Positions 1-29,926 of a DNA stretch of 29,926 nucleotides are shown here, in pieces. Numbering within the stretch: position 1 is the first letter of the stretch; each line of letters opens with the position of its first letter. The notes under the pieces are model-generated. The model was not told where the DNA came from and did no database searches. It saw only the letters and a list, made by a program, of their open reading frames with translations. This DNA comes from a virus. Both the position numbers and the translations under genes were made by a program. Where the stretch lies: positions 1 through 29,926 of the IMG/VR virus record IMGVR_UViG_3300006929_000069. One strand, given 5' to 3'.

Positions 1-152
1 CTATCCATAGTCAAGTCTATCTCATTATCTTCACCATCTTGTGTCATTGTTATTTCTGTACCATCACTATTCGTAATGGTCAGGTCCAAGTCATTAGCAT
101 AGACTGGAAATATGAATAAACTAACCACCAGACTGAATAATAACAATCGCAT
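1..152 (-). CDS. Exported curlin-repeat-like protein, N-terminal part (cut by window edge)
   Basis: The reading frame opens at an ATG (152-150) and runs off the window; about 50 residues are visible. The first 19 or so form a signal peptide (MRLLLFSLVVSLFIFPVYA, then ND). The mature start is a β-prone stretch rich in D, T and I, with a TQDGEDNEIDL element that resembles the Q-x-G-x-x-N core of curlin repeats and the repeats of the exported protein at 1239-1922. It overlaps the end of the FecR-domain gene by 32 nt and is the last visible member of the csgF/csgG-like operon. My inference is that it is a second substrate of the CsgG-like channel or a nucleator analogous to CsgB. Only the leader and one repeat can be seen, so this assignment is tentative. 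Confidence 0.6.
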   Translation of the reverse strand, partial: MRLLLFSLVVSLFIFPVYANDLDLTITNSDGTEITMTQDGEDNEIDLTMD

Positions 153-1239
153 TTTCTGATCCTCCTAGTTCGTAGTCCATTATTTCAAAATCTCCTTGCA
201 ACACGTTGATTTGATAACCATACTCTTTATCTAATACCAATCGTATTATACTACCCGATGAGGCCTCTCGTTCCCATATCCACATTGGGTCATCGTCTAC
301 TACTAAAATACCCGTGATTGGGTCTTTGCCTGTTCTAACTTTAGATGGATCACCCGAACCTACTCGTGCTGTTTCTTTCTCTGATATTTTGTCGCCTAAA
401 GTTTTAGCAAGTTGGGCGTTGATGACCTTGAGTAAGTCAACCAAAAAGTTCTGTTCTAGAAAGTCTATGTCTAGGCCTGTTGCCCATGTGGACTCATCTT
501 CTTCTAAATGGTCTACTTCTAAATCATCAAACTGTAGAAAGTCTACATCTAACATACTGGCTACTTCTTGGAAGTATTCTGCTTCTTGTGCTTCTGCTAT
601 CTCTTTTGGTTTAGATATGATGAGTAGGTTACTAATCAACTCCTCATCTAAATCTAATATTACAGGTTTCATTGGTGAAGATGCTGAGGTAGTAACTACC
701 GTAGCCTGAAATGCCTGATTAAGTATTACTTGTCCTGCATCAGTAGTGACATCAATCTCCCCAACGAAACAGTTTCCGTTTGTATCGCACGATGGCAATA
801 GAATGATAGTAGACCCTCCGAGTTCATCTACTGTCATTGTAAAATCTGTACCACGGACACCAATCGTTGCCGTGGGTGTTTCTATCTTTACATTCTGTTT
901 AGAGTTCTTGGCAATCAGACCGGAAGCATAACGTATCGTACCAAGAGATGCCTTGATAGATAATGTTCCCGTCTTTGTTGCTGGGTCATATACAAACTCA
1001 TCAATCACCAACTTGCTATGTTCGGTAACATCAACCCGCGTTGCATCGACAAACTCAATTGCTGTTTTACCATCACCTGTTTTTACAACGTCATAAGAGA
1101 ATACGTCCAAGTCTATCTCAGACGTATTCTCCGTTCCATCTTTTTGTTCTATTACAGTATTACCTTCCTGTAATATTACATTTCCGATGCTAGCATGTGC
1201 TGTTGATATAAGCAACAGTAACAATAATAAAATTTTCAT
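121..1239 (-). CDS. Exported FecR-domain protein
   Basis: A 372-residue protein with a clear signal peptide (MKILLLLLLLISTAHA). Residues about 18-150 look like a FecR domain: an IGNVILQEGNTVIEQ opening, a region around VKTGDGKTAIEFVDATRV, and a closing IETPTATIGVRGTDF motif, which is typical of the periplasmic FecR β-fold. The rest is acidic and unassigned; about residues 195-265 are rich in leucine and acidic residues. In bacteria, FecR domains occur in anti-sigma regulators and also in stand-alone exported proteins. No cytoplasmic N-terminal part or transmembrane helix after the signal is visible here, so a signalling role is unlikely. It starts at a TAATG overlap with the curlin-like gene, which ties it to the csgF/csgG block. 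A periplasmic or surface accessory role is inferred. Confidence 0.8.
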   Translation of the reverse strand: MKILLLLLLLISTAHASIGNVILQEGNTVIEQKDGTENTSEIDLDVFSYDVVKTGDGKTAIEFVDATRVDVTEHSKLVIDEFVYDPATKTGTLSIKASLGTIRYASGLIAKNSKQNVKIETPTATIGVRGTDFTMTVDELGGSTIILLPSCDTNGNCFVGEIDVTTDAGQVILNQAFQATVVTTSASSPMKPVILDLDEELISNLLIISKPKEIAEAQEAEYFQEVASMLDVDFLQFDDLEVDHLEEDESTWATGLDIDFLEQNFLVDLLKVINAQLAKTLGDKISEKETARVGSGDPSKVRTGKDPITGILVVDDDPMWIWEREASSGSIIRLVLDKEYGYQINVLQGDFEIMDYELGGSENAIVIIQSGG

Positions 1240-1922
1240 TAGTCTGTTTGACTGATATCAATATCGTGGTTGTCTCCGGTTGTTGACAGTGTTACCATAT
1301 TGTCATAGATACCCGACTGTGTTACATCAACATCAGCAATACTTCCAACGTGTGTATGAATATAAGTATGACCTGCAGAATCGCCGTCTCCATTTATATC
1401 AATCAAATAGTTGTTGGTATCACCGTTGACTGTTAGTGTTAGAATGGCTGATGTGCCATCTATGGTAGCAGCAATTACGTTACTGTCACTACCAGAAGCA
1501 CCAGTAATATTTACTGTTGCGTTTGCGGCATCGGCATCTTCACCAATATCAATATCAATATTCGATGATGAACCTATCCAAGTTATGTTTGCTGTTGCGG
1601 TAGCACAAGACGAACCTGTACCATCACTATCGCAATTGAAATCAATATTGTTACTGTTACCAGTTGTTGAAAATGTGCCTGTAAAGGTTGCACCATTGAC
1701 ATCAAAGGTCAATACGTTTGTATTACCTATTTGGTCAATATCAATAGTAGTTGTTGCACCAGTAACTGTTGATGCTGTTGTACTATTACCTACCGTATTG
1801 TTTTGCCCATCTTGAGTAATATCAAGATCCAGTGTTGCACCTGATTGTGTTACATAAATATCGTTGGCGTGAGCAAACGACACCATCAAAAGCATAATTA
1901 TTCCGTAGAATAACTTGTTCAT
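1239..1922 (-). CDS. Exported curlin-repeat-like protein (putative CsgA/CsgB-type substrate)
   Basis: A 227-residue exported protein. The ATG at 1922 is chosen because it makes an ATGA overlap with csgG and sits just behind a very strong ribosome site (AAGGAGGAAGG); an ATG seven codons earlier lacks both. After a signal peptide (MNKLFYGIIMLLMVSFAHA) the protein consists of imperfect β-repeats about 20-25 residues apart, several with the curlin core Q/T-x-G-x-x-N: IDIDQIGNTNVL, STTGNSNNIDF, TVNGDTNNYLIDI, STTGDNHDIDISQ. It is very low in K and R and high in D, T, N, G and S, as expected for an amyloid-like or β-solenoid secreted polypeptide. The repeats are looser than in E. coli CsgA. Its position directly after csgF and csgG-like genes supports a secreted substrate role; fibre formation is not shown. 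Confidence 0.72.
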   Translation of the reverse strand: MNKLFYGIIMLLMVSFAHANDIYVTQSGATLDLDITQDGQNNTVGNSTTASTVTGATTTIDIDQIGNTNVLTFDVNGATFTGTFSTTGNSNNIDFNCDSDGTGSSCATATANITWIGSSSNIDIDIGEDADAANATVNITGASGSDSNVIAATIDGTSAILTLTVNGDTNNYLIDINGDGDSAGHTYIHTHVGSIADVDVTQSGIYDNMVTLSTTGDNHDIDISQTD

Positions 1923-2722
1923 CCTTCCTCCTTGTATTTCCATAAGCCCTTCGCTTCACCTTTCTCTATCATCTGTAGCACACTATATTCTATTGTTGTT
2001 CGGATGGCGTAGTTAGTGGGCTCGTTTCTAGCTACTCCGAGTTCTATCTCCAATGCCTTTGTTCCCAAGTCCAAAAACTTGAAAGCATCACCGCCTATTT
2101 TATGGCTGGCAATCGTTTTTGTTGATGATACCGATAGAAGTATCTCTCCCGTTTGAACAGCAACTAGACGTAATGATACCGTGACCTGGTCTGTTCTATA
2201 ACTGTCGTACAGGCCGATGCCAAAATATCTAGCTCCCTCTCCACCACTCTTTACATCAGAATCATAACTTACGATTCCACCCTCTACTATAAGTCCTGCA
2301 AAGAGTAATGGTTTCAAAATGCTCTTGGTATCTCCGTCATATTGTTCTCTGGTTGAACGGATAAGTTGTCTCTCTTTTATTAAACTGTCTAACCCCTGGC
2401 GTTCTACTACCTTAAACCATTTGCCCCCACCAACACACTTCAACGCATCTATAAGATATGTTTCTGGTGCCTGTGATACGGCAGTTGATAACTGTGAAAA
2501 CCTTGTTGATGGTTTTCTTTGTCCTGTTCTGTCTGGAAACTTATATACTGCTATCGTAATTACTTGTTGGTCTAATTCTGGAACGGCCAAAAGTAAATCG
2601 GTAGTAGGTGTCCCTTCCGCATAGGGCAATGACCCATGCAGAATAAACCTTTTACTGGTGGCGTTGAAGTTAGCACATCCAGTTAAAAATATAATACCTA
2701 ACAGTAATAAAACTTTTTTCAA
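1919..2722 (-). CDS. csgG: CsgG-like outer-membrane curli secretion channel lipoprotein
   Basis: A 267-residue CsgG family protein, close to the usual length. A lipoprotein signal ends in the lipobox LTGC (Cys16). Family hallmarks in order are VYKFPDRTGQRKP (about 59-71), a YLIDALK region (89-95), WFKVVERQGLDSLIKERQLIR (102-122, quoted in pieces: WFKVVERQ, LIKERQLIR), a VEGGIVSYDSDVKSGGEGARYFGIG stretch (pieces: VEGGIVSYDSD, KSGGEGARYFGIG), and a terminal GLWKY. CsgG forms a nonameric 36-stranded outer-membrane pore that exports curlin subunits. The start is TTG, giving a TTGA overlap with csgF. The eyelet loop differs from E. coli: KPSTRFSQLSTAV against KPYPASNFSTAV, one residue longer and without the Tyr/Asn/Phe constriction residues. 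The family call is very secure; what it exports is inferred. Confidence 0.95.
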   Translation of the reverse strand: MKKVLLLLGIIFLTGCANFNATSKRFILHGSLPYAEGTPTTDLLLAVPELDQQVITIAVYKFPDRTGQRKPSTRFSQLSTAVSQAPETYLIDALKCVGGGKWFKVVERQGLDSLIKERQLIRSTREQYDGDTKSILKPLLFAGLIVEGGIVSYDSDVKSGGEGARYFGIGLYDSYRTDQVTVSLRLVAVQTGEILLSVSSTKTIASHKIGGDAFKFLDLGTKALEIELGVARNEPTNYAIRTTIEYSVLQMIEKGEAKGLWKYKEEG

Positions 2723-3285
2723 AATCCAAAGTCTCCTACAGGCACAATCATTGTAGATGTTGTACCATCTGCATCCGTTATGACCAAAGTAATCGTTCCC
2801 ATGTCTGGGTCTTTAGTCCAAACTAAAATAGAACCTTCAATATCTGCTGTGCCTGTCAACGGTGCATTACAAGTTTCATTTTCAATTTGTTCATCCGAAC
2901 AAGTTTTAAACATATTGTCCACTAACTGTTTGGACAAGTTGGCATAGATACGACTCTCTACGTTCTTGATAAACTTGTTGATAGTTTTATTCTTTTCATC
3001 TCGTTCATCCTGTCTCTCTTGTGCCTCTACCCGGTCTCTAGCATCTTCTTTTCTATTGTGCTGTAACTGTTCCAGAGAAAGCATATGAGTACTCCATCCG
3101 ATACCACTGAACGATGGACTATGAAACTCATGCACCAAGTCTGACGCAAGAGATTTAGTCATAGCAAAAAACATTAGGCCGATAAAGATAGCCATAATGC
3201 CTGCACCAAAGGTGAAGGACATTATCATCTCTCTAAATGAGAAGTCTGGACCTTTAGTCTTTCTTCTTAGATTGATTTGGTTCAT
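2719..3285 (-). CDS. csgF: CsgF-like curli assembly factor with extended N-terminus
   Basis: A 188-residue protein. An N-terminal basic stretch (residues 1-20) precedes a hydrophobic segment (about 22-45) ending in SLAS. The mature start would be about DLVHEFHSPSFSG, matching the F-x-NPxFGG start of CsgF that inserts into the CsgG channel mouth. The C-terminal TLVITDADGTTSTMIVP aligns with the closing NVTDRKTGQTSTI region of E. coli CsgF. Between them lies a highly charged linker (about 75-105, RKEDARDRVEAQERQ) that E. coli CsgF does not have in this form. The ATG at 3285 has a good ribosome site (AAAGGA), although in-frame ATGs at 3228 and 3222 could give a shorter signal. It lies immediately upstream of csgG. 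In the family CsgF couples secretion to nucleation at the cell surface. Confidence 0.82.
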   Translation of the reverse strand: MNQINLRRKTKGPDFSFREMIMSFTFGAGIMAIFIGLMFFAMTKSLASDLVHEFHSPSFSGIGWSTHMLSLEQLQHNRKEDARDRVEAQERQDERDEKNKTINKFIKNVESRIYANLSKQLVDNMFKTCSDEQIENETCNAPLTGTADIEGSILVWTKDPDMGTITLVITDADGTTSTMIVPVGDFGF

Positions 3286-3532
3286 ATTTATCCTTTAGTT
3301 TTAATGCTTCATCCATTTCGATGAAGATATTAAGTTTTTGGTCTAATCGTATTAAGTCGTTATCTAACATTCTAATACGGTCTATCAGAGCAATTAAAAC
3401 TGTTGCCGTCGCACCCAGTTTTGGTTTTATTTCCGTTGTTACAAACTTCCAAATAAAGAATATAAAATATCCCATACCCCCGGCAACAACTATGGGTAAC
3501 CCATATTGATTTACTAATGCTACAATATCCAT
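3254..3532 (-). CDS. Small single-pass membrane protein with coiled-coil tail
   Basis: 92 residues with one hydrophobic helix (about 12-32, including VVAGGMGYFIFFIWKFV), followed by an amphipathic region (about 45-70, LIDRIRMLDNDLIRLDQKL) and a lysine-rich end. It resembles the protein at 3899-4186 in layout and in the D-R-x-x-x-x-[DN]-N-[DE]-[LV]-[IV]-R-[LI]-D pattern, so the two are probably paralogues. It starts at a TAATG overlap with the SWIM gene and overlaps csgF by 32 nt. Similar small membrane proteins are common among marine phage envelope genes; a holin or inner-membrane accessory role is possible but nothing in the sequence proves one. Confidence 0.75.
   Translation of the reverse strand: MDIVALVNQYGLPIVVAGGMGYFIFFIWKFVTTEIKPKLGATATVLIALIDRIRMLDNDLIRLDQKLNIFIEMDEALKLKDKYEPNQSKKKD
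3285..3292 (-). promoter_or_regulatory. Late promoter-like box (GATAAATA) at csgF start
   Basis: GATAAATA on the minus strand ends at the A of the csgF ATG at 3285. If used, the transcript would begin inside the current csgF reading frame and translation would need one of the later ATGs (3228 or 3222), the latter preceded by GAGAG. The match also overlaps the ribosome site, so it may be chance. Confidence 0.3.
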
Positions 3533-3723
3533 TACTCAACCTGAACTATATGACCATACTTACGTTGTTTTACTGATACCTGTGCCCCACTAACTGCTAA
3601 TATGTGTTTGCAGTATCCAGGGTTTCTTAAATCAAAACGAGCACAGGTACAATGATATCCGTTGTTATAAGTTACAGTATGATATCCTTGTTTATCTCTT
3701 TCCGTTTGTATCATCCATTTCAT
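3532..3723 (-). CDS. SWIM-type zinc-finger miniprotein
   Basis: 63 residues, starting at an ATG that forms an ATGA overlap with the 59-residue gene upstream; a longer reading from a TTG at 3759 is less likely. It carries one SWIM-like zinc motif, C25-T-C27 followed by C38-K-H40 (YHCTCARF, then GYCKHI). SWIM motifs (CxC-xn-CxH) bind zinc and occur in nucleic-acid or protein interaction modules such as those of MuDR transposases and Shu2/SWS1. Almost nothing exists outside the motif, so it is probably an adaptor rather than an enzyme. It is oddly placed between two membrane-protein genes in an otherwise envelope-related cassette. Function unknown. Confidence 0.7.
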   Translation of the reverse strand: MKWMIQTERDKQGYHTVTYNNGYHCTCARFDLRNPGYCKHILAVSGAQVSVKQRKYGHIVQVE

Positions 3724-3899
3724 AGTACAACAGTCTCCGGTTCTACTTTCAAAAGCCAACCATGTTCGTTGACTACAAAAATATCTCCGGGTTTGTATAA
3801 TGAATATTCACCCTTTTCCATGACTTCATTAGGCGTATCGCCCACGACCTTGAAAGCCCCATTGGGTGCTTGGTCTATAGAATAATCTACCCACATCAT
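3720..3899 (-). CDS. Small hypothetical protein, 59 residues
   Basis: A short gene found by reading the gap between two neighbours. It starts with ATGATG at a TAATG overlap with the membrane-protein gene above it and ends in an ATGA overlap with the SWIM gene below it, so it fits perfectly into the chain of coupled genes. The product begins MMWVDYSIDQAPNGAFKVVG and continues through a KPGDIFVVNEHGWLLKVE segment, suggesting a small all-β domain. No signal peptide or membrane segment is visible. I do not recognise the family. Confidence 0.7.
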   Translation of the reverse strand: MMWVDYSIDQAPNGAFKVVGDTPNEVMEKGEYSLYKPGDIFVVNEHGWLLKVEPETVVL

Positions 3900-4186
3900 T
3901 AGTCTTTCCTCGCGTCTTTTTGCCCATCTGCTCGGGCAATTCTATCCAAATCAGGTTTAACACCGACAACGGTGCTTATTAACGTGTCAATACGAACGAC
4001 CTCATTGTTCATCGTTTTTACACGATTGTCCAATGCAGTAATCATCCCATGTAAAGATGCGGCCTGTCCGACAACAGACTCAAGGATATACTTCAATAGA
4101 AGTACAATAAAGAAACCGCCAGCAAGTGTACCTGCTGCGGCGAAGCCTAACTCTAGAAATTCAGCTAGGGCATTTGGTTCGGCCAT
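3899..4186 (-). CDS. Small single-pass membrane protein with coiled-coil tail
   Basis: 95 residues. A hydrophobic helix covers about residues 13-35 (GFAAAGTLAGGFFIVLLLKY), followed by a helical region with ALDNRVKTMNNEVVRIDTLI and a charged end. Layout and motif are like the protein at 3254-3532, suggesting an old duplication. It lies four bases after the DUF6356-like gene. It could be a holin-like or structural membrane protein; no catalytic signature is present. Confidence 0.72.
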   Translation of the reverse strand: MAEPNALAEFLELGFAAAGTLAGGFFIVLLLKYILESVVGQAASLHGMITALDNRVKTMNNEVVRIDTLISTVVGVKPDLDRIARADGQKDARKD

Positions 4187-4190
4187 ACTA

Positions 4191-4400
4191 TCATGTTTCC
4201 TTTCCCCTATGTTTCATATCTTTGCTCATTTCACAAACAATGTCACTTGCCGTTCTTGCGAACAGAAAAGGTAATATAGCATGTACCAACGCAATAAAAA
4301 ATAATATCAAAAAGGTGAGCGCAAACCGTGCAGCTTGAGACAGATGCTGCAGGTAAGACTCACCGACACTTTTAGGATGTTCTGTAAATATATTTTTCAC
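4191..4400 (-). CDS. DUF6356-like small membrane protein
   Basis: 69 residues opening with MKNIFTEHPKSVGESYLQHL, followed by a long hydrophobic helix pair (ALTFLILFFIALVHAILPFLF). The HPxSVGExYxxH signature and the VHAxLPFLF motif match, from memory, a small membrane protein family common in Proteobacteria and annotated DUF6356, whose role is unknown. Its presence in a phage suggests capture from a host. It lies 25 bases downstream of the second TIM-barrel gene and upstream of other small membrane proteins. The family assignment is fairly likely, the number less so. Confidence 0.75.
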   Translation of the reverse strand: MKNIFTEHPKSVGESYLQHLSQAARFALTFLILFFIALVHAILPFLFARTASDIVCEMSKDMKHRGKET

Positions 4401-4425
4401 AGAACTATTTAGTCAAAACTTTACT

Positions 4426-5535
4426 TTAATCAAACGTACCAGTAAGGCCAAAAAAGATTCTATTACTATTGAAACCATCTGTTACTGTATGTGTTAGTTC
4501 TGTACCAAAGTTTAATTTCTTATGGCCTTTTTCAAACAAATTAAATGTTTTCTTTGTACCATAACTCTGCCAATTATCTGTGGCATCAAACTTCAATTCA
4601 AAATCATAGTTGGTGTGTAGATAGTATGCACCTACGGCAAGAGCAGCTATACCCAATACGGCCATTGCATACTCACCATCTCTATTCTTTTTAGGTACTT
4701 CTTCTGCACCACAGAATTGTATATTTCTTCCATTACCAGTTCCTACTGCACCCATCTGACACATTAGATCACCTAATGCTTTTGCCTGTGCAGTCTCACT
4801 GTACAAAGCATACTCATTTGCAACAACAGGTATACCTAATTGTAGTGCTTCATTCAACATACTCTTTGCGAGTTCTGTATCAGCAACATAATCGCCTGAT
4901 AGATGATTGCCTATCTGTAGAAAGATATAGTCAGCACCTTTGTAATAACTTATGTCTTTCTTGTAACCACCAACGCCTGGCGCAAGATGTACGGCAACAG
5001 GTTTGTTTGTTCTTGCTTTTATGTAAGCAACATAATGATTTACTGTTGCGGCACTCCAATACTCATCAAGTTCTAGGCCTACCACATAAGCAGCAACTTG
5101 TGAATCGGACTGTACAATAGTTTTATCTATGAAGGCTTCATGTTCCGCCTGTGATACTTTATAATCACCATGACGTTGTTCACCTGTCATCCAAAGTACA
5201 GGTTTCAGTCCATTATCATTGAGTTGTTTTAGTTTGGCGTGTAGATTTTCGTTTGGGTCTACTACACCGCCGGGGAGGACACCACTACTTGCTCTGGCAT
5301 ACACATCAATATGTGTATCACCATTGTTCTTGAGTCGTGTTATATAATTGAGCCTTTCTGTATCGTTCCAAGTTCTAGAAAGGTACAACAAAGATGTACT
5401 ATATTTGCTGTCAAATATATCTCCTAACAGAAAGGAAGACCTTACACCATGTAAAGTATTTGCCTGAGCACCGCTTACTACAATACTAAAAAGTACCGCT
5501 AAACGTAAAAAGAATTCTGTTATTGATGGAGTCAT
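4426..5535 (-). CDS. Exported TIM-barrel-like putative glycosidase, copy 2
   Basis: 369 residues with a signal peptide (hydrophobic 8-24, then AQA-N), an α/β region of about 250 residues, a Cys-containing end, a hydrophobic helix (about 289-305), and a β-rich C-terminal tail ending in GLTGTFD. The body has a barrel-like strand rhythm (LKPVLWM, AAYVVGLELDEYW, PVAVHLAP, ADYIFLQ, IPVVANEY). Two glutamates, E155 in GLELDEYW and E241 in VVANEY, lie at the ends of probable strands 4 and 7, as in clan GH-A glycosidases; this is an inference. It is a full-length paralogue of the gene at 5486-6595 and overlaps it by 50 nt. The ribosome site is weak, so it may depend on translation of the first copy. 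The substrate is unknown. Confidence 0.72.
   Translation of the reverse strand: MTPSITEFFLRLAVLFSIVVSGAQANTLHGVRSSFLLGDIFDSKYSTSLLYLSRTWNDTERLNYITRLKNNGDTHIDVYARASSGVLPGGVVDPNENLHAKLKQLNDNGLKPVLWMTGEQRHGDYKVSQAEHEAFIDKTIVQSDSQVAAYVVGLELDEYWSAATVNHYVAYIKARTNKPVAVHLAPGVGGYKKDISYYKGADYIFLQIGNHLSGDYVADTELAKSMLNEALQLGIPVVANEYALYSETAQAKALGDLMCQMGAVGTGNGRNIQFCGAEEVPKKNRDGEYAMAVLGIAALAVGAYYLHTNYDFELKFDATDNWQSYGTKKTFNLFEKGHKKLNFGTELTHTVTDGFNSNRIFFGLTGTFD
4541..4627 (-). repeat. Near-identical segment shared by the two TIM-barrel genes (copy 2)
   Basis: 87 nt that differ by about six bases from 5598-5684. It encodes the end of the membrane helix and the FELKF-x-ATDNWQSYGTKK region. The rest of the two genes has diverged far more. 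Confidence 0.85.
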
Positions 5536-6595
5536 TTGCTACTTGATGGGTAAACTCTGTATTAAAGTTTATTGTGGTATCTTTCTTTTCAAATAAATTA
5601 AATGTTTTCTTTGTACCATAACTCTGCCAATTATCTGTAGCATTAAACTTCAATTCAAAATCATAATTGGTATGTAGATAATAAGCTGCGACACCAAGAA
5701 CTATAATACCTACAGCAGCCATTGCCATATCAGCATCATTGTTTTTCTTTTTCGGTGGTTCTTCATGCCCGCAGTAATTAATACTTCTACCGTTACCAGT
5801 ACCTATTGCACCAGCAGCACACGCTGCATCTCCCAATGCTCTGGCGGTCGCTGTTCTACTTTCTTTTGAATGCTCGGAGGCGACAACTGGTTTACCTGTA
5901 ACGGCCATTGCGTGTTTGACCATTGCGGCAATTTGTGCAGGAGTTTTATTCCATCCTGTTTGAAGGAAGACATAATCTGCATTAGCATAATAAGCTGTGT
6001 TGCCTCTGTGGCCTCCAACACCTGATGTTAAATGAACACCAACAGGTTTGTTCGTTTTACTTTTTAGATGTGCGACTAGAGCCTGAACTTGAGCGGCAGA
6101 GAAATATTCATCACATTCAAGGCACGTTACATATCCAGTTACCTTGTTATCGAATCTAGTAACCATCTGGTCAAAGTGTGCCTTCTGGGCATCCATAGAT
6201 TGACTAGTAATATTTCTACTATCGTCTGGTGTCAACCATAGAACTGGTTTGAGTCCCATGTTATTGAGTTCATCTAGTCTTGCTTCCCAATCTGGTTGGG
6301 GACTGATGGCACTGAGATTGAACCCACCACCATTGTCTCCGCCGTTTCTGGTGTAGAGATAGATGTGAGTATCGCCATTGGCCTTTGCAGCATTTCTCAT
6401 ACCGACCTTATTGGCGTTGGGGTGTAGATAGTTAAGTGTCATCCACTTACTATCCATCATTAAAAAACTAGCACGAGAACCGTGTAGTGAATATGTTGTA
6501 TCGTATGCGCTAACTGTCGTGCTTACGAGTAGACTTATTGTCAAACATATCAATTTGCTTAGATGACGGCTTCCCAGCCTTTTCACGGAGAGCAT
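5486..6595 (-). CDS. Exported TIM-barrel-like putative glycosidase, copy 1
   Basis: 369 residues, the same length as its tandem paralogue. Signal peptide: basic MLSVKRLGSRHLSK, hydrophobic to about residue 28, then VSA-Y. The barrel-like body includes LKPVLWL, YVTCLECDEYFSA, KPVGVHLTSGVGG, ADYVFLQTG and KPVVASEH; E160 and E241 match the putative acid/base and nucleophile positions of copy 2. A proline/lysine-rich hinge (EEPPKKKNN) precedes a helix (289-306) and a β-rich tail that ends in phenylalanine (LFTFSGTF), a feature shared with outer-membrane β proteins. The ATG has a good ribosome site (GAGGAAAG). Its first 86 nt lie inside the end of the gene above. It could degrade surface polysaccharide or act in envelope modification. 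Confidence in the fold is moderate, in activity low. Confidence 0.72.
   Translation of the reverse strand: MLSVKRLGSRHLSKLICLTISLLVSTTVSAYDTTYSLHGSRASFLMMDSKWMTLNYLHPNANKVGMRNAAKANGDTHIYLYTRNGGDNGGGFNLSAISPQPDWEARLDELNNMGLKPVLWLTPDDSRNITSQSMDAQKAHFDQMVTRFDNKVTGYVTCLECDEYFSAAQVQALVAHLKSKTNKPVGVHLTSGVGGHRGNTAYYANADYVFLQTGWNKTPAQIAAMVKHAMAVTGKPVVASEHSKESRTATARALGDAACAAGAIGTGNGRSINYCGHEEPPKKKNNDADMAMAAVGIIVLGVAAYYLHTNYDFELKFNATDNWQSYGTKKTFNLFEKKDTTINFNTEFTHQVANDSINNRILFTFSGTF
5598..5684 (-). repeat. Near-identical segment shared by the two TIM-barrel genes (copy 1)
   Basis: Partner of 4541-4627. Most differences between the two copies are silent or conservative, which suggests recent exchange or strong constraint on this C-terminal region. 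Confidence 0.85.
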
Positions 6596-6743
6596 CTTCT
6601 TTCCTCATTATTATGCTCAACATCCTGTCAAGACTAGCATCAAACCAAATTCCAATTTTAGTTTTTGAAAACCATTTATAAAAACTATTTCCAATACATG
6701 AAAAAATAATGGACCTCAATAAAGCCCAAAACAATATGCCCAT
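6510..6743 (-). CDS. Small membrane-anchored protein
   Basis: 77 residues. The N-terminus is hydrophobic (MGILFWALLRSIIFSCIGNSF), followed by a cytoplasmic-looking basic and acidic tail (KEDALREKAGKPSSKQ). It starts at a TAATG overlap with the DUF1353 gene. Its last 86 nt also encode the signal peptide of the next gene in a different frame. It sits within the lysis/envelope cluster, so a holin-related or envelope role is possible, but I do not recognise the family. Confidence 0.65.
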   Translation of the reverse strand: MGILFWALLRSIIFSCIGNSFYKWFSKTKIGIWFDASLDRMLSIIMRKEDALREKAGKPSSKQIDMFDNKSTRKHDS

Positions 6744-7228
6744 TAAGTTTGGGCCATACCCTTACTACGAATAGCGAAACGACCAAAGGGACGGACAGAC
6801 CAATAACATGGTTTGGCCTTCCACATTGCGATAGGCGGTTCAACCTGTTGCATCCCCTCTAGGAATACACGGTCAGCCGCTGCTCTCATTTCATTTACTA
6901 CCTTCTCGTCGTGAGTATTATTCGACAACGCATCACGGAGTGCGCCATATAATACATCGTGAATAATGGCTGGACGGGCAACGTCCCAAGGGGCGACTGC
7001 CACCCATCCTGCCCTGGGGATTGAAGCCAGGTCTGTATCATAACCTTTCGGTGCATATACTTTTGAATAACCTTTCGGTGATTTTGGTGCTGTAATCTTT
7101 ACACCCATATCTTTCCAGGTCTTATGGTGTGAGTTTGCTTCTTTAGTAAGAAACCAAAGCTCCTCGTTGAGTTCCCAATGCATCTTACCATGAAAGGTGC
7201 AATTAAGTTTACCAGACCAGACTTTCAT
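6743..7228 (-). CDS. DUF1353 family protein
   Basis: 161 residues. The central signature PKGYDTDLASIPRAGW, followed by IIHDVLYGAL, matches DUF1353, a family of phage and bacterial proteins often found beside lysis or tail genes. The conserved His-Asp (HDVLY) and Asp in TDLASIP could bind metal, but the activity is not established to my knowledge. The start has a good ribosome site (GGGAGA) overlapping the end of the small membrane-protein gene. It follows the spanins, consistent with a role in envelope breakdown or host-cell exit, which is inference. Confidence 0.85.
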   Translation of the reverse strand: MKVWSGKLNCTFHGKMHWELNEELWFLTKEANSHHKTWKDMGVKITAPKSPKGYSKVYAPKGYDTDLASIPRAGWVAVAPWDVARPAIIHDVLYGALRDALSNNTHDEKVVNEMRAAADRVFLEGMQQVEPPIAMWKAKPCYWSVRPFGRFAIRSKGMAQT

Positions 7229-7229
7229 C

Positions 7230-7403
7230 TCATTCTCCCTTTATCAGTGTCCAAAGTCCATAGGCAATAGCTGCCCAAGCAGCAATTTTAATAAGTGGTG
7301 TAAACATAATTCCCACCACACCTACAGCGATTAATACAGCACCATCTAACGATGTCCTTTCTTTCAATCTATTCATTAACCACATACGTTGAAACCAGTC
7401 CAT
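7230..7403 (-). CDS. Small membrane protein in lysis cluster (57 residues)
   Basis: A short gene filling the gap between the o-spanin and DUF1353 genes. The ATG at 7403 follows a strong ribosome site (GAGGAG) that overlaps the o-spanin stop. The product begins MDWFQRMWLMNRLKERTSLD and then forms two hydrophobic stretches (GAVLIAVGVVGIMF and IKIAAWAAIAYGLWTLI) separated by only a few residues, ending in KGE. Its size, two-helix hairpin and location beside spanins make a holin or holin-like protein plausible. No endolysin is visible in the window to pair with it. Confidence 0.75.
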   Translation of the reverse strand: MDWFQRMWLMNRLKERTSLDGAVLIAVGVVGIMFTPLIKIAAWAAIAYGLWTLIKGE

Positions 7404-7406
7404 ATG

Positions 7407-7754
7407 TTACTCCTCGTAATATTCCCGATACTTTTCTAAGATAACAATGTACTCACCTAACTGAGCACGAATCTCTTTAATATTTAGGGCTAGACGTTCA
7501 TAGTCGCCATGACGGAGAGCAAACAATGCAACACCTTCATTGTCATCTCTTAACATTTGCCAAACGGATTCAATGTTGGCTTCTGTTACAATAACCCACT
7601 CCACCTCTCGCAACTCAAGAGGTTGTGGATTTGGAATCTCTAAAGATAACTTATCTATAGCAACGGTAGATACTTCTACCTGTTTGACTTTAGGGGTCAT
7701 TGAACAACCAGCTAAAAACACAACAGCAATCAATAACAAACTCAATTTTTTCAT
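7407..7754 (-). CDS. Outer-membrane lipoprotein, putative o-spanin (Rz1-like)
   Basis: 115 residues with a lipoprotein signal and lipobox LAGC (Cys17). The mature part contains proline-rich PNPQPLELREVEW and a long amphipathic end (IKEIRAQLGEYIVILEKYREYY). It starts at an ATGA overlap with the preceding gene, whose product has an N-terminal anchor and coiled coil. This is the layout of two-component spanins, which join inner and outer membranes and disrupt the outer membrane at lysis. It is longer than classic Rz1 proteins. The call rests on architecture and context. Confidence 0.78.
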   Translation of the reverse strand: MKKLSLLLIAVVFLAGCSMTPKVKQVEVSTVAIDKLSLEIPNPQPLELREVEWVIVTEANIESVWQMLRDDNEGVALFALRHGDYERLALNIKEIRAQLGEYIVILEKYREYYEE

Positions 7755-8221
7755 TCTGTATTCTCCTTACCTAGATTGGGGTTAGCCAAACCAGGACATT
7801 CACGATTACTCTGAGACTTCTTCGTTGCTGCGAGTTCTTCTGGAGTATGTTCTGCACCTGTAGTAAGTTCAAAACATCTCAACTCTGCACCAGATGCTCG
7901 ATTGATAAGTCGGAGAACTAGGGCTGGCTTATTCTGTGCCAGAATATCTAGTTCATGCTTACCTAATTTCTTGGCAAGATTCTTTGAGTCAGCTTGGAGC
8001 TTGACTTGCGCATCTCGTAACTCAGAATTAGCCACTTGAATCTTTGCAGCCTCGGCGGCCTGCTGACGCAATGCCGCTTCGTTTTCTGCAACAGCACCTT
8101 CAAGTTTTTCTTGATTCACTTGAAGGATTTTATTTTCTGCTTGTAGTTTTGTAACCCAACTATAGGCTCCAAACCCACCAGCACCCATTAACATCACTAA
8201 TATAATAACAACCTGTACCAT
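7751..8221 (-). CDS. Membrane-anchored coiled-coil protein, putative i-spanin (Rz-like)
   Basis: 156 residues. A single N-terminal hydrophobic helix (about 3-24, VVIILVMLMGAGGFGAYSWV) is followed by a long alanine- and glutamine-rich coiled coil (about 27-95) and a C-terminal segment with two cysteines (ELRCFEL and NRECPGL). The architecture is that of phage i-spanins: type II membrane anchor plus periplasmic coiled coil. It precedes the lipoprotein gene with a 4-nt overlap. The ribosome site is TGAGG, nine bases before the ATG. An alternative is a general phage membrane adaptor, but the pairing favours a spanin. Confidence 0.78.
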   Translation of the reverse strand: MVQVVIILVMLMGAGGFGAYSWVTKLQAENKILQVNQEKLEGAVAENEAALRQQAAEAAKIQVANSELRDAQVKLQADSKNLAKKLGKHELDILAQNKPALVLRLINRASGAELRCFELTTGAEHTPEELAATKKSQSNRECPGLANPNLGKENTE

Positions 8222-8235
8222 AATATAACCTCAAT

Positions 8236-10896
8236 CTATTTTACATTCGACATAGCAAACTCAGCGAAAGTAAGTACCCCTTGTTTAGTTTTTAACATCT
8301 GTTCAACTTTTGTTTGATTCTGCGGGTTGAGTGCATTATACACTGCAACCATAGCCGAGGCACTGAAAAGATCGACTTTCATACCAGATACCTTACCGGC
8401 TGTTCTCTTATCAACTATTTTTCGTAGCTCATCCATAGGTGACTTGGCTTCGTGGATAAAACGGCTTTCAGCAGATTCAATAACCCACTGGCCATCGTAA
8501 TTCTTCTTATGCTTATGCAACTTGATACCCTTCTTCTGCATATACGCTACCATTCTCGTATCATTGAAAAAATCTTTAAATGCAGGTCGAATATCACCCT
8601 TGGGACCTTTCTTGTCAAGAATCTTCTCAACCTCATCCCAAACTTCATCATCGCCAATAGTATTAAAATACTTTTTCTCTGCATCACCTGCAGGAATAGG
8701 CTTCTGCATCAACTTCATAAACTTATCATAATCTTTTTGTTTACCAGGAATTGCCCATGTTCCTTCATGGATATATTCTTCTCGGGCCATACGACCCTTT
8801 ACAACATCCTTCCGTTTCTTCTCCATACCTTTCAAACGGGCACCTGGTTTTAGTTTAGTAGTCTTACCGCCACCCTTTTTGAACTTAGTAATTGCCTTAT
8901 CTAAATCTCCACGGGGTTTTGGTGTCGGACGAATACTTTCCCCTACTGGATCTTCGTCTTGCTCATCCGAATCTTTTTTTTGAGCTTTCTTAGCAGCGAT
9001 TGCTTTCTTGAGGGCGGGTGGGAGTTCACCTTCTGAAAAGTCTTGCTGTTCTTCTTTTGTCCAGTTCTTGTCGATGTAATCAAAAAATGACTTCTTCTTC
9101 TCGCCCTCTAACTCAGCAGGACTCTTTGCACCAAACTTCTTCAGTGCTGCTTGGAAAAACTTCTGATACTCTTCCTTTGTGCCTTCTGTCACCATGGCTC
9201 TGTGATGCACACGGGATTCAAAATGTGTATCTTTGAAATCGTCCATATCTTCAAAATCATCCGCATCGCCGTAACCACTCTTGGTATACCACTTCCAAAT
9301 ATCTTCGATACTCTTACCAGAAACTTCCCATTCATCCTGACCTGGGTTTACATCCTTCTGAGATATCTTTCCTTTGAGGCGAAACTTCGCTAGAGACTTT
9401 TTCATCTCTTTATTATCCATTGCATCAAAGTGACCTTTGACTGCTTCGTGGACAACTTCTTCGTTGGCATCTTGCAACGCAGCCTTTACTGTAGGCTCGT
9501 CACCAAGACCTCGTTTGATTTTTTCAATCTTCTTCCAAGCGCCTGTCATGTTGCCTTCCATATCGTAAGCAATCTTGATAGCCTTTTCGACATCTCCAGA
9601 TTTAAACTTTGCTTCATCCAAATCTTCTTCATCAAGACCTTTAGCAACAGCGTTCATCTTCTTGACCGATGCATTCATCGCAGCAAGTTTTTCCTTACGG
9701 AGAGCGATTCGTTTCAGAGTTTCTTTATAAGACTTTGAACGACCATCAACCTTTTGAGATTTTTTCTCAGGTTGGACTTCTTCTTTCTCGTCCTCATCGT
9801 CCTTCCAGTTCTCTACTTTCGGAGGAGTAGCCGGGACTGCATCAGCAGCATTCTGCCATACCTGTTTGATAACATCTTCAATGCTACCCTGTTTTGTTTC
9901 TAGATATTTTTTACTCATAGTTGATTCGTCCGTTTTTTGCTTTTCTTTTTTCTTAGTTAGCAAATCGTTAAGTTTTTGTACTCTCTCCGCATCTTTGGCC
10001 ATACTCAGTTGAGCCTGGGCAATAGCCTTTTTGATTTTTAATTCTTTACCTAATTCTTTATTAGCCTTTGGATCCTTTTTCATATCAGCTTCATCTACAG
10101 ATTCTTTCTTGGCCAGGTTAGTGGCGACACCCATCTTTACCTGTTTCCATTTCTCACCATACTTCTCTTTAAACTTTGCATCATCCAGGTCTTTGGCAAT
10201 CTCCTCTCTACGTTTTAATTCAGTAGGAGTTAATGTTCGTTCTTCTATATTTATACTTTCTTCTTTTCTCAAACGAGGTTCCCGTCTATTCCAAGAGCGG
10301 TCAGTTACTTTAAGATTATCTTCCTCATTGTTTAGCGGATCATTATCTTTATGATGAACGTCTTTACCGTCACCTCTAGCAGCCTTACCGTTCTTTATCA
10401 TAAGACGGCGTGCTCTTAAACGAGCCGCATTTCTTTCCATCTGCTCTGGTTTGGAATGATAGTTTTCACGTTCCTTTGCATAGTTTCTTTCAGCCAAGTC
10501 ATCTTCAGATTCTTCGCCTCTCAACTTTCTATAAGTCGAAGCCATCTTTTTCTTTTTTTCTTTTGCTTTATCTAAAGCGTCTTGTGCTGCTTTGACTTTA
10601 CTTTTAGCACCATAAAATGCTCGGGCAGGTCCTGTTGATTTTAGTTTAGACTTAACTGCACCAACAGCCTTCTTCTTTAACTCCCCTGCTTTCTTTTTAG
10701 CCGCCTGTTTGGCCATATCAGCTGCACGGGATGCAATACCTTCTTCTATCTGTTCTTTGGTCAGTCTGCGTTTCCGTTTAAAAATTTTAGGTTTCTTTTT
10801 AACTACTACTGTAGAATCATCATCTCCAGTACCGGCAACTGCTGTACCCGTAGCATTAGTAGGAACTTCCTCTACCCACAAACCATAACGCTTCAT
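8236..10896 (-). CDS. Modular virion-type polyprotein with HNH-like motif and putative prohead protease sites
   Basis: 886 residues, extremely rich in K, E, D and A. The N-terminus (MKRYGLWVEE) loosely resembles a capsid-targeting peptide. Residues about 178-205 form an HNH-nuclease-like motif (DVHHKDNDPLNNEEDNLKV, then NRRE). Downstream, small globular modules follow sites of the form [ILV]-x-E/[AG]: VDE269/A, LDE428/A, VHE484/A, VTE571/G, IHE711/G and IHE816/A. These match the T4 gp21 prohead protease preference. Modules include one with KFFQAALKKFGAKSPAEL (579-596), one with KFMKLMQKPIPAGDA (725-739), and a final one from 817. Similar modules occur, from memory, in marine T4-like virion proteins. 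Processing during head maturation is inferred. It starts at an ATGA overlap with the upstream gene. Confidence 0.7.
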   Translation of the reverse strand: MKRYGLWVEEVPTNATGTAVAGTGDDDSTVVVKKKPKIFKRKRRLTKEQIEEGIASRAADMAKQAAKKKAGELKKKAVGAVKSKLKSTGPARAFYGAKSKVKAAQDALDKAKEKKKKMASTYRKLRGEESEDDLAERNYAKERENYHSKPEQMERNAARLRARRLMIKNGKAARGDGKDVHHKDNDPLNNEEDNLKVTDRSWNRREPRLRKEESINIEERTLTPTELKRREEIAKDLDDAKFKEKYGEKWKQVKMGVATNLAKKESVDEADMKKDPKANKELGKELKIKKAIAQAQLSMAKDAERVQKLNDLLTKKKEKQKTDESTMSKKYLETKQGSIEDVIKQVWQNAADAVPATPPKVENWKDDEDEKEEVQPEKKSQKVDGRSKSYKETLKRIALRKEKLAAMNASVKKMNAVAKGLDEEDLDEAKFKSGDVEKAIKIAYDMEGNMTGAWKKIEKIKRGLGDEPTVKAALQDANEEVVHEAVKGHFDAMDNKEMKKSLAKFRLKGKISQKDVNPGQDEWEVSGKSIEDIWKWYTKSGYGDADDFEDMDDFKDTHFESRVHHRAMVTEGTKEEYQKFFQAALKKFGAKSPAELEGEKKKSFFDYIDKNWTKEEQQDFSEGELPPALKKAIAAKKAQKKDSDEQDEDPVGESIRPTPKPRGDLDKAITKFKKGGGKTTKLKPGARLKGMEKKRKDVVKGRMAREEYIHEGTWAIPGKQKDYDKFMKLMQKPIPAGDAEKKYFNTIGDDEVWDEVEKILDKKGPKGDIRPAFKDFFNDTRMVAYMQKKGIKLHKHKKNYDGQWVIESAESRFIHEAKSPMDELRKIVDKRTAGKVSGMKVDLFSASAMVAVYNALNPQNQTKVEQMLKTKQGVLTFAEFAMSNVK

Positions 10897-11459
10897 GCTT
10901 CCTCCAAGTCCTCTAGGGAGATATAAGTTTCTTTATTATTACGAATAACTTTAAAAATCGGTTGACCTAAAACATTATCTACAGGAGTTTTATCAAAAAC
11001 CGTCACAGTACCACCCTCTTTAAGTTTATATCGTCCTGACAATAAAACCTCGTGGGTAACATGCTCACTGATTTCTTCTTCTGTAGCATAACCATTATCT
11101 ATTAACCAATTTTTAAAACTATTCTCTATGGTATCTTCTTCATCAACTTGAGAAGCGAAATGTTGTTTGAGAAGAAATAATGCTGTAGCATAAGTTCCTA
11201 TCTTTGTTCTAACTCCAGGAATTTTATGCAGTATTCTTTTAAGATTAAATATTAGTCGGTGTAGTAAAGTAAAAGACTCTTTCTCATCTAGTTTAGAAAG
11301 TTCTTTAGATGTTCGGAGAAGTTTGCCATCTTTGTCTATGATACCATGCTTGAAAGCTTCTTGTTCTTCCCAAGGAGTAGTAAGTATTCTGAGAAACCTA
11401 TAAGCCACAAACAAGTCTATGGCTCGGCCTTCCGTCAGATTTTCTTTAGTTGTGTCCAT
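10893..11459 (-). CDS. Conserved T4-like phage protein, probably structural
   Basis: 188 residues from the ATG at 11459. A longer reading to 11543 would overlap the previous gene by 109 nt and its extra residues look unrelated. The body begins MDTTKENLTEGRAIDLFVAY and continues with RFLRILTTPWEEQEAFKHG and IIDKDGKLLR, then a helical region with LHRLIFNLKRILHKIPG and GTYATALFLLKQ. This pattern occurs, from memory, in virion-associated proteins of marine T4-like phages. The C-terminal third (GRYKLKEGGTVTVFDKT) looks like a small β domain. It is coupled by ATGA to the large modular protein. The exact role is unknown. Confidence 0.7.
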   Translation of the reverse strand: MDTTKENLTEGRAIDLFVAYRFLRILTTPWEEQEAFKHGIIDKDGKLLRTSKELSKLDEKESFTLLHRLIFNLKRILHKIPGVRTKIGTYATALFLLKQHFASQVDEEDTIENSFKNWLIDNGYATEEEISEHVTHEVLLSGRYKLKEGGTVTVFDKTPVDNVLGQPIFKVIRNNKETYISLEDLEEA

Positions 11460-11797
11460 ACATAAGGATCCAAGTCTATTTGGTTCATCTCCGCTTCTGG
11501 TATCATACTTAAATATATCATAAATGTTTTTAACGCCGGCCAATACTCTGGTCCAATCTTAAAAAATAATAAAATGCCTGAGGCCTCTACCCCAAACACA
11601 TTAGATAAAACTATAATGTGATTGAGAATTAACCTCTCTTTCAATTCACCCGTCTCCTGATACTTCTTGAAAAGTCTTTTCAGATATTTAAACCTTTTTA
11701 TATCGTCGTAAAACTCTTCCTCACTTTCACACTGCGGATTATCATAATAATGCATAGCGAACATCTGCCAGTTCGCCGGAGTTATTTTTTCATACAT
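11435..11797 (-). CDS. Conserved T4-like phage protein (DUF7207-like)
   Basis: 120 residues, mostly helical. Distinctive segments are ITPANWQMFAMHYYDNPQC, DIKRFKYLKRLFKKYQETGE and LKERLILNHIIVLSNVFG. These match, from memory, a conserved hypothetical family in cyanomyoviruses and pelagimyoviruses (DUF7207-like). The length agrees with that family. It overlaps the next gene by about 25 nt when that gene starts at 11459. The role is unknown; position among virion genes suggests a morphogenesis function. Confidence 0.75.
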   Translation of the reverse strand: MYEKITPANWQMFAMHYYDNPQCESEEEFYDDIKRFKYLKRLFKKYQETGELKERLILNHIIVLSNVFGVEASGILLFFKIGPEYWPALKTFMIYLSMIPEAEMNQIDLDPYVWTQLKKI

Positions 11798-11801
11798 TCA
11801 T

Positions 11802-12236
11802 TCACGCTATTTTAGCCATTACTCTACAACTGCCATTTTCCAAGTTCATATATTTAAAATTAATACTCAATCCACTTGCATTATGAGCGTCATTGACTAA
11901 CTGACCATCTTCAGTGCCAGTACCGTCATTACCATAACGGCCGCCCCACTGAGTCAATGGAACAGAAAGATCGCCTTCACCCTCAGCAATTTCTACTGTT
12001 GGAAAGGTGACACCTATTCTCATAAGCTTTTGTCGTAATTCGCTAATAGCATGATTAGCATTGATGTACTCTCTATCTCCAATAGACCCAACAAAAGCAT
12101 TAACCATTTTTAACACTTCTGGATCTGAGATATTTGAAATATTTTTGCTACCATCTTCAACGGGAATAGCATCATGCTTCATTATAGCACTATCAGTATC
12201 TCCGTGTTCAGTAACAAAACTTTTATACGTTTTCAT
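11802..12236 (-). CDS. Capsid-targeted internal protein candidate
   Basis: 144 residues. The N-terminus MKTYKSFVTE-H closely resembles the T4 internal-protein leader MKTYQEFIAE-A, which directs proteins into the prohead and is cut after the glutamate by gp21. Here the cut would fall after E10. The rest is small and unassigned, with VLKMVNAFVGSIGDREYINA (64-83) and a glycine-rich segment (QWGGRYGNDGTGTEDG). It overlaps the gene before it by 14 nt. Whether it is an injected effector or a head component cannot be told. The leader resemblance is visible; packaging is inferred. Confidence 0.75.
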   Translation of the reverse strand: MKTYKSFVTEHGDTDSAIMKHDAIPVEDGSKNISNISDPEVLKMVNAFVGSIGDREYINANHAISELRQKLMRIGVTFPTVEIAEGEGDLSVPLTQWGGRYGNDGTGTEDGQLVNDAHNASGLSINFKYMNLENGSCRVMAKIA

Positions 12237-12405
12237 CGTTTGATAATCCTAATTTGGCCAAGTCTGCTTCCGAGGTCTCCTTTTCAGTAACTTCTACTGT
12301 AACCTCGGCTTTAGGCTCTGCCTTTTTCTTTGGTTTAGATGTTTCTTCTGCTTTACCCTTATAAGGGATTCCGCCGGCACCGTATCTGATTACTTCTTCA
12401 CTCAT
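12223..12405 (-). CDS. Small charged phage protein
   Basis: 60 residues starting MSEEVIRYGAGGIPYKGK, followed by a low-complexity lysine/glutamate tail with repeated KPKKKAEPKAE and VEVTEKE elements. The ATG at 12405 gives an 8-nt overlap with the coiled-coil gene; a longer reading to 12474 would sit mostly inside that gene. The GGIPYKGK opening is shared, from memory, with small proteins near the same genes in other marine T4-like phages. Function unknown. Confidence 0.65.
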   Translation of the reverse strand: MSEEVIRYGAGGIPYKGKAEETSKPKKKAEPKAEVTVEVTEKETSEADLAKLGLSNDENV

Positions 12406-12604
12406 CTTTATCTTCCGTCGCAGTTTCCTGCTGTTTGGAGACTTCAATAAAAAAGTCACACTGTTGGATGGCACCCCTCATAGCATTTGCGTTTGCTATG
12501 AGAGATGTTTTTTGGTCTTCCAATGTGCTTAACTGTTCCTGAAGTTTCTCCAGTTCGTTTAATATAACAACCTTTCTTTCGGTAATAGTTTCCACACTAA
12601 TCAT
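12398..12604 (-). CDS. Small coiled-coil protein
   Basis: 68 residues that read as one long helix with heptad spacing (ITERKVVILNELEKLQEQL, then STLEDQKTSLIANANA). One cysteine is present and there is no signal or membrane segment. The ribosome site is AGGAA. It lies between a small virion-type protein and the charged 60-residue protein. A scaffold, chaperone or structural role is possible. The family is not recognised. Confidence 0.65.
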   Translation of the reverse strand: MISVETITERKVVILNELEKLQEQLSTLEDQKTSLIANANAMRGAIQQCDFFIEVSKQQETATEDKDE

Positions 12605-12619
12605 AATATAAAATTCCTA

Positions 12620-13063
12620 TTACGCCAATGCGCAACCCTGGTTTGCAATAACACTCCAACCACCTGTTGTGTTATAAATCAACACACAAGAATCGCCAGC
12701 AGTATTAAACGTAACAGTAGTATAACCATTCAATGTTGTTGGGGTAAGTGTAGCATCACCACCATCAGTAGTCATGCACAGAATTTTAATCTGTCCGACA
12801 GCACCGTTAGCCAGTGTCAGAGCAATTGCTGCTGAACTTGCAATAGTTGTTACTGCTGTTGTGAGGTTAACTGCACCGGCGGCTGTGAGGGCCTGGGGTG
12901 CTGAATCAAATGCCAACCAAGTAGGCATATTGTTCATCATACTTGCAATGGAAATCTTCTTGTTTACTGGTGTTCCTGCTGGATCATCAATAACGTGTAA
13001 AAGGTCTTCCGCTGCTACACCTGTTCCCAGGTCTGTTAGTGCTGTGATTTTCTTATCAGCCAT
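12620..13063 (-). CDS. Virion decoration/fibre-type protein
   Basis: 147 residues. The N-terminus [20 protein letters not shown], followed by [18 protein letters not shown], is a common opening of marine phage tail or decoration proteins, where it seems to act as an attachment module. The remainder is β-rich and hydrophobic ([20 protein letters not shown]), ending with a probable jelly-roll-like half ([20 protein letters not shown]). The ribosome site is strong (AGGAG). It forms a group with the next two small β-rich proteins. Confidence 0.75.
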
Positions 13064-13081
13064 TTCTTTCTCCTATATAAA

Positions 13082-13117
13082 CCCTTTCGGGAATGTTACT
13101 CCGTGCATATACACGGA
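13082..13117 (-). other. Small intergenic hairpins between two decoration-type genes
   Basis: In the 58-nt gap 13064-13121 the minus strand carries TCCGTG-TATATG-CACGGA (13117-13100), a 6-bp stem, and CCC-GAAA-GGG (13091-13082), a 3-bp stem with a GNRA-type loop. No U-run follows either, so a classical terminator is not supported. They could stabilise or process the mRNA. The stems are short and could be chance. Confidence 0.35.
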
Positions 13118-13121
13118 TCAA

Positions 13122-13385
13122 TTACGAATAAAAAGCTACTCCAACTAATAGAACCTCTGCGTGTGCCGCAAAGATTTTATCGGTGGATGCTTTATCAACA
13201 TACTCTGTAGCTCCACCTGAGAGGGTGAAGGTACCAATGTCGGTACCTCCGCTCTCTTCCAGTGTAACTAATCTTTGAGTGGTCCCAGAGTTGTGAACTC
13301 TTACACAAGTCGCAGAACCAACATTGGAAGCCGCACCAGTACTAGTACCTGCGGCCGCCTCTGTTCCTTTAAGTTTTAGTTTCAT
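13122..13385 (-). CDS. Small β-rich virion-type protein
   Basis: 87 residues. A short low-complexity stretch (EAAAGTSTGAASNVGSA) precedes a compact β domain with VRVHNSGTTQRLVTLEESG, GTFTLSGGATEYVDKAST and DKIFAAHAEVLLVGV. This pattern recurs in small virion proteins of marine phages, where it is probably a head or tail decoration. The ribosome site is TAGGAAA. It lies between two other small structural-type genes. Confidence 0.7.
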   Translation of the reverse strand: MKLKLKGTEAAAGTSTGAASNVGSATCVRVHNSGTTQRLVTLEESGGTDIGTFTLSGGATEYVDKASTDKIFAAHAEVLLVGVAFYS

Positions 13386-13400
13386 GCTAACAGTTTCCTA

Positions 13401-14033
13401 TTACGCCAAGACGGTGTGTGTTACTGCTGTCAACCCACTCAGCACCAATGATGCCGCAAGAGTTGTTCCGCCCACTACTGTATCAGAAATCGTACCTCCG
13501 GCGAGTGCGATATCCGCTCCACCGATAGTCAAGACATCGTTTGTGGCGATTGTCTGACTAGCCAAGGTAAATCGTTTTCTGTTTGCAGTTGAACCGGTTG
13601 CAGTATAGACCAATGTGTATGGTCCACGGCCTGAACCAGAACCCTGGTTGCCGTTGGCAATAGCCAGTGTTGGCGAACCAGCAACTGTAACAGCTTCGTC
13701 CCAAGTAATTTCAACCGTAATCGTCGCAGCGGAACTACCAGCCGTAAGGTCGGTTGCCGCTGTCGTTCCAATTACGAAACGCATATCTGTGGCAGTTGGT
13801 GTTCGGAGACCAGTTGTTGAACTAGTACCCGCAAGGCCACCGATTGCCACCAACACTTCTGGTGTAGCAGAAGCGTTATTATTTCCTGATGCGGCTGTTC
13901 CAGCCTGCATTACCCAACCTGAATTTGTAGCATACACATTACCTTTTGTGCCTTCTGCTACTGCATTTTCATCTTCTGACAAAAACTTGGGTTTGTTGCT
14001 TGCCGAAGCGTGTGCCGTGCCCCATAAACTCAT
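13401..14033 (-). CDS. Virion protein with Ig-like β domain
   Basis: 210 residues. The first part (MSLWGTAHASASNKPKFLSE, then GNVYATNSGWVM) matches an N-terminal module widespread in marine T4-like virion proteins. From about residue 95 the sequence reads as an Ig-like β sandwich (ITVEITWDEAVTVAGSPTLA, TLVYTATGSTANRKRFTLAS). Ig-like domains on phage virions often mediate weak surface binding. A perfect TATAAATA late promoter box lies 33-40 nt upstream of the start, with an AGGAG ribosome site, so this gene probably begins its own late transcript. Confidence 0.78.
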   Translation of the reverse strand: MSLWGTAHASASNKPKFLSEDENAVAEGTKGNVYATNSGWVMQAGTAASGNNNASATPEVLVAIGGLAGTSSTTGLRTPTATDMRFVIGTTAATDLTAGSSAATITVEITWDEAVTVAGSPTLAIANGNQGSGSGRGPYTLVYTATGSTANRKRFTLASQTIATNDVLTIGGADIALAGGTISDTVVGGTTLAASLVLSGLTAVTHTVLA

Positions 14034-14065
14034 AATTCTAATCTCCTAGATTATTTCTTTTTTAT

Positions 14066-14073
14066 TATTTATA
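14066..14073 (-). promoter_or_regulatory. T4-type late promoter box (TATAAATA)
   Basis: Perfect TATAAATA on the minus strand, overlapping the stop of the nucleotidyltransferase gene and 33 nt before the start of the Ig-domain virion protein, in one of the few real gaps. Together with the AGGAG ribosome site it would start a transcript for the small structural genes. Confidence 0.75.
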
Positions 14074-15241
14074 ACAGTTTCATCTTTCGCAGATACATTT
14101 GAAAGTCTTTATCATTCAATCCCTGTATCATACCAGCTGCTTTATGTAAAGCAACCATGGGTTTATCACCCCGTTGTATAAACTTTTTATACCACTGTAC
14201 CGCAGCTGCATAACTTTTCTTCTTTAATGTTCTACCAAAAAAGCCCTCATGTTCAACTTTTTCATTTTTCATTAGTTCTTCTCGTATTGCAGCCTTGAAT
14301 TTTTTGTCACTAATCGTCTTTGCAATTAGTTTTTTATCAGATGTTTTTGCTGGTAACTTCTTCATTTCTTTTGCAGTCATACCATCAACCTTCTGTTGAA
14401 CCTTCTTTTGAGAATTCTTCAAAGCAACTTTAATTGATGCGCCAGCACCAAGTGCGGCGAGAAATGATGGTAATGCCCAAGCGGCAACATTTACTGCTAT
14501 TGCCAACTTTGTTGCAAGTCCAAGACCCACTGGTAACATCCACCAGATTGTAAGTGCCAATGCAGCATGTGGGGCAACCATATCAACTGCCACCTTTCCA
14601 GCAAAAGTTAATATAGCCGTTCCAACTACTGCCAGAGTAATCACAGCCTCATCAAGTTCTTCAATATGTTCATTCAAACCCCTTACACCCATAGCCTTTT
14701 GAACTGCTCTGAATAACTTTTTAGCATCAGGACTATCAGCAAACTTCGGTGGAAGGCCTTGGTAGAATTTATCAAAGTCATCATCTTCTGCAGCGGCTCT
14801 CATCTTTGATGCAGACATTCCAGAAGCACCATCTGCATCTGGGTCTCTTTCCCCTGCACTGATAACTTTGATACTGTCAAACTTATATTCACCGTGTCTA
14901 GCCTTTACACCATTATATTTCTGTAGTAACGTATCAAACTCTTTCACACGGTCCGAACCAGCGATAAACATTATATCTGTAAACCCTTCTTTAGATAACT
15001 CAACTGCAACATCTATGGCAGTTCGTGCTGGACTGTTGATAATATGTTTAGCGTGTTTAGGAAACATCTTCCGCATATAATGTAGTTTAGTACTGTAATC
15101 TAATGGATTTTTCTTTCTATCCTGAGACTGACTTATATAGATACGGTAGTTCCTACCACCCACAGACTTTGCTTTGTCTATGAGAACTTCGTGTCCAATA
15201 GTAGATGGGTTAAACCGACCGAATGCAAATGTCATCTTCAT
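14069..15241 (-). CDS. Cytidylyltransferase/NMNAT-like enzyme fused to a membrane domain
   Basis: 390 residues. Residues 1-185 look like a nucleotidylyltransferase of the HIGH superfamily: GRFNPSTIGH (8-17) is the nucleotide-binding motif and GMSASKMR (141-148) the second signature. Such enzymes make NAD precursors or CDP/ADP compounds; the substrate is undetermined. Then comes EHIEELDE-A (191-199), a possible prohead protease site. Three hydrophobic segments (about 200-219, 223-245 and 247-268) follow, then a basic helical tail with KVEHE-GFF (328-335), another possible site. Similar nucleotidyltransferases occur, from memory, among cyanophage virion genes. A CATAAATA box ends six bases before the ATG, and no clear ribosome site is visible. 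Confidence 0.8.
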   Translation of the reverse strand: MKMTFAFGRFNPSTIGHEVLIDKAKSVGGRNYRIYISQSQDRKKNPLDYSTKLHYMRKMFPKHAKHIINSPARTAIDVAVELSKEGFTDIMFIAGSDRVKEFDTLLQKYNGVKARHGEYKFDSIKVISAGERDPDADGASGMSASKMRAAAEDDDFDKFYQGLPPKFADSPDAKKLFRAVQKAMGVRGLNEHIEELDEAVITLAVVGTAILTFAGKVAVDMVAPHAALALTIWWMLPVGLGLATKLAIAVNVAAWALPSFLAALGAGASIKVALKNSQKKVQQKVDGMTAKEMKKLPAKTSDKKLIAKTISDKKFKAAIREELMKNEKVEHEGFFGRTLKKKSYAAAVQWYKKFIQRGDKPMVALHKAAGMIQGLNDKDFQMYLRKMKLL

Positions 15242-15246
15242 AGTAA

Positions 15247-15254
15247 TATTTATG
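15247..15254 (-). promoter_or_regulatory. Late promoter-like box (CATAAATA)
   Basis: CATAAATA on the minus strand overlaps the end of the large fibre gene and finishes six bases before the ATG of the nucleotidyltransferase gene. Transcription would begin at or very near that ATG. It fits the relaxed late promoter consensus of T4-like phages. Confidence 0.5.
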
Positions 15255-18200
15255 ATGGTATCGTGAGTAGTTCAGTACAAGCAACTGTGGGTAGTGTAAA
15301 GTTCCCGACAGCTGAATATATATAAAGATAATTATCACTAGTTAATGTAAGCGTTTGTGCGTTGCCATTCATATAGTTACCGTCACTCGCATACCAACTA
15401 TTATTAGCACCAGTAATACCTGTTCGAGCAAATGCCAGAGTAGTAAACGCCATGATTCGTCCAGAGGAAGTTGATATTCTATCAAAGGTAAAATAAAGGT
15501 CTGTAAAGTTATTACTCATGACCCGGGCATCACGAGCGGTGAAAGCAGCATTGCCTGGAGAGTATATAGAAATTCTACCAGTGTGGTTTGTCCCGGCACC
15601 ACGTAGCGCCATATGCATAGCCGCATCCCAACCAGAGTTGGAGTTACCAAGATTGGTGCCAACATGAGGCGAGTTAGCTTTTTGCCAACCCATTAATACT
15701 ACGTCATTATCTACCCAGCCTGTGCCGTCTACGGCAGGGCCACCACTGGCCACTCCTCCCATATCCTCTAGCAGACCCCAAAATTCTGGATATATAATCA
15801 TTCGTTTGCCAACCGGCACAGCGGTATCTAGTTTGACCATCTCAGTTGCATTTAGTATGCCATCAGCATCATAACCCATATTGGGTGCGGTTGTAAAACT
15901 AGGTGCAAAGTTTGATGCCGCAATCTCCACATCACCACCACCAAAAAAGTTATCTGCTATATCAGTAGTATCAGTTCCCATTCCATGGGACAGATATATT
16001 GCATTACCGTCACCGTCAGTATCTTTAGTAGCAATAACTCGGTTATTAGTATGGTCATGTAAATCTATCTTATTAGTATCTGCATGATATCTTATCTGTA
16101 TTTGAGTAGTGCCTTTATCTGGATCACTCCATCCAGTAGAAGCATCTACATAATTAGTATTGGATGTGTTGAATGTCATATTATGAAGGTTAGCGATCCG
16201 TTCTGCATTATTCATTCTAAACCCCCAATCCCAAAAAGACATAGTGGTTTCAACATTAGTTAGGCCCGATGCATTATTAGATGACTTCCATCCACCATTG
16301 AAAACTTGTTGCCCCGAATCAGGAGTTGTCCATCTCATATAGTAGCCGGGCAATAGTCCACGCCGATGTCGCACTACTGTATCAGTTCTTAGAGTAGTAT
16401 TCACTGAAGGTCTATTTATTCTCCAGTTCCCCCACGATTGTGGATAGGCTGTTGGCGTATGTATATACTCCCAACCATAGTATCTCAACACAGGAGATTG
16501 TGGAACTCTATTATTACCACTAGACGAAATACGAATCGCATTACCATCACAGGCAACCGATGCTGTAGTGATAAGAGTTTCTACACCAGTGGTGTTTATA
16601 TCATACCACTTTATTTTGTTATCACCGTGGTCATATCTCATAGCAAGTACTTTACCCGTCACAGTATAACCAGTAGAATAATTAGTAGTAATATCAAAGC
16701 CTTCATTTGTAGCACTTATTTTAGTACCATCAAATCCAACCCACCTTACCCAAGCTGTATCATCACCATTTCTCATACCTATATAAGTGTTACCAGACCC
16801 AGTCTGAGTTTCTGTGAAAACAAGTTCTTGACCAGGATACATTAACTCACCGAATATCCATCGACTACTACCATCAAATGTATCTGCTGTGAATCTCTGA
16901 TTAGGTTTGTATTTAGAACTCGGATGATAATACCACGCTGCATCAAACGGTTCGGGTCGTTCCCAATCTGTGTTGAAATATCCAGCGTTGATTGTTGCCG
17001 CGACAACAAGGTGTAAGTAAATTGCATTACCGTCACCATTAGCATCTTTCGTGATAAGTATTTCTTCGTTATCTTCATCATACAAATCAATCTTATTATC
17101 TATATGATATCTCCAAGAAATATTACCACCACCCATTGCAACTGTGGCATCACCAGTACCATATCGTGTCGCAGCTGTATTGATAGTAAAGCCTGTGCCC
17201 GCAGTTAGTTTCTCAGTTGTGTTGGCGTTTACTCTCGCTGTATTTTCATTCTCAACACCTGTTTGACCTATAGCACTACCAGTATAATCAAAAGTCATGT
17301 ATTGGTTCTGCCAACCAGCCTTCAATGTACACTTTATCTTGTGGCCGGGACGCAGAGGTTCATTTAGTTTTATCACAGTATCAGTATTTACACCACCACG
17401 CCATGAAGTATTCGCACCGGCAGTAAGTTCAGCAATAATACTGTATTTTTGTTCCCTTACTGCAAAGTTAGGTAATGATGAAGTTCCATTTACAGCACCA
17501 CTTATGGTTACTGGATTACCATCTTCTGCTGTGGTTGCTGTACAGATAAGAGTATATGCGTTTGTAATATCCCATAACTGTAACTTATTTGTATCATAGT
17601 CGTATCGTAATGCAAGTTGTGTTGTGCCATGAATGGTAGTATAGTCATCTGTCAAATCCCAACCAACACTATCATAAGCATTACTGCCGTGTCGTATTTG
17701 ATCCTGTGATGAAGAATACCTTAAATGTTTATGCCAGTAAGAGGCCAAACCTGCTTGTGATGGAGTATAGGATGTAGTACCATTCCAAACACCAAAATAA
17801 TTAGTTTCTTCATTGAAAGATACTGGGAAAGTAAATTCATAACCTTTTGCTAATGTCTGACCAAAATTATAAGGGTTGGTTGACGCGGACGGTGATAGTG
17901 TGTCTATCTGTGCACCCGCTGTTGCATCACCAGTTCCAGGACTAGCATATGTCTGATACCAGTTGGGTGAAGCTATTGATACACTCGTATCTAAATTCTT
18001 TAAAGAGGTTGCATCTATCGTAACTGTTGAAGCATCATCCAGAGTCAATATCAAATCAGTTCCTGTTACAGTGCCACTAACTACTGGGTTGCCTGCACTA
18101 CCACCGCCACCATGTGATACTGAACGAGTGTCTACACTTAGGAAGGTTCCATCTGACCTTTGAATAACTGAGTTGAGTTCTTCACTAACAAAGATATCAT

Positions 18201-18669
18201 CATCTTCTGATAATATTCTACCAGTACCATCCTCTAAACAATAATCTACACTTTCCATTCGGAAACTAACAACAGATGTACCGCCCACTGACGATAACCC
18301 CGAACCACCTTCGTCACCAGTACCTTGTTCAGTAGTATAACCTGTAAGGTTATTAATTTCTGCAATGACATCGGCCCTACTTGTATGTGAGGCTACTCTA
18401 AGGTCTTGGGCAATAATTACTCTATCAGTAGTCCAGTTTCTAGTAAACCAATGATTGAACCTAATATTTTTTATTTCAAAAAAGTCTGTTTCTCTACGTT
18501 CTGTTTCTTCAATATTCTTAATATCAATTCTACCAGCACGGGAACTTGCAACTGCTTGTAAGTTACCTAAAGAATGCGACCCAACTCTGCGGGCCCGACG
18601 GCCAAAGACAACAGAAAGGTTATCTTTACTTCGTCTTATTAAAAATTTTCTTGGAGCTTTTCTAGCCAT
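15250..18669 (-). CDS. Large repeat-containing tail fibre/adhesin-type protein
   Basis: 1139 residues. A basic N-terminus (MARKAPRKFLIRRSKDNL) precedes a virion-attachment-like region (about 60-185). A short linker (187-227) is nearly the same as one in the next gene upstream. At least four modules of roughly 160-180 residues follow, each containing an R-Y-[DH]-x-x-x-[DT]-N-K-[IL]-x-[LW]-[WYH]-D core (R355, R520, R678, R860) followed by a D-G-N-[AP] turn and, before it, an L-x-PG motif. The end (from about 930) is a further β-rich domain. This is the most likely host-recognition protein in the window. It starts at a TAATG overlap with the 499-residue gene. Receptor unknown. Confidence 0.78.
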   Translation of the reverse strand: MARKAPRKFLIRRSKDNLSVVFGRRARRVGSHSLGNLQAVASSRAGRIDIKNIEETERRETDFFEIKNIRFNHWFTRNWTTDRVIIAQDLRVASHTSRADVIAEINNLTGYTTEQGTGDEGGSGLSSVGGTSVVSFRMESVDYCLEDGTGRILSEDDDIFVSEELNSVIQRSDGTFLSVDTRSVSHGGGGSAGNPVVSGTVTGTDLILTLDDASTVTIDATSLKNLDTSVSIASPNWYQTYASPGTGDATAGAQIDTLSPSASTNPYNFGQTLAKGYEFTFPVSFNEETNYFGVWNGTTSYTPSQAGLASYWHKHLRYSSSQDQIRHGSNAYDSVGWDLTDDYTTIHGTTQLALRYDYDTNKLQLWDITNAYTLICTATTAEDGNPVTISGAVNGTSSLPNFAVREQKYSIIAELTAGANTSWRGGVNTDTVIKLNEPLRPGHKIKCTLKAGWQNQYMTFDYTGSAIGQTGVENENTARVNANTTEKLTAGTGFTINTAATRYGTGDATVAMGGGNISWRYHIDNKIDLYDEDNEEILITKDANGDGNAIYLHLVVAATINAGYFNTDWERPEPFDAAWYYHPSSKYKPNQRFTADTFDGSSRWIFGELMYPGQELVFTETQTGSGNTYIGMRNGDDTAWVRWVGFDGTKISATNEGFDITTNYSTGYTVTGKVLAMRYDHGDNKIKWYDINTTGVETLITTASVACDGNAIRISSSGNNRVPQSPVLRYYGWEYIHTPTAYPQSWGNWRINRPSVNTTLRTDTVVRHRRGLLPGYYMRWTTPDSGQQVFNGGWKSSNNASGLTNVETTMSFWDWGFRMNNAERIANLHNMTFNTSNTNYVDASTGWSDPDKGTTQIQIRYHADTNKIDLHDHTNNRVIATKDTDGDGNAIYLSHGMGTDTTDIADNFFGGGDVEIAASNFAPSFTTAPNMGYDADGILNATEMVKLDTAVPVGKRMIIYPEFWGLLEDMGGVASGGPAVDGTGWVDNDVVLMGWQKANSPHVGTNLGNSNSGWDAAMHMALRGAGTNHTGRISIYSPGNAAFTARDARVMSNNFTDLYFTFDRISTSSGRIMAFTTLAFARTGITGANNSWYASDGNYMNGNAQTLTLTSDNYLYIYSAVGNFTLPTVACTELLTIPS
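15985..17622 (-). repeat. Divergent protein repeats in the large fibre
   Basis: Four copies of an about 160-180 residue module, recognised by cores at fibre residues 355-366, 520-530, 678-689 and 860-871 (RYDYDTNKLQLWD, RYHIDNKIDLYD, RYDHGDNKIKWYD, RYHADTNKIDLHD). Each is followed by DGN and a β segment. DNA identity between copies is low, so the repeats are old or fast evolving. Confidence 0.8.
17989..18111 (-). repeat. Shared linker module, copy in the large fibre
   Basis: Encodes fibre residues 187-227: a glycine run, then NPVVSGTVTGTDLILTLDD and STVTIDATSLKNLD. It pairs with 19275-19391 in the neighbouring gene, differing mainly by conservative changes. Confidence 0.8.
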
Positions 18670-20168
18670 TAGTTTAGTACCGCCACTACTGATGAGTCAT
18701 ACAACGTAAAATCACAACTACCGTTTAATTCAAATTCACCAAAACCTCTCTGTGCAGATGAGTTACCTACATAGATGGGGAATATAAAAGTTCTTTCGTG
18801 TTCTACTCCTGCGCCATCGTTCATTTCTTGTCCGGCCACTGTTTGATAAAATTGATATGCCTGAAAATAATCACCTGTGATATTTCCTGAGTCATCTTCT
18901 AACACTATTCTGTCTCCATCTTCATTGAGTACATGATCTGTTCCATCACCAACAGCTCTAAAATTAATTCGGCATTCCAGCAGGGCATTATTTGTTTCTG
19001 GATATACCCACGCTTGTATCCGAAATAAAACCACACCATCTGTAGGAACCTCTGCAAACGAAAATCTATTACTACTTCTATCCCAAATACGACTTGAAAA
19101 TATAGTAGAAGGTAACATATTATCTTCCGACCCTGGAGTAGCACCAACAGCGCCTGTGCAGGGCATTATTGTCCAAGTGTCTTCCTCTATTTCTAATCCA
19201 TTAACAGAACCTGCCTCATTCACTATAGTTGCTAAAGTCTTATCGCCGGTATACTCATAACCAGCTGGGTCATAATCTACATTTTTTAGAGTAGTTGCAT
19301 CTATCGTGACTGTTGAAGAATCAGTTAAAGTAAGGACTATATTGTTTCCACTAACAGTACCGCTAGCAACTGGGTTACCTGAACCACCACCACTCTCAGC
19401 AGCACCTATCCACTTACCACTAGATGACTGATATTTTAAAACGTAGTTATTTGTTTTGGCTGTTGTTCTATCTACATCATCAAGAAACTCTAAACGAACC
19501 TCACCAGAGCCATAAGACATTCCTGCCTGACCCCAACCAACAGCATTCATTTCCCCAAATCGTTTTTTGAGGGCGGACACTTGATCCTGTAAAATAGTTA
19601 GTTCTGTAATAGGAACATGGTCACCACCATACTCAGTTAATTTTTGTACAGTTGCCTCAATAATATTTGCAGCCTGTTCGACTTCTGGAATATCTGATTC
19701 TATCTCAGGCTCGATTTCCGTAGCATATTCTTCATTATATTCTTCAAGAGCTTCATCTACACTATCACTAACATCTTGTGCTTCTCTTAGTATTCTTCGC
19801 ACATTAGCTATAGCAGCCATATCCCGACCAGTTTCTTCTTCCTCTAATACTGGAATTTCTATAATCTCTGGATCTTCTGGTTTTTTTCTTGCAAGATAAA
19901 CTGCATAAGGAATTGCTTCGTCTGGTGTCTCAACTATTTCAGTTGTTGGCCAAGGAGCAATAGGAACAAAAGGAGTATTAGTTTCTCCTTTTATTTTTTT
20001 AATAAGATTAGCACGTGAATCAGGATCCCCATCAAAAGGCTCTACAGATTCAACTACATTTTTTTCACCAAGTATTTCTTTAGTTTCTTTGGCTATAACT
20101 TCATCAAGTTTAATCTTACGATTTTTCTGAAATTCTTGTCTAATTTTAGACGCGTCATTTCGTCGCAT
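18669..20168 (-). CDS. Virion protein with fibre-type linker
   Basis: 499 residues. The first 200 are acidic and largely helical, with ITELTILQDQVSALKKRFGE (187-206) as a coiled coil. Residues about 210-257 contain GWGQAGMSYGSGEVRLEFLD and YVLKYQSSSGKWIGA, a module found, from memory, in marine T4-like fibre or neck proteins. A linker (260-298) is shared with the adjacent large fibre. The C-terminal 200 residues are β-rich with aromatic residues and could be a small lectin-like domain. The ribosome site GGAG lies ten bases before the ATG. It is probably a fibre, whisker or baseplate attachment protein that works with the large adhesin. Confidence 0.75.
   Translation of the reverse strand: MRRNDASKIRQEFQKNRKIKLDEVIAKETKEILGEKNVVESVEPFDGDPDSRANLIKKIKGETNTPFVPIAPWPTTEIVETPDEAIPYAVYLARKKPEDPEIIEIPVLEEEETGRDMAAIANVRRILREAQDVSDSVDEALEEYNEEYATEIEPEIESDIPEVEQAANIIEATVQKLTEYGGDHVPITELTILQDQVSALKKRFGEMNAVGWGQAGMSYGSGEVRLEFLDDVDRTTAKTNNYVLKYQSSSGKWIGAAESGGGSGNPVASGTVSGNNIVLTLTDSSTVTIDATTLKNVDYDPAGYEYTGDKTLATIVNEAGSVNGLEIEEDTWTIMPCTGAVGATPGSEDNMLPSTIFSSRIWDRSSNRFSFAEVPTDGVVLFRIQAWVYPETNNALLECRINFRAVGDGTDHVLNEDGDRIVLEDDSGNITGDYFQAYQFYQTVAGQEMNDGAGVEHERTFIFPIYVGNSSAQRGFGEFELNGSCDFTLYDSSVVAVLN
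19275..19391 (-). repeat. Shared linker module, copy in the 499-residue virion gene
   Basis: Encodes residues 260-298: NPVASGTVSGNNIVLTLTD and STVTIDATTLKNVD. Match to the copy at 17989-18111 is strong in protein and partial in DNA. Confidence 0.8.
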
Positions 20169-20183
20169 AAAGATAAATCTCCA

Positions 20184-20468
20184 TTATTCAATTTCATCAG
20201 GTTCTTCTAATGCTTCTTCGACAAGACGATGAAGCGAATGCAACAGTTCTTTGACTTCTTTATTATCATCCATAACAGTAACCATATCTTTTACAATTTC
20301 AGTTTGTTGAACTCGCATTATAGCTATTTCCTTTTCATTCTCTATAACCTGTTCTATCGCTGTGGTATTATTAGTTACTTGACCATCAGTACCGGAGGCC
20401 CACCAGACCGCTGCTCCCGCTTGTGCAATTATAAAAATACCAAATCCTGTGCTTAACCAACTGTCCAT
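20184..20468 (-). CDS. Small membrane protein with coiled coil
   Basis: 94 residues. A single N-terminal hydrophobic helix (about 6-24, STGFGIFIIAQAGAAVWW) is followed by a long helical, glutamate-rich tail (EQVIENEKEIAIMRVQQTEI) that is likely a coiled coil. It is preceded by a ribosome site (AAAGGGAC). It lies between virion-type genes. A structural or membrane-associated injection role is possible; no signature identifies it. Confidence 0.68.
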   Translation of the reverse strand: MDSWLSTGFGIFIIAQAGAAVWWASGTDGQVTNNTTAIEQVIENEKEIAIMRVQQTEIVKDMVTVMDDNKEVKELLHSLHRLVEEALEEPDEIE

Positions 20469-20494
20469 GGGTGAGTCCCTTTATTATTATTTTT

Positions 20495-21061
20495 TTAGGT
20501 CCAACTCTTTGCTACCGTAAAGTTTGCTCTACTGAATTCCATTCTATCTACTAGTTTTAATGCGTTACCAACACGGTCAATTGCAACAAACCCTTCTGGT
20601 GCAGTAACTTTATACCCATCAGAGGTTTTTATAAATGATGCAACTGAACCCTTAACCCTTTCTAATTTTTTTACAATAACTTCTTTTGCAACTCGCAATG
20701 TTATGTAAGATGCGAACACAAAATATATTGATGTCTTATATTTATTGAATTCAGCTTGTCCATCTTTTAACAACTGTTCATACTGTTTCTTTCCAGCAGC
20801 ACTTTTTACACTGTCAATCTTTTTCTTCATCTTATCTGTATAAAATTGTTCAAACTCTGATACTAGACGTTTGGTGTCATTGATACCAGCACCAGAACGA
20901 ATTTGTGAATTAAAAAATACTTTCAAAGACGAACCCAATACCCATGGGTCATCTTTAGGATTAGTTTTTTCTAAAATCTTCAAATATGGTTTGGCCTTCT
21001 TCAAAGATCCATTAGCCATATTCAAAACTCTGTTAAACTTATCTGTTTCGCTGGTGGTCAT
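20495..21061 (-). CDS. Probable C-terminal half of a split ligase-like phage protein
   Basis: 188 residues, mostly helical. It begins MTTSETDKFNRVLNMANGSL and starts in an ATGA overlap with the ligase-like gene. From memory, related marine-phage proteins (DUF6267-like) carry both parts in one longer chain, so this looks like the C-terminal domain split off by a frame change. The middle contains YKTSIYFVFASYITLRVAKEV, a partly hydrophobic helix, and the end TAPEGFVAIDRVGNALKLVD is a small β segment seen as a kinase/ligase-type C-terminal cap in related phage proteins. No slippery heptamer is visible at the junction, so coupled translation is more likely than frameshifting. Confidence 0.6.
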   Translation of the reverse strand: MTTSETDKFNRVLNMANGSLKKAKPYLKILEKTNPKDDPWVLGSSLKVFFNSQIRSGAGINDTKRLVSEFEQFYTDKMKKKIDSVKSAAGKKQYEQLLKDGQAEFNKYKTSIYFVFASYITLRVAKEVIVKKLERVKGSVASFIKTSDGYKVTAPEGFVAIDRVGNALKLVDRMEFSRANFTVAKSWT

Positions 21062-21735
21062 CGTACCGTACCCGACTCATCTGAGAAAGTTGCATCGGTA
21101 GACCACACTGCATTACTCTTTCTCAGTTTAGAACTATCCGCACCGTAATTAGCAGACATGGCCGACATAGTATCGCCGCTATAGGTCGTGTGCCAAACAA
21201 CGCCTATCTTTGCCCGTGACATAGATTTTTCTAGTTTACTTCCAGTAGGCACTGCATAAGTAATCGTATTCGGTGTGAAGGTGGTCATATTTTCATCACC
21301 TATTTTTTTAGTTTCCAAATCACCTTTAGTAAAAAGTATATCTCCCTGCCAGATACCAGGTATTTTCAAATTCTTAAAATGATCCAGGGCCGCATGAAGT
21401 TTGGGGCCGGGACCACCAGGATGGTTCTTATCTATATCTGCATGAGTATAGTTTATCAACGGACCTTTTCGGCCGCCGGGTTTATTAAAGATAGACTTTG
21501 TGCCTACAAAAAACTTTCCATTCTCTGGGTTTATGCCTGCCCACACAGCCGGGGCACCATCCCACTTGACGGTTACACTAACTGACTTGCTAGCACTACC
21601 GGCTAACATATCTCGTAGACTTTCTAGAAAACGAATTGCATTTTCGCCACCGTCCACACCATGGTCTATGATGTCATCTTCCAGATGCTCCAGATGCGTG
21701 TTAGCATCTTCTATTAAAAAGTCTTTATATCTCAT
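21058..21735 (-). CDS. Capsid-targeted ligase-like nucleotidyltransferase (DUF6267-like)
   Basis: 225 residues from the ATG at 21735, which makes a TAATG overlap with the previous gene; the longer reading to 21822 lies inside that gene. The N-terminus MRYKDFLIE-D resembles the T4 capsid-targeting leader. Residues 54-66 hold VTVKWDGAPAVWA, with K57-W-D-G resembling motif I of ATP-dependent DNA/RNA ligases and capping enzymes, where the lysine takes the nucleotide. Further candidate motifs are KFFVGTKSIFNK (74-85), IWQGDILF (128-135) and RAKIGVVWHTTY (174-185). Activity is unproven. Its C-terminal part appears to be encoded by the next gene. If packaged, it would be delivered with the DNA and might repair nucleic acid or modify RNA early in infection. 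Confidence 0.7.
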   Translation of the reverse strand: MRYKDFLIEDANTHLEHLEDDIIDHGVDGGENAIRFLESLRDMLAGSASKSVSVTVKWDGAPAVWAGINPENGKFFVGTKSIFNKPGGRKGPLINYTHADIDKNHPGGPGPKLHAALDHFKNLKIPGIWQGDILFTKGDLETKKIGDENMTTFTPNTITYAVPTGSKLEKSMSRAKIGVVWHTTYSGDTMSAMSANYGADSSKLRKSNAVWSTDATFSDESGTVR

Positions 21736-23255
21736 TACCAGCTCGGTGTTTTGAAAGCAACAGAACCGTCCATCTCTATACCTAATATATCTAATAGGTA
21801 TGTAAGTCCTTTCTGGGCCCATTCTTTTAGTTTTAACATAAACCTCTTAATAATATTTTCCCAAAGTTTTTGGGCAGCGAATTGAATCTTCCCCTTTACA
21901 TCGGCAACCACGTCAGAAAAATATCCTTCGGACAACAAATATTTGTTATATTTGCCGTATTCTTCATTAACGATTTGACTAAGAGTTTCTTCTAGTAAAG
22001 GAGTTCCTTCATGTTCATAAGATGCTGCTATACCTAGTTTTATATATCTTGACCGGCCACTACCTTTAAAATCTACAGCAACATTTGATGCTAAACTTGC
22101 ATTTGCCATGGACCAAGAAAAAGTATCTTCTTTCGTTTTGATTCCGCCTTCATAAAATACTAACATTGTATTTGCTACTGCTGTTTCACTACCAGTATAT
22201 TTTGAACCTGTTGTAGGTTTTCCAGTAAACTTATAAAGACCTGAAGCAGCCTCATATACCAACCACTTCTTTAACGATTCATTATTTTCTAAAAATCCCT
22301 GTAGTTCTGCTTTCCATTCTTTTGATGCCATAGAGATTTTAAGAATATCTACTATCTCTGTTTTCAATTTACTTTTAGTAAGTTCCTTTGGAGATACATT
22401 TTTTAAATGTTTCGCACTTACCATTACATCACCTACAGCAACATTACTCTTAACATACTGCTTCATCTTTTTATCAAAATCTGGACGAGCAATCATCAAA
22501 CCATCAATAAGACTTTTCCCTTTTGACTTCGTAGGAGCTACACCCAAAGCAGATAGTTCATCTTTAATATGTGCTTTGAGTTTATTATCTGTAGTCTTTA
22601 TTTTATTCTTCTTCGCCAACTTTTGAAGTTCTGGTAATCTAGCATTGGTATACCATGCTGCAAAATCTTTTTTACTTTCTCTAACTTCTACATTCATATC
22701 TTTAGAAGTAGCTAACATTTTCTTTTCAAGAATATCGAAAACAGATTTAGTGCCACTTACGATAACACTAGGTTCTACACTCTCCAAATGAGCAATTGCT
22801 CCTCTCATTACACCAGAGGCCTCACCTGACTTTGCACTCATAAGTTGAGCACCTGTGCCACCATCTCCGGCCTTCTTTAAAGAAAATCTATTCCGAGCAT
22901 TGCCATATAAATCAGTCTTGGGTGTTACATCTTTACCTTTCTTATAATGTGTAGTAGCCTTACCTGTACCAGAATGTATCAACCACTTACCAACATTACC
23001 TAATTGGGGATCGTTAGCAACAGCAGTACCTATTTTTAAAAGTTCTTTCTGTTTCTGTGAAGGTATTTTATTCCACTTTGCAGGTGTTATACCAGCCTGT
23101 TCTTGTGCCTCCGTAAATAGTTTTTCCATATCTACATGAGTACCTTTCTTCTCTTGAATAGTTTTCATATTATGGGCTAAACAAATTGCCATTTCTACAT
23201 TTGTAGCATCCGACGTATCGCTTTCAGCCAGTAAAAAGGATTTATAAGACTTCAT
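21735..23255 (-). CDS. Capsid-targeted protein with nuclease-like signature
   Basis: 506 residues. The leader MKSYKSFLLAE-S matches the T4 capsid-targeting pattern. Residues 111-140 contain TPKTDLYGNARNRFSLKK and AQLMSA, a D115...S125-L-K127 arrangement reminiscent of PD-(D/E)xK restriction-like nucleases with a substituted acidic residue; this is a motif-level guess. A second β region has GLYKFTGKPTTGSKYTG and VDFKGSGRSRYIKLG. Near the end NKYLLSE-GYFSDV (437-449) is a possible prohead cleavage site releasing an amphipathic tail (FAAQKLWENIIKRFMLKLKE). A TATAAATA late promoter and a GGAG ribosome site precede it, making it the first gene of the late block after gp41. Confidence 0.68.
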   Translation of the reverse strand: MKSYKSFLLAESDTSDATNVEMAICLAHNMKTIQEKKGTHVDMEKLFTEAQEQAGITPAKWNKIPSQKQKELLKIGTAVANDPQLGNVGKWLIHSGTGKATTHYKKGKDVTPKTDLYGNARNRFSLKKAGDGGTGAQLMSAKSGEASGVMRGAIAHLESVEPSVIVSGTKSVFDILEKKMLATSKDMNVEVRESKKDFAAWYTNARLPELQKLAKKNKIKTTDNKLKAHIKDELSALGVAPTKSKGKSLIDGLMIARPDFDKKMKQYVKSNVAVGDVMVSAKHLKNVSPKELTKSKLKTEIVDILKISMASKEWKAELQGFLENNESLKKWLVYEAASGLYKFTGKPTTGSKYTGSETAVANTMLVFYEGGIKTKEDTFSWSMANASLASNVAVDFKGSGRSRYIKLGIAASYEHEGTPLLEETLSQIVNEEYGKYNKYLLSEGYFSDVVADVKGKIQFAAQKLWENIIKRFMLKLKEWAQKGLTYLLDILGIEMDGSVAFKTPSW

Positions 23256-23276
23256 AAGGACTCCATATTTTTGTAA

Positions 23277-23284
23277 TATTTATA
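23277..23284 (-). promoter_or_regulatory. T4-type late promoter box (TATAAATA) at the replication/late boundary
   Basis: The minus strand reads TATAAATA here, in the 34-nt gap between gp41 and the 506-residue capsid-targeted gene, 22 nt before its ATG. It matches the T4 late promoter read by the gp55/gp33/gp45 system. The position at the first virion-type gene after the replication genes makes it credible. Confidence 0.75.
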
Positions 23285-23289
23285 TCAAC

Positions 23290-24645
23290 TCATACCTTGA
23301 AATCTTTGAACCTATCAATGATTTCTTCTTCACTTTGTCCACTATCTACTAAATCTTCTTGTGCAGACTGAGTGACATCATATAATTTCATCTTTGCTCG
23401 GTCTATACCAATAACAAATCGTTTATTCAATGTCGGGTCATTGTATCTATTCTTCAACTGCTTTACCAACATTTGGTTTAGTTTCTCCAACTCCTCTGTC
23501 GATATCAATGCAAACATCAAGTCTGCTGTTGCTGGCAAACCAAACGACTCTGAGGTATCTTCCAAACCAATGTCCGTTGATACAAACCCTGTTCTGGTTG
23601 TTTGTGTTGCAGACAGAATTGGAACATTAAACTCTACTGCTAGTCCTCTCAACTCCTCTGCAATACTCTTGATATACGAATAAGAGTTTATACTTGCTCC
23701 CATCTTGAAACGACTGGAGGAACAGATATTCAAATAATCTACAATCAATATATCAGGTCTAAAGTTTTTCTTTATGATAAGTTCATTCAACAATGCCCGG
23801 AAGTGCCCTGTGTGTGCTGATGCAGTAGGATACTCTTTGACTATCAACTTACCCTTTGTCTTTTTTTCTATTCGTTTGATTTTGTCATCAAACATTTTCT
23901 TCGGTAAAGACTCAAGGTCATCCAAACTGATATTCATCAAGTTGGCATCTATTCTCTCTGCTATCTTTTTATCTGCCATTTCCAAAGTAATGTATAACAC
24001 ATTTCTACCCTGCATCAATGTAGATGCTGCTACATGACACATGAATAGAGATTTACCCACACCGGTGCCTGCCAAAGCAATATTCAATGTTTTGTTTGGC
24101 ATACCGCCTTTAGTTATTTTATTGAAAAATTCTAAATCAAACGGAACCTTTTCTTCGACCTCATGATAGAATTCATAACGGTCGGACGACTGGTCGATAT
24201 AGTCATGCCCAATATGACTATCAAACGATACGCCTAACGCATCTGACAGAATGCCCGGAATGACCTCTGGCGTTTCATCTGTCTTACCATCAATAATTTG
24301 AATGCCTTTGAATATAGCATTATAAATGGCCTTATCCTTACACCATTTTTCTGTTTCGTTTATTGCCCACTCAAAATCGACCTCTGTCTTTTTTATATGG
24401 GTATCAATATATTCTTTGACCCGACCATACTGTTCTTCTGTTAGACTGGCTTTCTGAACATCTATCAATAATGCTTCAACTACAGGAGGATCATTATATT
24501 TTTTGATATATTCCTGTATCGTTGTAAATATTGTTTTCTCAATAAAGTCTGCAAAATATTCTTGTTCAATAAATGGAATAACCTTTCGGACATATTCCTC
24601 ATTCTGTAGTAAGTTGTTCAGTATTGTCGTTTCTATTCTCATCAT
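23290..24645 (-). CDS. 41: Replicative DNA helicase, T4 gp41-like (DnaB family)
   Basis: 451 residues, close to T4 gp41 (about 475). An N-terminal helical domain (1-150) precedes the RecA-like motor: Walker A AGTGVGKS (192-199), a TLEMADKKIAERI segment (220-232), Walker B ILIVDYLNICSS (299-310), and an LSATQTTR-type sensor motif (SATQTTR). It unwinds DNA 5' to 3' as a hexamer at the fork and works with primase. Two adjacent ATGs (24645 and 24642) could start it; both overlap the preceding gene by more than 40 nt. It is the last gene of the replication block. The primase (gp61) is not in the window. Confidence 0.95.
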   Translation of the reverse strand: MMRIETTILNNLLQNEEYVRKVIPFIEQEYFADFIEKTIFTTIQEYIKKYNDPPVVEALLIDVQKASLTEEQYGRVKEYIDTHIKKTEVDFEWAINETEKWCKDKAIYNAIFKGIQIIDGKTDETPEVIPGILSDALGVSFDSHIGHDYIDQSSDRYEFYHEVEEKVPFDLEFFNKITKGGMPNKTLNIALAGTGVGKSLFMCHVAASTLMQGRNVLYITLEMADKKIAERIDANLMNISLDDLESLPKKMFDDKIKRIEKKTKGKLIVKEYPTASAHTGHFRALLNELIIKKNFRPDILIVDYLNICSSSRFKMGASINSYSYIKSIAEELRGLAVEFNVPILSATQTTRTGFVSTDIGLEDTSESFGLPATADLMFALISTEELEKLNQMLVKQLKNRYNDPTLNKRFVIGIDRAKMKLYDVTQSAQEDLVDSGQSEEEIIDRFKDFKV

Positions 24646-24937
24646 CTAACCTATAGTTTCCGGTATTTACGCTTTCATACATAAGAGTCATAAAAATTTC
24701 ACCTAGAAAATTCTTAAACTCATTATCAAAAATATTCTTATTACTAGGATTATACAGTACTTCGTAATCAAAGTCAATAGGAATTGCGTCCACATCATCA
24801 AGGTCCAAAGGCCCCCCAAACTCATCTGTCAGTTTGACCTTTCCATCTAAAAATTTAAAGACGAGTCCTTTATACTCGCCTTCGTTTATCATTAAGGCAC
24901 TCTCGCCCGTTTCTTTGTGTTCTACAAATTCAAACAT
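24599..24937 (-). CDS. Conserved hypothetical protein in the T4 gene 40 position
   Basis: 112 residues, acidic. It starts [20 protein letters not shown] and continues with a β-rich GEYKGLVFKFLDGKVKL segment, then VDAIPIDFDYEVLYNP and a helical FDNEFKNFLGEIFMTLMYES. It lies between uvsX/oxygenase and gp41, where T4 has gene 40 (a protein of similar size), but I see no sequence support for homology. Its last 47 nt overlap the gp41 gene in another frame, and it overlaps the oxygenase gene by 8 nt. A small partner of helicase or recombinase is plausible by context. Confidence 0.7.
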   Translation of the reverse strand: MFEFVEHKETGESALMINEGEYKGLVFKFLDGKVKLTDEFGGPLDLDDVDAIPIDFDYEVLYNPSNKNIFDNEFKNFLGEIFMTLMYESVNTGNYRLDDENRNDNTEQLTTE

Positions 24938-25490
24938 AATGTAAATACGAATGTAATAGATATTTCTTACCCGATACTGGTTTATGACCTTTATGAGGCC
25001 AGCTCCATAACGGAGGAAATACTACCATTCGTCCTGCTTTTGGATTTATCTTAAATTTTATATATGTACCTGGTTTATAAATGTTTAGAAACTCTGTTTC
25101 TCCACCTTCTTCAACATTATTCAGATATATAAAAAATGCTAAAAATCTTCTTGAACTAGCATAATCACCCACATCCACATGGTCATCAAATCTATCATAG
25201 TCATTAGAAAGATATCGCTTTATTCTTACAGTCTCATAACCAAACTCATCTGGCATTTGATAATCTTTAATATTGCAGTCCTTCTTATATATTTCAAAAT
25301 ATTCATTCATAACTCGTAAATATTCTTTACTCAAAGGATCCTCTTCGCCGAGATTTACTTGTGTGAAAGATATTCTTTCATCTTTCTTTTCTTCGTGAAT
25401 CGTGTCTTTATAAGTCCGTGTAGAAAATGTATCTATATACTCTTGACTGTTATGTATGACATTATCATAAACTCGTATATAATTATCCAT
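24930..25490 (-). CDS. 2OG-Fe(II) oxygenase, prolyl-4-hydroxylase-like
   Basis: 186 residues from the ATG at 25490 (ribosome site AGAGAAA, 8-nt overlap with uvsX); a reading to 25520 adds ten unlikely residues. Iron-binding motif H104-V-D106 ([10 protein letters not shown]), distal His at H166 or H169 ([10 protein letters not shown]) and a 2-oxoglutarate-binding lysine in the [13 protein letters not shown] end. The [15 protein letters not shown] stretch is typical of the prolyl 4-hydroxylase type. These enzymes hydroxylate proteins, sugars or nucleobases with oxygen and 2-oxoglutarate. Phage versions are common in marine T4-like genomes, with unknown targets. It is one of two such genes flanking uvsX. 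Confidence 0.9.
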
Positions 25491-26487
25491 ATGTAAATTT
25501 CTCTTTGGCAAACGCGTCAAGTTTTTCCATTACTTCTGCTGTAAAGTATTTCTCTGGATCATTGTTGATAGTTTTACCAAAAGTCTTTGTGCCATCAGGC
25601 AACTCGACTCGGGTTGATACAGACTTGAACACACCAGCCTCAATAGCAAGTTCCAACAGGCCGTAGTATCTGTCAAGGCCTCGGGTATAAGACAGACGGA
25701 CATCAACCATTTGGTTTTCTTTTGTCAGTCGTGACTTATAAGTTTTACAGTGAATAATATTACCGACAACCTCTGTGCCGTCTTTGTCTTTCTTCTTTGA
25801 CAGATAGATGATACTTGATGCGGCATACTTGAGGCCGCTGCCACCACCCATCTCTTTTGTTGGGAACATCGAACCAATAACATCATAAGTGTGATTGGTC
25901 ATCAACATTGGCACTTTTAGTTTGCCAAGTTTCAGTGTCAGAACACGGAAAGTCGATTTGACTATCTGTGAACGGGTCATGTCTCTTGTTTCTTTGCCTG
26001 CCTCTGTATCTTCCAACTCTTTGGTTGTTGATAGCATACCGAGACTGTCAAGGCAAAGCAACAATGGTTTACCTTCGCCCTCTTTCTCATACAGGTCTAA
26101 TACCTGGAGTGCCTGATAACGAAACTCTTGTACGGTCGTCACAGGTAGAATAGCCAAACGAGAAGAATCTATATCCCTCTGCTCTATCATATCTTTTGTA
26201 ATAGCAGATTCTGATTCAAAAAATACTACATTTGCTTCTGGGTTTTCCAGAAAAGATTTACAAACACCTAACGCGAAAAAGGTTTTACCCGTAGCACTTT
26301 CGCCAGCAATTGCTGTAATTTTATTATTGGGTAAACCACCCCATATACTACCAGATACCAAACCATTAAAAATATGAGAACCAGTATCCACATACCCACC
26401 AACATCACTGGCGTCAATGCCATCCGCAGCGATAACGCCGTATTCATTTCCCGCACTCTTAATCGCATTTTTCAAAAATCCTGTCAT
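25483..26487 (-). CDS. uvsX: UvsX-like RecA family recombinase
   Basis: 334 residues, a little shorter than T4 UvsX (about 390). Walker A GESATGKT (62-69), a [13 protein letters not shown] segment (90-102) and Walker [12 protein letters not shown] (143-153) are clear; [10 protein letters not shown] holds the RecA-like sensor, and a glycine loop ([12 protein letters not shown]) corresponds to the DNA-binding L2 loop. It forms filaments on single-stranded DNA and drives strand invasion for recombination-dependent replication. The ribosome site GGAGAAAG precedes the ATG. It lies between two 2OG oxygenase genes, an arrangement that splits the usual uvsX-40-41 neighbourhood of T4. Confidence 0.95.
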
Positions 26488-26499
26488 TTTCTTTCTCCA

Positions 26500-27018
26500 T
26501 TATATTGTTTTTCGCCACTCGCGTATTTGTATAGTTGCTCTTTCTTGCGGTGAAGTGTGAGCAACAGGTGTCACTATATGAGATACATTAGTATCAAATA
26601 CAACCATTCTATTCTTTTTAGGCACTAGTCCTTTGAAATAAGTATCATCTTCACTCCACAATAACAAACCACCCCAATCTGGATCCCAATCTTGATTCAA
26701 ATATATAGTAGCGTTCCAACTATAATGGTCCTCGTCGTGATGTACAGATATTCCCGCATTGGGATTCATTACATAATACATTACCGCTATTTTATTTTCA
26801 TCCTTATAAGGATAATATTCCTTAAACTCAGTAAGAATTTTATGAGCAAGTGATTTTTTAACATCAGTCCAATTAGTTGATCCTATAATATGATTCTTGA
26901 TATGGTCAGGCCAGGCAAACCTACTGGAACTCCATACTCCTTTATCTAAACGGGAATATAAATCTTTTACTATATCATCAAATAATTTTTCAGAAAGTAC
27001 ATTTTCAAATAATTTCAT
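26500..27018 (-). CDS. 2OG-Fe(II) oxygenase
   Basis: 172 residues. The metal site is H93-H-D95 (ISVHHDEDHYSWNATIYLN) with distal H147 (TNVSHIVTPV), and R160 (QERATIQI) is placed to bind 2-oxoglutarate. This is the full facial triad plus cosubstrate arginine of the double-stranded β-helix oxygenases. The protein differs from the second oxygenase (25490-24930) in both its N-terminal and cosubstrate-binding parts, so the two are not recent duplicates. It is coupled by ATGA to the methyltransferase gene, which raises the possibility of a joint role in nucleic-acid modification; protein or surface targets are equally possible. Confidence 0.88.
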   Translation of the reverse strand: MKLFENVLSEKLFDDIVKDLYSRLDKGVWSSSRFAWPDHIKNHIIGSTNWTDVKKSLAHKILTEFKEYYPYKDENKIAVMYYVMNPNAGISVHHDEDHYSWNATIYLNQDWDPDWGGLLLWSEDDTYFKGLVPKKNRMVVFDTNVSHIVTPVAHTSPQERATIQIREWRKTI

Positions 27019-28154
27019 AATTTCGATAACACTTTATTATAAACTGATTCTGCTATCGCCTTCATCATTAGTGAAGGAACCATTCGACCACATCTTTCTG
27101 CCTGTTGATTGAATGTGCCTGTCAATCTAAAGTCATCAGGTAAACTTGTAATACGTTTCAGTTCCTTGATGGTAAACTTCCTATCTTCACACCAATGTAC
27201 TGCACCACCTGTCGTCATAGCAGAACCCATAGCTGTAATAGTGGGGGCAGGAACTAAAGCAGAAGTTTTCTTACAACTAAAATGTAAATTCTTTTTACCC
27301 ACATTCTCACCACTGATAACTTTATCAGGATTCTGTGGGAACATATATCCAGTCTTTTTATGAAAGGCCGTATTAGTCCATTTCTCAGTAAGCATTGTCA
27401 CTTCATCTTTATCAAGTTCTAGGTTTTCCATAGCAGATGCAAGAGGAATAATCTCTTTATTCTCTGATGGAAATACACTGTGAATATTCATAAAGGACAT
27501 TCCAACCTTGGCCGTGATATCTTTTCTCAAAGCAATGAAGATAGTCCTAGCCCTAGACTGGGCAACACCAAAATGTTTTGCATTGAGAACTTTAGAACAA
27601 ACATCATAACCGATTTTCTCAAACTCGTTTATAATACGATGATAGTATTCTTTCGCCTCACCAATAGTGAGACCTTTGACATTTTCACCGATAATAACTT
27701 TTGGTTGAATGTCCTTGGCAACTCGTAGAAACTCAAAAAACAAATCTTCAATGTTTTCTACTTCTTGCTCGTCGGAGTAGTGTTTCTTTTTTCCAAAGCC
27801 TGCCTTGTGACTCCCACCATGATGTGTAAAGCCTCGTCCTGCAATACTGAATGCTGAACACGGTGGAGAACCATCTAATAGGTCTAACTCCCCCACAGCC
27901 ACTCCAGCGACCTCTAAAATGTCCGCTCCTGATAGTTTCTTTATATCATCGGGGATAATAGGGGTACTAGGATAGTTGGCCCGATAAGTTTCTCTTGCCT
28001 CAGCAACAAACTCATTTATTGCCAATATCTTTCCACCTGCAAGTCTGTAACCTGTAGATGACCCACCGCCTCCGGCGAATGTAGAAATAACAGAGAATAA
28101 GTTTTTATTCTCTCCCTGGTAAACATCGTTCATTGTATATGGTGTATATTTCAT
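27015..28154 (-). CDS. DNA cytosine-5 methyltransferase (orphan)
   Basis: 379 residues. The order of motifs is standard: motif I TFAGGGGSSTGY (25-36) for S-adenosylmethionine, motif IV GSPPCSAFS (95-103) with catalytic Cys99, motif VI GENVKGL (156-162), motif VIII AQSRARTIF (198-206), a variable target-recognition region, and motif X near RMVPSLMMKAIAESV. It methylates C5 of cytosine in a specific but unknown sequence. No partner endonuclease is nearby, so protection from host restriction or epigenetic control is likelier than a restriction system. It starts at an ATGA overlap with the DNA polymerase gene, which is unusual company for a methyltransferase and implies early expression. Confidence 0.95.
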   Translation of the reverse strand: MKYTPYTMNDVYQGENKNLFSVISTFAGGGGSSTGYRLAGGKILAINEFVAEARETYRANYPSTPIIPDDIKKLSGADILEVAGVAVGELDLLDGSPPCSAFSIAGRGFTHHGGSHKAGFGKKKHYSDEQEVENIEDLFFEFLRVAKDIQPKVIIGENVKGLTIGEAKEYYHRIINEFEKIGYDVCSKVLNAKHFGVAQSRARTIFIALRKDITAKVGMSFMNIHSVFPSENKEIIPLASAMENLELDKDEVTMLTEKWTNTAFHKKTGYMFPQNPDKVISGENVGKKNLHFSCKKTSALVPAPTITAMGSAMTTGGAVHWCEDRKFTIKELKRITSLPDDFRLTGTFNQQAERCGRMVPSLMMKAIAESVYNKVLSKL

Positions 28155-29926
28155 CCGAAAAGTGACTCCAGTGTAATCTGTGTGCCGTAACTTCTATCTA
28201 TATTCCAACCGATACTGTCCAAAATAAATGTCAATGGTTCAACAAAACTCTTGTCAAACATAATGTCATAATCAATAATTTCTTTCAGTTCAAACTCCTT
28301 AGGCAGTTTGGTCATAAAACTAATTACATTAGACTGTAAAATATTTGGTTTTCTCAGTTGTAAAAACTTTATCTTATCGCCTTCTTGTATAAACGGAAAC
28401 TTATGTGACAACTTGTTTCTATTTAACAAATGATTATACAACAAGGCACCCTTTATGTGCATCGGTGTTCCCTTTTTGAAAACACTGGAAGTATCTCCCC
28501 ACTTCTTCACACCGTTACACGACCTTGGGTAAGCAATAACTTCTGGGTCCATATTCATAAAGTCCTTACGGAAATCTTGTATGAATTTATTTAACTCAAC
28601 CTCATCACTATTGATGATAACTCGTAACGCTTCTTTAATTTTATCACGACAAGGTTCTGGTGTTGAGGACTTCACAGCCTCAATGCCCATAATTTTTAAT
28701 TGTGGTTCTTTATACCTAACACCCTCATTGTCATGCACATTGAGAATGTATCTTTTCTTTGCAGTCCATATGCCCTTGTCCGCAATAATCTCGCGTTTCA
28801 TTTCCATCTTCTGGGCATAGGCGTTTACATATTCTGCAAGGTCCTTATAAGATTTATCAATAAACGGTTCCAACTTCTTTTTAGCCACGTTATCGAGAAA
28901 ACTGATAACTTTTTCTGTTGAGACATTTCTTCCATCAAAAGACTTGCGTACCAACTCGTCAAACGTAACGTATATTGAGTCCGTATCTGATGCAATGATG
29001 TAATCTTCATTTTCTGTTTCCAATATCTTGTTTAGATATTCGTTCACCTTTCCTTCTATCCAACGAATAGATAACTGTCCAGACGTTGTAATTGCTATCG
29101 CCACCCTCTCATCATAATATCTAAAAAACTGATTGCCCATTGCACCATAAGCACTATTCAAGGCAATCTTACGAGCCATCTGGATATTATTGAACTTTGA
29201 AATATCTTTTAAATATTTAGGATCCTTTGTATCTTCATATTTTTGTTTTGCCTGTAAAGTTAGTTTCTTAAACTTCACACGGTCATCATAAAACTTATCC
29301 ATAAGGCCCGGAAGGAAACCCTGATACTCTTTTGTAAACCTTGCTCCGTTTGGAGTCAGTGTATAACCATCATCAGGTATATCAACATCTCGATTCAATA
29401 GTTTATTCACACTGACATTAGGAAACTGGTCAGCAGATATTGTCTCTGGTGAAATGTTATATTGCATAATCAAATGTGGATACAGACTATTCAAGTCAAA
29501 ACCCATCACCCAGTTATGTTGACCTGTCTGTGGTTCTTTCACATAGGCACCTTCATACCGACTATCCTTACGACTGATATTCCTCATCGGCACTACAATG
29601 TTTTTATCTCTCAAATAGTTATAGATGATAGAGTCCCACATACGAACCTGTGAGAATACATCGTTATAGTTTATCTTTGCCTCATATGCCATAGTCACTT
29701 GTAGTTCGATAAGTTTCATCTTCTCCTCTAACATATCGACAAGTTCAACATCACGAATATTATAATCTACAAATGACTGATAATCTTTTGTATACCATTC
29801 TTTATACGTTTCATACGGGTTATCGTGTTTCTTCTCACCCAGTTCGACATATGCGATATGGTTGAGTGCATAGGACTCTTGGTTAGTATAAACATATTTC
29901 TTATACAGGTCCATATAATCCAACAC
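28151..29926 (-). CDS. 43: Family B DNA polymerase, T4 gp43-like, C-terminal part (cut by window edge)
   Basis: 591 residues visible; T4 gp43 is about 900, so roughly 300 N-terminal residues lie outside. Visible are the Exo III motif YNIRD (55-59), a YEGA loop (124-127), motif A DLNSLYP (144-150) with catalytic Asp, motif B ARKIALNSAYG (251-261), motif C ASDTDSIYV (312-320) with both catalytic aspartates, and a KKRY motif in the thumb. The last residues QITLESLFG look like a clamp-binding (PIP-like) box, as in T4-type polymerases that bind gp45. The first codon at the edge is just the reading frame, not a true start. Exonuclease and polymerase sites look intact. Confidence 0.97.
   Translation of the reverse strand: MLDYMDLYKKYVYTNQESYALNHIAYVELGEKKHDNPYETYKEWYTKDYQSFVDYNIRDVELVDMLEEKMKLIELQVTMAYEAKINYNDVFSQVRMWDSIIYNYLRDKNIVVPMRNISRKDSRYEGAYVKEPQTGQHNWVMGFDLNSLYPHLIMQYNISPETISADQFPNVSVNKLLNRDVDIPDDGYTLTPNGARFTKEYQGFLPGLMDKFYDDRVKFKKLTLQAKQKYEDTKDPKYLKDISKFNNIQMARKIALNSAYGAMGNQFFRYYDERVAIAITTSGQLSIRWIEGKVNEYLNKILETENEDYIIASDTDSIYVTFDELVRKSFDGRNVSTEKVISFLDNVAKKKLEPFIDKSYKDLAEYVNAYAQKMEMKREIIADKGIWTAKKRYILNVHDNEGVRYKEPQLKIMGIEAVKSSTPEPCRDKIKEALRVIINSDEVELNKFIQDFRKDFMNMDPEVIAYPRSCNGVKKWGDTSSVFKKGTPMHIKGALLYNHLLNRNKLSHKFPFIQEGDKIKFLQLRKPNILQSNVISFMTKLPKEFELKEIIDYDIMFDKSFVEPLTFILDSIGWNIDRSYGTQITLESLFG

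Follow-up and report, generated by a model that had tools for sequence, protein, structure and literature searches.

Gene pair and its neighbourhood

The window analysed here is the whole of a 29.9-kb IMG/VR virus record, the source of which is regarded as a marine phage. Two open reading frames encoding 369 residues each, P0002 (5486..6595) and P0001 (4426..5535), lie in tandem on its minus strand. P0002 comprises a signal peptide, a clan GH-A-like barrel, a helix, and a putative four-strand C-terminal anchor, as deduced from an AlphaFold model; its paralogue P0001 is 47% identical and has the same architecture by alignment, so that by homology it would adopt the same fold. Both proteins carry Sec-type signal peptides by inspection (VSGAQA-NT and TTVSA-YD). 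The earlier note had described two exported 369-residue proteins in tandem, and its coordinates were correct, with both genes on the minus strand and export judged from the signal peptides. The two genes overlap by 50 nt (5486..5535, minus strand, from the reading-frame coordinates), and, unusually, this segment codes twice, for the last beta strand of P0002 and for the signal peptide of P0001. Overlaps of 41-59 nt with a similar layout were found in the tandem pairs of loci L002, L003, L016, L017, and L018, which suggests translational coupling. At the right end of the window, a phage DNA polymerase fragment, a 2OG hydroxylase, and replication-type genes were recognized by eye.

All neighbouring genes described below are on the minus strand, and their order was determined along it. 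The series begins with an Rz-like i-spanin (7751..8221; phrog_739, E 6.4e-8), an Rz1-like o-spanin lipoprotein (7407..7754; phrog_812 Rz-like spanin, E 1.6e-9), a DUF1353 protein (6743..7228; PF07087, E 1.7e-13), and a small membrane protein called as an open reading frame (6510..6743), which overlaps the start of P0002. P0002 and P0001 follow, and directly downstream of P0001 are a DUF6356 small membrane protein (4194..4412; PF19883, E 3.8e-26), a holin-like small membrane protein with one hydrophobic N-terminal helix by inspection (3899..4186; phrog_18771, E 2.9e-24), a SWIM zinc-finger protein, a second phrog_18771 small membrane protein (3254..3532; E 1.3e-31), and then CsgF, CsgG, a curlin-repeat protein, and a FecR protein. 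The designation holin-like is a label given by inspection, as phrog_18771 carries no assigned function in PHROGs. Related loci retain this order of genes on either side of the family gene, and homologues of the small membrane protein at 6510..6743 were found in seven loci, adjoining the family gene where they could be placed. P0001 and P0002 are thus located in a spanin/holin-like lysis cassette, a setting absent from the earlier note. Phospholipase A2 activity has been demonstrated for one DUF1353 protein (PMC11525133), and on this basis the DUF1353 protein of the window may be a membrane-attacking lysis enzyme. In locus L017, a small exported c-type cytochrome (3952-4353; PF13442) is encoded within the lysis cassette, between the DUF1353 and family genes.

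In another phage group, a lipoprotein with a C-terminal transmembrane segment is encoded directly upstream of the family gene (15 of 46 loci; for example, L078 4227-4688, L034 1509-2015, and L080 5468-5971, among other loci), and these examples have a glycine-rich middle. By its layout, this lipoprotein looks like a unimolecular spanin; it had no spanin model match. DUF6356 and other small membrane proteins are also encoded near the family gene in these loci.

The lysis setting is not universal, since in L002, L006, L048, and L062 the family gene comes after a possible tail-fibre-like protein, and elsewhere it follows virion or tail genes. This spread over varied late sites, beside virion structural, tail, possible tail-fibre-like, and lysis genes, is what would be expected if the proteins were surface-modifying cargo, serving superinfection exclusion or receptor destruction instead of lysis, and if their location merely reflected a late cargo insertion site. 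The genes of the window lineage, however, are nested and overlapping in the cassette, between the Rz1/DUF1353 genes and the holin-like genes, and we consider the cargo explanation improbable. Several other neighbourhoods were observed. On viral contig L091 (2284-12825), which encodes a tmRNA and ten tRNAs, the family gene adjoins those for a pyridine-nucleotide oxidoreductase and a Glu/Leu/Phe/Val dehydrogenase. On a podophage-like contig (L084), an MptE-like protein (7546-8415; PF01973) is encoded two genes downstream, and on a bacterial MAG contig (L097), a tRNA-Ala gene (5763-5838) directly precedes the family gene; tRNA genes are common integration sites.

The curli-type block of the window (121-3285) comprises CsgF at its start (2719..3285, minus strand; PF10614, E 4.8e-9), CsgG (1919..2722, minus strand; PF03783, E 1.5e-51), a protein that matches the curlin repeat weakly, and a protein with a FecR domain. 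Pelagiphages and methylophages have curli clusters of this csgF-csgG-curlin-FecR kind, and such phage curli (type VIII) gene clusters have already been published (PMC7029224, PMC9599517, and PMC9004378); the term "TIM barrel" does not occur in these three papers. The earlier note had placed the gene pair directly before the block and had suggested that the proteins may modify the surface used by the curli-like system. The placement was loose, since P0001 and csgF are separated by 1.1 kb containing four genes (those for DUF6356, the two holin-like proteins, and the SWIM zinc-finger protein). The functional link was not supported: of 46 non-redundant loci with a length of 6 kb or more, only six had CsgG/CsgF genes close to the family gene (L003, L004, L005, L041, L046, and L060). 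The curli neighbourhood is therefore lineage-specific and the link incidental. Cooperation of the enzymes with the curli-type secretion block, for instance through removal of polysaccharide from the surroundings of CsgG pores or fibres, would fit the nearby csgF, csgG, curlin-repeat, and FecR genes in the window and in the six other loci, but with CsgG not nearby in the remaining 40 of the 46 loci and four genes between the blocks in the window, we regard it as very improbable.

An IMG/VR alignment query returned 130 matching stretches, corresponding to about 130 viral-contig matches, of which 80 were kept; their loci yielded 72 distinct full or partial family proteins. Bacterial carriers in a genome scan amounted to two MAG contigs, and when 109 genomes of the order of these MAGs were searched, the family was present in those two only. 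With cellular matches limited in this way, the family is considered mainly viral. No convincing model match was obtained for P0001 or P0002 in Pfam, PHROGs, or NCBIfam, no homologue was found among PDB sequences by phmmer and profile search, and tblastn against the 50,697 phage records of INPHARED gave no homologue of P0002. The earlier suggestion that no phage family of this kind has been described was borne out in Pfam, PHROGs, NCBIfam, and INPHARED. The family is therefore without a name in the libraries searched, and it is of sizeable extent in phages.

Barrel domain and candidate catalytic residues

The AlphaFold model of P0002, built with 48 aligned relatives, had a mean pLDDT of 84.6, and values were mostly above 90 in the barrel. 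Approximately residues 32-281 form a (beta/alpha)8 barrel, with strands at 77-81, 116-120, 154-156, 185-188, 208-212, and 237-241 and with bridges near 41-47 and 265-267. The PDB neighbours of this domain identified by Foldseek and VIA-align were clan GH-A-type glycosidases, and the VIA ranking was filled with such enzymes at Z scores of 16-20. The best VIA match was 4n0r (Z 19.7, rmsd 2.9 over 223 residues); GH5 mannanases were returned at Z of about 17-18, together with GH164, GH140, GH35, and GH113 enzymes. Structure prediction and structural search thus agreed with the earlier proposal of a TIM barrel, and they added GH-A-type neighbours.

The glycosidase-like glutamates proposed earlier were also correctly numbered and are placed at strand ends in the P0002 model, where E160 directly follows strand 4 and E241 closes strand 7. 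Each was invariant among the relatives (48 of 48), and in the alignment E160/E241 of P0002 pair with E155/E241 of P0001. E160, the candidate catalytic acid, is part of C158-L159-E160-C161-D162 (6110..6124, minus strand), which forms a turn after strand 4 in the model, whereas E241 (codon 5873..5875, minus strand), at the end of strand 237-241, is the candidate nucleophile. An alternative acid/base candidate is E163, kept in 46 of 48 relatives and replaced by Asp in two.

In clan GH-A, the acid/base Glu usually has an Asn directly before it. In this family, E160 was preceded by L159 in all 48 relatives, and E163 was preceded by D162 in 47, with Asn in L015 only. Neither acid/base candidate of the window proteins is preceded by Asn, and the domain is accordingly named GH-A-like here, with no GH family assigned. 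Sequence comparisons were in line with this caution. No GH match was obtained for P0001 or P0002 in Pfam and NCBIfam scans at E up to 1. Alignment of the barrel profile to GH5 sequences by hhalign gave a weak local match at strand 7 (P = 0.014), in which E241 fell on the Glu of the GH5 TEW stretch, and gave no alignment at strand 4. The family therefore shares with clan GH-A (GH5 mannanases, GH35, GH113, GH140, and GH164) the (beta/alpha)8 barrel and the two Glu residues that follow strand 4 and end strand 7, but differs in having no GH-model sequence match, no Asn before the acid/base candidate, a compact barrel, and, in most members, a CxxC motif around E160.

The CxxC motif (CLEC around E160) was present in 39 of 48 relatives. 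C158 and C161 co-vary and were lost as a pair in the other nine, P0001 among them, with Gly at 158 and Val or Leu at 161. Two further cysteines, C259 and C275, were invariant in the family alignment. This conservation would fit an oxidizing compartment, and C158/C161 could possibly act as a redox switch or as a loop-locking disulphide.

C-terminal tail and homogenized block

The tail of P0002 (residues 276-369; 5489..5770, minus strand) consists of a hydrophobic helix (286-311) followed by four amphipathic strands (313-319, 323-337, 340-353, and 360-368), and the chain ends on Phe. The same layout was obtained when the tail was modelled alone (helix 12-37; strands 39-45, 49-63, 66-79, and 86-94, numbered within the tail). 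The tail of P0001 (4429..4710, minus strand) has this layout as well, and its last residues are Phe-Asp. The helix followed by a beta-rich tail near a terminal Phe, noted earlier as an odd end, was thus confirmed and resolved into a helix and four strands.

In the C-terminal signature of outer-membrane proteins, the hydrophobic rule applies to positions -3, -5, -7, and -9. In 65 family sequences, the last residue was Phe in 51 and Trp in 10, and the chain extended 1-3 residues past a Phe in four. After trimming of 1-3 extra residues in three, all 59 distinct tails had Phe or Trp at -1; position -5 was Tyr or Phe in 51 of 59, positions -3, -7, and -9 were mostly hydrophobic, and positions -2, -4, and -10 were mostly polar. 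Hydrophobic alternation of the last strand was positive in 65 of 65. Judged from these sequence features, the tail ending is an outer-membrane insertion signature (Struyve et al. 1991, as cited in PMC3297439), with an arrangement similar to that of a trimeric-autotransporter anchor.

The type Vc anchor, as represented by YadA, Hia, and AtaA (PF03895), likewise consists of a C-terminal helix and four strands with an aromatic chain end; each chain contributes four strands to a 12-strand barrel, and a C-terminal Bam motif is present (PMC3297439). VIA neighbours of the tail included the anchors of Hia (2gr8, 3emo, and 2gr7) and AtaA (9vnj) at Z 4.5-5.2 and rmsd 1.8-2.0 over about 50 residues, with Z 5.2 for 2gr8, 9vnj, and 3emo, and Hia was aligned C-terminus to C-terminus. 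Unrelated four-strand sheets, however, matched the tail equally well or better (Z up to 6.7), N-methyltransferase sheets ranking slightly above the trimeric-autotransporter anchors, so that the structural likeness is suggestive only. Foldseek with the tail alone gave no match at E < 0.001. By hhalign, the tail scored 16.1 against ten YadA-type anchors, more than any of 100 column shuffles (12.9 at most) or the reversed profile (9.3), which is a weak signal (P = 0.023), and the Pfam model YadA_anchor (PF03895) had no hit in P0001 or P0002 at E up to 1. The family also differs from type Vc proteins in its more hydrophobic helix and in that no coiled-coil stalk was seen. On balance, the odd end is likely an outer-membrane anchor, a reading that was absent from the earlier note.

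The helix bears on a different reading. Its maximum 19-residue Kyte-Doolittle value averaged 1.50 over the family (range 1.04-2.11; 1.56 and 1.86 in the two window proteins), and the maxima of the ten YadA anchors were lower than this mean (0.25-1.07). A helix this hydrophobic may be an inner-membrane segment, in which case the proteins could be periplasmic endolysins or peptidoglycan trimmers whose C-terminal helix holds them in the inner membrane and whose beta tail is cytoplasmic. The Sec signal combined with this helix and the adjoining spanin and holin-like genes would suit such a role, as would the outcome of a search with PF00959, PF08291, and PF01510 only, in which the window record and most of the 14 viral records covered, these being mostly fragments, had no match to lysozyme, M15_3, or Amidase_2. 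Two records with family genes, by contrast, encode a separate 278-aa Phage_lysozyme protein, which makes a murein-hydrolase role of the family less likely, and a cytoplasmic tail would leave the terminal Phe/Trp and the alternating hydrophobic residues unexplained. No known muralytic domain was found in P0001 or P0002 with Pfam or PHROG, and to our knowledge GH-A enzymes do not serve as murein hydrolases. We therefore judge the endolysin reading unlikely and favour outer-membrane anchoring.

A segment of the tail is nearly identical between the two genes at the DNA level (approximate limits 4526..4612 in P0001 and 5583..5669 in P0002, both minus strand). A repeat search returned the pair 4422-4692/5479-5749, which was 74% identical overall with a core of 74/77 nt, and the two copies of the block share unbroken identical runs of 44 and 21 nt. 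In a codon alignment, the block coincides with the start of the tail strands, where pS was about 0.25; elsewhere, silent sites were near saturation. In 20,000 permutations of codon columns, the longest run was 33 nt, and when only the tail was permuted, 14 of 20,000 reached the 44-nt run. The synonymous comparison along the paralogue alignment gave identical silent codons at 22 of 26 positions in the block versus 62 of 135 outside it (Fisher P = 4e-4). The near-identical stretch pointed out in the earlier note is therefore real and exceeds chance by both permutation and Fisher tests.

The P0001 barrel is 87% identical to its orthologues in L016-L018, but its tail is just 56% identical to theirs and resembles P0002-type tails; its core block is identical to that of P0002 at 74/77 nt and to that of any other relative at 62/77 nt at most. 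L019 is mixed too, with a barrel like that of the second gene of L002/L003 and a tail like first-gene tails. From these two cases, local exchange among tails seems recurrent. The earlier note had offered gene conversion or strong selection on the tail as the cause of the block. Gene conversion appears to fit the sequence patterns better and is supported, whereas protein-level selection as the sole cause was rejected because the silent positions are also unusually alike. A constraint at the RNA level may contribute.

Proposed role in the host envelope

Drawing on the computed fold, glutamate placement, tail layout, C-terminal signature, and gene order, we infer the timing of expression, outer-membrane insertion, oligomeric state, orientation, catalysis, and substrate as follows. 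P0001 and P0002 would be late, Sec-exported, clan GH-A-like glycosidases placed in the host outer membrane, with a glycan of the envelope or surface as substrate, a proposal to which we give an even chance. Both proteins would be expressed late and exported by Sec, after which the BAM machinery would insert the four tail strands, probably in oligomeric form. A trimer could form a 12-strand barrel like that of trimeric autotransporters, the models here being of single chains. The barrel domain, held at the cell surface or at the periplasmic face, would then cleave envelope or surface polysaccharide. Such cleavage might aid envelope disassembly and detach progeny from debris, or it might remove receptors for competing phages. 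P0001 and P0002, at their level of identity, probably differ in substrate and share the anchor, part of which would be kept alike by local gene conversion. A more specific version, in which a self-anchoring GH-A-like glycosidase with a trimeric-autotransporter-like anchor and a possible CxxC redox switch provides a glycan-cleaving release step on the host outer membrane, is put forward tentatively, as we think it more likely to be wrong than right.

Trimeric-autotransporter anchors carry adhesins, and we know of none that carries an enzyme; the passenger of the present family, by comparison, is an enzyme-like barrel. Among viral enzymes, an active GH5 endomannanase is known from soil viruses (PMC6786970). 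Set beside the family by description only, it is likewise a GH-A-type enzyme on a viral contig, whereas the present family repeats one architecture that includes a putative membrane anchor of its own.

Gram-negative hosts are described as being lysed in three steps, carried out by holin, endolysin, and spanin. If the proposal is true, a self-inserting, glycan-cutting outer-membrane phage enzyme would add a lysis step directed against surface or envelope polysaccharide. Compact candidate display anchors, roughly 45-60 residues in length, could also be drawn from the family. As marine virus contigs carry the family repeatedly and in varied neighbourhoods, and the libraries searched hold no annotation for it, a name would assign a likely function to many genes that are at present unlabelled.
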